A stretch of 64,000 bases of DNA from Alcaligenes aquatilis (GTDB lineage: Bacteria > Pseudomonadota > Gammaproteobacteria > Burkholderiales > Burkholderiaceae_B): assembly GCF_003076515.1 (NCBI RefSeq), contig NZ_CP022390.1, positions 2,232,001-2,296,000 on the forward strand. The letters run 5' to 3'. Position numbers and translations under genes: made by a program. Below the pieces are notes generated by a model. The model had not been told where the DNA came from, did not search any database, and saw only the letters and a program-made list of their open reading frames with translations. Shown here piece by piece: positions 1 through 64,000 of the stretch. How positions within the stretch are numbered: the stretch's first letter is position 1; every line of letters begins with the position of its first letter.

Positions 1-523
1 CCTCGTTAATGTCAGCACCGAGTTTTTCACGATTCTGAATGGACTGAGCGGCGGTGTACTTACCGAACACGTTCTTGATTACGTCCAGAGCCTTGCGCTC
101 CAGCAAGCGGGCCTCCAAAGCTTCCAGCGAACCGTATTCGGAGTACAACTGGGCCACATCGGTTTCAGGCACTCGATACGTTACCGAGGCCACCATGGAG
201 GCAGACTGCTGGTCAAAACTATACGCCTCAAGCTGCATGCGAACCGTGTGATCACGCACCGAAATCTTGCGTACCGTATCAAAGAACGGAACCTTAAAGT
301 CCAAGCCAGGTTCGGCCACGCGCACCAACTTACCGTTACGCAGCACCACGCCACGTTCACCCTGATCGACCTGCAAGAACGAGCCCATGGAGGCCACAAT
401 CAGGATCAGGAAAATAACAACAGCGGCCCCCAGAAAGCCCAGTCCCTTGGAGAAATTGGTCGTGCCACCTTCTGACTTCGCTTTAGCAGCCAGTTTCGTT
501 AATGGATTTTTATCAGTGCTCAT
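1..523 (-). CDS. SPFH/prohibitin-family membrane protein (partial, C-terminus off the left edge)
   Basis: Only the first 174 codons are inside the window; the gene runs off the left edge. After a polar N-terminus of about 28 residues there is one hydrophobic segment (around residues 29-46, ending LIVASMGSFLQV), followed by the hallmark start of an SPFH domain: VDQGERGVVLRNGKLVRV, then the PGLDFKVPFFDTV stretch typical of prohibitin and HflC-like proteins. Family members form large ring assemblies on the membrane and often modulate proteases. The ATG at 521-523 is chosen because the SPFH fold follows directly. Its start overlaps the end of the small upstream reading frame at 513-653. Whether it is closer to prohibitin or HflC cannot be settled from the N-terminal part. 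Confidence 0.85.
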   Translation of the reverse strand, partial: MSTDKNPLTKLAAKAKSEGGTTNFSKGLGFLGAAVVIFLILIVASMGSFLQVDQGERGVVLRNGKLVRVAEPGLDFKVPFFDTVRKISVRDHTVRMQLEAYSFDQQSASMVASVTYRVPETDVAQLYSEYGSLEALEARLLERKALDVIKNVFGKYTAAQSIQNREKLGADINE

Positions 524-653
524 CACGGCTTCCTTTATGTGGCTGACGCGTCTGGTCTTTTAATTGACGACGTTCCACCATCAGTTGCCGTATGCCTTTG
601 GCAATCAGGTAGGCCAGCACAGCGGCCCCCAACAAAATCAAGATGATACGCAT
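513..653 (-). CDS. small single-span membrane protein, unknown function
   Basis: A 46-codon frame starts MRIILILLGAAVLAYLIAK and ends in a basic, polar tail (RQLMVERRQLKD...). The hydrophobic N-terminus is long enough for one membrane helix, with the positive tail predicted on the cytoplasmic side. Its stop overlaps the start of the SPFH gene by 11 bases, the arrangement expected of translational coupling. I do not recognise a family. It could be a small partner of the SPFH protein or a chance frame; the clear membrane segment and overlap favour a real gene. Confidence 0.5.
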   Translation of the reverse strand: MRIILILLGAAVLAYLIAKGIRQLMVERRQLKDQTRQPHKGSRDEH

Positions 654-825
654 GACGCTTCAGTCTTCCCACTAGATTTCAAACAGACGGCAATTATCCC
701 CGATTCCCTATGCCATGCTCAGAAAATAAGCGTCAAAATATGACAAATGGGCCATATTGCCGGTAAGAAATCATAAACGGACGCCCTTGCAGCATCCTAG
801 GCAACGCGATACGCGGCCTGCGCCT

Positions 826-1386
826 TTATTCCAAAGAAGCCAAGGCCGCATCCAGATCAGGCATATGCGCCTGCACAGGAGGCACATCACTGCGAGTGGC
901 AATCAAGCGCAAAATATGATTTTTGCTGATCTGGAAAGTACGCATTAACTGCTCCAGCTCGGCAGTAGAGTATTGGCGGGCATTATCACGCAAAGCCGCC
1001 TCCAGCGCATCCAGCTGTTCATAGACCAAGTCCAGATCTTCGCGCTCTTGAATATACAGACGCGTCAGCCAAATACGCTGCCCCACAGCGTCCCATTGCT
1101 CCAGCCCCGAAAACCCATGCTTTTGCGTCAGGCTATTTAATTGGCGGTACAGATCCGAACCGCGCCTTATCTGAGTGACATCGAGCACAGGAGGAAAACC
1201 GTCGGGCAGCCCCCCATCCCAAACAGGCTCGCTGCGCTCTACCGTTTGGAGCACTGGCAAAATATCGTGCAGGCTTTGCACATAACGAGTCACGACCTGG
1301 TCATCCAATGCCAGCTCAGTTGAGGACGCCAAAAACGGCAGGCCCATCAAGGCCATGCCACAGATACAGAGGACTCGTTTAATCAT
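826..1386 (-). CDS. secreted protein of unknown function
   Basis: The protein is 186 aa when started at the ATG at 1384-1386, which has an AGGG ribosome site just upstream and gives a clean signal peptide (MIKRVLCICGMALMG..., cleavage likely near LASSTELA). The mature part is acidic and mostly helical, with evenly spaced leucines in the C-terminal half (residues 110-165) that could form a helical bundle. No catalytic motif or known domain is visible. A longer in-frame extension upstream is rejected because it would bury the signal peptide. It stands alone between the SPFH gene and tRNA-Ser. Likely periplasmic; function unknown. Confidence 0.7.
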   Translation of the reverse strand: MIKRVLCICGMALMGLPFLASSTELALDDQVVTRYVQSLHDILPVLQTVERSEPVWDGGLPDGFPPVLDVTQIRRGSDLYRQLNSLTQKHGFSGLEQWDAVGQRIWLTRLYIQEREDLDLVYEQLDALEAALRDNARQYSTAELEQLMRTFQISKNHILRLIATRSDVPPVQAHMPDLDAALASLE

Positions 1387-1721
1387 CGCTCGCCCTAAAA
1401 AACAAGACAGCCGTCTTGAACGACGCAAAACACTTTGTTTGATTGTAAGCACGAGATTCACTGCTTTTCTTGGCCTGTGCCAAAAACGACACAGCATTTC
1501 ACTCTTTAATAGTCTTGCTCTAAAAAGACTTGCCCTGTTTGAATTTCATACTGTCTGAAATTTGTCAGCCGGACTATCCGTGAAATTGGCTTCACTCTGT
1601 CCCAGAATAAAGGTAACAATTATTTTTTATTTTGGCTTCAGAACAGGCTTGAACGCAGCGTCGACAACGTGCCTGATCGCTCTTTCCCGGCAGGCTTGGG
1701 CACACGCGAAAAGCGGCGGGC
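1387..1721. other. intergenic stretch without recognised gene
   Basis: This is about 335 bases between the secreted protein start and the tRNA-Ser terminator. It must contain the promoter of the leftward gene. I see no convincing reading frame, repeat or RNA gene in it. Confidence 0.5.
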
Positions 1722-1752
1722 AATAAAAAAAGCCCTTGAAAACAAGGGCTTA
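1722..1752 (-). terminator. rho-independent terminator of tRNA-Ser
   Basis: On the minus strand an AAGCCCTTG / CAAGGGCTT stem with a short loop is followed by a run of seven T. It lies directly downstream of the tRNA. Confidence 0.85.
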
Positions 1753-1765
1753 ATTTAATTTCAGC

Positions 1766-1858
1766 TGGCGGAGACGGAGGGATTCGAACCCTCGATACGG
1801 GTATAAGCCGTATGCTCCCTTAGCAGGGGAGTACCTTCAACCTCTCGGCCACGTCTCC
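1766..1858 (-). tRNA. tRNA-Ser (anticodon GCU)
   Basis: The minus strand gives a 93-base tRNA including an encoded CCA end. The acceptor stem is GGAGACG paired with CGTCTCC, the anticodon stem-loop CTCCCCTGCTAAGGGAG shows anticodon GCT, there is a long variable arm as in class II serine tRNAs, and the T arm carries GGTTCGAATCC. It reads AGC/AGU serine codons. It has its own promoter (1877-1905) and terminator (1722-1752). Confidence 0.97.
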
Positions 1859-1876
1859 AGCTCTAGGAAAGAAGTA

Positions 1877-1905
1877 ACTATAGCATTTTTAAAAAACCAA
1901 TGCAA
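1877..1905 (-). promoter_or_regulatory. sigma-70 promoter of tRNA-Ser
   Basis: On the minus strand a TTGCAT -35 box (1900-1905) and a TATAGT -10 box (1877-1882) are separated by exactly 17 bases. The -10 box ends 18 bases before the tRNA 5' end. Confidence 0.75.
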
Positions 1906-1918
1906 ATAGCTATAGGGA

Positions 1919-3172
1919 TTATTTTTCCTGATCCAGCTCGAACGTCTTGTGCAGAGCACGTACGGCCAATTCCATGTACTTGTCAGCAATGATGACCGAG
2001 GTCTTGATCTCGCTGGTGCTGATCATCTGGATATTGATGCCCTCTTCGGACAAGGCGCGGAACATGGAGCTGGCAATACCAGCGTGGTTACGCATGCCGA
2101 TACCAACGATGGACACCTTGCACACGGCTTCGTCAAACACGATTTCGCCAGCGCCCACAGCAGGACCGACCTGGTTCATCAACAGTTCCTTGGTGCGCAG
2201 CGCATCGTTGCGGCTGACGGTAAAGGAGAAGTCAGTTGTGCCTTGAACCGACAGGTTCTGCAAAATCATATCGACTTCAATGTTGGCTGCGGCAATAGGG
2301 CCCAGAATGGAATAGGCCACGCCAGGGGTGTCAGGGACGGCGCGCAGGGTGAATTTGGCTTCATCACGGCTGAAGGCGATGCCAGAGACAACGGCAGCTT
2401 CCATTTTTTGGTCTTCCTCGAAAGTAATCAGCGTGCCCGAAGACATTTCTTCTTCGAGCGGAATCATGGGGTCGGTCATGGAGGACAGGACGCGCACAGG
2501 CACCTTGTACTTGCCAGCAAATTCCACGGACCGGATTTGAAGAACTTTGGAGCCCAAGGAGGCCATTTCCAGCATCTCTTCAAAGGACAGCACTTTCATG
2601 CGTCGAGCTTCTGGCACAACGCGTGGGTCAGTTGTGTAGACACCGTCCACATCGGTAAAGATCAGGCATTCACTGGCCTTCATGGCAGCGGCCATCGCCA
2701 CCGCAGAGGTGTCCGAACCGCCACGACCCAAGGTCGTGATGTTGCCTTCTTCATCCACACCTTGGAAGCCGGTCACAACGACCACACGGCCTGCGTCCAA
2801 ATCCTGGCGGATGCGGGTGTCATCAATAGAACTAATGCGGGCACGGGTGTAGGCATTGTCGGTTTTAACGGGAACTTGCCAACCGGCGTAGCTGCGGGCG
2901 GGAACGCCCTGGGCAGCCAAAGCCATGGCCAACAAAGCGCTACTGGCTTGTTCACCCGTGGCAGCCAGCATATCCAGCTCGCGCGGATCAGGCTGAATGC
3001 TCAGTTCTTTGGCCAGGCCTAGCAAACGGTTGGTTTCACCGGACATGGCCGAAGGAACCACCACAACTTGGTGCCCGGCGGCATGCCATTTGGCAACCCG
3101 ACGCGCCACATTCTGGATGCGCTCGATCGAGCCCATCGACGTGCCGCCATATTTATGTACGATCAGGGACAT
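1919..3172 (-). CDS. lysC: aspartate kinase
   Basis: Aspartokinase phosphorylates L-aspartate, the first committed step towards lysine, threonine, methionine and diaminopimelate. The 417-aa protein begins with the kinase signature VHKYGGTSMG (residues 5-14), contains GRGGSDTSAVA for nucleotide and substrate binding, and ends with two ACT domains (from about residue 265) for allosteric feedback; IVGIGMRNHAGIAS is the second ACT motif. Length fits the monofunctional LysC type found in many betaproteobacteria. It is transcribed leftward, towards the tRNA. dapA, a later step in the same pathway, is far away at 62764-63669. Confidence 0.97.
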   Translation of the reverse strand: MSLIVHKYGGTSMGSIERIQNVARRVAKWHAAGHQVVVVPSAMSGETNRLLGLAKELSIQPDPRELDMLAATGEQASSALLAMALAAQGVPARSYAGWQVPVKTDNAYTRARISSIDDTRIRQDLDAGRVVVVTGFQGVDEEGNITTLGRGGSDTSAVAMAAAMKASECLIFTDVDGVYTTDPRVVPEARRMKVLSFEEMLEMASLGSKVLQIRSVEFAGKYKVPVRVLSSMTDPMIPLEEEMSSGTLITFEEDQKMEAAVVSGIAFSRDEAKFTLRAVPDTPGVAYSILGPIAAANIEVDMILQNLSVQGTTDFSFTVSRNDALRTKELLMNQVGPAVGAGEIVFDEAVCKVSIVGIGMRNHAGIASSMFRALSEEGINIQMISTSEIKTSVIIADKYMELAVRALHKTFELDQEK

Positions 3173-3342
3173 CTTTTACTCTGCATCAAAGGGCTAAGGT
3201 CTGGGATAGACACAAAACCCAACTATTTTAACGACTTTCTGTGCCCCAAGCGCAGGCTCTACCAGATACGCACGCAAAAAACACATACTTTGCCGACTCA
3301 ACACCATAGCCCACGCTCCTGCCACAGGCCACCCCAAACTAC

Positions 3343-4428
3343 TTACTTGTTAGATTGATCTGCCCCCAGACTGTTTTTCTGCTCACCTGAGCAGGCAGAT
3401 TCAATTTGCACCCGACCACGCACACAGCGGATCAGATTCGGTCCTTGCTTCCATATCAAATTTCTGTCGTGACCTTGGGCATGGACACCGCGCAGCTGGC
3501 GCAACAACTCCGCCAGACGTGCATGCGTGGGTAAACCTGCACCCTGCGCTTGCAACCAATAACGGATCACCATGCTTTGTCGGGCCGGTTCCAACTGACG
3601 CCAGGCGCTCAGGCTGAAACTGCGGCCTGCCTCATCCGGCTCCAGAGCTTGCCAATCCTGGCGGGCCACACTGTCCAATACGTCCTGCGTCTCGCGGCTT
3701 AACTGGGCTTGTCGTTGCAAACGGCGTTGCCAACCCGGCCAGCGTGCATCCAGCACGGGCGTGAGCAAGTCGCGCACTGCACCACGGGTGTACTCAGGAT
3801 TGATATTGGTAGGGTCTTGCACTGCCTGCCAGCCTGTGGCCGCTGCAAAATTTTCACTGGCTTGAAGAATAAGAGCCCTGGGCTGTTCCAGCCAGGGTCG
3901 CCAGTAATTCAGATCATCGCGCTGCATATGGGGAGCCATCGCACCCAGGCCGGTTGTGCCCGTGCCTCGCAGCAAACGCATCAAAACGGTTTCAGCCTGA
4001 TCGTCCTGATGATGAGCCAGCAGCACATGCTGCAAGCCAACAAAATGCGCCAGTTCAGCCAGACCCTGATAGCGGGCATCACGCGCGGCAGACTCCATAC
4101 CATCCGCGCTGAGACGGCGGGACTGTACCTGGACTCGCAAGCTGTGACAGGGTCGCTGCAAACGCGCAGCCAAATCATGCACATGCGCTTGCCATTGATC
4201 GGCAATGGCTTGCAGGCCATGATGAATATGAAAAAAATGAAGTGTGACGTTGCGGCGGCTGGCCCAAAGATGGGCATGTACCGCCAGCATTGCCGAGTCC
4301 GCACCACCACTTAAGGCAACAGCGACACTATCGCCACTTTTAAAACTTAGGTGATGATCAAGCGCCTCCAGCAGCGGGGTTGAGGGGCTAAAGCCCCCCA
4401 GCTGACTGGAAGACAATGGATCAGGCAC
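3343..4428 (-). CDS. tilS: tRNA(Ile)-lysidine synthetase
   Basis: TilS attaches lysine to C34 of the CAU-anticodon isoleucine tRNA, changing its decoding to AUA and its charging from Met to Ile. The 361-aa protein carries the PP-loop ATP-pyrophosphatase motif SGGADS at residues 40-45, followed by HIHHGL and the [11 protein letters not shown] segment characteristic of TilS. The C-terminal part is shorter than in the E. coli enzyme, as in several relatives. The start overlaps the last 8 bases of accA, so the two are probably co-translated; the accA-tilS order is common in betaproteobacteria. Confidence 0.95.
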
Positions 4429-5386
4429 GAACTTCCTGATAACGCCCGTAGGCCAAGAGACGTTCCATACGCTGCGCCAGCAATTGTTCGGTGCTCAGGC
4501 CTGAGACCTGACGCAAGGCGTCAGCCAAAGCGCGGCCCAATTGGCGTGCCATCATAGTGGGGTCGCGATGCGCGCCACCGATAGGTTCATTGATCACGCG
4601 ATCAACCAGACCCAGTTCTTTCAAACGCGGGGCAGTGATGGCTAGCGCTTCAGCCGCCACAGGAGCTTTGTCCGCGCTACGCCACAAAATTGAGGCGCAA
4701 CCTTCGGGCGAGATGACGGCGTAGGTGGAGTATTGCAACATGGACACCACATCTCCCACAGCAATGGCCAACGCGCCGCCCGAACCGCCTTCACCAATAA
4801 TAGTGGAGATGATAGGCACACGCAGTTTGGCCATGGCAAACAGGTTATGGCCGATCGCTTCGGACTGGCCACGCTCTTCAGCACCAATACCGGGGTAAGC
4901 ACCGGGGGTGTCCACGAACGTGAAAACCGGAATGCCGAATTTTTCTGCCAGATGCATCAGGCGCAAGGCTTTGCGATAACCTTCGGGGCGCGGCATGCCA
5001 AAGTTGCGGCGGGCGCGCTCTTTGGTATCACGACCTTTCTGATGACCAATGACCATGCACGGTGTGCCGTTGAAACGGGCCAGACCACCCACAATAGCCA
5101 GGTCATCCGCGTACATGCGGTCGCCATGTAACTCATGAAAGTCCGAGAAGATCTGGTTTACATAGTCCAGCGTGTAGGGACGTTGCGGATGGCGAGCAAC
5201 CAGGGCCGTTTGCCAAGGCGTGAGCTTGGCGTAAATATTTTTGGCCAGCGTCTGGCTTTTTTGCTGCAGACGGCTGAGTTCCTCTGAAATATCCACAGCG
5301 GAATCAGATTGCACGTAGCGGAGCTCTTCGATTTTGCCTTCGAGCTCGGCCAAAGGCTGCTCAAATTCCAGGAATGTATTTCGCAT
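4421..5386 (-). CDS. accA: acetyl-CoA carboxylase carboxyltransferase subunit alpha
   Basis: AccA with AccD transfers the carboxyl group from carboxybiotin to acetyl-CoA, making malonyl-CoA for fatty acid synthesis. The 321-aa length matches the family (about 319). Visible signatures are the N-terminal helical [18 protein letters not shown] region, the [15 protein letters not shown] segment, [18 protein letters not shown] and [15 protein letters not shown], which form the crotonase-like carboxyltransferase core. It sits between the DNA glycosylase upstream and tilS downstream, all leftward and probably one operon with cysS. Confidence 0.97.
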
Positions 5387-5412
5387 GTCGGTTCTTAAGG
5401 TTTAGGCCTAAT

Positions 5413-6084
5413 TTAATATCGTACCGCAACTGTGTTCAGACTGCGCCACAGATGCCAGGTGGCCACCGTGCACCACGGTGCCCACGCTTGGGCAACTTCA
5501 CGCGCCTCGAACCGGGATACCGGCTCGCCGCTGAAATAGTGCAGAGAGATTGCCTTGAGCAGGCCCGCATCATCCAAAGGGAGAACATCGGGTCTGTGCA
5601 AGTTGAAAATCAGAAACATATCTGCCGTCCAGCGACCCACGCCACGAATGGCGCACAGATCAGCAATAACGGCTTCGTCAGACAGGGACTGCCATGCCTG
5701 GGGGTCGATTTTACGAGCATCAAAGTGCGTCGCCAAATCAACAATGTATTCAGCCTTGCGTTTGGGCAAACCCAAACCATGCAAGGCCTCGTAGCCCAGT
5801 TCCACAATCAGTTTGGGCGAGAGCGCCTGACCGCAACCGTCCAGCAGCTTACGCCACAACTGGTCCGCTGTACGCGAGGCCAGTTGCTGGCCCACGATAG
5901 AGCGCACCAAGGTGGTGAAAGCCGGCGCCTGATGTTGCAAGCAATAGTCGCCGTGCTGGGGGATGAGCTTGCGCAAGATACGATCGCGCCTCATCAACTG
6001 GGCGCACGCGTCGTCCCAGTAATCAGGTTTGCCCACCAAACGAACTTGGGGGCCGGATTGGACGCCGTTTAGGCCCTGCGCCAT
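5413..6084 (-). CDS. DNA-3-methyladenine glycosylase II-like (HhH-GPD) base-excision enzyme
   Basis: This 223-aa protein removes alkylated purines from DNA, by homology. It has the helix-hairpin-helix DNA-binding element ([18 protein letters not shown], residues 143-160) followed by the catalytic aspartate region PLDDAGL (Asp172 the probable nucleophile activator) of the AlkA/MAG branch. No iron-sulfur cysteine cluster is present, which argues against an EndoIII/MutY member. Its start overlaps the 3' end of cysS by 16 bases, implying translational coupling. It lacks the N-terminal beta domain of E. coli AlkA and is more like the short yeast MAG type. Confidence 0.9.
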
Positions 6085-7520
6085 TGTGTTGCTCCACCTG
6101 GCCGATCTTCCAGCTCAACGCCCTGCTCTTTAAGCTGATCACGAATGGCATCGGCACGGGCAAAGTCCCGGTTCTGTTTAGCCTGGCTGCGTTCAGCCAG
6201 CAGCGCGTCAATCTGGGTATCACTCAAGGAGTCGGCACCAGCCACATTGCCCGCTTGGCCAAAGCGTGTGCTGGCGCGCCAATAAACGGCCGGCTCCACT
6301 TGCAAAAGACCAATCACCCCACCGAGCGCACGCATCAAGCCGGCTGCCTGCGCATCCTTGTCACGGTTGGCCTGACCAGCCAGCTCGAACAGGACGGCAA
6401 TGGCTCCAGCGGTATTGAAGTCGTCATTCATGGCTTCGGCAAAAGCCAGCGCGGGGCCTTGAGTCCAATCAATGTCCACTTCGGCCGCAGGAACGTGTTG
6501 CAAAGTCTGGTACAGACGATCCAGCGCCTGTTGGGCGTCGCGCAGATTGTCCGGCGCGTAGTTTTGCAGACTGCGGTAATGGTTGCGCACAATAAAAAAG
6601 CGCAGCATTTCCGCTTCACGCGGATTGGCGATGTAGCTGCTTTCTTCGTCGGCCAGACCTTCAGGAGCCACGGTATCGCGGATGCGACGGAAATTGCCCA
6701 GGGACTTGGACATTTTTTCCGAGTCCACCATCAGGGGACCGCAGTGCATCCAGACATTGGCCAACTGGCCGCCAAAAGCACCTTCTGTTTGGGCAATTTC
6801 GTTTTCGTGATGGGGGAACTTCAAGTCCGGGCCACCGCCATGAATATCCAGGGGCTGACCCAGCAGTGCCTTGCTCATGGCCGAGCACTCAATGTGCCAA
6901 CCCGGACGGCCCAGACCATAGGACGATTCCCACTTGGATTCGGCAGGCTCGTCTTCTTTTGCCGCCTTCCACAGCACAAAATCCAGGGGGTCGCGCTTGG
7001 CCGAGTTCAGGGCCACACGCTCACCGGCACGCAGATCGTCCAGGGAGCGGCCCGACAATTTGCCGTAGCCGGGGAACTGACGCACCGCATAGTTCACATC
7101 ACCGTCCTCGGACTGGTAGGCCAGACCGTTCTCTTCCAGCTTGGCAATAATGCCCAGCATATCGGGCACGTACTGTGTAGCACGCGGCTCCGAATCGGGA
7201 CTTTGCACACCCAGGGCCTTTTCGTCGGCATGCATGGCCGCAATATAAAAGTCCGTCACCTGTGACATCAGTTGCTTGCGCTCGACGGCACGGCGGATGA
7301 TCTTGTCATCAATATCGGTAATGTTGCGCACATACGAGACGCGATAGCCGCTTGCTCGCAGCCAGCGCTGCACGATGTCAAAACTGACCAGCATACGGGC
7401 ATGCCCCAAATGACAGAAGTCGTACACCGTCATACCACAGACGTACATACGTACGTGGCCCGGTTCAACCGGAGAAAACACCTCTTTAGAGCGTGACAAC
7501 GAGTTATAAATGCGCAACAT
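6069..7520 (-). CDS. cysS: cysteinyl-tRNA synthetase
   Basis: This class I aminoacyl-tRNA synthetase charges tRNA-Cys. The 483-aa protein has the HIGH-type signature HLGH at residues 37-40 and KMSKS at 269-273. The active-site zinc ligands are apparent as Cys28, Cys212, His237 and Glu241, each three residues later than the E. coli positions I recall except Cys28. The anticodon-binding domain occupies the C-terminus, ending [15 protein letters not shown]. It is the first gene of a leftward cluster cysS - glycosylase - accA - tilS and diverges from the TPR gene at 7711. Confidence 0.97.
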
Positions 7521-7710
7521 GGCCTGTAATCGTCATAAAATCGGAACCTTGTGCCAGAACAATTTGCCCTTGGATCAGGTTCCGTATTTCCCGCCCGGCA
7601 AGAGGCAAGGTTAGAATGATGGTCAACAAGTATAGCAAGCAGACCTCGTTAAAGGCAGCAATCTACCAACCTTCCTGGTCTTCAAGCCAGATTTTATAGG
7701 CGCCCCCTCT

Positions 7711-8397
7711 GTGCTCAGTACACCTAGACGGACTCGGTTTTTCGCTCCGTGCACCCTGGCCTTTTTGCTGGCCCTCGGTCTCAACGTGAGCGCCCAATCC
7801 TTGCCCGATTTACCCCCGCCCGCCGTGCGGGTGAACGATCCCCTGCTCGATATCGCCCCCGAACCTGAACGTGGCTGGAAGGGACTGGCCCGTGCACTGG
7901 ACGTGCTCGCGCCCAGTGTGGATACCTCGTTGCCGCTTAGCTCCGCTCAAATCAGTCAGCGCATCAGCACCCTCATTGCCCAAGGCCGTCATGCTGACGC
8001 CTTGCAAGCTATTGAGAAACAGCTGGAGCAGCGCAAAGACCGTGGCGAACCCGGTGCCAATGTGCAACTGCTGTTTTTGAAAGCACGTGCCCTGTCGGCC
8101 AGTGGTGACCATAATGGCGCAATCCGCCTCTATCAGGATATGACCACCTATTATCCGGAGCTTCCTGAGCCCTGGAATAATCTGGCGGCTGAGTACATTG
8201 CACAAGACAAGCTGGATATGGCACTGGAGGCCCTGAAAATGGCCTTGACCGCCGATCCGTCCTACGCACTGGCTCGCGCCAATATGGGTGAAGTCCAATT
8301 GATGCTGGCCAATGACACCTATCGTCAAGCCGCCGCCAGCGGTGTGCCCAAAGCAGCCCAGCGCGCGCAACAAACTGGCCAAATTCTGCAACAATAA
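7711..8397 (+). CDS. TPR-repeat exported protein
   Basis: The 228-aa protein starts at a GTG (7711). Its N-terminus is a signal peptide (arginines, then FAPCTLAFLLALGLNVSAQ, cleavage near SAQ-S). The mature part carries tetratricopeptide repeats between about residues 78 and 200: ADALQAIEKQLEQ, AIRLYQDMTTYYPELPEPWNNLAAEYIAQ and ALEALKMALTADPSYALARANMGEVQ. TPR units are protein-binding scaffolds, so this is probably a periplasmic adaptor; no enzyme motif is seen. It is the first gene of a rightward run with the cyclophilin (32 bases downstream) and lpxH, an order I recall from other Alcaligenaceae. Confidence 0.85.
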   Translation: MLSTPRRTRFFAPCTLAFLLALGLNVSAQSLPDLPPPAVRVNDPLLDIAPEPERGWKGLARALDVLAPSVDTSLPLSSAQISQRISTLIAQGRHADALQAIEKQLEQRKDRGEPGANVQLLFLKARALSASGDHNGAIRLYQDMTTYYPELPEPWNNLAAEYIAQDKLDMALEALKMALTADPSYALARANMGEVQLMLANDTYRQAAASGVPKAAQRAQQTGQILQQ

Positions 8398-8428
8398 GAT
8401 TTTTATTTGACGGGATTGTCCCTCTCTT

Positions 8429-9076
8429 ATGTTTGCAAGCACATTTCAATGGTGTGATCAGGCTCGTCGCTTGCGCACCCTGCTTATTGCTGCCTGTATG
8501 GCTATGCCTATGATGAGCAGTCCGGCTATGGCAGCAGATTCTTCCACTTCTTCTGAAGGCACTTCTATGAGCACCTCCCCACGCGTCCAACTGCAGACGA
8601 ATCAGGGCACCATCCTGATCGAACTGAACGCAGAAAAAGCCCCCAACACCGTTGCCAACTTTGTGGACTATGTGTCCAGCGGTTTTTACGACGGCACCGT
8701 GTTTCACCGTGTGATCAACAACTTCATGATCCAGGGTGGTGGCTTTGAGGCCGACATGAAGCAAAAATCGACCAATGCTCCTGTCAAAAATGAAGCCGAC
8801 AACGGTTTGAAGAACGACAAGTACACCCTGGCCATGGCTCGTACGTCCGACCCACACTCGGCTACGGCTCAGTTCTTCATCAACGTGGCTGACAACGACT
8901 TCCTGAACTTCACCGCACCGACCGCCAATGGCTGGGGTTACGCCGTATTTGGCCGCGTGATCGAAGGCATGGATGTGGTCGACAAAATCAAGACCGTGCG
9001 CACGGGCAACAAGGGCTTCCACCAAGACGTGCCCGTTGAAGACGTCGTTCTGGAAAAAGCCACGCTTGTCGAATAA
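8429..9076 (+). CDS. peptidyl-prolyl cis-trans isomerase, cyclophilin type (possible dual start)
   Basis: Cyclophilins speed proline isomerisation during folding. The catalytic domain covers about residues 50-215 with the conserved [24 protein letters not shown] and [14 protein letters not shown] motifs. The full 215-aa frame begins with a signal peptide ([13 protein letters not shown]..., cleavage near AMA-ADSS), giving a periplasmic enzyme. Inside it, Met47 (8567) starts [14 protein letters not shown], exactly where cytoplasmic PpiB proteins start, and is preceded by a GAAGG ribosome site at 8555-8559 with a 7-base spacer. Two products, periplasmic and cytoplasmic, are therefore possible. 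Confidence 0.9.
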
Positions 9077-9872
9077 GCTCACGCTTGCGGGCACTATCTG
9101 GATTGCCGCGGACCTGCACCTGGGTCCGGACAATCCAGACACCGTCCAGGATTTCCTGCAGTTTCTGCACTCCGCCCAGCATCAGGCACACGTCTTGATT
9201 CTGGGCGGTGATATTTTCAATGCCTGGATCGGTGACGATCAAATTGCCCACCCTGCCCCCTGGCTTGCTCAAGTCAGTGAGGCGCTGCGCTCTTTTGCGC
9301 AGCAACATCCGCTTTATTTAATGCGTGGCAATCGTGACTTCCTACTGGGCAAGGCCTACGCCCAACATGTCCACGCCACGCTCTTGCCGGATCAAGTGGT
9401 CCTGGATACCTCTGCCGGTTTGATTTTGATGTCCCACGGTGACGAGTATTGTCTGGACGATCTGGCCTATCAACGCTTTCGCTATTGGGTACGCAAACCC
9501 TGGCTGCAAAAGCTGTACCTGGCCTGCCCGTTAAGCCTGCGCCAACGTATTGCAGACTCTGCCCGTGCGGGTAGCCAGCGCGGCAAGCAATACAAATCCA
9601 AAGAGATTATGGATGTGCAGCCTGCGGCGATTGTCGCGGCCTGCGAGGCACACTCTGTGCACGCCATGGTGCATGGCCACACACATAGACCCGCCGTGCA
9701 CGACATTCCCGGCTTTGAACCGGTACGCCGATGGGTACTGCCGGATTGGGAGTCTGACTTCTCTAAAGAAGAACGGCGTGGCGGCTATATCAGTATTGAA
9801 GGCACGCAGCTTTGTTTGCACCAATGGGGTAAAAAGGATCAGTGCCAGACACTGGGACCTCAGCAAGTTTGA
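9066..9872 (+). CDS. lpxH: UDP-2,3-diacylglucosamine diphosphatase
   Basis: LpxH hydrolyses UDP-2,3-diacylglucosamine to lipid X and UMP in lipid A synthesis at the inner membrane. The calcineurin-like metal site is complete: ADLHLG near residue 16, [27 protein letters not shown] and the C-terminal HGHTHRP. No ATG lies in frame at the right place; the TTG at 9066 (TTG TCG AAT AAG) gives 268 aa and overlaps the cyclophilin stop by 11 bases, so that start is chosen. Coupled reading with the upstream gene would compensate for the weak start codon. Confidence 0.93.
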
Positions 9873-10000
9873 CTTCGTTGACTCCGGCTATAGGCAGTTG
9901 GTTTTAAGTTGGGTTTTTTCGTCCGTTCATGGGATGAGAAACTGCTTATTCTTGTGAGCGACAGCGACAGGCCGCAGGAATCAAGGTAGCTGCATAAGCA

Positions 10001-10230
10001 TTTTTGAGGGGGCCGCTGGGCTCGACTTGGCGGGTCTCCGGCCCGTGCTGTGCACGGGTTCCCTGGTCTCTTGCAGTATCCAGGCGCCCTGTGAACTCGC
10101 GGGGTGGCTCGTCCCCCGGACGAACCACAAGCGCCCCGCTCAAACAGCACAGGGCTTGCATCCTGGATACTGCAAAAGCCTGCGGCCAGAGTCCTGACTC
10201 GCCCATCGAGCCCAGCGGCCCCCTCAAAAA
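10001..10230 (-). repeat. nested inverted-repeat element, copy A (candidate structured RNA)
   Basis: The 230-base block is bounded by a perfect 25-base inverted repeat (10001-10025 with 10206-10230). Inside are further paired arms: 10071-10084 with 10162-10175 (14 pairs), 10086-10093 with 10148-10155 (8 pairs), 10104-10114 with 10118-10128, and a small hairpin 10042-10048 with 10052-10058. Read on the minus strand, the single C-A mismatch of the 10104-10128 stem becomes a G-U pair, favouring a minus-strand transcript. The same architecture, with different stem sequences but the same loop words (TGTTTGAGCGGGGCGCTT, ACCCCGCGAGTT, GCCGCAGGC), recurs in copy B. No protein frame explains it. Confidence 0.7.
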
Positions 10231-10364
10231 CACAAAAGAGACCATATTTCTTGCGGCCAAGATGCCTTCTCCTGCTTCCTATCAAGTGACAGTCAACAAC
10301 TGGAGTCCTGCTACAAAACAGCCCATGAATAACGCAAGGCTGCTTGTCCCCACCTCACTGTGAG

Positions 10365-10596
10365 CCTCTCGGTTCGTCTGCCCCGGTATCCGGGGCGGTT
10401 TAGACAGCTTGCCGCAGGCGGTGTTCGGATACGGGATGCAAGCGCCCTTCTGTTTGAGCGGGGCGCTTGTGTCTTGTCCAGGGGACAAGACACCCCGCGA
10501 GTTAAGGGCGCGCCCGTATCCGAACACTGACAAGGGTACCGGTGCGCAGCACCGGCAAGTAGTCAGCCCGGACACCGGGGGAGACGAACCGAGAGG
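10365..10596 (+). repeat. nested inverted-repeat element, copy B (candidate structured RNA)
   Basis: This is homologous to copy A but in the opposite orientation. The outer stem is 10365-10379 with 10582-10596, continued by 10381-10387 with 10574-10580. Inner stems are 10421-10435 with 10513-10527 (15 pairs), 10442-10449 with 10504-10511 (8 pairs), 10458-10463 with 10493-10498 plus 10469-10479 with 10483-10493 around a CGCTT bulge, and hairpin 10539-10545 with 10549-10555. Most stem bases differ from copy A yet pair equally well, whereas loop words are identical. That compensatory pattern is what a conserved structure, rather than a simple DNA repeat, would leave. Confidence 0.7.
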
Positions 10597-10740
10597 AGTC
10601 TTGCTGAGACCAAGCTCTCCTCACGTATCAAAAGCCAAGCCAGACCAACTAGCTGGCGACAAACCCGCTATTTGCTAACTAACCCTTGAACACAACAATC
10701 GCCAAAAAAGTGCCTATCCAGTTAGCACACCAATCAAGAG

Positions 10741-10800
10741 ACAGACAGACAGACAGATAGGTAGGTAGGTAGGTAGGTAGGTAGGTAGGTAGGTAGGTAG
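10741..10800. repeat. tetranucleotide microsatellite (ACAG)4-ATAG-(GTAG)10
   Basis: Four ACAG units (10741-10756), one ATAG, then ten perfect GTAG units (10761-10800). It lies in the gene-free region downstream of uppP and outside any coding frame. Long perfect tetranucleotide tracts are prone to slippage. Confidence 0.95.
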
Positions 10801-10840
10801 AGTGTGTGCGTGGAAGGAGGCTATTTACTGAACTTCCCTG

Positions 10841-10878
10841 AAAAAAAATCCCCGCCGACAGCTAAGCCAAGCGGGGAT
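10841..10878 (-). terminator. rho-independent terminator of uppP
   Basis: ATCCCCGC (10848-10855) pairs with GCGGGGAT (10871-10878); on the minus strand the stem is followed by eight T (10841-10848), 26 bases after the uppP stop. Confidence 0.85.
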
Positions 10879-10904
10879 CTCCAAACGTCTAAAGCGACAA
10901 CGGG

Positions 10905-11765
10905 CTACGTCATCAGCCACACAAACAACACTCCACCCAGGGCAATCCGATACCAGGCAAAGGGTCGATAAGTACGGCTGGATACAAAGCGCAGCACCGC
11001 CTTCACCAGGAACAGCGCACTAAAGAAAGCGGCAATAAAGCCTACAATAATCGCGCTGCTCTGATCTGTACTCAAGGACGCACCGTTGCGGTACAGGTCA
11101 TAGACCGTGGCGGCCAACATCGTTGGCATAGCCAGAAAGAAAGAAAATTCCGTGGCCGTCTTGCGCTGAATACCGGCCAACATGCCGCCGATAATCGTCG
11201 CCCCCGAACGCGACGTACCTGGCACCATGGCAATGCACTGGGCAAAACCAACGACCAAAGCCTGCTTCCAGGTGATCTGCTCCAAGGCAAAAGCCGTGGC
11301 CTTTTGCGAAGTGGCAGTTTCACCCTGATCGCCGTCTGCCGTGTGCTTTGCATACTGTGGCTTGCGCTCGACCCACAGCATCAACAAGCCACCCAGCACC
11401 AGTGTGAACACAAACACAATCTGGTGATGGAACAAGGCTTTCACGTATTGAATCGTCAAGGCACCAATCACCGCAGCGGGCAAAAAGGCGATCAGCAGAT
11501 TGCGGGTGAACATCATCTCAGTGCGATCACCACGCAAGGTTCCCATGATCAGTTGAATCAGACGCGCACGGAAAATCCAGACCACGGCCAAAATCGAACC
11601 AAACTGAATAACCACCTCGAACACCTTGGCATCGCCCGAGGAAAAATCAATCCAGGAACCCAGTATCAGCAAGTGTGCCGTACTGGAGACAGGAATAAAT
11701 TCAGTAATACCTTCAACAATCCCCAGAAACAGGGCCTTCAACAAATAAATGGTTTGCTCGGTCAT
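10905..11765 (-). CDS. uppP: undecaprenyl-diphosphatase
   Basis: This integral membrane enzyme dephosphorylates undecaprenyl pyrophosphate to recycle the lipid carrier for peptidoglycan and other envelope polymers; overproduction gives bacitracin resistance in relatives. The 286-aa protein shows both active-site segments: GIVEGITEFIPVSSTAH with Glu18, Glu22, Ser27 and His31, and PGTSRSGATI with Arg186. Seven to eight hydrophobic helices are apparent. A polar loop (residues 133-160) between them is somewhat long. It is followed by a strong terminator and lies 26 bases downstream of the TerC/CBS gene. Confidence 0.96.
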   Translation of the reverse strand: MTEQTIYLLKALFLGIVEGITEFIPVSSTAHLLILGSWIDFSSGDAKVFEVVIQFGSILAVVWIFRARLIQLIMGTLRGDRTEMMFTRNLLIAFLPAAVIGALTIQYVKALFHHQIVFVFTLVLGGLLMLWVERKPQYAKHTADGDQGETATSQKATAFALEQITWKQALVVGFAQCIAMVPGTSRSGATIIGGMLAGIQRKTATEFSFFLAMPTMLAATVYDLYRNGASLSTDQSSAIIVGFIAAFFSALFLVKAVLRFVSSRTYRPFAWYRIALGGVLFVWLMT

Positions 11766-11791
11766 GTTGTGTGAATCAAAGCCAATAAAAA

Positions 11792-13375
11792 TTAAGATGC
11801 CAAGAAGGGATCGATTTGTTCATCGTCGTAGGGCACGCGCTCCAAACTGACCTGGGAAATGCGACGCCCCTCCAGCTCCTGAACCTTGAAGCGATACACG
11901 GCATCGCGCTGTTCAAGCTCACAGACATCACCGACCTTGGGTAACTGTCCAAAACGCGTCAGCAAATAGCCGGCCAAGGTGGCGTATTCTTCCTCTTCAT
12001 CCACCAGTCCATCCACGCCCAGCATCTGTTCCAGATGATGCAGGTCCGTGGAGCCATCCAATAGCCAGTGGTCCTGGGATTCCTGAACAATATCGGGGGC
12101 TTCATCCTCGCTGGGAAAGTCACCCGCAATGGCTTCGAAAATATCCAAGGGCGTCACCAGCCCTTCAATCGCCCCAAACTCGTCCGTTACCAAGACCAAT
12201 TGACCGCGGCTTTGCTTGATGGTTTCCATCAAGTCCAAAATTCCGATGGACTCATACACAAAGACCGGCTGACGCAATTGATCCACACGGATATGACCAT
12301 GAATCAGCAGATCTGCCAGTAACTCTTTGCTTCGACCAATGCCAATAACCTCATCGAGCGAACCACGACAGACCGGCACCATGCTATGAGGTTCCTGTGT
12401 CATTTTGTCGCGCAGAACTTCGGGGGAGTCCTGAATATTCACCCATGTAATGGCATTACGCGGCGTCATCACCGAATGCACGGTGCGCTCGGACAAGGTC
12501 AGCACACCGCTAACCATATTGCGCTCTTCCTGGCCAAATACCATTTGTGCCGATGCCCCTGGCAAATCCGGCCCAATGGCCGCCTCTCCCGAAGCGGGGC
12601 GCTTGCCCAACATGCGCAGCACAGCCTCGGCCGTACGCTCGCGCATGGGGCGACCCGCTTGCAACATACGCAGCTTGCGACGCGCCAACTGATTGAACAT
12701 TTCGATCAGGATGGAGAAGGAAATGGCCGCATACAAGTAACCCTTGGGTACATGTATGCCAAAGCCTTCGACCAGCAAGGAAAAGCCAATCATCAACAAA
12801 AAGCCCAGGCACAAAATAACTACCGTAGGCCGACTGTTGATATAAGCCGTCAGCGGTTTGGAGGCCACCAGCATGATGCCAATGGCAATAATCACCGCCG
12901 CCATCATGACAGGCAGGTGATCGACCATCCCCACAGCCGTAATGACCGCATCCAGAGAAAATACGGCATCGAGCACCACAATCTGCGCCACGATGACCCA
13001 GAAGCTGGCATACATGCGCGACCCGGAGGCGTGAGCACTGCGGTTTTCAATACGCTCGTGCAGCTCCAGCGTACCTTTGAGCAGCAAGAAAAAGCCGCCC
13101 ACTATCATGATCAGATCGCGACCTGAGAAATCCAGACCAAACACGGATACCAAAGGATCAGTCAACTGCACCAGATGGGACATGACCGTCAACAGGCCAA
13201 GACGCATCAGCAGGGCTAAGGACAGGCCCAGCACGCGAGCACGATCACGCTGCGCGGGCGGCAACTTATCGACCAAAATTGCAATGAACACCAGGTTATC
13301 GATGCCCAGCACAATTTCCAGAATTACCAGTGTGAGCAACCCAACCCAAACGGTCGGGTCCATCAACCACTCCAT
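11792..13375 (-). CDS. TerC-family membrane protein with CBS and CorC/HlyC domains
   Basis: This 527-aa protein has the YoaE/YegH architecture. Residues 1 to about 225 form a TerC-type multi-helix membrane domain, with the acidic signatures [12 protein letters not shown] and [15 protein letters not shown], suggested to bind divalent metal. Residues about 295-425 form a CBS-domain pair ([27 protein letters not shown]), and the last 90 residues are a CorC/HlyC transporter-associated domain. A role in metal ion (probably Mn) handling or efflux is likely from the family; the substrate is not shown by the sequence. Confidence 0.9.
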
Positions 13376-13399
13376 CTCAGCTCCTTGGCGCTGTGACTA

Positions 13400-13426
13400 A
13401 AAGAACACCCCGGCGGTGCCGGGGTC
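13400..13426 (-). terminator. probable terminator after suhB
   Basis: ACCCCGGC (13407-13414) pairs with GCCGGGGT (13418-13425) around a 3-base loop; the minus strand continues GTTCTTTT. The T-run is imperfect, so confidence is moderate. Confidence 0.55.
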
Positions 13427-13433
13427 TAGGTTC

Positions 13434-14225
13434 TTAATCTTGCAGGTGCGACAGCATCTGGATAAAGATCTTCGGGCTGGCGGCAATCACATTGCCGGTT
13501 TCTTTCCAGGTTTGCTCGCCTTCAAAGTCGCCGACCAGACCACCCGCTTCAGTCACCAGCAAGGTGCCGGCGGCCAAATCCCAGGGTTGCAGGTTGACGG
13601 CGCAGAAACCATCCAGACGGCCGGCGGCCACATAAGCCAAATCCAAAACCGTTGCACCCACGCGACGCACAGCCGCACATTCGGCCAGCATATCGGCAAA
13701 TGGGGAGGTGGGTTTCACGCCCGCGCCCGAATCTGGCACGTGCGCACCGATCAAGGCATCGTGATAACGAGTCTGGCCCGATACACGAATACGACGGTCG
13801 TTCAGGAAAGCACCACCGCCACGGCTGGCCGTGAACATTTCGTTGCGATTGGTATCGTAAATAACGGCATGGGCAGCCTGACCACGGTGCATCAATGCAA
13901 TTGAAATCGCGTAGCACGGAAAGCCGTGAATAAAGTTGGTGGTGCCATCCAGCGGATCAATGACCCATTGGTATTCAGGGGTGCCTTCGCCTGCGGGTTC
14001 CAGCGGTGGGCGCTCGCCCGTTTCCTCTCCGATAAAACCGTGATCGGGGTAGGCTTCGCTCAACACTTCAATGATGGCTTCCTCTGCTGCGCGATCCACT
14101 TCCGTGACATAATCTTTAGGGCCTTTACGCGCAACCGACAGGTGCTGGAGGTCTAGACTGGCGCGAGAGATAATGGTGCCGGCACGGCGAGCCGCCTTGA
14201 TGGCGGTATTGAGCATCGGGTGCAT
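13434..14225 (-). CDS. suhB: inositol-1-monophosphatase family protein SuhB
   Basis: A Mg-dependent phosphatase of the inositol monophosphatase family; in bacteria SuhB also acts in rRNA transcription antitermination. The 263-aa length fits. Metal-binding residues appear in order: Glu67/Glu68 (GEETGE), Asp90 and Asp93 within WVIDPLDGTTNF, and Asp216 within QPWDLAAG. It is divergent from trmJ with about 110 bases between them, an arrangement common in beta- and gammaproteobacteria. Whether the main job is enzymatic or in antitermination cannot be told from sequence. Confidence 0.93.
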   Translation of the reverse strand: MHPMLNTAIKAARRAGTIISRASLDLQHLSVARKGPKDYVTEVDRAAEEAIIEVLSEAYPDHGFIGEETGERPPLEPAGEGTPEYQWVIDPLDGTTNFIHGFPCYAISIALMHRGQAAHAVIYDTNRNEMFTASRGGGAFLNDRRIRVSGQTRYHDALIGAHVPDSGAGVKPTSPFADMLAECAAVRRVGATVLDLAYVAAGRLDGFCAVNLQPWDLAAGTLLVTEAGGLVGDFEGEQTWKETGNVIAASPKIFIQMLSHLQD

Positions 14226-14333
14226 GGAAATTCCGTTTTTTTAACAATAATTGAGCCTGCCTGGCGTGCCCTGTTGCAGGGCAAAATCGCGTGAGCAGAC
14301 ACAGGAAGCGTAGCTTCAAAGTAGCTATTTTAA

Positions 14334-15182
14334 ATGACTCAGACGCAAGCATCGGCATTTGATGATAATTTTCACCGGGTTCGCTTCATTATGGTGCAAC
14401 CCAGCCACCCTGGAAACGTGGGCGCAGCGGCGCGAGCGATCAAAACCATGGGCTTTGGCGACTTATGTCTGGTTGACCCGCTCGACCCGGACGTTGCACA
14501 AAACCCTCAGGCAATCTCACTGGCCAGCGGTGCCGTAGACGTTTTGGAGCAGGCCACGATTGTGCCTACCCTGGCGCATGCGCTGGAGCCGGTCACCCTG
14601 GCTTTTGCCCTGACAGCCCGCCCCCGCTACCTGGGACCGCCAGCCGCCGATATACGCCAGACCGCCGAACTGAGCCGTGAACATCTGCGCCAGCACGCCG
14701 GCACAGTGGCCATTGTGCTGGGTACCGAACGCGTGGGCCTGACCAACGATCACATCAGCCAGTGCCAGTACGTCTGCCATATTCCAGCCAATCCTGAATA
14801 CAGTTCGCTCAATGTCGCCCAGGCTTTGCAACTGGCCGCCTGGGAATTGCGCTACGCCCTGCTGGCTGAAAGTGGTGCTAGCCTCCTGCCCAATACCGAT
14901 GGCAAGGCAGACCCCGGCAAGGAACTGGCGCCTCAAGCCAAGGTGCAAGCGTTGCTGCAACACTGGGAACAGGCTATCGAAAGCGTCAAGTTCCTGGACC
15001 CCAAGCATCCCAAAAAACTGGTGCCCCGCATGCAGCACTTGTTTGGGCGAGCCCAACTCAGCCTGGACGAAGTCGATATGTTGCGCGGCCTGTGTACCGC
15101 CATGATCAAGACCGCGAAAACGGCAGGTCACCCTATTCCCGAGCAGCGTAAAGACGAATCGGCCGGCCCGGAACAGCGCTAA
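14334..15182 (+). CDS. trmJ: tRNA (cytidine/uridine-32-2'-O-)-methyltransferase
   Basis: TrmJ is a SPOUT-class, SAM-dependent enzyme that methylates the ribose of nucleotide 32 in several tRNAs. The 282-aa protein has the N-terminal FIMVQPSHPGNVGAAARAIK motif and the knot-forming C-terminal motifs LGTERVGL and PEYSSLNVAQALQL. After about residue 175 there is the alpha-helical extension found in TrmJ. It is read rightward, divergent from suhB, and followed by an unlinked IclR regulator. Confidence 0.94.
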   Translation: MTQTQASAFDDNFHRVRFIMVQPSHPGNVGAAARAIKTMGFGDLCLVDPLDPDVAQNPQAISLASGAVDVLEQATIVPTLAHALEPVTLAFALTARPRYLGPPAADIRQTAELSREHLRQHAGTVAIVLGTERVGLTNDHISQCQYVCHIPANPEYSSLNVAQALQLAAWELRYALLAESGASLLPNTDGKADPGKELAPQAKVQALLQHWEQAIESVKFLDPKHPKKLVPRMQHLFGRAQLSLDEVDMLRGLCTAMIKTAKTAGHPIPEQRKDESAGPEQR

Positions 15183-15318
15183 AGCTTGCGCTCCGCCCCA
15201 CTTGCCCGCTGCTTGCAGGAAGCTCTACCGGAAATGAGCGATCACACAGTGGACACTTTCTCGGCTGGCGTATATTCTTACTGAGTTACTTTTCGGTAAG
15301 CATTAGCTGTTTTCAAGC

Positions 15319-16089
15319 ATGAACACTCCCGAGACCGTAGAACCGCAGGATCAGGCTGGGCCGCGTACCCTGCAACGCGGCTTGCTGGTGCTCAAGACTT
15401 TGCAAAATCATCAAGGCAAAGGGCTGAGCGTCACTGACTTGTCACGCGCCACGCAATTACAGCGCCCCACCATCTACCGGCTGCTGGCCGCTCTGATCGA
15501 TCACGGGCTGGTCCAGAACAGCAGCCATAGCCGTCGCTACAGCGCCACGCGCCAGGATCAGGGCCTGTTTGGGCTGGACCCGCGAGTCACCATCATGCAG
15601 CCCATCATGCAAGAGCTAGCTCAACTGACCGGCGATGCCGTTTTTCTGGTGGGGCGCGATGGCGACGACTCCATTAGCCTATGGCGCGAAATCGGCCCCT
15701 ACCCGGTACAGATTCTGGCCACTTATGTCGGCAAGCGTCAGCCCTTGGGCGTAGGTTCCGGTGGCATGGCCTATCTGGCCACACTGGGAGACGAGGCCAT
15801 CGAACAGATTATCGAGCGCAATGCCAATCAGTTGGACCAGTACGGCGGCATGACCCAGCGCGAGATGCGCCAACTGGTTACCAACACCCGCATTCGTGGC
15901 TACTCGGTTGTCGGTAATTACGCTGTGCGCGGTGCCTTGGGTGTGGGCTGCGCTCTGTGCGACCACAAAGGCCGCCCCATTCTGGCCATGAGTGTCACGG
16001 CGATTACCGAACGCATGCCTGCGCCGCGTCAAAAAGAAATTGCCGGTCTACTGCGCGAGGCCCTGGATTCCGTGGCCGACAAGTTTTAG
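15319..16089 (+). CDS. IclR-family transcriptional regulator
   Basis: The 256-aa protein has an N-terminal winged helix-turn-helix (LSVTDLSRATQLQRPTIYRLLAALIDHGLV, about residues 36-66) and a C-terminal IclR effector domain (residues 90-250, with VGSGGMAYLATLGDE and RGALGVGCALCDHKG). Such proteins usually control nearby catabolic or transport genes, but here the neighbours are housekeeping trmJ on one side and a mobile-element scar on the other, so its target may have been lost or lies elsewhere. It is followed by a terminator at 16143. Confidence 0.92.
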   Translation: MNTPETVEPQDQAGPRTLQRGLLVLKTLQNHQGKGLSVTDLSRATQLQRPTIYRLLAALIDHGLVQNSSHSRRYSATRQDQGLFGLDPRVTIMQPIMQELAQLTGDAVFLVGRDGDDSISLWREIGPYPVQILATYVGKRQPLGVGSGGMAYLATLGDEAIEQIIERNANQLDQYGGMTQREMRQLVTNTRIRGYSVVGNYAVRGALGVGCALCDHKGRPILAMSVTAITERMPAPRQKEIAGLLREALDSVADKF

Positions 16090-16142
16090 GCCTGGGTGGA
16101 TTTCCGTCTCTGAGCGGTGCTGGGACCGTTAAAACCCTCATC

Positions 16143-16171
16143 AGCACACGGCGCTCCCTGTGTGCTTTTTT
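16143..16171 (+). terminator. rho-independent terminator after the IclR gene
   Basis: AGCACAC (16143-16149) pairs with GTGTGCT (16160-16166), followed by six T, 54 bases after the stop codon. Confidence 0.7.
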
Positions 16172-16486
16172 ACTGCTTTTTTACTCTCCCGCCCTTATTC
16201 CCTCTGCTTGCTTTTCCAATCAACACAGATGGCTCCCCCAAGCCCAGCCTGTCAAAACGAGGGAAACTACGCCGACGACAAGCCTGGCCCCTTCCCAAGC
16301 AGCACCCATCCCAAGATAACTCCTGGAAAATGTCCACTATCAAGATTTTTCTTGCTGGCGCAATGGAACAATAGCTCATACAGGGCAATGGGTTAGGCGA
16401 GTTCCCGGCCCTTTCCCGTTTTCTGCCTTCAATGTGCTGAGTGCCACATAGGGGCATCGTGATAGGAAACTTTGAAATAACGCACT
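16172..16486. other. intergenic stretch without recognised gene
   Basis: About 315 bases between the IclR terminator and the first recognisable relaxase residue. Several short frames overlap here in all directions and none has a recognisable domain or ribosome site. It probably contains one border of the acquired segment. Confidence 0.5.
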
Positions 16487-16729
16487 CTGGAGCAGGCCGC
16501 GCAGGACATTGCCGCCGGAGTAAGTCGGAAACATCGACCTATCGCCGATGGTTAAACGTGTGGCCGGCCTAACCCGTGCGCGCTACGCGATGCTGGGCTA
16601 CGACATGGGTTCATCCTTGTGCCATGGCGGCCAACGATCGAACAACGGCTGGGGCAGCAACTCGCCACGACGGTGTGCGCCAGCGGGGTGTCCTGGGATG
16701 TTGGAAAGCAACGTGGTCGAAGTCTCTAG
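16487..16729 (+). pseudogene. C-terminal remnant of a VirD2-like relaxase (DUF3363 type), frameshifted
   Basis: Three consecutive pieces, in order and on one strand, match the C-terminus of conjugative relaxases with a DUF3363 domain as I know them: LEQAAQDIAAG...HRPIADG in one frame (16487-16552), VAGLTRARYAMLGYDMGSSL after a frame change (about 16560-16619), then VPWRPTIEQRLGQQL ... SGVSWDVGKQRGRSL back in the first frame (16619-16729, stop TAG). The family normally has ...ASGRYAML(D)DGxGFSLVPWRPVIEQ.. as one piece. At least two indels and the missing N-terminus make this a dead fragment. Its end overlaps the convergent LysR stop. Confidence 0.75.
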
Positions 16730-17631
16730 CGCTCGGAGACACGGCCGACGAGTTCTGATCGTTGTTCTTCAAATACATGGATTAAATGATCGGCGACTGC
16801 TCGGACGCGCCTTGAGTGCGCCAGGTTGGAATGGATAGCCAGCCAGATTGGCTGATCTGCCCCCAGTTCGGACAGCAGGCAGATAAGCCCCGCCTGTCGG
16901 GCCAGAAAGTGCGGGAGCACCGCCAATCCAATGCCAGCCGTCGCGGCAGCCATCTGTGCTGACAGCGTGTTGGCTTCCATTTGGCACGGTCGTCCTCGCA
17001 ACATGCGAGCGATCCATTTTGCGGCCGGCAGATGGCTATGGGACTCGGCCCAGCCAATGAAGCTATCGTCATCGAAGGTGGCCGCATCAGCTCCGGCGCT
17101 ACGCGCATCGACGTATCCACGAGCGCCGTAAAGGCCGAATCCCAGGGTGCCCAGGCGCTTGATCGTGACGTTACCCGCTTCTGGTTTGACCATCCGCACA
17201 GCCAGATCGGCATCCCGCCGGTGCAAGTTCACGGTCTGTACACCGCTGACGATCTCCACACGCAGCTCAGGATGGGTGGCAAACAGCTTCGGCAACGAGG
17301 GGACGATGAGCACGTTGGCCAGATTCTCTGCGGTGGCAAGGCGCACACATCCAGCCACTTGCCCTTGCTGCTGTGCGGCTTCTCCGAAAGCCTGCCCGGC
17401 ATGTTCCAGTGCTTCAGCATGCTCCAGCAGGGCTTCACCATCATCCGTGAGGCTGTAGCCACTCTGATGTCGGCTGAACAGCGGTACGCCTAGCGCCGCT
17501 TCCAGGCGATCCAGTCGCCGTGACACGGTAGCAACGCCCATCTCAAGCGCGGTGGCCGCACCGCTCAAGGTGCCTGCACGCGCGATAGCCAAAAAGATAC
17601 GGGCGTCATCCCATTGGATTTGAGCATTCAT
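16726..17631 (-). CDS. LysR-family transcriptional regulator
   Basis: The 301-aa protein has an N-terminal helix-turn-helix (DARIFLAIARAGTLSGAATAL...VSRRLDRLEAALG, residues 9-48) and a LysR substrate-binding domain. It is divergent from the aldo/keto reductase operon, with two TTTCC...GGAAA inverted repeats in the 96-base gap, so it probably regulates that operon and itself. Its 3' end lies against a relaxase remnant, marking the edge of an acquired segment. The inducer is not known. Confidence 0.92.
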   Translation of the reverse strand: MNAQIQWDDARIFLAIARAGTLSGAATALEMGVATVSRRLDRLEAALGVPLFSRHQSGYSLTDDGEALLEHAEALEHAGQAFGEAAQQQGQVAGCVRLATAENLANVLIVPSLPKLFATHPELRVEIVSGVQTVNLHRRDADLAVRMVKPEAGNVTIKRLGTLGFGLYGARGYVDARSAGADAATFDDDSFIGWAESHSHLPAAKWIARMLRGRPCQMEANTLSAQMAAATAGIGLAVLPHFLARQAGLICLLSELGADQPIWLAIHSNLAHSRRVRAVADHLIHVFEEQRSELVGRVSER

Positions 17632-17634
17632 TTG

Positions 17635-17694
17635 TTTTCCGAATGTGGAAAATAAGTTTCCTATTTTATCTATTTTCCAATCACTTTTGGAAAG
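17635..17694. promoter_or_regulatory. candidate LysR operator sites in the divergent gap
   Basis: A perfect inverted repeat TTTTCC-N6-GGAAAA (17635-17652) and a second, TTTTCC-N10-GGAAA (17673-17693), lie between the LysR gene and the aldo/keto reductase. An extra TTTCC at 17657-17661 lies between them. Paired sites of this kind are usual for LysR control of divergent promoters. Confidence 0.6.
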
Positions 17695-17727
17695 TCATAC
17701 TTCCCCCATCTTGTAAGGGGAAGTGCA

Positions 17728-18711
17728 ATGCAAAGACGAAAGCTTGGACACGATCTGGAGGTTTCCGCCCTCGGCCTTGGCTGCATGGGCATGAGCGAGT
17801 TCTATGGCCCGCGCGACGATGAGCAGGCGCTACATCTGCTGGGTCAGGCAATCGGCATGGGCGTGGACTTCCTCGATACCGCCGACATGTATGGCCCACA
17901 TCACAACGAAGAGTTGATAGGCCGCTTCCTTGCGACACGCAAACCGAAGGTGCAGATTGCGACCAAGTTTGGCATCGTGCGCAGGCCCGGCGAATATCGA
18001 CGCAGCATCGACAACAGCCCAGATTACGCACGAAAATGCTGCGAAGCCTCGCTGCGGCGGCTTGGTGTCGAGCAGATCGACCTGTACTACGTCCATCGAA
18101 TAGACCCTGCGCAGGCGATTGAAGAAACGATGGAGGGCCTGGCCCGACTCGTACAGCAAGGTAAGGTCGCCCGCATCGGCTTGTGCGAAGTCAGCGCGGC
18201 CACCCTGCGACGTGCGCATGCCATACATCCAGTGGCAGCCGTCCAGACCGAATATTCGTTGTGGACACGGGACGTGGAAACCGAGGTTCTCCCGACCTGC
18301 CGCGAACTGGGTATAGGCCTGGTGGCTTATTCGCCATTGGGGCGCGGCTTTCTGACGGGTCGGTTCCAGCAAGATGCGACCTTCGAGGAAGGCGACTTTC
18401 GCGCTAGCCTGCCACGCTTCCAGCCAGAGAACATCACCACCAACCGTTCCCTGGTCGATGTCATTTCATCCATCGCCGTGCGCAAGACATGCACGACGGC
18501 ACACATCGCTTTGGCATGGCTATTGGCTCAAGGCAATGACATCGTGCCCATTCCTGGTACGCGTCGCGTCGCCCATCTGCAGGACAACTTGGGCGCGTTA
18601 TCGGTTCGCCTGGAGCCAGAGGATCTGGCTGAACTGAGGCGTGCGCTCGACGCAGTACCAGTCGCCGGAGACCGCTATACCGAAGAAGGTATGAAAGGGG
18701 TCAACGCATGA
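17728..18711 (+). CDS. aldo/keto reductase
   Basis: An NADPH-dependent oxidoreductase that reduces aldehydes or ketones. The 327-aa protein shows the family tetrad Asp50, Tyr55, Lys80 and His123 and the GLGCMGMSEFYG and IPGTRRVAHLQDN segments of the AKR13-like group. It begins with a strong AAGGGGAAG ribosome site. That site is half of an 8-base inverted repeat (ACTTCCCC 17699-17706 with GGGGAAGT 17717-17724), so translation could be modulated. It overlaps the next gene by ATGA. The true substrate cannot be read from the sequence. Confidence 0.94.
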   Translation: MQRRKLGHDLEVSALGLGCMGMSEFYGPRDDEQALHLLGQAIGMGVDFLDTADMYGPHHNEELIGRFLATRKPKVQIATKFGIVRRPGEYRRSIDNSPDYARKCCEASLRRLGVEQIDLYYVHRIDPAQAIEETMEGLARLVQQGKVARIGLCEVSAATLRRAHAIHPVAAVQTEYSLWTRDVETEVLPTCRELGIGLVAYSPLGRGFLTGRFQQDATFEEGDFRASLPRFQPENITTNRSLVDVISSIAVRKTCTTAHIALAWLLAQGNDIVPIPGTRRVAHLQDNLGALSVRLEPEDLAELRRALDAVPVAGDRYTEEGMKGVNA

Positions 18712-19127
18712 GCAGCCCTCGTTCTGAACGGCGCAAGCAGGCTTTTGCGTTGCTGGCCCAACTTGACCCGCAGGCCCCCGAAAAGGTCGCCAGAAACCTC
18801 GACGAACTGTCTGACGACTTTGCCGAACTGGTGCTGGGGTTCGCCTTTACCGATGTAGTATCGCGCCCAGGCATCGACTTGCGCACCCGCGAAATGCTGA
18901 CCGTCGCTGCACTGATGGCGATGGGCAACGCACCGGGGCAACTCGAATTCCATATCCGGGCCGCACTGAATGTCGGTGTCAGCAGGAACGAAATCGTGGA
19001 AATCCTACTACAGATTGCCGTCTATGCAGGTGTCCCGGCATGCATGAATGGCATCAGTGCAGCACGGAAAGCGTTTGCCTCACATGCACAGGCCCAGCAG
19101 AGCCCAGCAACTGGAGGGACAGCATGA
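18708..19127 (+). CDS. carboxymuconolactone decarboxylase-like protein (AhpD-like fold)
   Basis: The 139-aa protein has the helical CMD domain: FGFAFTDVVSRPGIDLRTREMLTVAALMAMG and the E-x8-H region LEFHIRAALNVGVSRNEIVEILLQIAVYAGVPACMNG. The CxxC pair of peroxidase-type AhpD is absent, favouring the 4-carboxymuconolactone decarboxylase branch or an unassigned relative. It is translationally coupled by ATGA overlaps to the aldo/keto reductase upstream and the MFS transporter downstream. Confidence 0.9.
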   Translation: MSSPRSERRKQAFALLAQLDPQAPEKVARNLDELSDDFAELVLGFAFTDVVSRPGIDLRTREMLTVAALMAMGNAPGQLEFHIRAALNVGVSRNEIVEILLQIAVYAGVPACMNGISAARKAFASHAQAQQSPATGGTA

Positions 19128-20314
19128 ATCAGTTCGCGTCCCCTCCAAATCAGGAGAGCATTTCATGGCGCACCTGGCTGGCTCTCATTGCGCTTGGCAT
19201 TAGCGCATTCGCTATCGTGACGACTGAACTAGCCCCGATTGGCTTGCTTTCGCCGTTGGCGACCGAGTTTGGACAAACTGAAGGCCAGGCAGGATTGATC
19301 GTGACGGCGTATGCCTGGATAGCAGCGCTTACTGCGCTGCTATCCGCCATTTTCCTGGGGCGAGTGCCACGCAAACCGCTCTTGGTCGGCTTGATGCTGG
19401 TCTTGACCGTCTCCTGCGCGATCGCAGCTTTCAGTGCACAGTTTTCTATGCTTCTGGGGGCGCGGATGATAGGGGCGCTGGCACACGGCGCTTTCTGGGC
19501 AATGATTGGCTCCATTGGTGCGCAATTAGTGCCCGCACGGCAGGTTGGATTGGCAACGTCGATTATTTTCGGTGGCGTATCCGTTGCCAGTGTGCTGGGT
19601 GTACCACTGGTCAACCTGCTGGCTCAACTCGATGGATGGCGAACGGCATTCATGGTGATAGGGGCACTGTCTCTGGTAGCGACCATCGCCATCGCTTGGA
19701 GCGTGCCACGCTTGTCGGCGTCAACATCCATCGGCCTGGATGCACTGACCAGCGTTCTCAAAAATCGAACATTCCAGGGAATCTATCTGACGACGGCTTG
19801 CGCAATCACCGCTCACTTCGCTGCCTTTACGTTTATCGAGCCTCTGCTTTCAAGTGCTCTGCGCATTCGTGTCAATCTCATCAGCACGCTACTACTGGTG
19901 TTCGGCATCGCAGGCATCGTGGGTAACTTGATTTCCGGGAAGTTGATTGACCGTCATCTCAAGCGTCTGGTTCTGATCTCCTTGGCACTGATGACCGCAA
20001 GCGTACTCGCAATCGGATGCCTACCCGTTGGAAGCTCTGCCTTCATCGTCGGTGTGCTGCTGCTGGGATGGGGGGCTGGCGTCGCGATCGTCTTTGTCGG
20101 CTTTCAAACCTGGATATTGAGATTGGCCGGATCGTCAGCGATGCCCGCCTCAGCCATCTATGTCGCCATTTTTAACGCGGCTATTGGCGCAGGTGCGCTG
20201 CTGGGAGGAATAGTGCTGTCCATGACAAGCCTGAGTGGATTGACGGTCATTGTTGGCAGTGCAATGGCAGCCAGTCTTATTCCAGTGATATTAATAAAAG
20301 CGCCCACTTCTTAG
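19124..20314 (+). CDS. MFS transporter, DHA1 drug/sugar efflux type
   Basis: A 396-aa, 12-helix major facilitator. The ATG at 19124 overlaps the stop of the CMD gene (ATGA), which decides the start. The first helix ITTELAPIGLL-type segment, the loop motif GRVPRKPLLVGLM between helices 2 and 3, and GALAHGAFWAMIGSIGAQLVP are typical of the SotB/YdhP/PbuE efflux group. It closes the LysR-controlled AKR-CMD-MFS operon, which may export a toxic carbonyl compound or its reduction product. Confidence 0.92.
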   Translation: MNQFASPPNQESISWRTWLALIALGISAFAIVTTELAPIGLLSPLATEFGQTEGQAGLIVTAYAWIAALTALLSAIFLGRVPRKPLLVGLMLVLTVSCAIAAFSAQFSMLLGARMIGALAHGAFWAMIGSIGAQLVPARQVGLATSIIFGGVSVASVLGVPLVNLLAQLDGWRTAFMVIGALSLVATIAIAWSVPRLSASTSIGLDALTSVLKNRTFQGIYLTTACAITAHFAAFTFIEPLLSSALRIRVNLISTLLLVFGIAGIVGNLISGKLIDRHLKRLVLISLALMTASVLAIGCLPVGSSAFIVGVLLLGWGAGVAIVFVGFQTWILRLAGSSAMPASAIYVAIFNAAIGAGALLGGIVLSMTSLSGLTVIVGSAMAASLIPVILIKAPTS

Positions 20315-20586
20315 CTTGGCGGGTCTCTATAAAAAAGCCAAAGAGGACTCGCAAACTCGAATTGCAGCCGCACTGCCAGCAGGATGACGGCGTTCTCCAG
20401 CTCCTCGGTCTTGTCCAGTTGGCGAAACAACTTGCCCATGCCCTGGTCGCTGCTGAGGTGGGTGGCCTTGCCGTTGGGGAGTATCGGAACGTGGCGGCAC
20501 GGATTGGTACTGCCGGGCCGATAGCCCCAAACTTCGACCAGATTGAACATGCGGCGAATGACGCGGTTCGCGTCGGCGCAGTCCAA
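20311..20586 (-). pseudogene. tyrosine recombinase (phage/ICE integrase) internal fragment
   Basis: On the minus strand the frame reads NRVIRRMFNLVEVWGYRP...NPCRHVPILPNGKATHLSSDQGMGKLFRQLDK...AVILLAVRLQFEFAS, the core-binding/early catalytic part of a DUF4102-type integrase as I recall it. Such proteins continue GRRSEIVxLxW after FEF(A), but here the match breaks off at about 20335. Neither the N-terminal arm-binding domain nor the C-terminal R-H-R-Y residues are present, so it is inactive. It lies just past the MFS gene and pairs with the relaxase remnant to frame the acquired segment. Confidence 0.78.
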
Positions 20587-20940
20587 CGAAATGCGGCACT
20601 GGAGTCATGGTGAAACAAAAAAAACCGCCCAGTTTCAAACAGCGCCCTGCCCCCATTCAAACTGATCCTCAAATCCGTTCGTTTTAGCTAAATATCTCCA
20701 CACCAGGGAAAACAGCCGGCCTTATAGCCGCCGTTGCCTGTCCACAGGCTCACCCCCCTCTCTTTCCCTAGGGTTAACGCGCCATCGTTTCGCCGCGCGT
20801 AAATAAACCGACATTTGCTTTATTGATCCCCTGCCGGGCCTGTCGCTATCTTGTGGGCACAACGATAAGCCCCCTAAGGGACACACCATAGGCCGACCCG
20901 CTAGCCAGGTCGGGGAGACAAAAAAAAGGATACGCTCATC
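20587..20940. other. leader region of the malonate operon
   Basis: A 354-base gap with no gene, which must contain the promoter of the 20941 operon. Small palindromes are visible: TTGTGGGCACAA (20851-20862) and CCGACC...GGTCGG just before the AAGGATAC ribosome region. Either could be a regulator site, but neither can be assigned. Confidence 0.4.
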
Positions 20941-22350
20941 ATGAACACCACTGCTGCCATCCCGGCCAAACCCAGGCCAAACTTGCTGACCCGCTTTACC
21001 AATATCTGCGTGCGTTACGTAGAAAAGTGGATGCCGGACCCCTATCTGTTCGCCGTCATCCTGAGCTTGCTGGTTGTAGGACTGATTACCCTGTTTGTTG
21101 ATGGTGCCACCCCCGGAGGAATGGTGGATGCCTGGTATCGCGGGGTATGGGGGCCTAAAAGTATTTTTACCTTTGCTCTGCAAATGGTGCTGATTCTGGT
21201 GACAGGCTACACCCTGGCCGAAGCACCACCGCTAAAACGCGCCATTATCTGGCTGGCATCCCGTGCCCGAACCCAAGTTGAGGGTGCCCTGTTGTGCTTT
21301 GCTGTAGGTTCAATCTTCTGCCTGTTGAACTGGGGCCTGGGGCTGGTTGCTGGCGCCCTGGTCGCACGCCAGGTTGCCCGCCGCCTGCCCCATGTCCACT
21401 TTGGTTATCTGATTGCCTCGGGCTATATGGGCTACCTGCTCTGGACTCAAGGTCTGTCCAGCTCGATTGCCCTGGCCAATACTGACCCCAACAGCCCCAT
21501 CAACGTCATCCATCAACTGACCAGCATGACGGTGCCTTTTAGCCTGACCATTTTCCAGCCCTATAGCTGGATCCCGGTCGTGGCCCTGATCATCTTGCTG
21601 TTTCTGACAATCTGGCGCATGGAGCCCGACTACGCCTTGCCTCCCGACCCCGCTGTCTTTGCAGATATTGAAAAGGATCTACCCAAAACCAAACCCAACA
21701 CTCCAGCCGAAAAACTGGAAAACCTATGGATTCTGAACGTACTGTTCTTTGCTGCGGGTATGTACTACTTCGTGCGCAGCGGTTTTGCGCTGAACATCTC
21801 ATCCATGATCATGCTGTTCACCGTTACCGGTGCTCTGCTGCACTGGACCCCTATCCGTTTTATCAAGTCCTTTGTCGAGTCCGCCAAAACAGCAGGCCCG
21901 CTGATTTTGCAATACCCACTGTACGGCGGCATCATGGGCTTGCTGGCCTATATCCCCATGCAAGGAGGTCATGCTCTGGAGGAAATACTGTCCTCGGCGC
22001 TGGTGACCGGGGCCAATGAGTACACCCTGCCCTTTCTGACCTTTATCGCCTCCATCATCATCTCGCTGTTTGTTCCTTCCGGTGGCGGACACTGGGGGGT
22101 GCAAGGCCCCATCGCCGTGCAATCGGCCTTGGCCATGGGTCAGGACAGCCCCGCCTATCTGGGCCTGATGTCCATGGCAGTGGCCTTTGGCGAAGCAGTA
22201 GCCAATATGATCCAGCCTTTCTGGCTCCTGCCTGTGCTGGCCATTGCACGCTTGAATGTACGGCAAGTCATGGGCTTTACCGTCGTGGCCTTTCTGATTG
22301 GCACCGTCGTGTTGACGATTGCCATTCTTATTGCCCCCTTCACGCTCTAA
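20941..22350 (+). CDS. AtoE-type short-chain fatty acid transporter, candidate malonate/malonamate carrier
   Basis: The 469-aa membrane protein has about 12 hydrophobic helices and the signature regions of the AtoE family (short-chain fatty acid transporters): MPDPYLFAVILSLLVV, YGGIMGLL and FVPSGGGHWGVQGPI. It is the first gene of a rightward operon ending in malonate decarboxylase genes, separated from the amidase by 9 bases. Known mdc clusters usually carry MdcF or MadLM carriers, neither of which is here. Context therefore suggests import of malonate, malonamate or a related short acid; the substrate is inferred only. Confidence 0.85.
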   Translation: MNTTAAIPAKPRPNLLTRFTNICVRYVEKWMPDPYLFAVILSLLVVGLITLFVDGATPGGMVDAWYRGVWGPKSIFTFALQMVLILVTGYTLAEAPPLKRAIIWLASRARTQVEGALLCFAVGSIFCLLNWGLGLVAGALVARQVARRLPHVHFGYLIASGYMGYLLWTQGLSSSIALANTDPNSPINVIHQLTSMTVPFSLTIFQPYSWIPVVALIILLFLTIWRMEPDYALPPDPAVFADIEKDLPKTKPNTPAEKLENLWILNVLFFAAGMYYFVRSGFALNISSMIMLFTVTGALLHWTPIRFIKSFVESAKTAGPLILQYPLYGGIMGLLAYIPMQGGHALEEILSSALVTGANEYTLPFLTFIASIIISLFVPSGGGHWGVQGPIAVQSALAMGQDSPAYLGLMSMAVAFGEAVANMIQPFWLLPVLAIARLNVRQVMGFTVVAFLIGTVVLTIAILIAPFTL

Positions 22351-22359
22351 GGACTTGCC

Positions 22360-23640
22360 ATGTCTGTGAATGATTTCGCTACCCGAAACATGACATCCAG
22401 CCAGAAGGCGGCAGAAGCAGCGATTGCCCGCTACGAGCAAACCGAGGATCTGATTCAGGCCTTTGCCCATCTGGACAAGGAGCAGGTACGGCGCATCGCC
22501 CAAGAACAGGAGAGCAACACGGGCCCCTTGAAGGGGCTGGTCATCGGCATCAAGGATTTGATCAATACCAAGGACGCTCCAGCCACCTATGGGTCACCCA
22601 TTTATCGCGACAACCGCCCCACCCAGGATGCCGCCATTGTGCAAGCCCTGATGGCGGCCGGTGCCGTGCCATTTGGCAAAACCGTCACCACGGAGTTTGC
22701 CTTGTTCAGCCCGCCCAAGACACGCAACCCCTGGAATCTGGAGCATACCCCGGGCGGTTCCTCGTCCGGCTCGGCCGCTGCCGTGGCCGCCAATGTGGTT
22801 CCGGTGGCCTTGGGCACCCAGACAGCGGGGTCCGTGGTGCGTCCTGCCACCTTCTGCGGAATTTATGGCTTCAAGCCCAGCTTTGGTGCCCTGCCCAGCA
22901 GCGGGCTGAAAACCATCAGCCCCTCTTTGGATACCCTGGGGATTTTGGGCCAGCGCCTGGAGGATGTGCGCCGTGTTTTCAACGCACTGCGCAGTACGCC
23001 AGAAGTATCGCAAGTCCTGCTGCAAGCCCCTTTGCGCCTGAGCTTTTTGCACACACCCTGGTGGGAGGATATTGCAGAGGATCTGCGTGATCGACTGGAA
23101 GCAAGCGTCGGCCATCTGAAAACGGATGATGGCCAGTTTGAGGTTCAGCTTAGCGACAAGGACAAGCTGTTTGGCGAACTGACCTACGCGCAGCAAGCCG
23201 TCATGGGGGCTGAGGTACTGGCCCATTTAAGCCATGAACGCCAGCAGCACCTGGAACTGCTCTCGCCTGCCTTGCAAACCTATCTGGACAAGTGCGCACA
23301 GACCCAGCCCGCCGAACTGATCCAGGCCCAAGGTCTGATCAATCAGGTCAAGCGCCATCCCGAGCTGATCTTCGGCGAGGCGGACCTGATCCTGAGCGCG
23401 GCTGCCCTGGGCGAGGCACCTACGCGCGACACCACGGGCGATCCCGTGCTGTGCCGTGCCTGGACGGCGCTGGGCATTCCGTGCATCAACCTGCCACTCG
23501 GTTTTGGCAACCACGGGCTTCCGTTAGGACTGCAAGTGGCCGCCCGCCCCGGGCAGGACGACCTACTGCTCGAGGCGGCCACCCGCATTGCCCATCGTCT
23601 GGGCACCTTAACAATCGCGCTGCCTGAACTACGATCCTGA
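22360..23640 (+). CDS. amidase-signature hydrolase, probable malonamidase
   Basis: The 426-aa protein has the amidase catalytic triad Lys65 (VIGIKDLINT), Ser134 (PGGSSSGSAA) and Ser158 (GTQTAGSVVRPA). These are each three residues beyond the Lys62/Ser131/Ser155 I recall for malonamidase E2 of Bradyrhizobium. It is short for the family (typical 460-500) like MAE2. Sitting between a carboxylate transporter and mdcA, it would convert malonamate to malonate and ammonia for the decarboxylase. A ureidomalonase role is an alternative, but no barbiturase is nearby. Confidence 0.85.
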   Translation: MSVNDFATRNMTSSQKAAEAAIARYEQTEDLIQAFAHLDKEQVRRIAQEQESNTGPLKGLVIGIKDLINTKDAPATYGSPIYRDNRPTQDAAIVQALMAAGAVPFGKTVTTEFALFSPPKTRNPWNLEHTPGGSSSGSAAAVAANVVPVALGTQTAGSVVRPATFCGIYGFKPSFGALPSSGLKTISPSLDTLGILGQRLEDVRRVFNALRSTPEVSQVLLQAPLRLSFLHTPWWEDIAEDLRDRLEASVGHLKTDDGQFEVQLSDKDKLFGELTYAQQAVMGAEVLAHLSHERQQHLELLSPALQTYLDKCAQTQPAELIQAQGLINQVKRHPELIFGEADLILSAAALGEAPTRDTTGDPVLCRAWTALGIPCINLPLGFGNHGLPLGLQVAARPGQDDLLLEAATRIAHRLGTLTIALPELRS

Positions 23641-23697
23641 AGGGCCAGGCAGCTTGTTTAACGAATCACATCGACAGAGGTATGACAGGGAAACCCA

Positions 23698-25380
23698 ATG
23701 ACGGACAGCAACTGGAATCTTAAGAATCAAGCCCGCCAGCAAAGACTGCAACGTGCCCGCCGCGCACTGGGAGACTCTTTGCAAGGCAAACTATGCAGCA
23801 CGGATAAAGCCAGCGCCTTGCTGGAAGCCGTATTACAAGTAGGAGATCGAGTCTGCCTGGAAGGCAATAACCAGAAGCAGGCCGATTTTCTGGCCGACGC
23901 ACTGGTAGGAGTCGACCCAGCGCAGATTCACGACCTGCACATGGTGCAATCCGTGCTGGCTTTGCCCCAGCATCTGGATGTGTTTGAAAAAGGCATTGCC
24001 AGCCGCCTGGACTTCAGTTTTTCCGGCCCGCAAGGTGCGCGCCTGGCCAGGCTGGCCTCGGCAGGGCGGCTGAACATCGGTGCCATTCATACTTATCTGG
24101 AGTTGTTTGCCCGTTACTTTGTCGATTTGACCCCAAATGTCGCGCTCATCGCGGCCCAAGCCGCCGATGAGCACGGCAATCTGTACACCGGCCCCAATAC
24201 CGAAGACACCCCGGCCATTGTGGAGGCCACCGCGTTTTCCGGCGGCATTGTCATCGCCCAGGTCAACGAGCTGGTCGACAGCAAGACCACCCGCCTGCCG
24301 CGCGTGGATATTCCCGCCGACTGGGTGAACTTCGTGGTGCCTGCTCCGCGCCCACACTTTATTGAACCGCTGTTTACCCGCGACCCCGCCCAGATCAGCG
24401 AAATCCAGGTCTTGATGGCCATGATGGCCATCAAGGGCATCTACGCGGGATACGGCGTGCAACGCCTGAACCACGGCATCGGTTTTGATACCGCCGCCAT
24501 TGAATTGCTGCTACCCACTTACGGGGAGTCGCTGGGCCTGAAAGGCAAAATTTGCCAGCACTGGGCCTTGAATCCTCACCCTGCCCTGATCCCGGCCATT
24601 GAAGCCGGTTGGGTGCAATCGGTACACTCCTTCGGCTCCGAGCTGGGCATGGAAAACTATCTGCGTGCCCGCTCCGATGTGTTCTTCACCGGCCCGGATG
24701 GCAGCATGCGCAGCAACCGCGCTTTCTGTCAGGCGGCCGGCCACTACGCCTGCGACCTGTTCATCGGCTCCACCTTGCAGATCGACCTGCAGGGCAACAG
24801 CTCCACCGCCACGCTCGGCCGTATTGCTGGTTTTGGTGGCGCACCCAATATGGGCGCGGATGCACGCGGTCGTCGCCACACCAGCCCCGCCTGGTTGAAG
24901 GCCGGTCAACAAGCCCGCGAAGGTCGTCAGGGTGCAGCCGGTACGCCGCGTGGTCAAAAGCTGGTGGTGCAAATTGTGGAGACCTTCCGCGAACACATGA
25001 CCCCCGCTTTTGTAGACACTCTGGACGCCTGGACCCTGCAAGAGCAAACCGGCATGGATCTGCCTCCCATCATGGTGTACGGCGACGATGTCACCCATAT
25101 CCTGACGGAAGAAGGCATCGCCAATCTCTTGCTGTGCCGTACCGACGAAGAACGCGAACAGGCCATACGCGGCGTTGCGGGCTACACACAAGTAGGTCTG
25201 GGACGCGATGCCCGCATGGTGGAGAACCTGCGCGATCGCGGCATCATCCGTCGCCCCCAGGATCTGGGCATAGACCCACGCCAGGCCACACGCAATCTGT
25301 TGGCCGCACGCAGCATGCGGGATCTGGTTCAGGCCTCCGGCGGGCTATATCAACCGCCGGCACGCTTTCGTAACTGGTAA
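23698..25380 (+). CDS. mdcA: malonate decarboxylase alpha subunit (acetyl-S-ACP:malonate ACP transferase)
   Basis: MdcA swaps acetate for malonate on the acyl carrier subunit, giving malonyl-S-ACP. At 560 aa it matches the family (about 550). It begins WNLKNQARQQRLQRARRALG and carries the CoA-transferase-like core GLKGKICQHWALNPHPALIPAIEAGWV, HSFGSELGMENYLRARSDV and QIDLQGNSSTATLGRIAGFGGAPNMGADARG. It is the first catalytic gene of mdcACDEGBH, all rightward with short gaps or overlaps. Confidence 0.96.
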   Translation: MTDSNWNLKNQARQQRLQRARRALGDSLQGKLCSTDKASALLEAVLQVGDRVCLEGNNQKQADFLADALVGVDPAQIHDLHMVQSVLALPQHLDVFEKGIASRLDFSFSGPQGARLARLASAGRLNIGAIHTYLELFARYFVDLTPNVALIAAQAADEHGNLYTGPNTEDTPAIVEATAFSGGIVIAQVNELVDSKTTRLPRVDIPADWVNFVVPAPRPHFIEPLFTRDPAQISEIQVLMAMMAIKGIYAGYGVQRLNHGIGFDTAAIELLLPTYGESLGLKGKICQHWALNPHPALIPAIEAGWVQSVHSFGSELGMENYLRARSDVFFTGPDGSMRSNRAFCQAAGHYACDLFIGSTLQIDLQGNSSTATLGRIAGFGGAPNMGADARGRRHTSPAWLKAGQQAREGRQGAAGTPRGQKLVVQIVETFREHMTPAFVDTLDAWTLQEQTGMDLPPIMVYGDDVTHILTEEGIANLLLCRTDEEREQAIRGVAGYTQVGLGRDARMVENLRDRGIIRRPQDLGIDPRQATRNLLAARSMRDLVQASGGLYQPPARFRNW

Positions 25381-25414
25381 TGGCCCGCCACGCTATTTGC
25401 ATTAGGAGATCACG

Positions 25415-25765
25415 ATGACAAACCTTCCTCATGGCCTGGAAACCCTGGCCTACCGTTTCAAAGGACAAGAGCCCATCGCCACCTTCCAGCCGGTGCTGGT
25501 GGGCGTCGTAGGCTCGGGCAATCTGGAAGTGCTGGCCGAGCCCAAGGACAGCCCCGACTGCACCATCCATATTCACACCTCGGCACGCGGCTTCTCCACG
25601 ATCTGGGATGCGGTGGTACGGGACTTTCACCAGCGCCATCCGCTGGCCGGTATTCACTTTGACATCAACGATATGGGGGCGACCCCGGCCGTGGTCAGCC
25701 TGCGTCTGGACCAGGCCGCCAGCGAAGCCCTGGCACGCAGCCAAGCACAAGGAACACCGTCATGA
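25415..25765 (+). CDS. mdcC: malonate decarboxylase acyl carrier protein (delta subunit)
   Basis: This 116-aa carrier bears the 2'-(5''-phosphoribosyl)-3'-dephospho-CoA arm on which malonate is decarboxylated. The probable attachment serine is Ser34 in VVGSGNLEVL, matching the conserved GSGNLEV site. The C-terminus overlaps mdcD by ATGA. A leader GGAGATCAC sits upstream of the ATG. Length is slightly above the usual 99-105 owing to a polar tail. Confidence 0.95.
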   Translation: MTNLPHGLETLAYRFKGQEPIATFQPVLVGVVGSGNLEVLAEPKDSPDCTIHIHTSARGFSTIWDAVVRDFHQRHPLAGIHFDINDMGATPAVVSLRLDQAASEALARSQAQGTPS

Positions 25766-26664
25766 GCAGTTATCTGGAATGTTCTGCCCGCCAGCGCGTC
25801 CAGGCTCTGTTTGACGCGAACAGCTTTCACGAATGGCTGCCTCCTGCCCAGCGCTTGAGCAGCCCTCACTTGGCGCAGTTGGGTGTGCCCTCTTCCTTTG
25901 ATGATGGCGTGGCCATCGGCCATGCTTTGCTGGGTGGGCAGACCGTGTATGTGGCGGCGCAAGAAGGCGAATTCATGGGCGGCGGTGTGGGTGAAGTCCA
26001 CGGTGCCAAGCTGGTTGGCCTGCTGCGCCGAGCCATGATCGACCGCCCTGCTGCTGTGGTGCTGCTGCTGGAGTCCGGTGGTGTGCGCTTGCACGAAGCC
26101 AATGCCGGTTTGATTGCTGTCTCCGAAGTGATGCGCGCTTTGCTGGATACGCGCAATGCCGGTGTGCCGGTGATTGCCTTGGTGGGTGGGCAAAACGGTT
26201 GCTTTGGTGGCATGGGCATTGTGGCCCGCTGCACCAACCACCTGATCATGAGTGACGTAGGCCGTCTGGCCATGTCCGGCCCGGAAGTGATTGAAGCCTC
26301 GCACGGAGTCGAAGAATACGACTCCAAAGACCGCGCTTTGGTCTGGCAAACCAGTGGCGGGAAACACCGCTGGCTGACTGGCGATTGTGACGACCTTGTG
26401 CCTGACACGGTAGCCGCTTTCCGCGCCGCTGCCGTGCAAGGCTTGAAGAATCCGGCGCGTGGCCCGGTGACCCTGGAAGAGCTGGAACAGGAACATCAGT
26501 TGCTGGCACAACGCGCGGCCCTGCTGCCCGTAGAGCAATGGGATCACACTGACAATCAGGCCCAGACCTTGTGGCAAGCGCTGGGGCTGGAACAAAGCGA
26601 TCACGTCGGGCAGATGGACGCGGCCGCCGTCAAAGCATTACGCCGCCAGGAGGCGCTGTCATGA
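25762..26664 (+). CDS. mdcD: malonate decarboxylase beta subunit
   Basis: MdcD with MdcE forms the biotin-independent malonyl-S-ACP decarboxylase, releasing CO2 and acetyl-S-ACP. The 300-aa protein has a crotonase/carboxyltransferase-like fold with VVLLLESGGVRLHEANAGLIAVSEV and GGQNGCFGGMGIVARCTNHLIMS. Its start overlaps mdcC and its stop overlaps mdcE, both by 4 bases, consistent with coupled synthesis of equal subunits. Confidence 0.95.
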   Translation: MSSYLECSARQRVQALFDANSFHEWLPPAQRLSSPHLAQLGVPSSFDDGVAIGHALLGGQTVYVAAQEGEFMGGGVGEVHGAKLVGLLRRAMIDRPAAVVLLLESGGVRLHEANAGLIAVSEVMRALLDTRNAGVPVIALVGGQNGCFGGMGIVARCTNHLIMSDVGRLAMSGPEVIEASHGVEEYDSKDRALVWQTSGGKHRWLTGDCDDLVPDTVAAFRAAAVQGLKNPARGPVTLEELEQEHQLLAQRAALLPVEQWDHTDNQAQTLWQALGLEQSDHVGQMDAAAVKALRRQEALS

Positions 26665-27374
26665 AATGGGAAACACTGGTGCAATCGCTGTTCGATACGC
26701 AGCACAGCATCACCGAACAGAGTTTGTTCTTGCAAGGCAATGCCGAGTTTGATGGCCAGACCCTGGCCGTTATCGGGACTACCGAACACGCCCCCATCGG
26801 CGTGGCTCTGGCCCTGACCCAGGCACAGGCCGTGCTGGACATCATCAAGAACCATCCAGGCCGCAGCCTGCTGCTGTTGGTCGATACCCAAGGCCAGCAA
26901 CTGCGCCGCCGCGATGAGCTGCTGGGCATCAACCGCGCTATGGCTCACTTGGGCATGTGCCTGGATCTGGCCCGACGCAAAGGCCACAAAGTCATTGGGC
27001 TGGTATATGACCAGGCTCTGTCCGGTGGTTTCATCACCTCCGGCCTGATTGCCGATGCCTGCTATGCCGTGCCTGAAGCCGAGATCCGCGTCATGCGCAT
27101 CCCTGCCATGGCCCGCGTCACCAAACTGCCCGAAGCCATGTTGGAAGAGCTGGCGCAATCCAATCCGGTCTTTGCGCCTGGCGTCGGCAACTACGTGGCC
27201 ATGGGAGGTATTGAGTCTGTCTGGGAGAGCAGTTCGCCAGAGCAACTGCGCGCTTCATTACGTGCGGCACTGGCCCAGTCCAATAATCAGGATCGCCGCG
27301 CCAGCGAGGGTGCCGAACGTGGTGGCCGCCGTCTGGCTGCGCAGATCATTGAACAGGTCTTGCAGGCATCCTGA
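26661..27374 (+). CDS. mdcE: malonate decarboxylase gamma subunit
   Basis: MdcE is the partner of MdcD in the decarboxylase core. The 237-aa protein shows LLLLVDTQGQQLRRRDELLGINRAMAHL and YDQALSGGFITSGLIAD, the gamma-subunit signatures. The ATG at 26661 is chosen over an upstream in-frame start because it overlaps the mdcD stop (ATGA), has AGGAGG seven bases upstream, and gives the family N-terminus. Its stop shares one base with the mdcG start (TGATG). Confidence 0.94.
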   Translation: MKWETLVQSLFDTQHSITEQSLFLQGNAEFDGQTLAVIGTTEHAPIGVALALTQAQAVLDIIKNHPGRSLLLLVDTQGQQLRRRDELLGINRAMAHLGMCLDLARRKGHKVIGLVYDQALSGGFITSGLIADACYAVPEAEIRVMRIPAMARVTKLPEAMLEELAQSNPVFAPGVGNYVAMGGIESVWESSSPEQLRASLRAALAQSNNQDRRASEGAERGGRRLAAQIIEQVLQAS

Positions 27375-28078
27375 TGACCGCCCAACTGCCCGCTCGCCGT
27401 CACCACCTGATCACGCTGGACAGCACTGCCTGGGATCAGGAGCTGGCTGATCTGGAGCCGAGCAGCCACACCTATCAATGCCTGTGCAGATGGCAGGCCC
27501 GAGGCTGGCCGCTGGTCGTCAGCCGTCAGCCGGGCGAGCTGCGTAGCGGGCAACTGCAAGTGGGCATTCCTTTGCCGACCGCTTGGGGACGGCAAAGGCT
27601 GTCCCTGATCGTTCCCCAGGCTCGGAGCGTGAGCTGGGGCAGTTTCCCCCCCGCCCATGAAGCCCAAACCTTGCTGCCGGTTTCCTCGGCACAAGACTGG
27701 CTGAGCTTATGCCAACAGATGCAGGCACACGGCTGCACCGCTCAAATTTATGGAAGTTATGGCTGGGAACTGATCACCGGACAAGGCTATGTACGTGAAG
27801 GCTCGGATCTGGATTTGCTGCTGCCCGTGCAGTGCGCCACGCAGGCCGATCGTCTGGTGCAGCTATTACGTGCGGCCAACGAATGGCCCGGTTTCCCCCG
27901 TCTGGATGGCGAGCTGCTGTTTCCGGATGACGCCGCCATTGCCTGGCGTGAATGGCAGCAATGGCGCAGCGGTGCCAGCCGCAAAGTCATGATCAAACAC
28001 ACGCATGGTTTACGTATTCAGGCGCACTCGGACTGGCCCGAGCACGCCCCTAGCCTGGAGTCCTCTCATGCTGCTTGA
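27374..28078 (+). CDS. mdcG: malonate decarboxylase holo-ACP synthase (phosphoribosyl-dephospho-CoA transferase)
   Basis: MdcG transfers the phosphoribosyl-dephospho-CoA group from its triphosphate precursor to MdcC. The 234-aa protein has the nucleotidyltransferase-like motif GSDLDLLL at residues 143-150 preceded by YGSYGWELITG; the two aspartates 145 and 147 are probable metal ligands. The N-terminus RRHHLITLDSTAW fits the family. It overlaps mdcE by one base and mdcB by 11. Confidence 0.93.
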   Translation: MTAQLPARRHHLITLDSTAWDQELADLEPSSHTYQCLCRWQARGWPLVVSRQPGELRSGQLQVGIPLPTAWGRQRLSLIVPQARSVSWGSFPPAHEAQTLLPVSSAQDWLSLCQQMQAHGCTAQIYGSYGWELITGQGYVREGSDLDLLLPVQCATQADRLVQLLRAANEWPGFPRLDGELLFPDDAAIAWREWQQWRSGASRKVMIKHTHGLRIQAHSDWPEHAPSLESSHAA

Positions 28079-29030
28079 TGCAATTGAAACAAGGGCATTG
28101 GCGCAGTTACCCACTGCCCCCGACTCCATGGATCCATCTCGTTCCTGGAGTTGCACGGCCATAGGCCGGGCAGCCGTTCTGGCGCTGTATGACGAGCTGA
28201 TTCTGGCCCCCAAACCGGGGCTGGTTTCCCTGATCGACAGCGGCAGCCATGACGATATGGATGCCAGCACCTTTTATCGCAGTCTGTTTGCTCTGCGCCA
28301 TTATTTTTCTGACATGGCGGCCCTGGGCCAACAGCGTGTTCCATTCAGCCAGCTGCAAACTCGCGGGATTGCAGCGGAGGCTCGCATGCAGGCCGCCACG
28401 GGGGGCATCAATACCCACCGTGGCGCCATTTTCATGCTGGGCCTGTTGTGCGCAGCCGCAGGCGCCTGCCTTCCTTTTCGCACCCTGACTCCCGCCACGA
28501 TTCGGGACCAACTTCAAACATTATGGGGGGCGGCTTTACAGGCCCGCAGCCAGCAAGCGTCGTCCGCACTGCCGGGCGGACGGGCGGTACGCCGCTATGG
28601 CTTGCAAGGCGCGAACCAGGAAGCCGCCCAAGGCTTTCCCACCTTGTTTGAAACGGCCTGGCCCGCCTGGCAAGCTGCTGTCAACATTTTGTCTCCGCAC
28701 AGCACACCAGTAGCAGAACGGCAGTTGCAGACCGTCGGTTTGCATACCTTCTTTTCTGTTATGGCGGTCCTTGACGATAGTAATCTGGCCCATCGTGGCG
28801 GACTGGAGGGACTACACTACGCGCGCCGCTGCGCCGCGCAATACTTACAGGCGGGCAGTGCGTTCACCCCCGACGCAATGCAACGCGCCCAAGACTTGCA
28901 TCAAGCCTTCATGAAACGCCGCCTGTCCCCCGGAGGTGCAGCCGACACCTTGTCGGCCTGCTGCTGGCTGGACCGATTGCAAGCGTATGCACCCGGCGGG
29001 GCCAGCCAGCGCCGCCCTACTGGAGCCTGA
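28068..29030 (+). CDS. mdcB: triphosphoribosyl-dephospho-CoA synthase
   Basis: MdcB joins ATP ribose phosphate to dephospho-CoA to make the prosthetic-group precursor used by MdcG; it is related to CitG. The 320-aa protein has the PKPGLVSLIDSGSHDDMD motif near residues 49-65 and GGINTHRGAIF. The ATG at 28068 is preferred to an upstream in-frame start because it overlaps the end of mdcG and gives a normal N-terminus. Confidence 0.93.
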   Translation: MLLDAIETRALAQLPTAPDSMDPSRSWSCTAIGRAAVLALYDELILAPKPGLVSLIDSGSHDDMDASTFYRSLFALRHYFSDMAALGQQRVPFSQLQTRGIAAEARMQAATGGINTHRGAIFMLGLLCAAAGACLPFRTLTPATIRDQLQTLWGAALQARSQQASSALPGGRAVRRYGLQGANQEAAQGFPTLFETAWPAWQAAVNILSPHSTPVAERQLQTVGLHTFFSVMAVLDDSNLAHRGGLEGLHYARRCAAQYLQAGSAFTPDAMQRAQDLHQAFMKRRLSPGGAADTLSACCWLDRLQAYAPGGASQRRPTGA

Positions 29031-29032
29031 GC

Positions 29033-29962
29033 ATGAAAATCGCCCTGCTGTTTTCCGGGCAAGGCATGCAATACGCAGACATGCTGCCCTGGATAAATCC
29101 AACAAATCCTTTGTTACTGCAAATGCAGGAGCAATTGCACGTCCCCGATTGGCGCGCTGCCATGCTCGACGCCAATTGGGCCAGCACCAATGCCCATGCC
29201 CAAGTTGTGCTGACCGCTTGCGCACTGGCCGCCTGGCAGGAATTGCAGGGGCAAATCCCTGCCCTGCAATCCTCCAGTCAATCTTTGGCCGCCGTGGCGG
29301 GCTACAGCATTGGCGAGCTGGCAGCCGCTTGTGTCGCCGGGGTTTTATCTGTCAGCGATACCGTCACCCTAGCCGGACAAAGAGCCGCCTTGATGGACCA
29401 GGCCGGAGCCGGGCAAGACAGCAGCATGCTGGCGATAAGCGGTGTTTCAATTCGGACGATTGAACAATGGTGCCAAGCACAGGGCGCCGCCTTGGCCATA
29501 CGCAATGGCCCCGATAGTGCGGTGTGTGCGGGCCCGCGTGACAAGCTCTGTGCCCTGGAAAAGTTTGCTCAAGAACAAGGGGCTCGTTGCACACCCTTGT
29601 CCGTGAATATTGCGTCCCATACCCATTGGATGAGCAGCGCGGCTCACGCCTTTCAGGAGCAACTGAATCAAAGCGCACTGGCTGCCCCGAACGTGCCGTG
29701 GCCCACCAATGCCGGAGTGTGGGTGCATAATGCCGCTACCGCTGCCCAGGCCTTATCGGCGCAAATAATGCAAACTGTGCAATGGGATTCCTGCATGGAG
29801 CAGATTGAAGAACGACAGCCTAATGTGGTACTGGAAATTGGTCCTGGCCGTAGCCTGGCGAGCATGTGGAATCAACGCTATCCCGATATTCCCGCACGCT
29901 GTGTAGACGAGTTCCAAACCCTGGAGGGTTTGCAACGCTGGCTGTCACGCTGGGCGGGATAA
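29033..29962 (+). CDS. mdcH: malonate decarboxylase-specific malonyltransferase
   Basis: MdcH is a FabD-like acyltransferase that loads malonyl from malonyl-CoA onto MdcC to prime the cycle. The 309-aa protein has FSGQGMQYADM at the N-terminus and the nucleophile elbow GYSIGELAAA with Ser92. The histidine of the dyad is probably in the NIASHTHWM segment. It starts 3 bases after mdcB and closes the operon; mdcR converges from the right. Confidence 0.94.
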   Translation: MKIALLFSGQGMQYADMLPWINPTNPLLLQMQEQLHVPDWRAAMLDANWASTNAHAQVVLTACALAAWQELQGQIPALQSSSQSLAAVAGYSIGELAAACVAGVLSVSDTVTLAGQRAALMDQAGAGQDSSMLAISGVSIRTIEQWCQAQGAALAIRNGPDSAVCAGPRDKLCALEKFAQEQGARCTPLSVNIASHTHWMSSAAHAFQEQLNQSALAAPNVPWPTNAGVWVHNAATAAQALSAQIMQTVQWDSCMEQIEERQPNVVLEIGPGRSLASMWNQRYPDIPARCVDEFQTLEGLQRWLSRWAG

Positions 29963-30145
29963 ATGCAGCGCGACATCGTGCGCTGGACATGCACCGTCCC
30001 TGATCAGGATTCAACACTTGGGCCGCCGTAATCGGCCAGCACCAAACCGACAGAGGATGCCAGCAGCGCTCAATAGCGGCCCTGTGAAGCCATGCACAAG
30101 AGAAAGAGAACAAAAGAAGGACCTGGCGCCGTTTTCAGATCCACA

Positions 30146-31081
30146 TCAGGCAGACTTCTGCCCTTCTTTTTCCAGCTGCGTGCGTACGATCCGGCAGGCC
30201 CGTAACAAGCTCAACACATTCGGGCTACGCTCGCGCGACTTCATACACACCAGACCGATGCGCTGTAAATGTCGATACGGCGGCTCCAGACTGAACCACT
30301 GAATCTTGTCAGAGAAAACCTCTTTGGCACGGGCTGGCAAAAGGGAACACCCCACCCCGCCGCTGACCAGGCTCATCAAAGAAAAGATGTCTCCGGTGCG
30401 CATCACAATATCGGCATCGAACCCGGCTTTGGCCAACATGCGCTGCATGTCCCGGCCAGTCGCAAAATCGTCGGTCAGCGACACAAAGCGCTCCTGGGAG
30501 CAACGCTCCAGATTCACCACGGACAAGTCCGAACCTTGCCAATCCACAGGGGCGGCAAACATCAGCTCATCATGAAAAACAGGCAGCATTTCCAGGTCAT
30601 CAGGCTGCTTTTGAGGCAACTCGATCAAGGCGGCATCAATATGACCGCCCCGCAGCTTTTGCAGCAGTTTCTCGTTGGAATCCAACACCAGATCAATCTG
30701 CATGGCAGGCTTGTGGACCTTAAGCTCTACCAAAAGGCGTGGCACCAAACGTATTGTTAGCGAATACATGGAGCCAATGCGCAGTTGATCCGACGAATAG
30801 CCCCCGGCTTCACGGGCAGCATCAATACCATGCTGTAAGGTACGGATGGTTTCCTTGGCGGCCTCGGCCAGCTCACGTGCCGACTCTTGTGGCACCAGGT
30901 GGCGCCCTTCCTGCAAGAACAAGGGGCAGCGCAAACCTTCTTCCAGACTCTTTAATGCCCGATGCACACTGACCGCACTGGTGCCCAACTGTTCTGCGGC
31001 ACGGGCAATGGTGCCAGCTTCCAGAAAAGCCAGCAACACTTCCAAGCGTCGTACCGTGATTTTTTCGTCGATCAGAAACAT
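30146..31081 (-). CDS. mdcR: LysR-family regulator, probable malonate operon regulator
   Basis: The 311-aa protein has an N-terminal LysR helix-turn-helix (RRLEVLLAFLEAGTIARAAEQLGTSAVSVHRALKSLEEGL, residues about 10-50) and a substrate domain. The ATG at 31081 is chosen because it gives the family N-terminus MFLIDEKITVRRLEVL; a start 60 bases upstream is possible but adds an unlike sequence. It converges on mdcH, matching the position of MdcR-type activators near mdc operons. That it responds to malonate is inferred from position and family. Confidence 0.88.
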   Translation of the reverse strand: MFLIDEKITVRRLEVLLAFLEAGTIARAAEQLGTSAVSVHRALKSLEEGLRCPLFLQEGRHLVPQESARELAEAAKETIRTLQHGIDAAREAGGYSSDQLRIGSMYSLTIRLVPRLLVELKVHKPAMQIDLVLDSNEKLLQKLRGGHIDAALIELPQKQPDDLEMLPVFHDELMFAAPVDWQGSDLSVVNLERCSQERFVSLTDDFATGRDMQRMLAKAGFDADIVMRTGDIFSLMSLVSGGVGCSLLPARAKEVFSDKIQWFSLEPPYRHLQRIGLVCMKSRERSPNVLSLLRACRIVRTQLEKEGQKSA

Positions 31082-31159
31082 CGTGGGGGTGGGAAGAAAA
31101 ACAGCGCTAAGGCCACCAGTATGGAGCAAGCCTGACATCAATCCAATTCAGGCTAACCC

Positions 31160-31208
31160 CAAAAAAAATGCCCCAAGCCGCTAACAACACGGCTTGGGAC
31201 ATTTTTTC
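31160..31208 (-). terminator. terminator of mscS-like gene (bidirectional form)
   Basis: A 13-pair stem with one mismatch, ATGCCCCAAGCCG (31168-31180) and CGGCTTGGGACAT (31190-31202), is flanked by A-rich and T-rich runs on both sides, so it can stop transcription in either direction. Confidence 0.8.
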
Positions 31209-31286
31209 TTTATCTCAGACTTAGCTGAGTCAAAAGCCCGAATGATGTGCTTGCAGACCTGACATCCAAGCCCGAAGCCAACAGGA

Positions 31287-32120
31287 TCACGCGGCCTTTT
31301 TCTCCGCACCCGATTGCACGATTTCTCGCACAGGAACCGGAGTCTGCAAACCAGCCTGATTCAATACCTGAACCGCACGGCGGAACAGATCAAAACGGGC
31401 ATCCCAGAAATCAGCAGAACTGATCCAGGCACGCAGGTTTACCGTAATCACGCTGTCCTTGTACTCCATGACCATCACCACCGGGGCCGGGTCCTTGAGC
31501 ACCTGCGGATGTTCATTCAACAAGTCCTGCAACAGCTTGATAGCCAGATCCAGATCATCGCCATAACGCACGCCCACACCAAAGTCCAAACGACGCGTCG
31601 CATTGCGGCTGTAGTTGATGATGGGGTTACCCCAGATCAGGCTGTTAGGCAATGTGAATTGAATGCCATCCACTTGTTCAAAACGGGTCAGGAACAACCC
31701 CACTTCCTGCACGGTACCGTCGCCTTTACCGACTACCGACACAAACTCGCCGGCACGCAAAGGACGCAGCATCAGCAACATGATGCCGGCGGCAATATTT
31801 TGCAGTGTGTTCTGCAAGGCCAGACCAACGGCCAAACCAGCAGCACCCAACACCGCAATAATGCTGGCGGTCTGTACGCCAAACCGCGCCAGTACGGCGA
31901 TCAGCACAAAGACACGAATTGTCCAAACCGTCACAGACTGGGCCATAGGCACAATCGTGGGGTCCACTCGGGGAGAGCGGGCTGCCATCCGCTTGATGGC
32001 ACGACCGGCAACGGCAGACAGCCACCAGCCAATGATCAGAATCAACAAAGCGATCACGACATTAAGCGCAATCGCGACAACGGCGGGAAACTCTGTCATC
32101 CAGGTTTGCAATTTTTCCAC
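31287..32120 (-). CDS. small-conductance mechanosensitive channel, MscS family
   Basis: This inner-membrane channel opens under membrane tension to release solutes after osmotic downshift. The 277-aa length matches E. coli MscS (286). Three N-terminal helices are visible; the pore helix is GAAGLAVGLALQNTLQNIAAGIMLLMLRPL with its Gly/Ala packing pattern, followed by the beta domain (GTVQEVGLFLTRF, LPNSLIWGNPIINYS) and the C-terminal cytoplasmic cage. The region upstream of its start holds the DnaA-box-like array. Confidence 0.93.
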   Translation of the reverse strand: MEKLQTWMTEFPAVVAIALNVVIALLILIIGWWLSAVAGRAIKRMAARSPRVDPTIVPMAQSVTVWTIRVFVLIAVLARFGVQTASIIAVLGAAGLAVGLALQNTLQNIAAGIMLLMLRPLRAGEFVSVVGKGDGTVQEVGLFLTRFEQVDGIQFTLPNSLIWGNPIINYSRNATRRLDFGVGVRYGDDLDLAIKLLQDLLNEHPQVLKDPAPVVMVMEYKDSVITVNLRAWISSADFWDARFDLFRRAVQVLNQAGLQTPVPVREIVQSGAEKKAA

Positions 32121-32241
32121 GTTTCAATCTCCTCAATTAAAAGGCAAAGCACCGAAGGGACTGGCCGCTAAGGGTAAACATTGCTAGTGCGCATCATAGC
32201 CTTGGGGGGGACATGAACCCAAGTGGACTAAGCTTTCCAGC

Positions 32242-32538
32242 TTATCCCCGAAAACTGTGGATAGCTCATAGGAAAAACTGGGCAAATCAGGAAAACTTTC
32301 AGTAGTATCAGCGGCTTAAAAACGGCGAACAGAAATCAACCAAATCCGGAAACAGCGCCCCGCTTATCCCCATAAAATGTGGACAAGTCACAGGATAAAC
32401 CGTGAATCAATGAACTTATTTCAATATAATCAATCGCTTACACAAAGCGATCAGAGAATCGACAATTCTTTACCATTTTTTTCCTTGGGCAAGCACCGGT
32501 TTGTTGAAAACCGGCTTATCCACAAAAGATGTGCATAA
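32242..32538. repeat. three-copy array of paired, inverted DnaA-box-like 9-mers
   Basis: Three 23-base units have the same geometry, a rightward TTATCCxCx box, a 5-base spacer, then a leftward TGTGxAxAx box: TTATCCCCG/TGTGGATAG (32242-32264), TTATCCCCA/TGTGGACAA (32364-32386) and TTATCCACA/TGTGCATAA (32516-32538). The last pair matches the DnaA consensus TTATNCACA on both strands. Units recur at 122 and 152 bases and are embedded in about 40 bases of wider similarity (GCTTATCC..., then an AGGAAAA/AGGGAAAA-like tail). The surrounding DNA is AT-rich and has no gene. Confidence 0.75.
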
Positions 32539-32625
32539 TAATAGGGAAAACCCCTGTATTAGCAAAAAATAGGCTTATAAAACAATCCCCTAAGTAGCCA
32601 GGTCAGGGATTCACCAATTCGCTCA

Positions 32626-33237
32626 TCATCGGGCCGGTACGCGCCACAAGGATGCCAACCAATGTTGCTCTTGCGCTGGCCTGTCTGTAGGGCGATAAAA
32701 GTGCTTGATATATTCAAAGCCCGCTTGCTCCAGACGCTCTGACCACTGCTCCCAACTGTAGTAACAACCGTAGCGCTGACCATTCCAACCTTCCTGTCCC
32801 TGACCGCGCGGATTGGAGGAAAACAGCACCCCGCCTGGTCGCAGGCTGTGCCGCAAGGCCGTCAGCACGGCGGACAGCTCCGCACTGGGTATGTGGAATA
32901 ACACGGCGTTAGCAAACACGCCATCAAACGCAGCAGCAGGCAAGTTCAAATCCAGGAAATCCTGATGCAAAACAGTCAGGCCAGTTTGCTGACGAGCCAT
33001 TTCCACAAAGGCGGCACAACCATCCAGACCAACAGGGCGATGGCCCATGGCCTGAAACGCGACCAGATCCCGCCCCGGCCCACAGCCCAGATCCAGAATA
33101 TCCACAGGCCCCGGCAAACCGATCGCCGCCAGCAAGGCGTCGCGATTCTGACTGACGTCATGGTCCCACGTGCCGTCCCGATAGGCCTGCGCATGATCCT
33201 GGTAATGATTGACGGTGCGACGACTGGTTTCTTTCAT
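32626..33237 (-). CDS. class I SAM-dependent methyltransferase
   Basis: The 203-aa protein has the SAM-binding motif ILDLGCGPGRDL at about residues 47-58, an acidic residue at the end of the second strand (VGLDG), the LHQDFLDL region and FDGVFANAVLFHIP, the usual order of a UbiE/small-molecule methyltransferase. The N-terminus (TVNHYQDHAQAYRDGTWDHDVSQNRDALL) resembles that of Tellurite-resistance TehB/UbiE-like proteins. The substrate is unknown. It is divergent from the LLM oxidoreductase by about 90 bases. Confidence 0.9.
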   Translation of the reverse strand: MKETSRRTVNHYQDHAQAYRDGTWDHDVSQNRDALLAAIGLPGPVDILDLGCGPGRDLVAFQAMGHRPVGLDGCAAFVEMARQQTGLTVLHQDFLDLNLPAAAFDGVFANAVLFHIPSAELSAVLTALRHSLRPGGVLFSSNPRGQGQEGWNGQRYGCYYSWEQWSERLEQAGFEYIKHFYRPTDRPAQEQHWLASLWRVPAR

Positions 33238-33325
33238 CTGAACATCCTTGCCTAAGCTATGGGTTTACTTGACGCTGCCTAACGATGGATCGACTATATC
33301 CCGAGTCCAATTTGAATCCGATGCC

Positions 33326-34324
33326 ATGAAGCCAAGCTATCCGCTCTCCGTCCTAGACCTATCCCCTATTGTGCAGGGCTCCACCCCGGCCCAGTCTTTT
33401 CGCTGTTCGGCGGATATTGCCCGTCATGCCGAGCAATGGGGCTACCACCGTTACTGGCTGGCCGAACACCACGGCATGCCCGGTATTGCCAGTGCAGCCA
33501 CTTCGGTCCTGATCGGGCACATTGCCGGTCAAACCAGCCGCATTCGTGTGGGCGCAGGTGGCATCATGTTGCCTAACCACTCTCCTCTGGTGATTGCCGA
33601 GCAGTTTGGAACACTGGCCTCTCTGTACCCTGGCCGTATCGATTTGGGCCTGGGCCGTGCCCCTGGCTCCGACCCCGAAACCGCCCGCGCCTTGCGCCGC
33701 AATCTGAACAGCGACCCGGACCAGTTTCCACGCGATGTACTGGAGCTGATGGACTATATGTCCGACGAACCGCGCAACCGCATCATGGCCGTGCCCGGTC
33801 GTGGTCTGAATGTACCGGTCTGGATTCTGGGCTCCAGCCTCTTTGGTGCTCAACTGGCTGCCGCGCTAGGCTTGCCCTATGCCTTTGCTTCGCATTTTGC
33901 GCCTGCTCAGTTGATGGATGCTATTGAGGTTTACCGCCGTCAGTTCCAGCCCTCCGTGCATCTGGAAAAACCGTACGTCATGCTGGGCTACAACGTCTTT
34001 GCCGCCGATACGCAAGACGAGGCCAAGCTACTGGCCTCCTCCTGGCAACAGTCTTTTGTGAACCTGCGCAGCGGTCGCCCCGGCCAACTGCCCCCACCCG
34101 TGCGCGATTATTACGAGCAATGCAGCCCACCGGCCCAGCACCTGCTGGACTCCCTGCTCAGCTGTACAGCCATTGGCAATCCGGAGCAAGTGCTTGAACA
34201 GATGAAAGGGTTCATTCAGCTAACGGGCGCCAACGAACTGATGCTGAACGCCAATATTTTTGATCACAACAAGCGCTTGCGCTCCTACGAGATTGCCGCC
34301 CAGTTGCGCGGCAGTCTGATATGA
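33326..34324 (+). CDS. LLM-class flavin-dependent oxidoreductase
   Basis: A luciferase-like monooxygenase using reduced flavin. The 332-aa protein has [13 protein letters not shown] at the N-terminus and [59 protein letters not shown], matching the MsnO8/YhbW type. The ATG at 33326 is chosen because it starts the family core; an earlier in-frame start would add 26 unlike residues. It overlaps the downstream LysR gene by ATGA. Substrate unknown. Confidence 0.93.
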
Positions 34325-35247
34325 ACCCACGCCACCTTCAAGAAACCGCACTGCGCTACTTCCAGGAAGTCGCGCGTTGTGGCTCTATCTCGCAGGCGGC
34401 CAGCAATCTGCATGTGGCTACCTCGGCCATCAGCCGCCAGATCAGCGGGCTGGAAGAAAACCTGGGCATGGCCTTATTCGAGCGCCATGCCCGTGGCATG
34501 AACCTGACCGCGGCGGGCGAATTGCTGCTGGCCCATGCCCGCCGCAGCGCCATGGATGCCGAGCGCACCTTGCACGATATTGCCGCTTTGCAAGGGCTGC
34601 AAACCGGCCTGATCCGCATTGCCTCCTCGGAAGGTTTAGCCGCCCAACTGCTGCCCCAGTGCATCGCGCAGTTTCGTGAAAAACACCCAGGCATACGCTT
34701 TTTGCTGGACGTGCTGCCACCACAGCGGATCAGCATGCTGCTGTTAAGCGGCCAGATAGATATCGGCATCAAATTCACCCAGACGGCTGAAAAAGACATC
34801 AAGACCTTGTTCCGCCGCGATGCGCCCGTCATGGCCCTGGCCGTTCCCGGCCACCCCGTCACCCGCACCGAACGCATCAGCCTGAAAAGCCTCTTGGCCC
34901 ACCCCCTGGCCTTGCCCGGTCCGGACACCACGGTGCGGCAAATGATGGACGTGGCCTGCAGCGCCCAAAATCTGAGCCTGGACCCGGTATTCAGCAGCAA
35001 TCACATGCAATCCCTGCATCAATTTGCCTTGTCCGGCGCAGGCGTAACCGTGTCGGCCCTGCTGTCAGCCCGTCACCTGATTGAGCAAGGTTTGCTGCAA
35101 GCCAGTTTCATCCATGAACGCGGCTTACTGAACCGCCAAATCGAAGTACAGGCCCTGGCTGGCCGCCGCTTGCCCTCTATTGTTCGCCGCTTTCTGGACG
35201 AGTTGCTGCCGCAGCTTGAAGTCGACCCGCAGGCTTTGCCAAAATAG
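34321..35247 (+). CDS. LysR-family transcriptional regulator
   Basis: The 308-aa protein has the helix-turn-helix [36 protein letters not shown] (residues 14-49) and a substrate-binding domain with the [17 protein letters not shown] strand-helix start. Its start overlaps the flavin oxidoreductase stop by four bases and it precedes a Bug-type binding protein and a gamma-glutamyltransferase by 75 bases. It may control these neighbours; the inducer is unknown. Confidence 0.92.
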
Positions 35248-35322
35248 CAACGCTGACCTGCTTATTTGTTGCTGGTTCGGCATCATCGCCTTTTCTATCA
35301 TCTCTTGATTGAGGAGAGAGCC

Positions 35323-36354
35323 ATGACAACACCCAGCAACACTGCAAGCACCGCACCCCCCCCTTCGATCCGCCGCCCCTGGCGACGTCTTGCCCAAACC
35401 CTGTTGGGTGCCATTCTGGCCGTCAGCAGCATTCCGGCGGCCCATGCCAGCGATTGGCCTGATCGTCCCATTCGCTTGGTCGTCCCCTTTCCCACTGGTG
35501 GTGCCACTGACGTCATCAGCCGGTTGATTGCCGAAAGCGCTGCCAAAGCGATGCACACCAACATCATCGTGGACAACCGCACGGGCGCAGGCGGCACCAT
35601 TGGTTCAGCCGAAGTGGCCCGCAGCAAACCCGATGGCTACACCCTCCTGTTCACCACCAGCAGTACCCACGCAATTGCGCCACATCTGTACAAGTCTTTA
35701 CCCTACGATGCAGACAAAGACTTCACCCCCATCGCCCACTTGGGTGATGCCGCCAGTGTCTTGCTGGTGAACCCGTCCGTCCCCGTACAAACCCTGCCGG
35801 AACTGATTGAGTACACCCGCGCCCATCCCGATGAGTTGAACTACGCCAGCAGTGGCAATGGCACCATCGTGCACCTGGGCACCGAGGCCTTTTTGAATCA
35901 GGCCGATATCGTCATGTCGCACGTTCCTTACCGGGGGACCGGTCAGGCCATTAACGATATGCTGGGCGGCTCGATCCATGTTTTACTGGACGCCATCCCC
36001 ACCGGAATGCCGTATGTAAACAGCGGTCAATTGCGCGCCCTGGCGGTGACCGGCCCACAACGCTCGCCGCTGGCCCCCGATTTACCCACTTTTCAAGAGT
36101 CCGGCCTGCCCGGCTATGAATCAGTGACTTGGTTTGGTCTGTACGCACCCGCAGGCCTGCCCGATGAGATCCGTGATAAAGCTTATGAGGCTTTCACCCA
36201 TGCCACTCAGGACCCCAACGTACGCTCACGCCTGCAAGCATTGGGCGTGGACCTGCCCCGCAGCACCAGCCAGGAAGCGTTTGTCTCTTTGGTTCGCGAG
36301 GACAGCGCACGTTGGCAAGGCCTGATCCAACTGACTGGAATACAGATTCAATGA
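35323..36354 (+). CDS. Bug-family (TctC-like) periplasmic solute-binding protein
   Basis: The 343-aa protein carries a signal peptide (RRLAQTLLGAILAVSSIPAAHAS) after a slightly long polar N-terminus, then the Bug signatures WPDRPIRLVVPFPTGGATDVISRLIAE and GAGGTIGSAEVARSKPDGYTLL. A GAGGAGAGAG ribosome site precedes the ATG at 35323. Such proteins bind carboxylates or other small ligands; no TctA/TctB membrane partner is nearby, as for most orphan Bug proteins in Alcaligenaceae. It is coupled by ATGA to the gamma-glutamyltransferase. Confidence 0.93.
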   Translation: MTTPSNTASTAPPPSIRRPWRRLAQTLLGAILAVSSIPAAHASDWPDRPIRLVVPFPTGGATDVISRLIAESAAKAMHTNIIVDNRTGAGGTIGSAEVARSKPDGYTLLFTTSSTHAIAPHLYKSLPYDADKDFTPIAHLGDAASVLLVNPSVPVQTLPELIEYTRAHPDELNYASSGNGTIVHLGTEAFLNQADIVMSHVPYRGTGQAINDMLGGSIHVLLDAIPTGMPYVNSGQLRALAVTGPQRSPLAPDLPTFQESGLPGYESVTWFGLYAPAGLPDEIRDKAYEAFTHATQDPNVRSRLQALGVDLPRSTSQEAFVSLVREDSARWQGLIQLTGIQIQ

Positions 36355-37958
36355 ACAAGACTGACACCTGTATGGACTGGAACAACCCCTACCCGTCCGC
36401 CCGTTCTGCGGTACTTGGCCAAAACATGGTCAGCACCTCCCACCCTTTAGCCGCACAAGCGGGCTTGCGCATGCTGCAAGCCGGTGGCAATGCAGTTGAC
36501 GCAGCGTTGGCTGCTGCCATTGCCTTGACGGTCGTTGAACCCACGGGTTGTGGCATAGGCAGTGATGCCTTTGCCATCGTTTGGGATGGCAAAGAATTAC
36601 ATGGCTTGAACGCTTCCGGGCGCTCGCCTCGTGGCTGGTCGCCGGATCGATTCAAAGGCCACGCGACTGTCCCCGACAAGGGCTGGGAAAGCGTGTCTGT
36701 TCCCGGTGCCGTCTCTGCCTGGGCCGAGCTGTCCAGCAAGCTGGGCCGTCTGAGTCTGGAACAAGTCGCCGCCCCCGCCATTCATTACGCCCGAGAAGGT
36801 TTTCCGGTCTCGCCGGTTATTGCACGCTTGTGGGAACTGGGCCGTCAGCGCCTGGGCGATCAGCCCGGTTTTGCCAACGCTTTTTTACGCGATGGCAAAG
36901 CGCCTGTGGCGGGCCAGTGGTACCAGAATCAAGACCAGGCCAACACACTGGAACGCATTGCCGCCACCCAGGGTCAGGACTTCTATACGGGTGAACTGGC
37001 CCAACGCATTGCTGCCTTCTCCCGCCTGCATGGCGGTGCCATGGACGAGCAGGATCTGGCCGAACATCGTGCCAACTGGTGTGGCACCATCAGCCATCCT
37101 TTTGCCCAATCGGTCATTCATGAAATCCCCCCCAATGGTCAGGGTCTGGCGGCCTTGATGGCACTGGGCATCATGGAGCAGGCCGGCGTCGGTCAGCAAC
37201 CGCTCGATCATATCGACACGGTACACCTGAGCATTGAAGCCATGAAGCTGGCTTTTGCCGATCTGTACGAGCACCACGCCGATCTGGAGCACATGATTCA
37301 TCAACCCGAGCATCTGCTGGACCCGGCTTATCTGCGCGAGCGCGCTGCCCTGATTCAAAGGGACAAGGCTGGCGACCCCAAGCACGGCCTGCCCGGTCCT
37401 TCGGGCACGGTCTATGTCACCGCGGCCGATTCCAGCGGCATGATGGTGTCCTTGATCCAGTCCAACTATATGGGTTTTGGTTCCGGGGTGGTGGTCCCCG
37501 GCACCGGCATCAGCATGCAGAACCGTGGCCATGGTTTTACCCTGCGTCCCGGCCATGTGAATGAAGTGGCCGGTGGCAAGCGCCCCTCTCACACCATCAT
37601 TCCTGCCTTTGCCATGAATGCCGATGGCACGCCGCAAATGTCGTTTGGTGTGATGGGTGGCCCCTTCCAGTCTCAAGGCCATATGCAAATGGCGCTGCGT
37701 GTTCTGCTGTACGGCCAGAACCCGCAAGCTGCTGCCGATGCGCCACGCTGGCGTGTAACAGGTGGCCGTGGCGTGGCGGTAGAACCTAGCTTTGACCCCG
37801 CTCTGGTGCAGGCCCTGCGCGAGCGTGGTCATGAAGTCGTCGTTGAACCCGGCAGCGGTGTGTTCGCTTTTGGCGGGGCACAACTGATTCTGCGCCAGGG
37901 CAATCATTACGTGGGTGGCTCCGACCCACGTAAAGACGGGCAGGTGGTGGCTTACTAA
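36351..37958 (+). CDS. gamma-glutamyltransferase family protein
   Basis: An Ntn-hydrolase that cleaves itself to expose a threonine nucleophile and then hydrolyses or transfers gamma-glutamyl groups. The 535-aa protein has the N-terminal segment MVSTSHPLAAQAGLRMLQAGGNAVDAALAAAIALTVVEP and the processing site PSGTVYVTAAD, where Thr353 is the probable nucleophile; GVMGGPFQSQGHMQM is the small-subunit signature. No signal peptide is obvious, so it may act in the cytoplasm, like YwrD-type members. Coupling to a Bug binding protein is unusual. Confidence 0.92.
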   Translation: MNKTDTCMDWNNPYPSARSAVLGQNMVSTSHPLAAQAGLRMLQAGGNAVDAALAAAIALTVVEPTGCGIGSDAFAIVWDGKELHGLNASGRSPRGWSPDRFKGHATVPDKGWESVSVPGAVSAWAELSSKLGRLSLEQVAAPAIHYAREGFPVSPVIARLWELGRQRLGDQPGFANAFLRDGKAPVAGQWYQNQDQANTLERIAATQGQDFYTGELAQRIAAFSRLHGGAMDEQDLAEHRANWCGTISHPFAQSVIHEIPPNGQGLAALMALGIMEQAGVGQQPLDHIDTVHLSIEAMKLAFADLYEHHADLEHMIHQPEHLLDPAYLRERAALIQRDKAGDPKHGLPGPSGTVYVTAADSSGMMVSLIQSNYMGFGSGVVVPGTGISMQNRGHGFTLRPGHVNEVAGGKRPSHTIIPAFAMNADGTPQMSFGVMGGPFQSQGHMQMALRVLLYGQNPQAAADAPRWRVTGGRGVAVEPSFDPALVQALRERGHEVVVEPGSGVFAFGGAQLILRQGNHYVGGSDPRKDGQVVAY

Positions 37959-38366
37959 GCCTGCTTGCCTTCCAGAGATGATTGCCTCTGCTTCGGGCCT
38001 GGATTTCGTGATCCGGGCCCAAATGCCTCTTAGTCGCCCTGACTTGTTCGATAAACAGTTCGTCCGAGCAGCGGCGTTGGCGTACCCATCCTTTCAGCCT
38101 CCCCGAACGCTAGGCGCCGGACACTACGCAGCCCGTGCTCTGACAAAGAAGATTGCGTGGCATCTGCCCTGCTCGCTGCCCAAACGTACACCGTGGTCAA
38201 TATCTGACACTTCCACGACACAAAGACTGTGTTTTTATCAGGTTTTCTTCAGCCAGGCAGAATGACTGCTGTACCATCAAAAATGGCCGCTTCATCCCCC
38301 GGGAGCGGTTTTCTATTTGTCTAAACGGCCCTGTCATCCTTGAGGCCGTCCGCTGGAGCCCATTCG
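37959..38366. other. intergenic stretch, weak terminator only
   Basis: About 408 bases without a recognised gene. Near 38287-38318 a CCGCT...AGCGG hairpin is followed by TTTTCTATTT and may end the gamma-glutamyltransferase transcript. The promoter of the ABC exporter must lie here. Confidence 0.4.
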
Positions 38367-40211
38367 GTGCTGTCATTTTTTGAACGTCGATTAAACCCCT
38401 ACCCCGAACAACACGTCGCCCCTCCCCCAACAGGTTTTTTCCCCTTCATTTGGGCCTGTACGAAAAATTCGCGTGGCTGGATTGGCTTGATGACCGTGAC
38501 CTCGATTGGCCTGTCAGCCTACGAAGCCATGCTGTTTGCCCTGCTCAGCTATATCGTGGACTGGCTGCCCTCGATTGAACCTGCCCAGTTCTGGAGCCAG
38601 CAAGGTGGCACCCTGTTGACGATTGCCGCTGTTTTACTGAGCAGCGTGGCCCTGATCAGCCTGCATACGCTGGTCATGCACCAGGTGCTGGCCATCAACT
38701 TTCCCATGCGTCTGCGCTGGCTGTTTCACAAACTGATGCTGAACCAGAGCATGTCTTTTTACGCCGACGAGTTTGCCGGTCGTATCACCACCAAAATCAT
38801 GCAAACCGCTCTGGCGGTACGCGAGACCCTGTTCATGGCTGTGGAAGTGGTTGTGGGCATGAGCGCCTACCTGATCGGTATTCTGATCCTGGCCGGCAGC
38901 TTTGACCGTTTGCTGATTCTGCCCTTTCTGTTCTGGCTGCTGGGCTACGCATTAGCCTGCGTCTACTTTGTGCCCCGTCTGGGCAAAGTCGGGGCGGAGC
39001 AGGCCGATGCCCGCGCCTTGATGACGGGCCGCATTACCGACGCCTACACCAATATCAATACCGTCAAGCTGTTTGCCCACACGCGTCGTGAAGCAGATCA
39101 CGCCAAAAACGCCATGCGCCGCTTCCAGGAAACGGGCCATGCCCAGATGCGCCTGATCAGCCTGTTTGAAGTGACCAACCACGTCCTGGCCACAGTCTTG
39201 CTGATCAGCTCGGCGGGCCTGGCCTTGTATTTGTGGTCGATTGATCAATCCACTGCCGGTGTCGTGGCGGCCGTCATTGCCATGGCATTACGGCTGTCGG
39301 GCCATTCCCATTGGCTGATGTGGGAGCTGACCAACCTGTTCGAGAACGTGGGTACGATTCAGGACGGCATCAACACCTTGACGCAAAAACCCACCGTGGT
39401 GGATGCACCCGATGCCAAGCCCCTGCAAATCGAGCAAGGCCGTATCGAGTTTCAGGACGTCAGCTTTGCCTACCGCGATAAAAGCCGTCAGGTTATCGAC
39501 AAACTCAATCTGGTCATCAAACCGGGCGAACGTGTTGGCCTGATTGGCCGTTCAGGCGCGGGCAAATCCACGCTGGTCAATCTGCTGCTGCGTTTCCATG
39601 ATGTCGATAGCGGCACCATCCGCATTGATGGCCAGGACATTGCCCATGTCACGCAAGACAGTTTGCGTGCTGCCATTGGCATGGTGACGCAGGATACCTC
39701 CCTGCTGCACCGTTCCATGCGCGATAACATTCTGTATGGCCGCCCCGATGCCAACGACGAGTTGCTGCATATGGCGGTAGAGCGTGCCGCCGCTGCCGAC
39801 TTCATCCCGCAACTGCACGACCGCCAGGGCCGTGAAGGTCTGGACGCGCATGTGGGCGAACGTGGTGTGAAACTGTCCGGCGGCCAGCGTCAGCGTGTGG
39901 CCATTGCCCGCGTCATGCTGAAAGATGCCCCCATCCTGTTACTGGATGAAGCCACCAGCGCACTGGACTCCGAAGTGGAAGCCGCCATTCAGGAAAGCCT
40001 GAACACCCTGATGCAAGGCAAGACAGTGATCGCCATTGCCCACCGCCTGTCCACCATTGCGGCACTGGACCGCTTGATTGTGCTGGATCAGGGCCGCATC
40101 ATCGAGCAAGGCAGCCACCAGCAATTGCTGGAAAAAGGCGGGTTGTATGCCCGTTTATGGGCTCGTCAAAGCGGCGGATTCCTGGGAGAGACCGGCAAAC
40201 AAGATGTCTAA
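38367..40211 (+). CDS. ABC transporter, fused membrane and ATPase domains (exporter type)
   Basis: The 614-aa half-transporter has a six-helix membrane domain (about residues 35-325) and an ATPase domain with Walker A GRSGAGKST at 394-402, signature LSGGQ at 503-507 and Walker B ILLLDE at 523-528. It would act as a homodimeric lipid or drug exporter. No ATG lies at the N-terminus; the GTG at 38367 (GTG CTG TCA) with GGAG upstream gives the usual FFERRLNPYP start. A TTG 27 bases earlier is an alternative. A strong terminator follows. Confidence 0.93.
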   Translation: MLSFFERRLNPYPEQHVAPPPTGFFPFIWACTKNSRGWIGLMTVTSIGLSAYEAMLFALLSYIVDWLPSIEPAQFWSQQGGTLLTIAAVLLSSVALISLHTLVMHQVLAINFPMRLRWLFHKLMLNQSMSFYADEFAGRITTKIMQTALAVRETLFMAVEVVVGMSAYLIGILILAGSFDRLLILPFLFWLLGYALACVYFVPRLGKVGAEQADARALMTGRITDAYTNINTVKLFAHTRREADHAKNAMRRFQETGHAQMRLISLFEVTNHVLATVLLISSAGLALYLWSIDQSTAGVVAAVIAMALRLSGHSHWLMWELTNLFENVGTIQDGINTLTQKPTVVDAPDAKPLQIEQGRIEFQDVSFAYRDKSRQVIDKLNLVIKPGERVGLIGRSGAGKSTLVNLLLRFHDVDSGTIRIDGQDIAHVTQDSLRAAIGMVTQDTSLLHRSMRDNILYGRPDANDELLHMAVERAAAADFIPQLHDRQGREGLDAHVGERGVKLSGGQRQRVAIARVMLKDAPILLLDEATSALDSEVEAAIQESLNTLMQGKTVIAIAHRLSTIAALDRLIVLDQGRIIEQGSHQQLLEKGGLYARLWARQSGGFLGETGKQDV

Positions 40212-40279
40212 GCCGGTGTCACTTGCTTGCAAAAAATACTGACGTTACGCTTTTGTCCCATTAGAATCTCGAAAGATCA

Positions 40280-40311
40280 AACTTCGCCGTGCTTGCGGCG
40301 AAGTTTTTTTT
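40280..40311 (+). terminator. rho-independent terminator of the ABC exporter gene
   Basis: A perfect 10-pair stem, AACTTCGCCG (40280-40289) with CGGCGAAGTT (40296-40305), is followed by eight T. It ends only 31 bases before the nagB start, so nagB must be started from within or just after it, or by read-through. Confidence 0.9.
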
Positions 40312-40342
40312 CAACTTATTGAGCCATACGAAGAAAAAAATC

Positions 40343-41107
40343 ATGTTTTTAGTCTTCCCCGATTCCGCCGCCATTGCGACACACCTGAGCGCCCGTCTTC
40401 AGGACATTATTCGTCAGGATCCACAAGCGACGCTGGGTCTGGCAACCGGGGGGACCATGGAACCCATTTACGCCCGTTTCGTGCAGGACGCGCGTGACAA
40501 TGCGCTGGATGTGTCCAAGATCAATAGCTTCAATCTGGACGAGTATGTCGGTTTATCTGCTGAGCACGAGCAAAGCTACGCCTACTACATGCACCAGCAC
40601 CTGTTCAGCCAATTGCCTTTTGATGCCGCGCGCCTACACCTGCCCAATGGCCTGACCAAAGAACTGGAACAGCACTGCCAGGACTACTCTGCGGCGATTG
40701 CTGCCAGCGGTGGTGTCGCCTTGCAACTGCTGGGCGTGGGCACCAACGGCCACATTGGCTTTAACGAACCGGGTACCCCTTTTGACAGCCGCACGCATGT
40801 GGTGGCCCTGTCCGAGCGCACCCGTATCGACAACAGCCGCTTTTTTGACTCCATGGACGAAGTGCCAGCATCGGCCATCACCATGGGGATTGCCGATATT
40901 CTGAGCGCCCGTGAAATTGCCCTGGTGGTCACCGGCGAGCACAAGGCTCGCACCATGCTCAATTATCAGGAAGGCGGTATCACGCCCGAGCTGCCGTTCA
41001 CTGCCTTGAAGCAGCACGCCAACACCCACATCCTGCTGGACGAGGCCGCTGCCAGCCTGCTAGACCCCAGCCTGTGCCACCGTCCCCTGATCAGCCAGGC
41101 CGCCTGA
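40343..41107 (+). CDS. nagB: glucosamine-6-phosphate deaminase
   Basis: NagB converts glucosamine-6-phosphate to fructose-6-phosphate and ammonia. The 254-aa protein has LGLATGGTMEPIY, the catalytic NLDEYVGL and GVGTNGHIGFNEPG segments, and GIADILSAREIALVVTGEHKA. The ATG at 40343 is chosen over an in-frame start 54 bases upstream because it gives the family N-terminus MFLVFPD. There is no nagA or sugar transporter beside it. Its last 48 bases overlap the end of the opposing outer-membrane efflux gene. Confidence 0.94.
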   Translation: MFLVFPDSAAIATHLSARLQDIIRQDPQATLGLATGGTMEPIYARFVQDARDNALDVSKINSFNLDEYVGLSAEHEQSYAYYMHQHLFSQLPFDAARLHLPNGLTKELEQHCQDYSAAIAASGGVALQLLGVGTNGHIGFNEPGTPFDSRTHVVALSERTRIDNSRFFDSMDEVPASAITMGIADILSAREIALVVTGEHKARTMLNYQEGGITPELPFTALKQHANTHILLDEAAASLLDPSLCHRPLISQAA

Positions 41108-42490
41108 ACCGGCTTGCCAGCCCCCGCCCAGCGCTCTGAACAGCGCCGCGCGGGACTGCAAACGCGACTGCATCAAGCTGACGCGCACATCCTGAGCGGC
41201 GTACAAGGTACGCTGCGCATCCAATAAAGACAGCAAGGTTTCCGAGCCGGAGCGATAACGTGCTTCGGCCAGTTGAAACGCTAGCCTGGCTTGCTCCCAC
41301 TCCAGTTCCATGATCTGCGCCTGAGCATCCAGGCTATGCAGTTGCGCCAGCACACCTTCCACATCCATATAGGCCTGCACAATGGTCTGACGATACTGCA
41401 CCAGCCACTCCTGCAAACGGGCGTCGCTCAAATCCTTGCCCGCCTCCAGACGACCCGCATTGAAGATAGGAGCCACCAGTCCACTGATCAGGCTGTAGAC
41501 CGGATGGCGCAAGCTTTCTTCCCAATGATTGCCCGATGCCCCTGCCCGCGCCCCCAGAGTCAGGCTGGGATACAGGGCAGCGCGCGCCACCCGCACATCG
41601 GCATGCGCCGCTGACAATTGGGCCTCGATGCGCGCAATGTCAGGACGTTGCGAAAGCAGTTGTGAAGGCAAGCCTGCCTCCAGCTCCGGCACCTGCAAAC
41701 TGGCAATATCTTCTTGCGGTTCAGGCATGATTTCAGTACGGCCCAACAAGGTCGCCAACTCCACCCGCGTGCGCATGGCCTGCTCTTCAAGCACAAACAG
41801 TTTGCGCTGTTGCGAAGCCAGCAATTGACGTTGCTGTGCCAGCTCCAAAGGCGAAGCCGCCCCCGCCCGCAAGCGGGCCTCCAGCAAACTCAACAAGCGT
41901 TGTGCAACGGCCAGGTTTTGACGGGCAATGGCGACCCGCTGTTTATCACCCAGAGCCTGCAAGCTTAAATGCACCACCTGCGCCTGCACACTGACACGCA
42001 GCACGTCCAGCTCGTAATTCGCCGCCTGAGCCAGGAACACGGCGCTGTCGGCCTGAGCACGATGGCGCCCCCACACATCCAGCTCGTAGCTCATGAATAC
42101 ACCGGCCACATATTGCGAGCGAGAGTCTCCATGCGAGGAAGAAAACGGCGCATCTCTTTGCACAGACAGATTGCCCTGCAATTCCGGCAGCAAACTGGCT
42201 CCGGCAATGCGTGCCTGGGCCTGCGCCTGCAAGATCCGGGCCTGAGCCTGACGTAGCACCGCCACATCCTTCAAGGCTTCCTGCATCAGACTGTTCAAAG
42301 CGGGACTGTTATAGGCGCGCCACCACTGCGGCTCCACCTGGGTCAGAACCGGCTCAGAAGCCACCTTGCCTTGTTGCTGATAAGCCTGGGGCAGCGTCGG
42401 TGCTGTCTTGTCCAGATCAGAGGACAAGGAACTGCACGCTTGCAGCACCAGCGTGCTCATGGCCCCTGCTATCCATCGGTACTGAGCCAT
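41060..42490 (-). CDS. outer-membrane efflux lipoprotein, NodT/OprM type
   Basis: This TolC-like channel links the inner-membrane pump to the outside. The 476-aa protein has a lipoprotein signal (STLVLQAC, lipidated Cys19) and two OEP repeats of long coiled helices (for example QARILQAQAQARIAGASLLPELQGN and RYRSGSETLLSLLDAQRTLYAAQ). It begins 3 bases after the macB stop, so macA-macB-oprM-like form one leftward operon. Confidence 0.94.
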   Translation of the reverse strand: MAQYRWIAGAMSTLVLQACSSLSSDLDKTAPTLPQAYQQQGKVASEPVLTQVEPQWWRAYNSPALNSLMQEALKDVAVLRQAQARILQAQAQARIAGASLLPELQGNLSVQRDAPFSSSHGDSRSQYVAGVFMSYELDVWGRHRAQADSAVFLAQAANYELDVLRVSVQAQVVHLSLQALGDKQRVAIARQNLAVAQRLLSLLEARLRAGAASPLELAQQRQLLASQQRKLFVLEEQAMRTRVELATLLGRTEIMPEPQEDIASLQVPELEAGLPSQLLSQRPDIARIEAQLSAAHADVRVARAALYPSLTLGARAGASGNHWEESLRHPVYSLISGLVAPIFNAGRLEAGKDLSDARLQEWLVQYRQTIVQAYMDVEGVLAQLHSLDAQAQIMELEWEQARLAFQLAEARYRSGSETLLSLLDAQRTLYAAQDVRVSLMQSRLQSRAALFRALGGGWQAGSGGLADQGTVAQAGV

Positions 42491-42492
42491 GC

Positions 42493-44460
42493 TTACTCCC
42501 CCGCCAAAGCCTGAACGGGGTCCAGTGCGGCCGCCGTCCGTGCGGGCATATAGCCAAAAACCATGCCCGTCACCACGGCGCAGCCAAAGGCACCCAAAGC
42601 AGCCCGCAAGGAAAACACCACATCCACCCCTCCAAAAATCAAACCAATACCTACCACAGCCCCCACCAGCACACCCAGGCAGCCACCTGTGATCGTCAAC
42701 AACACCGCCTCGGTCAGAAACTGGCGCATGATGTCGCTTTGTCGCGCCCCCGTGGCCATACGTATGCCAATTTCCCGCGTGCGCTCACGCACTGTCATCA
42801 ACATCACGTTCATGACGCCAATACCGCCCACCACCAAAGACACGGCGGCAATCAGGCCCAGCATCATGCTCATGGCCTGACGCGTGGACGCCTCGGCCTG
42901 CAAGCGAGCCGCCGCATTGCCGATTGAAAAGTCCTCGCGCCCACCGTGACGTTGTGTCAGCAACTGGCGCATGTCCTGCTCCGCTTCCAGAACGGTCGCG
43001 CTGTCCCGCGCATCAATCACCACATAATCGGGTTGCGTCTGAGCCTGATACACACGAGCACGCGCCGCGTGGTAAGGCACAAACACCATATCGTCATAAT
43101 CCTGTGCGCCTGAGTCGGCACCGCGCTCCTGCATCACCCCGATCACCTCAAAAGGCGAATTACCGATCAGGAGCTGCTGCCCCAAAGGCACATCCCTATC
43201 GGGGAAGAAATGCTTGGCGGCACGATGTCCCAGCACAACCAGAGGGGCCAGATCCCGGTCCTCGGCATCGGTGTAGTAACGGCCTTGTGCCAACTGCCAG
43301 CGGTGAATATCCGGCATGGTTTCATTGGCGGCAAACACATACACCTGCCGGTCCACACGGCCCCTGCGCACCGTAATGGGATCACCGATCACCGGCATCA
43401 CACGCCGTATCAGGGGCAGTTCACCGACCGCCTCCAAGTCGTCCTCGGTCAGTTGTCCTTTGGGCAAACCATTGGGAGGCGAGGAACTGCTCAAGTACAT
43501 GATGGTGGTGCCCATCGTGCCCATCTGATCCATCACCCGCTGACGCGCGCCCTCGCCCACGGCCAGCATGACAATGACCGAGGCCACACCAATAATCACC
43601 CCCAGCAAGGTCAAGGCGGTGCGATGCCGGTTGATCAGCATGCTGCGCAAGGCACTACGTGCCGCATCCTTGATTTCCGAGAGCCAGGGCGAGCGGCGAT
43701 GCACCGACTCCGTCAAAGGCGGCTTGGCCCTTGTTTCCTGGGCCGCATCGGGGCGGCTATCGGACAAGATGCAGCCATCACGAATCTCGATCACCCGGTC
43801 CGCCATCGCAGCCACTTGATGATCGTGCGTAATCAGAATGATCGTGTGCCCGGAATCCGACAGCTCGCGCAACAAAGCCATGACTTCCGCACCGCTACGT
43901 GAGTCCAGCGCACCCGTGGGCTCGTCGGCCAGAATGACTCGACCACCGTTCATCAAGGCACGGGCAATGGACACGCGCTGCTGCTGACCGCCAGACAACT
44001 GATTTGGGCGATTGTCCAGCTTATCCGCCAGTCCCAGACTGCTGAGTAATTCTGCGGCACGTGCAGCACGCGTGTCCTCGTCCAGGCCCGCATAAATAGC
44101 GGGCATCTGCACGTTTTCACTGGCCGTTTCGGTAGGTATCAGGTGATAGCCCTGAAACACAAAACCAAAGGTCTCCCGACGCAAGGCAGCCAGCTCATCC
44201 GCGCTTAACTGTGCAACATCCTGGCCTTGGAACAGATAAGTGCCGCTGCTGGGTTTGTCCAGACAACCGAGCAGGTTCATCAAAGTCGACTTGCCCGATC
44301 CCGACGCCCCCACAATCGCCACAAACTCGCCCGGCTCAATGCTCAGGCTGACATCGAACAAAACCTGCACAGCCGGTGTGGTGCTGGGCGGGCCACCATA
44401 GATACGGCAGATGTCGCGCAGCTCAATCAAAGACGGTGCAGCCCCTACCATTGCAACCAC
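42493..44460 (-). CDS. macB: macrolide export ABC transporter MacB
   Basis: A fused ATPase-permease that drives periplasmic substrates through MacA and an outer-membrane channel by mechanotransmission. The 655-aa protein has Walker A GASGSGKST at residues 51-59 and signature LSGGQ at 155-159 in the N-terminal ATPase, then one membrane helix, a large periplasmic domain and three C-terminal helices (NVMLMTVRERTREIGIRMATGAR). It overlaps macA by 16 bases. The real substrate could be a macrolide, lipopeptide or siderophore. Confidence 0.95.
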   Translation of the reverse strand: MVAMVGAAPSLIELRDICRIYGGPPSTTPAVQVLFDVSLSIEPGEFVAIVGASGSGKSTLMNLLGCLDKPSSGTYLFQGQDVAQLSADELAALRRETFGFVFQGYHLIPTETASENVQMPAIYAGLDEDTRAARAAELLSSLGLADKLDNRPNQLSGGQQQRVSIARALMNGGRVILADEPTGALDSRSGAEVMALLRELSDSGHTIILITHDHQVAAMADRVIEIRDGCILSDSRPDAAQETRAKPPLTESVHRRSPWLSEIKDAARSALRSMLINRHRTALTLLGVIIGVASVIVMLAVGEGARQRVMDQMGTMGTTIMYLSSSSPPNGLPKGQLTEDDLEAVGELPLIRRVMPVIGDPITVRRGRVDRQVYVFAANETMPDIHRWQLAQGRYYTDAEDRDLAPLVVLGHRAAKHFFPDRDVPLGQQLLIGNSPFEVIGVMQERGADSGAQDYDDMVFVPYHAARARVYQAQTQPDYVVIDARDSATVLEAEQDMRQLLTQRHGGREDFSIGNAAARLQAEASTRQAMSMMLGLIAAVSLVVGGIGVMNVMLMTVRERTREIGIRMATGARQSDIMRQFLTEAVLLTITGGCLGVLVGAVVGIGLIFGGVDVVFSLRAALGAFGCAVVTGMVFGYMPARTAAALDPVQALAGE

Positions 44461-45623
44461 CGCCAGCCACGCTCAGGTGTGACTACCGCCAGAACAACCT
44501 GCTCTTCGTTAGCCAGCCCCTCCACAACTTGCACCTGATGGCGATTGCGCACCCCCAGGCTGACCGGTTTTTCCTGCAGCTTGCCTTGCTCCAGCACAGG
44601 CACCTTGAAGGCATCGGGACCGCGCTGCGGGTCAGGGCGCAAGGCCGCCAAGGGCACCAGCAAAGCCTGATCGGCACGATCAATTTCAAACAGCACCTGC
44701 GCGGTCATCTGCGGCATCAACGCGCCGTCTTTATTGTCCACATCAAACAGCACCGTATACATGATGGCCTTGGTGGCGCTCGGGGCGGCTGCGGCGGTTT
44801 CTTCCTGCGCGCTGCCCTCGGGCGCCGGCAGGACCTGCCGCACCGTAGCCTGCCATTGACGCGCCTGTGTCTCGCCCTGCTCACCCAAGGTTGTAAAGGT
44901 CACGGCCATACCCGGTTTGATACGGCGGATATCCGCCTCGGACACGCTGGTCCACACCGTCATGGTGCCCAAATCGGCAATACGCAAAATAGTGGGGGTT
45001 TGATAAGTGGCATTCAGTGTTTGCCCTTCACGCGCCTGTACACCAATAACGGTGCCACTCATGGGTGCGTAAATGCGCGTGTAGCCCAATCGGGCCTCGT
45101 CCGCTTTCAGCGTGGCCTGAGTCTGCTCCATCTGCGCTTGCACATGGGCAACACGAGCCTGAGCCGTCGCCAGATTTGCCTGGGCAATTTGTATATCCTC
45201 CTGACGGCTGGCCTGCTGGCGTTCCAATTGACGCTGACGAGTCAACTGCTGGCGCGCCAGTACAAGCTGCGCCTGCTGCTCGGCCAACTGAGCGCGATAC
45301 GCCGCCAACGACGCGCGGCCTGCATCGACCGAGGCCTGTTGCACACTGGGGTCAATTTCCACCAGCAACTGGCCCTGCTCAAGCTGATCGCCCGGCGCAA
45401 CCGGCAACGCCGTAATCTGCCCCGACACCTGTGCCCCGACGTCCACATAGCGACTGGGCTTCAAGGTTCCCACCGCCGCAACGGTCGCGCGTATATCGCC
45501 TTGCTCTACGGCTACCGTTTCAAATTGCTCTGACGAGCGCCCGGCCTGTGCGGCCAGCGCCCCCAATACCAGCACCGCCACCAGGGCGAACGCCCAGCGA
45601 CGCTTCACTGCTTTGGACTTCAT
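44445..45623 (-). CDS. macA: efflux periplasmic adaptor MacA
   Basis: A membrane-fusion protein joining MacB to the outer-membrane channel. The 392-aa protein has an N-terminal membrane anchor (FALVAVLVLGALAAQ), a lipoyl half (VDVGAQVSGQITALPVAPGDQLEQGQLLVEID), a long coiled-coil hairpin (about residues 75-160, rich in A, Q and L), the second lipoyl half (PMSGTVIGVQAREGQTLNA) and beta-barrel domains. It is the first gene of the leftward efflux operon. Confidence 0.95.
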   Translation of the reverse strand: MKSKAVKRRWAFALVAVLVLGALAAQAGRSSEQFETVAVEQGDIRATVAAVGTLKPSRYVDVGAQVSGQITALPVAPGDQLEQGQLLVEIDPSVQQASVDAGRASLAAYRAQLAEQQAQLVLARQQLTRQRQLERQQASRQEDIQIAQANLATAQARVAHVQAQMEQTQATLKADEARLGYTRIYAPMSGTVIGVQAREGQTLNATYQTPTILRIADLGTMTVWTSVSEADIRRIKPGMAVTFTTLGEQGETQARQWQATVRQVLPAPEGSAQEETAAAAPSATKAIMYTVLFDVDNKDGALMPQMTAQVLFEIDRADQALLVPLAALRPDPQRGPDAFKVPVLEQGKLQEKPVSLGVRNRHQVQVVEGLANEEQVVLAVVTPERGWRWLQW

Positions 45624-45947
45624 ACATAATCCCGTGGATCTACACCCGCCCGGCTCATGGCGGGCAGGTGATCAAAAAATAATAGTGGTCAAAAAGAAAG
45701 GGGCTTGCTCACCCCAACACTGGCTCAACGCTGCTTAACAACGGGCCTAGAGTCCTGGCAAAACGGCGCAACAGGGGGGCAAGGAAAGAGATCCTTTTTC
45801 AGGCCTTCTCTATAAAGACGTTTGAGAGCCCATTTTCCGGACATTTATTTTGTAAAAATTATCGCGGCAGGCTTGGACAAACCGATATAAGGCCGAATCG
45901 GATTAGCGGAGAATCGCATTACCTCATTGTCAGGAAAAACCAGGCAG
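45624..45947. other. promoter region of macAB operon
   Basis: About 325 bases between macA and the receptor terminator. No gene, tRNA or clear repeat is seen. The AT-rich stretch around 45845-45860 is a likely promoter area but I cannot place -35/-10 boxes with confidence. Confidence 0.4.
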
Positions 45948-45980
45948 TAAAAAGCTGGCAGGGGAGAGCCTCCCCTGCCC
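45948..45980 (-). terminator. rho-independent terminator of the TonB receptor gene
   Basis: GGCAGGGGAG (45957-45966) pairs with CTCCCCTGCC (45970-45979); on the minus strand the stem is followed by AGCTTTTTACTG. It ends 6 bases from the stop codon. Confidence 0.8.
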
Positions 45981-45985
45981 CGTCC

Positions 45986-48184
45986 TTAAAACTCGGCGGA
46001 CATACTCAACATGAAGGTGCGTGGCTGCGATAAGACCAGATAGCCATTATTGGGATAACCGCCTACCGAAGCCCAATACGTCGTATCGGCGACATTCTCG
46101 ACACTGGCCCTGAACGTCATCGGCACACCGGAGATCTTGCGCTGGTAGCTGGCCCCCAGGTCCCAGCGTACCCAGCCTGGCACACGGATTGCATTGGCCG
46201 AATCCGCGTAACGGGCACCAGTGGCCAATAGCTGTGTATCCAGCGACAAGCCCGTCACCTGCGGCACATCCCAGGTCAAACCCAGACTGCCTTGCCAGCG
46301 CGGCACGCCAATCACTCGCTGGCCTTCGCTAAGCGGATCACCCGTGTTTTTCTGCTTGGTGTCCAGGGCAGTCACGCCACCGAGAATGCGCAAGGAATCG
46401 GTCAACTGACCGTAAAAGCTTAACTCCAGCCCGTTATGGCGGTCCTTGCCCGCTTCCACAAAACGCAGATCGTCATTGACCACGCCACGCGGTTTGGTCG
46501 TGGTAAAGAAGGTTAGCCCGCCGCCCAGAGAACCGTTGTCGTACTTGACCCCCAGCTCTTTTTGCTTGGCCACAAAGGCCGACAAGCGCTGCCCGGCGTT
46601 TTGAACCGGCTGGTTATTAAAGCGAGTCGGTGCCAGATCACCTTGTGCCAGGCTTTCCGTGTAGTTGCCATACAGGGCCCATTCATCCGTCAGCTTGAAC
46701 ACCACACCCGCTGCAGGGCTGGTATGTTGCTGACGGTCTTTGCGCTGCAAGGCTTGGGTGCCGTAGTCATAGCTGCGCGTTTCCATGATTTGATGGCGCA
46801 AACCCAGCATCACTTCCAACCGATCATCCCAGAGGTACATCAAATCACCCAGGGTATAACTGGTCAATTTGGTGCGCCCTACCAACGCCGGAGACCCCAG
46901 ATCACCACCTGTAAAGGCGATGGGCGACAAGGCCTGGTTCACGGGATCATAAAGATTGCTGTCCTGCTTGCTGCCCATGGCCCAGGCGTTTTTCTCCTTG
47001 TGGTCATACAAGGAGGCGGCGGCCACCAGTTCATGCAGCACAGGCCCGGTTTCAAAACGGGCCCGCAAACCCAATTCGCCTGTTTTCACATCATCGCGTC
47101 GGGAATTGTTGAAACGTGAGAAAGTGGTTTTGCCAGATACCGCATCCGTGACCGTCTGAGTCGCAAGCTGATTATCTTCCTTGCCATGTTTCATGCCATA
47201 GGCAGCCCACAAGGTAATGGAATCATTCAGATCATATTCCCCGCGTAGGGTGCCGAAAACGGTTTCCTCATTGGAGTACGTCCAGGGCTGAGCGAAGTTA
47301 CGCTTATGTGAAGGCAAGTCCGGCAAGGCGGACAGGCCCGCCTTTAACGCCACATTAGGCCGGACTTCACGCAGCTTGTGCTCCTGATAGCCCAGATCCG
47401 CCGACAACCGTACGCGCTCACCACGCCAATCCATCCCCACTGTGTACAGATCCAGACGGGTATGTTCATTGTCGACAGCCGTATCGCCACTACGCCTGAT
47501 GGCATTGACGCGAATACCGGCCGCATCATCGGCAAAACGGCGCGACATATCCACCTTGATCTGGCTTTGCCCGCCACTGCCATAACCCACACCAAGCTTG
47601 GTCAGCGGGTTCTCACCGGCACGTTTGGGCAGCACGTTAATCGTGCCGCCAATACCACCGCCAGAGGGCGCGGCACCATACAGAAAACCCCCTGCTCCAT
47701 GCAGCACTTCAATGCGCTCGGCCAGTTCCGCAGCCGTCGCTTGTCGGGGCAGCAGTCCAAACAGGCCGTTGTAGGCAATATCATCGGAAGCCGTCAAAAA
47801 GCCCCGGATGAAAAAACTTTCCTGGAAGTTGCCAAAACCACGGGCCACACGCACAGAAGGATCATGGCGCACCACATCGGCTACCGTGGACGCCTGCAGT
47901 TGCTCGATATAGCGGCTGGTATAGCTATTGACGCTAAAGGGCGAGTCCATATTGTCCAGGGAACCCAGTACCCCAACCCGGCCTCCGCTGGCGACCTGGC
48001 CGCCAGCATACTCCGGCAGCAAACCCTGACGCGACGCATCGGCACTGGCATTGACGGTAATGGTTGATAACTCCGGCGTCTGGGCACGATTGACATTGTC
48101 TTGGGCCTGAGCCTGAACATGAAGAGCAAACAAGGACAAGACCAAGGTGCGTCCCAGGCAAGGTTTGAATAAAGAAGTCATCAC
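45986..48184 (-). CDS. TonB-dependent siderophore receptor
   Basis: An outer-membrane beta-barrel that imports a ferric siderophore using TonB energy. The 732-aa protein has a signal peptide ending AQAQA, an STITVNASAD box near the N-terminus, a plug domain (residues about 75-190, with DVVRHDPSVRVARGFGNFQESFFIRGF and the glycine-rich GAAPSGGGIGGTINVLPKRAG) and a barrel ending in phenylalanine (SMSAEF). There is no long N-terminal signalling domain, so it does not talk to a FecR. It lies 9 bases downstream of the propeller gene and shares its Fur box. Confidence 0.95.
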   Translation of the reverse strand: MMTSLFKPCLGRTLVLSLFALHVQAQAQDNVNRAQTPELSTITVNASADASRQGLLPEYAGGQVASGGRVGVLGSLDNMDSPFSVNSYTSRYIEQLQASTVADVVRHDPSVRVARGFGNFQESFFIRGFLTASDDIAYNGLFGLLPRQATAAELAERIEVLHGAGGFLYGAAPSGGGIGGTINVLPKRAGENPLTKLGVGYGSGGQSQIKVDMSRRFADDAAGIRVNAIRRSGDTAVDNEHTRLDLYTVGMDWRGERVRLSADLGYQEHKLREVRPNVALKAGLSALPDLPSHKRNFAQPWTYSNEETVFGTLRGEYDLNDSITLWAAYGMKHGKEDNQLATQTVTDAVSGKTTFSRFNNSRRDDVKTGELGLRARFETGPVLHELVAAASLYDHKEKNAWAMGSKQDSNLYDPVNQALSPIAFTGGDLGSPALVGRTKLTSYTLGDLMYLWDDRLEVMLGLRHQIMETRSYDYGTQALQRKDRQQHTSPAAGVVFKLTDEWALYGNYTESLAQGDLAPTRFNNQPVQNAGQRLSAFVAKQKELGVKYDNGSLGGGLTFFTTTKPRGVVNDDLRFVEAGKDRHNGLELSFYGQLTDSLRILGGVTALDTKQKNTGDPLSEGQRVIGVPRWQGSLGLTWDVPQVTGLSLDTQLLATGARYADSANAIRVPGWVRWDLGASYQRKISGVPMTFRASVENVADTTYWASVGGYPNNGYLVLSQPRTFMLSMSAEF

Positions 48185-48193
48185 GATTACCTA

Positions 48194-49312
48194 TCAACCC
48201 TTGATGTTCTTCAGATCAATGCGCACCACACTTTCACGCTTGCTGGCCTTGTACTGCGGGGTAGCAGGCGCCTTAACGGTTACGTACAACTGGCTGTCCG
48301 GACCCAGTTCCAGGCTGTTGGGGTTATCAGGCAAGTTGTACTGCGCCTTGACCGCATAGCTGGCGCCATCCAACACGGATACCTTGCCTTGCTCACGATG
48401 CGTCAAGTACAACTCATCACGATCGGCGTTGTACAAGATATCCATCGCGTCGCCCACCGGCAGTGTCTGCAGCAATTTGCCGTCTCGGGCATCCAGCACA
48501 TACACGGTTTTCTGGTCCTTGGTCTCTGTCACATAGAGACGATTGCGGCTGGAGTCCAGCGCAAAATTCAAGAGCAAGGCGGGTTTGACGCCCGCCGGTT
48601 TCCAGCGCTGTTCAATCTGATTGGTTTGGGTATTCACCACCATCACCTCACCATCACCATTGGCGGCATACAGACGATGCGAGGCCGAATCCACCAAGAG
48701 CCCCGTGACCCATTTGCCAGCGTTTTCAATGGTGTCAATCAGCTCCAGAGTGCGATCATCCAACACCCAGATCACGGCAGGCGCGCCTACGGCTCCCACA
48801 TAGATACGACCTTGCTGAGGATCGTGACGAATCGTGCGCGGACCCATTTTGGTGTCATCAAAACTCTTATTGTTGAAGTGGACGCGCTCTATGTTTCCGT
48901 CCTCCTTTAGCCCTACTTTGGAGACGGCAGCAGCCAGACTATTGGTCACGTACAACGTATCGCCCGAGGCGTTCCTTGCCAGGCCGAAATTGCTCTGGTC
49001 GGTATACATGGTCCCCTTCACATCCAGAGTGATGGGGTCCAGCTTATAGATCACGCCGCCACGAACCGACGGCGCCCGCTCTGCCGAGGCCACATACAAG
49101 GAATTATCAAAGGGGCTGTAAACCGCTTGATAAATCCCGTAGGCCAGATCCTTGCGCAAGGCTCCTTCTGCCGTAATCGAGGTTTTTTGTGCCAGCTCCG
49201 GCGTCAAGGGCAGCGAGACAGCCTCTGACGGCTGGGCGTGAGCAAGCGATCCGGCACTGAGCAAAGCGGCAGACAAGACAGACAAAGCAAGACAACGTGT
49301 GAACATGGGCAT
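48194..49312 (-). CDS. YncE-like secreted beta-propeller protein
   Basis: The 372-aa protein has a signal peptide (ALSVLSAALLSAGSLAHAQ) and repeated propeller blades of the YncE/YVTN type: NSLYVASAERAP, GDTLYVTNSLAAAVSKV, GRIYVGAVGAPAVIWVLDD, HRLYAANGDGEVMVVN, NRLYVTETKDQKTVYVLD, DELYLTHREQGKVSVLD. YncE is iron-repressed in E. coli, though its job is unclear. Here it leads an operon with a siderophore receptor, behind a Fur box 15 bases from its start. Confidence 0.9.
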   Translation of the reverse strand: MPMFTRCLALSVLSAALLSAGSLAHAQPSEAVSLPLTPELAQKTSITAEGALRKDLAYGIYQAVYSPFDNSLYVASAERAPSVRGGVIYKLDPITLDVKGTMYTDQSNFGLARNASGDTLYVTNSLAAAVSKVGLKEDGNIERVHFNNKSFDDTKMGPRTIRHDPQQGRIYVGAVGAPAVIWVLDDRTLELIDTIENAGKWVTGLLVDSASHRLYAANGDGEVMVVNTQTNQIEQRWKPAGVKPALLLNFALDSSRNRLYVTETKDQKTVYVLDARDGKLLQTLPVGDAMDILYNADRDELYLTHREQGKVSVLDGASYAVKAQYNLPDNPNSLELGPDSQLYVTVKAPATPQYKASKRESVVRIDLKNIKG

Positions 49313-49326
49313 ATCCTGTTTTCGAA

Positions 49327-49349
49327 ATAGAAGTGATTATCATTTCTAT
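49327..49349 (-). promoter_or_regulatory. Fur box for the propeller-receptor operon
   Basis: A near-perfect 23-base palindrome, ATAGAAxTGATxATCAxTTCTAT, matches the Fur repeat pattern GATAATGATAATC on the minus strand. It lies 15-37 bases upstream of the ATG of the propeller gene, where Fur binding would block transcription. Confidence 0.75.
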
Positions 49350-49525
49350 TATTGCATTAAGCACCTCTATGCTCAAAACCGGGATATCCCTGCTCCGTAA
49401 GGGGAAACACGCGGGACTAAATCAGCCGCTTCCCTCCCCCCCCGCTTGACTGCCCTCGCTACAATATCGACTCAGCCGCCTTCTGGGCGGCCTTGTTGTT
49501 GAATTCCCTGACCTGTAACTGTGCT

Positions 49526-52162
49526 ATGACTTCTGCTGCCGATCTGTCCGCCCACACGCCCATGATGCGTCAATACCTTCAGCTCAAAGCGGAGGCCGGC
49601 TCGCATCTGCTGTTCTATCGGATGGGGGACTTCTATGAGATGTTCTACGCCGATGCCGAGCGCGGCGCGCGCCTGCTAAACCTGACACTGACCAAGCGCG
49701 GGTCCTCCAACGGCGAGCCCATCCCGATGGCAGGTGTGCCTTTTCATGCCATGGAAGGGTATCTGGCGCGTTTAGTCGCTTTGGGCGAATCCGTCGCCAT
49801 CTGTGAGCAAGTCGGTGACCCGGCTACCAGCAAAGGACCGGTCGAGCGCAAGATCATGCGCGTAGTCACCCCCGGCACGCTGACCGATGATGCCTTGCTG
49901 CCTCCCAAGGCAGATCGCCTGATCGCCGCATGCACGCTCATCAAAGTACAACGCCAGGAAATGGTCGGACTGGCCTGGATGAACCTGGCCAGTGGCGAGT
50001 TTCTGGTCAGCCAGTGCGAGCCGGACATGCTGGACACGGAACTGAACCGTATCGGCCCCGTCGAGCTGGTCTACCCCGAATCGCTGCGCCCTGCCCCGGA
50101 ACTGCCGCAAGCCAGTTGCCACACCTTGCCGGACTGGCACTTTGCGCAAGACGGTTCACGCGAAACCCTGCTGGACCATTTCGATCTGGACTCTTTGGCC
50201 AGCTTTGGTCTGGACGATCTGCCTGCGGCTACGGCAGCAGCCGGAGCCTTGCTGCGTTATGTCGGCAGCACGCAATCCCAATCCCTGGTTCACATCACGG
50301 CTATCCGTGTTCAGCATAGTTCGGACTTTCTGGTGCTGGATGCGGTCACGCGCAAGAATCTGGAAATTACCGAAACCATTAGCGGTGAAACCAGCCCGAC
50401 GCTGTTCTCTACGCTGGATCATTGCCAGACCCCCATGGGCAGCCGTTTGCTGCGTCGCTGGCTGCACCATCCCTTGCGTCTGAACCACGCCGTCCAGCAA
50501 CGTCAGGATGTGGTGTCCCTATTTTTCCAAACCCAGCAAAGCGCCAGCCTGAATGCAGGCGATCCTTTGGGTGTGCTGCGCCATGCCCTGCGTCGTTTTC
50601 CAGACCTGGAGCGTATTGCCACGCGTATTTCCTTACGCAGCGTGCGTCCACGGGAACTGGCCAGTTTGCGCGATGCGCTGGCAACGCTACCCGAGCTGCG
50701 TCAGGAACTAGAACACAACTTTGCTCAATCTGAACATTTGTATGGGCATTTGTTAAACCTGGCGCTGGACCCAGAGCTGGCCTCTTTGCTGCAGGCCGCT
50801 ATCGCCTCCGAGCCTGCCTTGCTCGTACGAGATGGGGGTGTCATTGCCGATGGCTACGATGCCGACCTGGACGAATTGCGCAGCTTGGCCAGCGACAGCG
50901 GCGATGTGTTGGTCAAGATCGAAGCCCGGGAGCGCGAGCGTACCGGCATCGCCACCCTACGCGTCGAATACAACCGTGTGCATGGTTTCTTTATTGAGGT
51001 CAGCCGGGGTCAGGCCGACAAAGTCCCCGACGATTACCGCCGCCGCCAGACACTAAAAAATGCCGAACGCTTCATCACACCTGAGCTAAAAGAATGGGAG
51101 GACAAAGTCCTGTCCGCCAAGGACCGCAGCCTGAGCCGCGAGAAGTTCCTGTTCGATCAATTGCTGGACAAGCTGCAAAGCTACGCGGGTCCCTTGGCCC
51201 TGTGCTCCAGCGCCCTGGCGGAACTGGATACCCTGTCCTCACTGGCGCTGCATGCACTGGACAATAACTGGGTCGCCCCCGAACTAAGCGAGCAAGCTGG
51301 CATCTGGATCGAAGCGGGTCGTCATCCCGTGGTGGAACACAGTATCGAGCGTTTCACACCCAACCATTGTGAGATGCATGCACAACGCCGCATGTTGCTG
51401 ATTACCGGCCCGAATATGGGTGGTAAGTCCACCTATATGCGACAGGTTGCCTTGATTGCCTTATTGGCCCGCATCGGCAGCTTTGTGCCGGCCAACACAG
51501 CCCGCATTGGTCAGATCGATCGCATCTTTACCCGTATCGGCGCGGCTGATGACCTGGCCGGTGGCCGCTCCACCTTCATGATGGAAATGACCGAAGCAGC
51601 CGCGATTCTGGCCGGCGCCACCCCCTACAGCCTGGTGCTGATGGATGAGATTGGGCGCGGGACATCCACCTACGATGGTCTGGCCCTGGCCTGGTCCATC
51701 GCGCATCGCCTGCTCAGCCACAATCAGGCATTGACCTTATTTGCCACGCACTACTTTGAAATCACGCGTTTGCCCAACGAATTGCCTGCGGCTGCCAATG
51801 TGCATCTGGCCGCCGCAGAATCGGCTTCGGGCATTGTGTTCCTGCACGAAGTTCAGGAAGGTCCGGCCAGTCGCAGTTACGGGATTCAGGTTGCGCAACG
51901 TGCCGGTATCCCCTCTGCAGTCATCCGTCAGGCCAGCCGTGAACTAAGCCGTCTGGAAGCACAAAATGATCCTAGTGCACAACTGGATCTGTTCAATGCA
52001 GGTAGTGCGCCTGAAGCCACGGCGACAGAGTCTGACCCGACCACAGAACAGGCACTGGAACTGCTGGATCAGTTCAAGCAACTGGATGTGGATGACTTGA
52101 GCGCACGCGATGCCCTGGATCTGCTGTATCGCTGGAAAAAAGAGATGAAATCCGCTGGGTAG
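49526..52162 (+). CDS. mutS: DNA mismatch repair protein MutS
   Basis: MutS recognises mismatches and small loops and starts repair with MutL. The 878-aa protein has the mismatch-binding Phe36-x-Glu38 in GDFYEMF, Walker [10 protein letters not shown] at 628-636, and the Walker B/signature DEIGRGTS at 707-714. The C-terminal DLFN...ALDLLYRWK region for dimer formation is present. The ATG at 49526 is chosen because it gives the usual N-terminus shortly before [12 protein letters not shown]; an in-frame start 33 bases upstream is less likely. Confidence 0.97.
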
Positions 52163-52171
52163 ACAAAGCCT

Positions 52172-52195
52172 AGGGAGCCTGGGCGGCTCCCTTTT
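52172..52195 (+). terminator. terminator of mutS
   Basis: AGGGAGCC (52172-52179) pairs with GGCTCCCT (52185-52192) and is followed by TTTT, 10 bases after the stop codon. The T-run is short. Confidence 0.65.
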
Positions 52196-52351
52196 CAGGC
52201 CGTTCTTTCAGCCTGCTCTCTGGATGCCAATCTGACGACCTTTGCTTGCTCTGTGTCATTGACACCAAAGACCCCACGGCATCAGCAAAGGTTTAGCCAG
52301 TCTACCTACCAGGCCCCTAGGGAGAAACCTGAGCATCGGCGTACCTGTCTA

Positions 52352-52390
52352 GATTGCCTGATTGCCTGATTGCCTGATTGCCTGATTGCC
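52352..52390. repeat. 8-base tandem repeat (GATTGCCT, nearly 5 units)
   Basis: Four perfect GATTGCCT units (52352-52383) are followed by a fifth ending in A. It lies in the 380-base gap between mutS and the cupin oxygenase gene; nothing else is recognised in that gap. Confidence 0.95.
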
Positions 52391-52541
52391 AATCATCCCT
52401 GTCCAAACGCGGACACAGCATTTTGTCCCTATTTTTCTGCTTTCTTTGCGCCATACACGTCTTATCAGCTGACTGCGCCCAAGCCGTGACAGGCCGGATC
52501 AGTTAAGCTACGGGCTAATTTAATTCTTGTTCGGGCAGTCC

Positions 52542-53732
52542 ATGACTATCGATCAGCCATTGACCCTTTTGGGCGGCATCAGCGCGCATGAGTTCATGCA
52601 AACCTACTGGCAACGCAAACCGTTATTGATACGCGGCGCCATCCCTAATTTCAAGCACTCGCTGAGCATAGACAATATCCGCGAGCTGGTAACGCGCGAA
52701 GAAGTCGAGTCGCGCCTGATCATCCATGACGGCGACGACTGGGAAATGGAAACCGGGCCGTTTGACGAGCTGCCGCCCGCCTCGCAGCCCAACTGGACCG
52801 CCCTGGCACAAAGCGTAGATCTGCACGACGACAATACCGCTGCCCTGATGCGTCAGTTCCGCTTCATTGGCGATGCCCGTCTGGACGACGCCATGATCAG
52901 TATTGCCTCTGACGGTGGTGGCGTAGGCCCGCACTTCGACAGCTACGACGTGTTCTTGCTGCAAGCCCACGGCAAGCGTCACTGGCGCATCAGCCAGCAA
53001 AAAGACTTGAGTCTGGTGCCTGATCTGCCCTTGAAGATTTTGCGCAATTTTCAGGTAGAGGAAGAGTTCACCCTGGAACCCGGCGATATGCTGTATCTGC
53101 CCCCGCACGTAGCACATGACGGGATTGCGATTGGCGACTGCATGACGATTTCCATCGGCTTTCGCTCGCCCACCCAGGCAACGCTGGCTCGGGGTTTGAT
53201 GGATGCCGCCTCAGATCAACTGGCCGCCGCCAGTGGTGAAGGCTTTGGTCTGTATGCCGACCCGCCAATACCCATGCCCGAGTCCATGCAACAGCGCTAC
53301 ACCGACCCGGACGCACAGGCCAGCACCACACCTGCCGCCTTGCCGGAAAACCTGATTCAAAAGTCGCTGGATGCCTTGAATGCCATTCGTTTTGATGAGG
53401 CACTAGCCTCTCGCTTCCTGGGTGTCTGGTTGACCGAATTGCCCAGCAATAGCTGGTTCGACATTGCCGAAGATCCGGTTGATTTACACGACCCCGAGCT
53501 GCCCGAAGGCCGCTTGGCGCTGGACCGCTGCTCGCGCATGATGTACCGGGGCGATGAGCTGTATATCAACGGTGAAGTGGCCCCCTGCCCGGCCAGCCCG
53601 GCGCTGAAATTGTTGGCTGACCAGCGTCAGCTCTCAATCCCCGGCGAGCATTTTGAAGCCCTGGATGAAGACGAACGTGAAATGCTCAATGCCTGGCTGG
53701 ACGACGGCTGGCTGCAATTCAAGGAAAACTGA
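52542..53732 (+). CDS. roxA: ribosomal protein uL16 3-hydroxylase, RoxA/YcfD-type cupin (JmjC) oxygenase
   Basis: A 2-oxoglutarate and Fe(II)-dependent oxygenase that hydroxylates an arginine of ribosomal protein L16. The 396-aa protein has the iron-binding HxD (His131, Asp133 in GPHFDSYDVFLLQ) and distal His192 in PPHVAHDG, plus GKRHWRI and the C-terminal winged-helix domain. The ATG at 52542 is preferred to a TTG 15 bases earlier. The length matches E. coli YcfD (373) with small insertions. Confidence 0.92.
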   Translation: MTIDQPLTLLGGISAHEFMQTYWQRKPLLIRGAIPNFKHSLSIDNIRELVTREEVESRLIIHDGDDWEMETGPFDELPPASQPNWTALAQSVDLHDDNTAALMRQFRFIGDARLDDAMISIASDGGGVGPHFDSYDVFLLQAHGKRHWRISQQKDLSLVPDLPLKILRNFQVEEEFTLEPGDMLYLPPHVAHDGIAIGDCMTISIGFRSPTQATLARGLMDAASDQLAAASGEGFGLYADPPIPMPESMQQRYTDPDAQASTTPAALPENLIQKSLDALNAIRFDEALASRFLGVWLTELPSNSWFDIAEDPVDLHDPELPEGRLALDRCSRMMYRGDELYINGEVAPCPASPALKLLADQRQLSIPGEHFEALDEDEREMLNAWLDDGWLQFKEN

Positions 53733-53763
53733 GCACCGAGCCACTAACTCTGGCGAGTTCAGC

Positions 53764-53805
53764 AAAAAAGCGAGGCAGCCTGCAAGCTGCCCCGCTTTCT
53801 TATTT
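53764..53805 (+). terminator. terminator of roxA
   Basis: AGCGAGGCAGC (53769-53779) pairs with GCTGCCCCGCT (53786-53796) with one mismatch, preceded by A-rich and followed by TTTCTTATTT sequence. Confidence 0.7.
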
Positions 53806-53842
53806 CTAGCCCGCCAAGAATCAAAAGTCCGATATATTTGTT

Positions 53843-53872
53843 GGTTGAGGTTGCGGTTGCGGTTGCGGTTGC
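53843..53872. repeat. hexanucleotide repeat (GGTTGM)5
   Basis: One GGTTGA unit is followed by four perfect GGTTGC units (53849-53872). The rest of the 360-base gap up to 54162 shows no gene I can support. Confidence 0.9.
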
Positions 53873-54162
53873 GGCAGCATTATTCACGCCGTGCAGCAAT
53901 AAAAAGTACTATCATGAAAAACGCGATTCACAAGACGAGCAACTCGTCATAAAGCCAGCATTAGTGGCTTTACAGCCCAGCTTCAATCCAGCTCGGGCCA
54001 CTCTCAAAAATCACGTAGCCACCCCACTCAATATAGTCAGGCGCCTACTTAATTCAAAAGTGGTCTGCCCTACACCAGAAAAGCGTCCTATCAGACCAGT
54101 CCATTTAGTCGCTATAACTAGTGCTCGTTTGTCATCTCTCCTTTTGGAAAGCGCAGAGCACT

Positions 54163-55407
54163 ATGTCTACCTCTCGATCATCCTCATCCTATTTAGTCAG
54201 CGATCTGATCCCGCCTATCGTGGCCGGCCTCATATCGGTCATCGTTAACTACGGTGGCACCTTTATTCTGGTTTTCCAGGCCGCCAAGGTCGCCGGGCTC
54301 AGCCCCGAGCTGACCGCGTCCTGGGTCTGGTCGATCTCGATTGGCGTCGGCGTTACCGGCCTGCTCTTGAGCTGGGTCTCGCGCGAGCCCATCATCACCG
54401 CCTGGTCGACCCCGGCCGCCGCCTTCCTGGTAACCGCGCTGGCCACCACGCCGTATGAAGAAGCCATCGGCGCCTACTTGATCTCGGCAGCAGCCTTCGT
54501 CGCCCTGGGGCTGTCCTCCTACTTCGAGCGCCTGATCCGCCTGATTCCCAACGGCATCGCCGCCGGCCTGCTGGCCGGGATTCTGCTGCAATTTGGCATT
54601 GGGGCATTTGGCAGCATGACACTGGACCCTAAACTGGCAGGCTTGCTGATCCTGGCCTACCTGATCATCAAACGCTTTTCCGCACGCTATGCTGTGGTGG
54701 GCATTCTGATCCTGGGCCTGAGCTTTTTGCTGTTGGAGCATCGCGTCGACCTCAGTGGCCTGAAACTGGAACTGGCCGCGCCGGTGTTCACCATGCCGGT
54801 GTTTACGCTCAATGCCTTGCTGAGCGTGGCCTTGCCTTTGTTTCTGATTACGCTAACTGGCCAATACATGCCAGGCATGCTGGTCCTGCGTAACGACGGT
54901 TTTCGTACCAGCGCCAACCCGATTGTGTGGGTAACCGGTCTGGGCTCGCTGATCATGGCTCCTTTTGGCTCTCACGCCATGAATGTAGCGGCCATTACCG
55001 CTGCCATTTGCACCGGGCCAGAAGCGCACCAGGATCCCTCCAAACGCTGGGTTGCCGGAATTGCAGCCGGCGTGTTCTACATTCTTGTCGGTGTTTTTGG
55101 CCTGACGCTGGCCGCCGTGTTCATGGCCTTCCCCGCAACCTTCATCACCACCCTGGCGGGCTTGGCGCTACTGGGAACCATTGGTGGCAGCCTGGCCGGC
55201 GCCATGGCGGACGTCAAATCGCGTGAAGCAGCGTTAATCACCTTCCTGGCCTCAGCCGCCAACATCACACTATTTGGCATCGGCGGGGCCTTCTGGGGAC
55301 TGGTGATCGGTCTGTTGGCATACTTTATTTTGAATGGGAAGTTGCCGCAGCGTAAAACCGAAAAACTGAGTACTGATGGACTGCCAGCAGCATCTGATGC
55401 CCGGTGA
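54163..55407 (+). CDS. BenE-family transporter (benzoate/H+ symporter type)
   Basis: The 414-aa membrane protein has about 12 helices of the BenE family: IPPIVAGLISVIVNYGGTFILVFQAA, TAWSTPAAAFLV, IGAYLISAAAFVALGLSSYFERLIRLIPNGIAAGLLAGILLQFG and AAICTGPEAHQDPSKRWVAGIAAGVFY. The ATG at 54163 is chosen as the first that leads directly into the first helix. No aromatic catabolic genes sit beside it, so benzoate itself as substrate is not established. Confidence 0.92.
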   Translation: MSTSRSSSSYLVSDLIPPIVAGLISVIVNYGGTFILVFQAAKVAGLSPELTASWVWSISIGVGVTGLLLSWVSREPIITAWSTPAAAFLVTALATTPYEEAIGAYLISAAAFVALGLSSYFERLIRLIPNGIAAGLLAGILLQFGIGAFGSMTLDPKLAGLLILAYLIIKRFSARYAVVGILILGLSFLLLEHRVDLSGLKLELAAPVFTMPVFTLNALLSVALPLFLITLTGQYMPGMLVLRNDGFRTSANPIVWVTGLGSLIMAPFGSHAMNVAAITAAICTGPEAHQDPSKRWVAGIAAGVFYILVGVFGLTLAAVFMAFPATFITTLAGLALLGTIGGSLAGAMADVKSREAALITFLASAANITLFGIGGAFWGLVIGLLAYFILNGKLPQRKTEKLSTDGLPAASDAR

Positions 55408-55542
55408 TTAGTTGGAATAAATAGCAGACTAGGGCGGTAGTCCTAGCCTGCCATTGCTGCAGGGCCGCTACCAGCACTGGCCTTGCCACTGGATAGGCAA
55501 TGGCCTACGACAAAAAGCTAGCTGGGCATCCGAAATTTAAAC

Positions 55543-55749
55543 CTTTTCAGCGGCCTCTATCGCAGCAAACCTTATCTGCGCACGATACAAACCCAGAAGC
55601 TTTTCTCAACTGCTTACGACGCGCCACACTTAACGCCTAGCAAAAAGCACAGCCCATACTTTCTCTGAACTGCCTACTCGGCAGCAAACTCTTTGTCCCG
55701 CTTGTCGCGTCACGGGCAAACTTTCTAAGCTGCCTACTCGGCAGCAAAC
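55543..55749 (-). CRISPR. orphan mini-array of type I-F-like CRISPR repeats
   Basis: On the minus strand, 28-base repeats GTTTGCTGCCGAGT-AGGCAGCTTAGAAA occur at 55722-55749 and, with three changes, at 55662-55689, separated by a 32-base spacer (55690-55721). Exactly 60 bases further is a decayed copy (55602-55629; 32-base spacer 55630-55661), and a still weaker one at 55543-55570 (about 19 of 28 bases). The palindromic CTGCCGAGTAGGCAG core and AGAAA end match the type I-F repeat consensus I know (GTTCACTGCC...GGCAGCTxAGAAA). Decay increases leftward, so the leader is probably the AT-rich DNA at 55750-56090. No cas gene is in the window. Confidence 0.72.
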
Positions 55750-56091
55750 TAGAGCGTTCATCCCTGAATGCTAATCAGGCTCTATCTTATGGCTTTTTTT
55801 GCGACTAAAACCCTTTTTTCACACCACCCCATAAGCATCTGATTTTAAACAAAATTTTAAATCATAGGAAAAAAGGGTTTCTGCAAAGAAAAGACCATCA
55901 CCTCGAATTCGCTCATCAATTTTATTGTAAAAAACAGTCACACAAAAACAGCTAACAGTAGTCATAAACGGCAAATAACTCATTAATTAGCTCAAAACAC
56001 CCTGAAAGAATTAATAGAAACAATCTCCTGACTGCCTCTTTCCGGCTCAGGTGCTAGCCTGCGCTGGCTTTGATCTTCAGGAAACAGTGTC
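55750..56091. other. AT-rich region between CRISPR-like repeats and the biotin operon
   Basis: About 340 bases, clearly richer in A and T than the neighbours, with no reading frame I can support. It may hold both the array leader (minus strand) and the promoter of the P450-bioFAD operon (plus strand). Promoter boxes cannot be fixed. Confidence 0.5.
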
Positions 56092-57288
56092 ATGTTTGGC
56101 GATTTCAATCTTGCGTCTCCCTATCCGGCTTATGCCCGCCTTCGCCAGGGGCCACCTTTGGTGTGGGATGCGGATTTCTGTGGTGGGGCGTGGCTGGTCC
56201 ACAGGCACGGCGATGTCCAAGCCGCCCTGCGGCATCCCGATTTAAGTGTGCGGCGTGTTGGTGGGTGGGTATCTCAAGCAGGTGCTCATCCCTCCCCGCG
56301 TCTGCAAACCTTCAAGGGCTTGATGGCCAGGACACTGGTGTTTCTGGATCGTCCCCGTCACACCCGTGTCCGGCGAGTGGTGAATGCCGCCTTTAGCGCA
56401 AAGGCCTTGGACACCCTACACGGCACCATTGAAAAGCGCGTTGCGCAAATCCACCTGGGCTTGGAAAACAAACTACAGCACGGCTCTGCCGATCTGGTGG
56501 ATGAAGTCTGCCGTCCGCTCCCCGCCTTGGTCATGATGGATGTACTCGGTTTGCAGCAGCTACCCTTATCTGTTTTTCAGGCCTGGTCAGAGCAACTGGC
56601 GCGTTTTATTGGACAAGCGACACCAGATCAGCCCTTGTTGATGGACACGCAGGACGCCTTGTTGGATATGGCCGACTTTCTGGGGAACAGCGCCAACCTA
56701 CAAGAAGGTGGCTTGGCTTGGCGGCTTTTGCATGACAAGCAACTCTCTCTTCAAGGCAGGCGCGAACGTTTGGCGCAGTCCTGTATGTTGCTCTTTGCCG
56801 GCTATGAAACCTCCCGGCATCTGCTCAGCTCCTTGTTTCAAACTCTGCTGGACGACTGCACAAAGCAGCAAGACTTGCTATCGAATCCCCAGAAGATTCC
56901 TGCCGCGATCAAAGAGGTGCTGCGCCACGACAGCCCGATTCAATACACAGCCAGACGTTTGATGCAGGACCAGCACTGGCACGGTCAGCATTTACGCAAG
57001 GGACAATTGCTGCTGTTGCTTTTGGGCGCTGCCAACCGGGACCCGGAGATTTTTGCCCATCCCGACGAGCTGGATTTCAATCGCAACAATCAGGCCGAGC
57101 TCTCCATGGGCCACGGAATTCATCATTGCCTGGGTGCTGGTTTGGTGCAGTTGGAAGCCAGGCTGACGCTTGAGCAGTTCCTGCCTTTATTACCTCGCCT
57201 TCAATTAGGCCAAGGTGAACGCATTCAGCTTCCCGCCTATCGGGGCTGGAACCGCTTGTCGGTTCAATACCGGGCCTTGCTGTCATGA
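56092..57288 (+). CDS. cytochrome P450, probable biotin-precursor (BioI-like) enzyme
   Basis: The 398-aa P450 has the I-helix oxygen motif FAGYETSR (Thr240), ExxR as EVLR (275-278) and the heme segment SMGHGIHHCLGAGL with thiolate Cys346; the usual phenylalanine of FxxGxHxCxG is replaced by serine-methionine. It overlaps bioF by ATGA and leads the operon bioF-bioA-bioD. In Bacillus, the P450 BioI cleaves acyl-ACP to pimeloyl-ACP. The same role here is inferred from the position; no bioC or bioH is in the window. Confidence 0.88.
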   Translation: MFGDFNLASPYPAYARLRQGPPLVWDADFCGGAWLVHRHGDVQAALRHPDLSVRRVGGWVSQAGAHPSPRLQTFKGLMARTLVFLDRPRHTRVRRVVNAAFSAKALDTLHGTIEKRVAQIHLGLENKLQHGSADLVDEVCRPLPALVMMDVLGLQQLPLSVFQAWSEQLARFIGQATPDQPLLMDTQDALLDMADFLGNSANLQEGGLAWRLLHDKQLSLQGRRERLAQSCMLLFAGYETSRHLLSSLFQTLLDDCTKQQDLLSNPQKIPAAIKEVLRHDSPIQYTARRLMQDQHWHGQHLRKGQLLLLLLGAANRDPEIFAHPDELDFNRNNQAELSMGHGIHHCLGAGLVQLEARLTLEQFLPLLPRLQLGQGERIQLPAYRGWNRLSVQYRALLS

Positions 57289-58451
57289 GTGCTTTTCTCT
57301 CTCACCTGGATCAACAACTGAAGGCGTTGAAAGCCAAGAAGCTGTGGCGACAAAGAGCCATCAGCCGTCCCTTGCCAAACGCGCATATCGAACGCAATGG
57401 CCAGGTCTTGCTGAATTTCGCCGGCAATGACTATCTGGGGCTGAGTCAGCACCCAGCGCTCAAGCAGCTACAAGCACAGGACGTCGCCGGAGCCACCGCA
57501 TCTCCGCTGATTTGTGGGCATCATGCACAGGCTCAGGCACTGGAGCAGGATCTGGCAGACTGGAGTGGCTTTGAGGCCAGCCGTCTTTTTGTCAGTGGTT
57601 ATCAGGCCAGCTTGGGTGTCATTCCCGCGCTAGTCGGCACTGGCGACACGATCTTCTGTGACAGGCTGAACCACGCCAGCCTGATTGATGCCAGCCGTCT
57701 ATCCGGCGCCCGTTTACACGTCTATCCCCATAGGGATATGGCACGCCTGGATGACTTACTCAGCCGCCCTACGACAGGGTTCAAGCTGGTGATCTCGGAC
57801 AGCCTGTTCAGCATGGACGGAACGATTGCCCCGCTTGATGAACTGATCGCCTTATGCGAACGCCACGATGCTTTGTTGTATCTGGACGATGCGCATGGCC
57901 TGGGGGTATTGGGTGAAAACGGACGCGGCGCGCCGGAACATTTTCAGCTCAAGGCCACGCAACGTCAGCGCCTGATTTATCTGGGGACTTTTGGCAAGGC
58001 AGCCGGTCAAGGCGGCGCGTTTATCGCCTGCTCCCATAGCCTGGCGGACTGGCTCACTCAATCGGCTCGCAGCTATGTGTACAGCACCGGGCTGGCCCCA
58101 GCTCATTGCGCATCCTTGCTGGCCTGTCTGCAACTAATCAAACAAGCTCAAGCACAGCGGACCTTGCTGACAGAACACATCCAAACGCTGCAAACCCTGA
58201 GCCGGAATCTGCCCTGGCGCTTGGCTCCGTCCAAGACGCCGGTACAAAGCCTGCTGATTGGCGAGGTCGAACCCACCTTGCAGCTATCCGAAACGCTCCT
58301 TCAAAAAGGTATTTGGGCACCGGCCATACGACCGCCCACCGTTCCCCGCCATCAAGCCCGATTACGCATTTCCCTGTCTGCCGCGCACCGGCATCAAGAC
58401 ATTGAACAACTGGTCCAGGCACTACATGAAGCCGCCCACTCTTTACGGTGA
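57285..58451 (+). CDS. bioF: 8-amino-7-oxononanoate synthase
   Basis: This PLP enzyme condenses pimeloyl-ACP/CoA with alanine, the first ring-building step of biotin synthesis. The 388-aa length is right. PLP-binding features are Lys238 in LGTFGKAAGQGG, the DDAHGLGVLG aspartate-histidine motif (201-210) and CDRLNHASLIDA. It overlaps the P450 by 4 bases and precedes bioA by 6, so all are co-translated. Confidence 0.96.
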   Translation: MSAFLSHLDQQLKALKAKKLWRQRAISRPLPNAHIERNGQVLLNFAGNDYLGLSQHPALKQLQAQDVAGATASPLICGHHAQAQALEQDLADWSGFEASRLFVSGYQASLGVIPALVGTGDTIFCDRLNHASLIDASRLSGARLHVYPHRDMARLDDLLSRPTTGFKLVISDSLFSMDGTIAPLDELIALCERHDALLYLDDAHGLGVLGENGRGAPEHFQLKATQRQRLIYLGTFGKAAGQGGAFIACSHSLADWLTQSARSYVYSTGLAPAHCASLLACLQLIKQAQAQRTLLTEHIQTLQTLSRNLPWRLAPSKTPVQSLLIGEVEPTLQLSETLLQKGIWAPAIRPPTVPRHQARLRISLSAAHRHQDIEQLVQALHEAAHSLR

Positions 58452-58457
58452 TTTGCC

Positions 58458-59798
58458 ATGAACTCAAACTCCCTCCCTCCTTTGGCCCAACGCAGCTTGC
58501 AAGCGGTCTGGCATCCTTGCACTCAAATGCAGCACCATGATCGGGGCGTGCCGCTACTGGCCATCAAACGCGCCCAAGGTGCCTGGCTGTATGATGCTCA
58601 CGGCAACGCCTACCTGGACGCCATCAGCTCCTGGTGGGTAAACCTGTTCGGGCATAGCCACCCGCATCTGGTGCAGGCAATTAGCGATCAGGTACAGCAG
58701 TTAGACCACATCATGCTCTGCGGCCTGACCCACGAGCCGGTCGTGCAACTGTCCGAGCGCTTGGCCGCCTTGAGCGATCATCGCTTAGGCCATGCTTTTT
58801 ATGCCAGCGATGGCGCTTCCGCCGTGGAAATTGCCCTCAAGCTAAGCGTGCATTACTGGCGCAACCAGGGGCAGGAGCACAAGCACCGTTTCGTAGGCAT
58901 CGCACAGGGCTACCACGGCGAGACGCTGGGTGCGCTAGCCGTGACCGATGTGCCCTTGTTCCGAGAAAACTACGGCTCACAGCTAGGCCAGCAGTACACC
59001 GCAGCCAGCCCCGATCTGCGGCAGGCCAAGAGCCCGGACGAACACAGCCAGATCACCGAAAACGCCCTGCAGTCTTTGGAACAGATTCTGAATAGCCATC
59101 AGGATATTGCCGCTGTGATTTTGGAACCCCTGGTGCAATGTGCGGCTGGCATGTGCATGCACTCACCCGACTATCTGCGCGGTGTGCGCGAGCTATGCGA
59201 CCGCTATCAGGTGCATTTGATTCTGGACGAAATTGCTGTGGGTTGCGGGCGTACCGGCACCTTCTTTGCCTGTGAGCAAGCAGGTATCTGGCCAGATCTG
59301 CTGTGCTTGTCCAAGGGAATTACCGGCGGGACATTGCCTTTGTCCGTGGTGCTATCCAGCCCCACGATTTATCAAGGTTTTTATGACCAGGACTTGCGTC
59401 GGGGCTTTCTGCATTCCCACTCCTACACCGGCAACCCCTTGGCCTGCCGCGCAGCGCTGGCCACCTTGGAGCTGTTTCAGCAATACCCTGTCTACGAGCT
59501 GCAAAAAACGCTGGGACAAGCACTTGATGACGGCTTGCACAAACTGAATCGGCAATATCCCAAGATGCAGCATCTGCGCCGCTGCGGAGTGATCTGGGCC
59601 TTTGATCTGGACACGGGCCCAGCCCGGTACGATCACCAGGGCTTCGCACGACGCTTTTACCACTCTGCCCTGCAACAGGGGCTGATGCTGCGCCCTATCG
59701 GCAATACGGTATATCTGATGCCCGGCTATCTATGGGGTACGAAAGAAATCGAACATGTATTGACTGGCTTAGGTCGCCTGCTAAAGGAATACGCATGA
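58458..59798 (+). CDS. bioA: adenosylmethionine-8-amino-7-oxononanoate aminotransferase
   Basis: BioA uses SAM as amino donor to make 7,8-diaminononanoate. The 446-aa class III aminotransferase has VWHPCTQMQHH at the N-terminus, the substrate-pocket AISSWWVNLFGHSHP, LILDEIAVGCGRTG with the PLP aspartate and Lys286 in LSKGITGG. It overlaps bioD by ATGA. Length and motifs are normal. Confidence 0.97.
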   Translation: MNSNSLPPLAQRSLQAVWHPCTQMQHHDRGVPLLAIKRAQGAWLYDAHGNAYLDAISSWWVNLFGHSHPHLVQAISDQVQQLDHIMLCGLTHEPVVQLSERLAALSDHRLGHAFYASDGASAVEIALKLSVHYWRNQGQEHKHRFVGIAQGYHGETLGALAVTDVPLFRENYGSQLGQQYTAASPDLRQAKSPDEHSQITENALQSLEQILNSHQDIAAVILEPLVQCAAGMCMHSPDYLRGVRELCDRYQVHLILDEIAVGCGRTGTFFACEQAGIWPDLLCLSKGITGGTLPLSVVLSSPTIYQGFYDQDLRRGFLHSHSYTGNPLACRAALATLELFQQYPVYELQKTLGQALDDGLHKLNRQYPKMQHLRRCGVIWAFDLDTGPARYDHQGFARRFYHSALQQGLMLRPIGNTVYLMPGYLWGTKEIEHVLTGLGRLLKEYA

Positions 59799-60487
59799 GG
59801 GCCTGCTTTGTGACGGGCACCGATACGGAGATTGGCAAAACGCTGGTCAGCTCGGCGTTGCTCCACGTGCTGAACCAAAGCGGCGCAAGCACGCTAGGCA
59901 TCAAACCCATTGCATCGGGAGCGGAAGAAATAAATGGCCGTCTACACAACGAGGATGTGAATGCCCTGGCGCGGCACTCCAGCCTGAACGCTGCCCCGGA
60001 AACGCTGACACCGTACCTGTTTAAACCGGCTGCGGCCCCTCATATTCTGGCTGAGCAAGCAGGCATCGAATTGGAACCGACTCTGATTCAAAAGACGGTT
60101 CAAGCAGCGGTGAAATCAGCGGACTATGTCGTCGTCGAAGGGGTGGGTGGCTTCATGCTGCCCTTGGGCCAAGGTCGGACAGGCGTCGATCTGGCGCAGG
60201 CTTTGCAGCTACCAGTGGTCTTGGTTGTTGGTTTACGTTTGGGGGCCTTGAATCATGCTTTGCTGACGGCTCAAGCCATACGCGCCAGTGGTTTGCCCCT
60301 GCTGGGCTGGGTCGCCAACCACATCGCCCCGGAGATGAGTTATACCAAGGAGAACCTGCAAACGCTGCATGACTATCTGCCCGGCCCTTGTCTGGGTGTC
60401 ATTCCAAGACTGAATGCCACCACACTGGATGATCGTATCCAGCAAGCGGCGCACTATCTACGTTCACCCTGGGAAGATAAAGACTAA
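59795..60487 (+). CDS. bioD: dethiobiotin synthetase
   Basis: BioD closes the ureido ring with ATP and CO2. The 230-aa protein opens with the P-loop FVTGTDTEIGKT and has KPIASG and VVVEGVGGFMLPL. The ATG at 59795 is chosen because it overlaps the bioA stop (ATGA) and sits one helix before the P-loop; an upstream in-frame start lies inside bioA. It ends the operon; bioB is not in the window. Confidence 0.95.
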   Translation: MRACFVTGTDTEIGKTLVSSALLHVLNQSGASTLGIKPIASGAEEINGRLHNEDVNALARHSSLNAAPETLTPYLFKPAAAPHILAEQAGIELEPTLIQKTVQAAVKSADYVVVEGVGGFMLPLGQGRTGVDLAQALQLPVVLVVGLRLGALNHALLTAQAIRASGLPLLGWVANHIAPEMSYTKENLQTLHDYLPGPCLGVIPRLNATTLDDRIQQAAHYLRSPWEDKD

Positions 60488-60503
60488 GCGCTTTTTATGG
60501 AGC

Positions 60504-60890
60504 TTAAAGAAAGTAGCTGCCGACGCTACCTAGAAACGCCACGCCCAGCAGCAGACACACCGCGCCGCCCAAGGCAAAACGCAAGGCGGGGTTGGCAGAC
60601 CAGACGTCCACGCAGCGATTTAGCACGCGTTGACGCCATGTTCCCTGCCCTGCTGCGGCTTGCCGGGATGTTGCACGCAAATTGGTCAGTTGCTCCTGGC
60701 TGATTCCATCCATCGCTTCCCACTCCAGCTTCCAACGCAAGAAAGCAGCCTGGTGCTGGGGATCAATGGACAGCCAGGCACGGAACGCGGACTGGCTGCG
60801 GGCATCGTTCCGGTGTTTGGGATCATGATGTTTAAGCAGCCAGCTCAAGGCCTGCTCATCAATGTGCTGCATGTGCTCGTCCTTAGACAT
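60504..60890 (-). CDS. truncated FecR-like anti-sigma protein (DUF4880 plus membrane helix only)
   Basis: The 128-aa frame has the FecR N-terminal domain (EQALSWLLKHHDPKHRNDARSQSAFRAWLSIDPQHQAAFLRWKLEWEAM, residues 10-58), a basic linker, and a C-terminal hydrophobic segment (RFALGGAVCLLLGVAFLGSVG). Complete FecR proteins are about 320 aa with a periplasmic FecR domain after the helix; here it stops directly after it. The start ATG overlaps the sigma gene by 8 bases. It could still hold a sigma factor at the membrane but cannot sense a receptor. Confidence 0.75.
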   Translation of the reverse strand: MSKDEHMQHIDEQALSWLLKHHDPKHRNDARSQSAFRAWLSIDPQHQAAFLRWKLEWEAMDGISQEQLTNLRATSRQAAAGQGTWRQRVLNRCVDVWSANPALRFALGGAVCLLLGVAFLGSVGSYFL

Positions 60891-61203
60891 ACGAACCAGC
60901 CGGACGCGGCACGACCCCATCCACCCGATTGGCCTGTGCCGGATTGTGACGGCACGCCAGCATAGCCATGCGGATATAGTGCTCAACCACTCGGGGGCTA
61001 GTGCCCATGCGAGTCGCAATTTCTTTGTAGTTCAGCCCCTCGAAGCGATGCAGCACAAAAGCTTCGCGACGACGACGAGGCAAGGCCTCGATCATCGCCA
61101 ACACACGAGCCCCCGGTTCTGAAGGAGCATGAACAGAGGCTTGTGAGCCACGCAGCATGCGCAGGCAAAAACGTAAACCGTTACGGTAAAACGATTTCAG
61201 CAT
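60883..61203 (-). CDS. ECF-type sigma factor reduced to region 4
   Basis: The 106-aa frame carries a sigma region 4 helix-turn-helix (IEALPRRRREAFVLHRFEGLNYKEIATRMGTSPRVVEHYIRMAMLACR, residues 36-83) like FecI-group sigma factors, but region 2, needed for core binding and -10 melting, is absent. The ATG at 61203 has GGGAG with a 7-base spacer and a Fur box just upstream, so this is a real short gene rather than a cut one. It may act together with another protein or modulate another iron sigma factor. Confidence 0.72.
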   Translation of the reverse strand: MLKSFYRNGLRFCLRMLRGSQASVHAPSEPGARVLAMIEALPRRRREAFVLHRFEGLNYKEIATRMGTSPRVVEHYIRMAMLACRHNPAQANRVDGVVPRPAGSYV

Positions 61204-61229
61204 GGGCCACTCCCTAAAACACACTAAAT

Positions 61230-61248
61230 GATAATAGTTCCTATTATC
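61230..61248 (-). promoter_or_regulatory. Fur box for the truncated sigma/FecR pair
   Basis: GATAATAG-TTC-CTATTATC is a perfect inverted repeat with 8-base arms, close to the 19-base Fur consensus GATAATGATAATCATTATC. It lies 27 to 45 bases upstream of the sigma start. Confidence 0.78.
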
Positions 61249-61322
61249 TTTACTGTTTTGGAGAAAGTCCAGCCCTGCTCGATAAAGATTTACTCTGCTC
61301 AGAAAATAAAAGGTGCTCTCTC

Positions 61323-61550
61323 TCAAACCCCTGCCAGAAAAAGGCCTTGCGCCACTTTCAGGGGCAACAGCAATACAGACACTACCAACAAAGCCCAGCG
61401 TAGCCTGAAAAAAGTACTGCGTCCTTTCAGGAAAAGGCCGTCAAGTGCCTCTTCTTCTGTAAAGGGAAAACAAGCGCTAATCACCTTGACCTCATAGTAT
61501 TCCTTGCCCCTGTTAGCTCTTCTTCGATAAGAGAAAAAGAGCAAGGTCAC
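61323..61550 (-). CDS. possible small membrane protein, weakly supported
   Basis: A 75-codon frame starting at GTG, with one hydrophobic stretch near the C-terminus (RWALLVVSVLLLPLKVAQGLFL). It lies between the bamC terminator and the Fur box. It lacks a ribosome site and any recognised motif, so it may be chance. Confidence 0.22.
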   Translation of the reverse strand: MTLLFFSYRRRANRGKEYYEVKVISACFPFTEEEALDGLFLKGRSTFFRLRWALLVVSVLLLPLKVAQGLFLAGV

Positions 61551-61570
61551 GCAGTACGGGGCAAAGACAT

Positions 61571-61605
61571 AAAAAAAGCCCTGGCACGAAACCAGGGCTT
61601 TTTCC
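61571..61605 (-). terminator. terminator of dapA-bamC
   Basis: AAAGCCCTGG (61575-61584) pairs with CCAGGGCTTT (61592-61601), with A and T runs on both sides; it works for the leftward bamC transcript and could also stop rightward ones. Confidence 0.85.
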
Positions 61606-61633
61606 AGGCGACCCGCAGGCCAGCTTACAACAA

Positions 61634-62767
61634 TCAGCTACCGGGGCGCAGATTGGTGGACAGCACATTAATAATGCGCTTGGCTGTCGCCGTCGTCTGT
61701 TCCTGGCCTTGCTGATCCAGCACCGTTACGCGAGTGCCTGCACCTTGGGCACTGAGCTTGATGCGGAACGGAGTGGCTTCGGCGGTGTTGCGGCTGCCGA
61801 AGAGGCGACCAATAATGTTTTGCTGTTCGATCTTCTCGCCGGTATCCGAATCCAGATAGCGGATAAAGAATTCACCAGCGGAACGGTCACGATCCTCAAC
61901 CGAGAAGCCGGCGGAGTCGATGGCAACGCCAACACGACGCCATGCACGATCAAAGGACTCGTTCAGCATCAATTCGGCCTGATCGCCCTTGTCTGAGGTC
62001 TGGACTTGAACGCCAGCAGGATCCTTGGTGGCATTGGCCACTTGTTCACGTGCGGTTTCAATATCCGAGCCCAAAAACACCATCATGCGAGCCAGCATGG
62101 CGGCATTCAGACCGGGATCTTCTTTGGCAAACACCCACTTAAAGGCGGTGCCGTCTGCCGTCGGTGTCTCTTCCATATGCTGGTGAGACACATAGATTTC
62201 GGTCTTGTTGCCGACACGCTCAAAGCGGGTGCGGAAGCGGTCACGTTCGCCGCTGTCAAAGACCTGGTCGATGATGGAACCCAAGGCGCTGCGAATCCAG
62301 CTTTCTGGAATCTTGGCACGGTTTTCAGCCCAATCGGTCTGGATCAAACCAGCACGAGGATCTTGAGACTGAATGGTAAAACCATGATCACCCCAGAATT
62401 CGATAATACGGGGGAACAGGTCTTCCACGGGCCGGTCTACAACCAGCCAACGCAGATCACCGTCACGCATCACCTTGATGGCGTCGGACTGAGGCAGGAT
62501 ATCATCTGCCCCGCCTTTGAGTTGCTGCGCATTCTGGCCTTGCGAGTAGACCGAATAAGACGTGACACCTTCTGGCGCACGGTAATGTGCGTCGCGGTTA
62601 GCCTGGGTCAGATCCGGCGGAATGCTCAATGGATCGCCTGCAACCGTACTCTTGTAATTCACCGACTCGCCCTGACCCATTATCTGGTCCATTGTCGAGC
62701 AGCCCGACAGTACCAATAGGCTCAAAGACAGCCCTATCAGGCTTTTATTAACTGGCTTAGCAATCAT
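61634..62767 (-). CDS. bamC: outer-membrane assembly lipoprotein BamC
   Basis: BamC is a lipoprotein of the BAM complex that inserts beta-barrel proteins into the outer membrane. The 377-aa protein has a lipobox LLVLSGC, the unstructured DYK...[16 protein letters not shown] N-terminal part that contacts BamD, and two helix-grip domains separated by [48 protein letters not shown]. The ATG at 62767 is chosen to place the lipobox correctly; it overlaps dapA by ATGA. dapA-bamC order is conserved widely. Confidence 0.92.
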
Positions 62768-63669
62768 GGAAGAAGATCCGCAAGTTTCAAGGATTGACGC
62801 AGCAATTCGTGATGCTGTGCACTTAACGGCGTCAATGGTAAACGATATCCCAGCTGAGTAAGGCCCATTTCTGCAACGGCCCATTTCACGGGAATGGGGT
62901 TAGCCTCAATAAACAGGTTCTTATTCAAACCTGCCAGATAGGCATTCAAACGGCGTACCGTCGGTACGTCCATATCCAGAGCAGCCTGACACAACTGGCT
63001 CATCAGGCGTGGGGCCACGTTGGCCGTCACGGAAATATTGCCTTTGGCGCCCAATAAGATATACGCAGCAGCGGTAGGATCATCACCGCTGACCACAATA
63101 AAGTCTTCCGGCGCATCGCGCAGCAGCAAGCCACCACGAGCCAAGTCGCCCGTTGCGTCCTTGATACCGATGATGTTGGGGATTTGAGCCAGACGCAGCA
63201 CGGTATCGTTCTGCAAATCGGCGACCGTGCGGCCTGGCACGTTGTACAAAAACTGGGGCAGGCTCACCGCTTCGGCAATAGCGCGAAAGTGCTGGTACAT
63301 GCCTTCCTGGGTGGGACGGTTGTAGTAAGGCACCACCGACAAGCCGGCATCTGCACCCACTTGCTGGGCGTGACGCGACAGCTCAATGGCCTCGCGGGTG
63401 GAGTTGCCACCCACACCAGCAATCACCGGAACACGACCGGCGGCGTGCTCAACGGCAATCTTGATCAGTTCAGCGTGTTCATCAACCGACACCGTAGGCG
63501 ATTCGCCCGAGGTCCCAACAACCACCAGCACACGCGTTCCTTCCTGAATGTGCCAGTCGATCAGCTTTCGGTAAGCGGCAAAATCCAGACCCCCATTGGG
63601 ATCCATGGGTGTAACAAGGGCAACCATACTGCCCTGAAAATTGGAAATAGCAGAGTCCGAACTTGCCAT
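62764..63669 (-). CDS. dapA: 4-hydroxy-tetrahydrodipicolinate synthase
   Basis: DapA condenses pyruvate with aspartate semialdehyde towards diaminopimelate and lysine. The 301-aa protein has the Schiff-base lysine Lys170 in GIKDATGDL, the catalytic Tyr142 and NVPGR (Arg147), and [12 protein letters not shown]. The ATG at 63669 gives a 14-residue leader before the usual MVALVTPM; a start 13 codons upstream is less likely. It is coupled to bamC. Confidence 0.96.
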
Positions 63670-63748
63670 GATGAGATGAATCTCCGGGTTTAAGGCCCTA
63701 TAGCCCAAAAAAAATATGACTCACAAGTTTAACGGATAAGCCGTTAAA

Positions 63749-64000
63749 TCATAAGAACCATTTCAATATGCCTTCACCCAGTGCAATCAAAGGACTCATC
63801 AGGGTCCAGAGCACACCGGTAAACATCAGCAAGATCAGAATGATCATGCCATAAGGCTCGATACGAGAATAATGATAGGCCCAACGATTAGGCAATAGAC
63901 TAAATACAATGCGCCCACCGTCCAAAGGCGGCAAAGGCAGCAGATTCAGTGCCATCAACACCAGGTTGACCTGTACGCCAGCCACTGCCATCCCCATCCA
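63749..64000 (-). CDS. site-2 protease family protein, peptidase M50 (partial, N-terminus off the right edge)
   Basis: The visible C-terminal 83 codons contain NLLPLPPLDGGRIV, with the third zinc ligand Asp of the M50 family, two hydrophobic helices and a GILKWFL end. This matches small membrane metalloproteases often found next to scpA/tryptophanyl-tRNA synthetase genes. The HExxH half lies beyond the window. Cleaves membrane proteins, by family; substrate unknown. Confidence 0.85.
   Translation of the reverse strand, partial: WMGMAVAGVQVNLVLMALNLLPLPPLDGGRIVFSLLPNRWAYHYSRIEPYGMIILILLMFTGVLWTLMSPLIALGEGILKWFL

Follow-up and report, generated by a model that had tools for sequence, protein, structure and literature searches.

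The gap between the convergent genes lpxH and uppP of Alcaligenes aquatilis contains two strongly folding modules, A and B, which we consider to be two modules of one old, gene-less, MITE-like unit beside the uppP terminator (probability about 0.9). The modules belong to a multi-copy family in which one strand is folded and the pairing is preserved, and such a well-preserved fold suggests some role when it is copied into RNA or single-stranded DNA. The full explanation, which joins the MITE-like unit to a function in read-through transcripts, is in our estimate evenly balanced. The features concerned are listed below; positions refer to the window, i.e. the whole analysed stretch of 64,000 nucleotides.

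9084-9872, plus strand: lpxH (UDP-2,3-diacylglucosamine diphosphatase), 3' end toward the module pair.
10001-10230, minus strand (the strand that folds): module A, about 230 nt, outer arms 10001-10025 and 10206-10230; model match G000:2242027-2242204 (-), 179.4 bits.
10231-10364, no strand: spacer separating the outward-facing modules A and B, without a promoter-like site.
10365-10596, plus strand (the strand that folds): module B, about 232 nt, outer arms 10365-10394 and 10567-10596; model match G000:2242393-2242570 (+), 197 bits.
10421-10527, plus strand: central stem of module B, arms 10421-10435 and 10513-10527 (helix 4 of the covariation count).
10450-10503, plus strand: apical hairpin of module B, with the conserved internal loop CTGTTTGAGC (10450-10459) opposite GCGAGTT (10497-10503).
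10469-10493, plus strand: hairpin inserted in the apical hairpin of module B, loop of 3 nt, read from the sequence.
10539-10555, plus strand: 3' hairpin of module B, CCGGTGC-GCA-GCACCGG, with a C(GNA)G triloop and an AAGGGNA word just 5' of it.
10841-10878, minus strand: terminator-like hairpin and T-run at the uppP 3' end, recognised by eye (its loop is too long for the terminator scan used).
10905-11765, minus strand: uppP (undecaprenyl-diphosphatase), 3' end toward the module pair.

The first-pass annotation had described A and B as two copies of one architecture, and at these positions the arms, the central stem and the apical and 3' hairpins are all recovered, with z values of about -12. 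RNA folding energies are -164.4 kcal/mol for A (z -12.3) and -155.8 kcal/mol for B (z -11.7), and for neither module does any of 200 dinucleotide shuffles fold as low. A repeat search returns the two as a 164-nt inverted pair with 73% identity; the outer arms are 100% complementary over 25 nt in A and 93% over 30 nt in B, and inner arms are found at 10068-10084/10162-10178 (A) and 10421-10435/10513-10527 (B). Direct comparison confirms that the loop words are identical between A and B, the facing internal-loop words of module B being TGTTTGAGC/GCGAGTT. Nine short helices were counted in the core, some of which belong to the same longer stem. Almost every loop is a triloop, and among the matches listed the median length of the outer stem is 27 pairs. 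Between module B and the uppP terminator, at 10740-10800, there is a tetranucleotide microsatellite, (GACA)n/(GGTA)n.

Using the core of B, BLAST finds 23 places in the 3.84-Mb genome itself (G000) at E < 1e-4, including B, the others having 67-93% identity. Nineteen own-genome copies were aligned for the covariation analysis and for covariance model R1, a check that had been proposed at first pass; R1 gives 25 own-genome matches (E up to 1), A and B among them, and covariation among the copies is strong. Within the genus 9 of the 10 genomes (own included) have R1 matches, 14-81 each. Beyond it the counts are lower bounds, since at most 10 candidates per genome were scored for the family and at most 6 for the order: R1 matches occur in at least 68 of 250 family genomes (at least 23 of 43 genera), and under strict settings in at least one of 399 order genomes outside the family (G520), the three others matched being family members including the own genome. 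Another match outside the family, a weak one, is seen in G027 (E 1.1e-4). Model-confirmed hosts include Pusillimonas, Parapusillimonas and Pigmentiphaga (12 matches in the 39 loci that were scanned out of 80 listed). In copies from other genera the words GCCG, GCAAG, CTGTYYGAGC, GCGAGTT and AGGGNA are for the most part retained while the stems differ, and a few of these copies are without the inserted apical hairpin.

The idea in the first-pass annotation that CGAGTT-type words recur in intergenic hairpins of other proteobacteria is supported: a wider family exists in related genera and a shorter form across the order. Of 399 genomes of the order, 93 (from 51 of the 159 genera) contain the apical hairpin word CTGTYTGAGC-gap-GCGAGTT, against about 20 genomes for a reversed control. 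With a gap of up to 30 nt, TGTTTGAGCG-gap-CGAGTT has 0 matches in the own genome because the real gap is longer than 30 nt. Most of 22 modules from five genomes of three other families follow a similar plan by eye, with GGGNA at the expected place in 16. In a trial alignment of six short forms 16-19 of 34 pairs are held in five and 26 in the sixth, which we take for misalignment. BLAST against plasmids and phages gives no match. The Rfam comparison that had likewise been suggested is without a match for the modules: over the whole window release 15 yields only a tRNA and a CRISPR repeat, both outside A and B, and for region 9900-10700 at E up to 5 a single match of 15.7 bits, against 81 required. 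The CRISPR repeat is a CRISPR-DR4 match at 55722-55749 (-), with 36.8 bits against a gathering threshold of 35.

The preservation of pairing can be expressed in several ways. RNAalifold on the 19 own-genome copies predicts 67 pairs, 47 of which are retained through changes on both sides. When a fixed 60-pair structure is used, 97.2% of the cells pair and 40 of the 60 pairs are double-changed; double-sided changes occupy 204 cells, against 58.7 in shuffles and 18-41 with partners slid (the slid controls are 33-44% paired). For 113 distinct copies, mostly from the genus, 97.6% of the cells pair, and changes on both sides are seen in 52 of the 60 pairs where shuffles give 37.6; the alignment used here had been fitted to the model and is therefore biased in its favour. 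In the central stem (helix 4) all 12 counted pairs have such double-sided changes. That stems diverge and still pair, as first noticed from A and B only, extends to the outer stems, whose sequence is almost wholly different in unrelated copies (among the matches listed they have little in common beyond the last bases) and yet remains paired. Nearly identical cores also occur in different outer stems, e.g. in L005 and L007.

Among orthologs at the lpxH-uppP site 13 of 94 pairs are compensated in B (six genomes) and 13 of 93 in A (five genomes), whereas 10 and 11 pairs, respectively, contain a broken cell; these compensatory changes are not all independent, since arm segments of G009 changed at once, and the counts may be inflated because gene conversion may carry both pair partners together. 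In the G009 ortholog the hairpin tips and whole segments of both arms are replaced as blocks, a pattern suggestive of gene conversion or of template switching.

One stem pair had been pointed out as G-U on one strand and C-A on the other, a remark that generalises to many copies. On the element strand G-T mismatches outnumber A-C mismatches 60 to 12 (44 to 12 without three pairs). The same is true for the outer stems of 90 distinct copies (67 to 17, in an alignment that scored G-T and A-C alike) and for the inner stems (226 to 47 after dropping G-T-dominated pairs, 319 to 48 including them). The p-value of 3.5e-8 for the asymmetry assumes independent cells and is uncorrected for strand-biased mutation. 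Judged by this excess of G-T over A-C, one strand is probably the folding strand; RNA and single-stranded DNA both fit the excess.

Comparison of the lpxH-uppP site between genomes is in line with an insertion. The gap measures 1,032 bp in G000, with A and B inside, against 113 bp in G008, which is without modules there and keeps a similar terminator hairpin at uppP. Both modules are also present at this site in G001, G002 (one of two uppP loci), G003 and G009, and G006 has B plus a truncated A, which makes six genomes with B and five with an intact A. In G004 a single module lies near uppP in a different arrangement, and in G005 and G007 no module was found at the site. Terminal inverted repeats (TIRs) and a target duplication of the A/B unit itself are no longer recognisable in the window, and the case for insertion is therefore built on its homology and arrangement and on the short site in G008; alternatively, the latter could reflect a deletion.

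Complete mobile units are seen in G004 (3.65 Mb), where many of the 81 model matches are paired at constant spacing. Comparison of twenty of its pair regions yields two unit families, X and Y, together with a third (two of the twenty regions and one more locus). The whole pair unit is dispersed in X and Y with TIRs and target duplications, clear TIRs being seen only in G004. Y occupies 7 loci (about 843 bp, 92-97% identical, terminal repeats CAGGCTGCTGACAAAC) and is inserted at terminator-like hairpins; at 5 of the 7 loci both flanks carry 10-25 nt of the hairpin, and at the other 2 they do not. X occupies 11 loci (about 733 bp, terminal repeats GGTTCTTCG) and lies in A/T runs, of which several follow a hairpin. 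For the 8 of 11 X units that could be measured, flanks agree in 8/8 bases in three, 7/8 in two and 6/8 in three, in A/T-rich sequence where chance matches are frequent. The Y-end pattern has 14 sites in G004 and 0 or 1-2 in each of the other nine genomes; three extra sites in G004 (400 nt each) contain no transposon, two being like partial copies and one lying in an apparent gene. The topology of a module tree places the B modules of the two families, X and Y, as sisters, from which at least one module is common to both kinds of ends. Their A modules branch near one another toward the base of the genus copies but are not a single clade, and the A type of the window is placed elsewhere, among B-type modules.

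The units appear to be gene-less: the longest ATG open reading frames are 48-151 aa in the 20 G004 units and 99 aa in the intergenic region of the window, none of transposase size, and within the genus no transposase going with the module family was found. The X ends have what we take to be an ISL3-like look. A search for an ISL3 transposase as driver was without result: G004 has one match of 23.1 bits against a cut-off of 23, in a frame with an internal stop. This borderline match recurs in all nine genus genomes searched; good ISL3 matches number five in G006 and one in G002, and the ends of the G006 elements are unlike those of X. As a side observation, G000:C1:695840-696076 and its equivalents in eight genus genomes belong to a conserved frame of about 416 aa that matches DDE_Tnp_ISL3 with 22-24 bits, and in 8 of the 9 genomes a stop falls within the matched frame.

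Neighbouring copies within 1.5 kb, counted as copies and not as events (114 matches from 81 chosen loci plus 16 from 8 loci added for holding two), are (-,+), that is inverted with their 3' ends outward, in 37 of 40 cases, (-,-) in three (one an antisense self-match in L144) and (+,-) in none; the L151 pair relies on a 30-bit match. BLAST groups the spacers into 25 clusters, of which two are direct pairs. Eleven close pairs in five genomes of other families are all (-,+), having been selected as close (-,+) pairs among the listed order-wide places of the apical hairpin word. Other close neighbours among these listed places are (+,+) at 626 bp and (-,-) at 687 bp, with no (+,-) below 700 bp; L426 shows (+,-) at 2.1 kb, likewise among the places listed. 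Against the paired-unit reading stands the fact that many copies are solitary (40 loci) and that in other genera modules are also dispersed singly or, as in L103 and L119, arranged as direct tandems. An IS30-like transposase and a kinase-like gene (by eye) inside widely spaced pairs were judged incidental.

At the 40 solitary loci the gene on the 3' side points at the module in 33, whereas on the 5' side there is no preference (19 against 21). The 67 sites whose class could be determined from mechanical ORF calls (23 of 90 are without a class, and orthologous sites are counted separately) divide into 32 convergent, 31 co-directional and 4 divergent, compared to 8, 32 and 9 for neighbouring ORFs of the window. 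Given the opposing 3'-side genes and the rarity of divergent sites, most of the elements appear to lie beside a gene end, toward which the fold turns its 3' side. Among the matches listed the 3' end (GGCGTCTT) is only weakly T-rich, so that simple intrinsic termination is not obvious.

Based on this arrangement we tentatively propose, at somewhat below even odds, that the fold acts on read-through transcripts by termination or 3' protection and insulates neighbouring genes. The pair in the window was probably inserted near the uppP terminator as a unit of the kind seen in G004. Read-through from either neighbour would then give a transcript ending with one module in its folding orientation; the module would fold as it is made, and the transcript would be blocked or capped (by termination, or by protection against 3' exonucleases). 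By insulating the neighbouring genes in this manner, the folded module might render the insertion tolerable. A point against insulation is that a plain hairpin would suffice, which leaves the invariant internal loop unexplained.

The fold might instead be used at the DNA level, as single-stranded or cruciform hairpins read in trans by a recombinase, transposase or repair protein, comparable to REP doublets but much larger, and be kept because the enzyme reads one strand. We consider this main rival possible, though on the unlikely side. G-T is tolerated in DNA too, making the G-T excess compatible with such a role, and the modules show no upstream enrichment of sigma-70 promoters and are dispersed alone in other genera. 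C(GNA)G triloops form stable DNA hairpins. The loop of the 3' hairpin has this form in 95 copies of a mainly genus-level set of 109, and in 24 of the 46 copies of a wider set, a pattern that recalls such hairpins. The outward inverted pairs moreover resemble REP dimers (PMC3733652). A Y1 transposase was detected in 5 of 22 genomes searched, four of which (G010, G142, G358 and G361) hold modules too. Nonetheless, Y1/HUH transposases (PF01797) are absent from all 10 genus genomes (G000-G009), 9 of which hold copies, and from the module-holding G057, G102, G305, G348 and G423. In addition, similar modules occur under two kinds of G004 ends, which makes the binding site of one transposase unlikely.

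It might also be argued that the units are order-wide, terminator-seeking mobile elements with a structured-RNA pair as their real cargo, in which the fold, via its internal loop, would be selected for e.g. host-factor binding or transcription control at gene ends. The RNA fold itself would then be the selected function because the module pair outlived its transposon ends and passed between the unrelated ends of X and Y. We regard this as doubtful, the more so as a clear sister relationship between X and Y is limited to their B modules.

Selection for function would be superfluous if the modules were passive repeats, with a fold kept by template switching within palindromes or by gene conversion. 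The exchange of hairpin tips and outer-stem segments as whole blocks in the G009 ortholog and the nearly identical cores in different outer stems (the L005/L007 type) can be understood in this manner. Such processes, however, should not favour G-T over A-C on one strand (strand-biased mutation could contribute), and the internal-loop words are mostly constant across genera while the stems change, and recur order-wide. Passive maintenance is rated as improbable.

Least probable, in our estimate very much so, is that each module is a stand-alone sRNA gene, the family acting in trans. The strong strand-specific fold and the invariant loops would suit an sRNA, and bprJ is an sRNA within another betaproteobacterial repeat (PMC3110155). 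However, when the preceding 55 nt are scored for sigma-70 promoters in 39 copies (of 58 that are non-redundant), the mean best score is 4.22, against 4.43 in shuffled sequence, and the lpxH-uppP locus has no sigma-70 promoter signal; the outer stems of unrelated copies have little in common among the matches listed, and site occupancy varies between species. The first-pass annotation had left the choice between a structured RNA and a cruciform: a conserved, strand-specific fold with covariation is supported, whereas a stand-alone RNA gene is not, given the missing sigma-70 promoter signal and the way the copies behave as dispersed mobile repeats. Two further candidates were rejected, namely attC sites of cassette arrays (the modules are paired inverted, not arrayed) and a palindrome family with conserved TIR-like outer stems (among the matches listed, unrelated outer stems share little beyond the last bases).

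Known repeats were compared through the passages of the cited papers that describe them. ERIC, Correia/NEMIS, RUP and YPAL are bacterial MITE-type intergenic repeats of about 100-200 bp, mostly forming one long stem-loop; they too are short, gene-less, dispersed and mostly intergenic, several with TIRs and target duplications, and their transcripts are predicted as long stem-loops, while some of the repeats affect the stability of neighbouring mRNA (PMC2229807). The present units, in contrast, measure about 730-840 bp, occur with two or more types of ends and have two outward multi-helix modules with conserved internal-loop words. CIR elements of Caulobacter and Brucella consist of two inverted-repeat arms joined by a linker, but carry a GANTC motif in the loop, and no multi-helix fold of the present kind is described for them in the passages concerned (PMC2229807). 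Overall, the family resembles a MITE whose body is structured, similar to ERIC or Correia but larger, paired and more complex.

REPs (20-40 bp, with a GTAG or CGTC tag) are likewise intergenic palindromes, often in inverted doublets (PMC3733652), and REPIN/BIME doublets go with a RAYT; modules of about 230 nt in a genus without a Y1 (RAYT) transposase differ from these. In L101, L116 and L185 (G057, G088) the outer part of the unit has REP-like GTAG-type hairpins (TGTAGTGGCAGCCCTTGTGGCTGCC...) joined to the module; in L101 and its relatives these lie beside the module and not inside it. IS1272/TnSha1 (IS1182 family) targets terminator hairpins, as does family Y of G004, but is reported to leave the hairpin partly deleted and without target duplication (PMC4923244), whereas 5 of 7 Y units have 10-25 nt of hairpin on both sides.

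Nearer still are the BREs of Bordetella and further betaproteobacteria (Hot et al. 2011), GC-rich repeats of 75-91 bp that form tandem arrays with differing numbers of units, are usually intergenic and in one copy overlap a small RNA (PMC3110155); the modules of about 230 nt, with 37 of 40 close pairs inverted and 3 direct, are set apart from them by description (PMC3110155). Bor-1 and Bor-2 are intergenic stem-loop families of Bordetella with a predicted structure (Petrillo et al. 2008), and Bor-2, at 167 bp, is close to the size of the present core (PMC2267715). The description used for this comparison mentions neither pairing nor mobility for Bor-1/Bor-2 (PMC2267715). An earlier partial sighting as BRE or Bor-2 is possible, the comparison with these two being one of descriptions.

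In the open-licence literature we found no description of the paired element, the nearest being the BRE and Bor-1/Bor-2 papers, with REP papers as the sole other relevant finds, and the family is apparently unnamed. The outcome that at first pass had been named as speaking against a structured element, an exact match to a known REP or MITE family with a transposase, was not encountered among the named families compared. Most dispersed bacterial repeats that have been described are simple hairpins. The present family would be a new structured nucleic-acid family: multi-helix, covarying, orthologous over several species, with relatives order-wide and without an Rfam match. It would also allow one to ask if the conserved part of a mobile element can be a functional fold, and it hints at terminators as a common safe haven for different transposon ends.

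Two minor observations concern larger arrangements. Units from other families (L434-L436 in G361, L431-L433 in G358) have extra long inverted arms with CTTTTCTTGGCAAGACAAGAAAAG-like hairpins, which are perhaps the outer ends of those units. The own genome contains two copies (L031 and L032, at about 3.72 and 3.67 Mb) of a segment in which a module pair accompanies the end of what by eye is an isochorismatase-like gene, and one of the two copies has an open frame of 1,112 aa between its modules.
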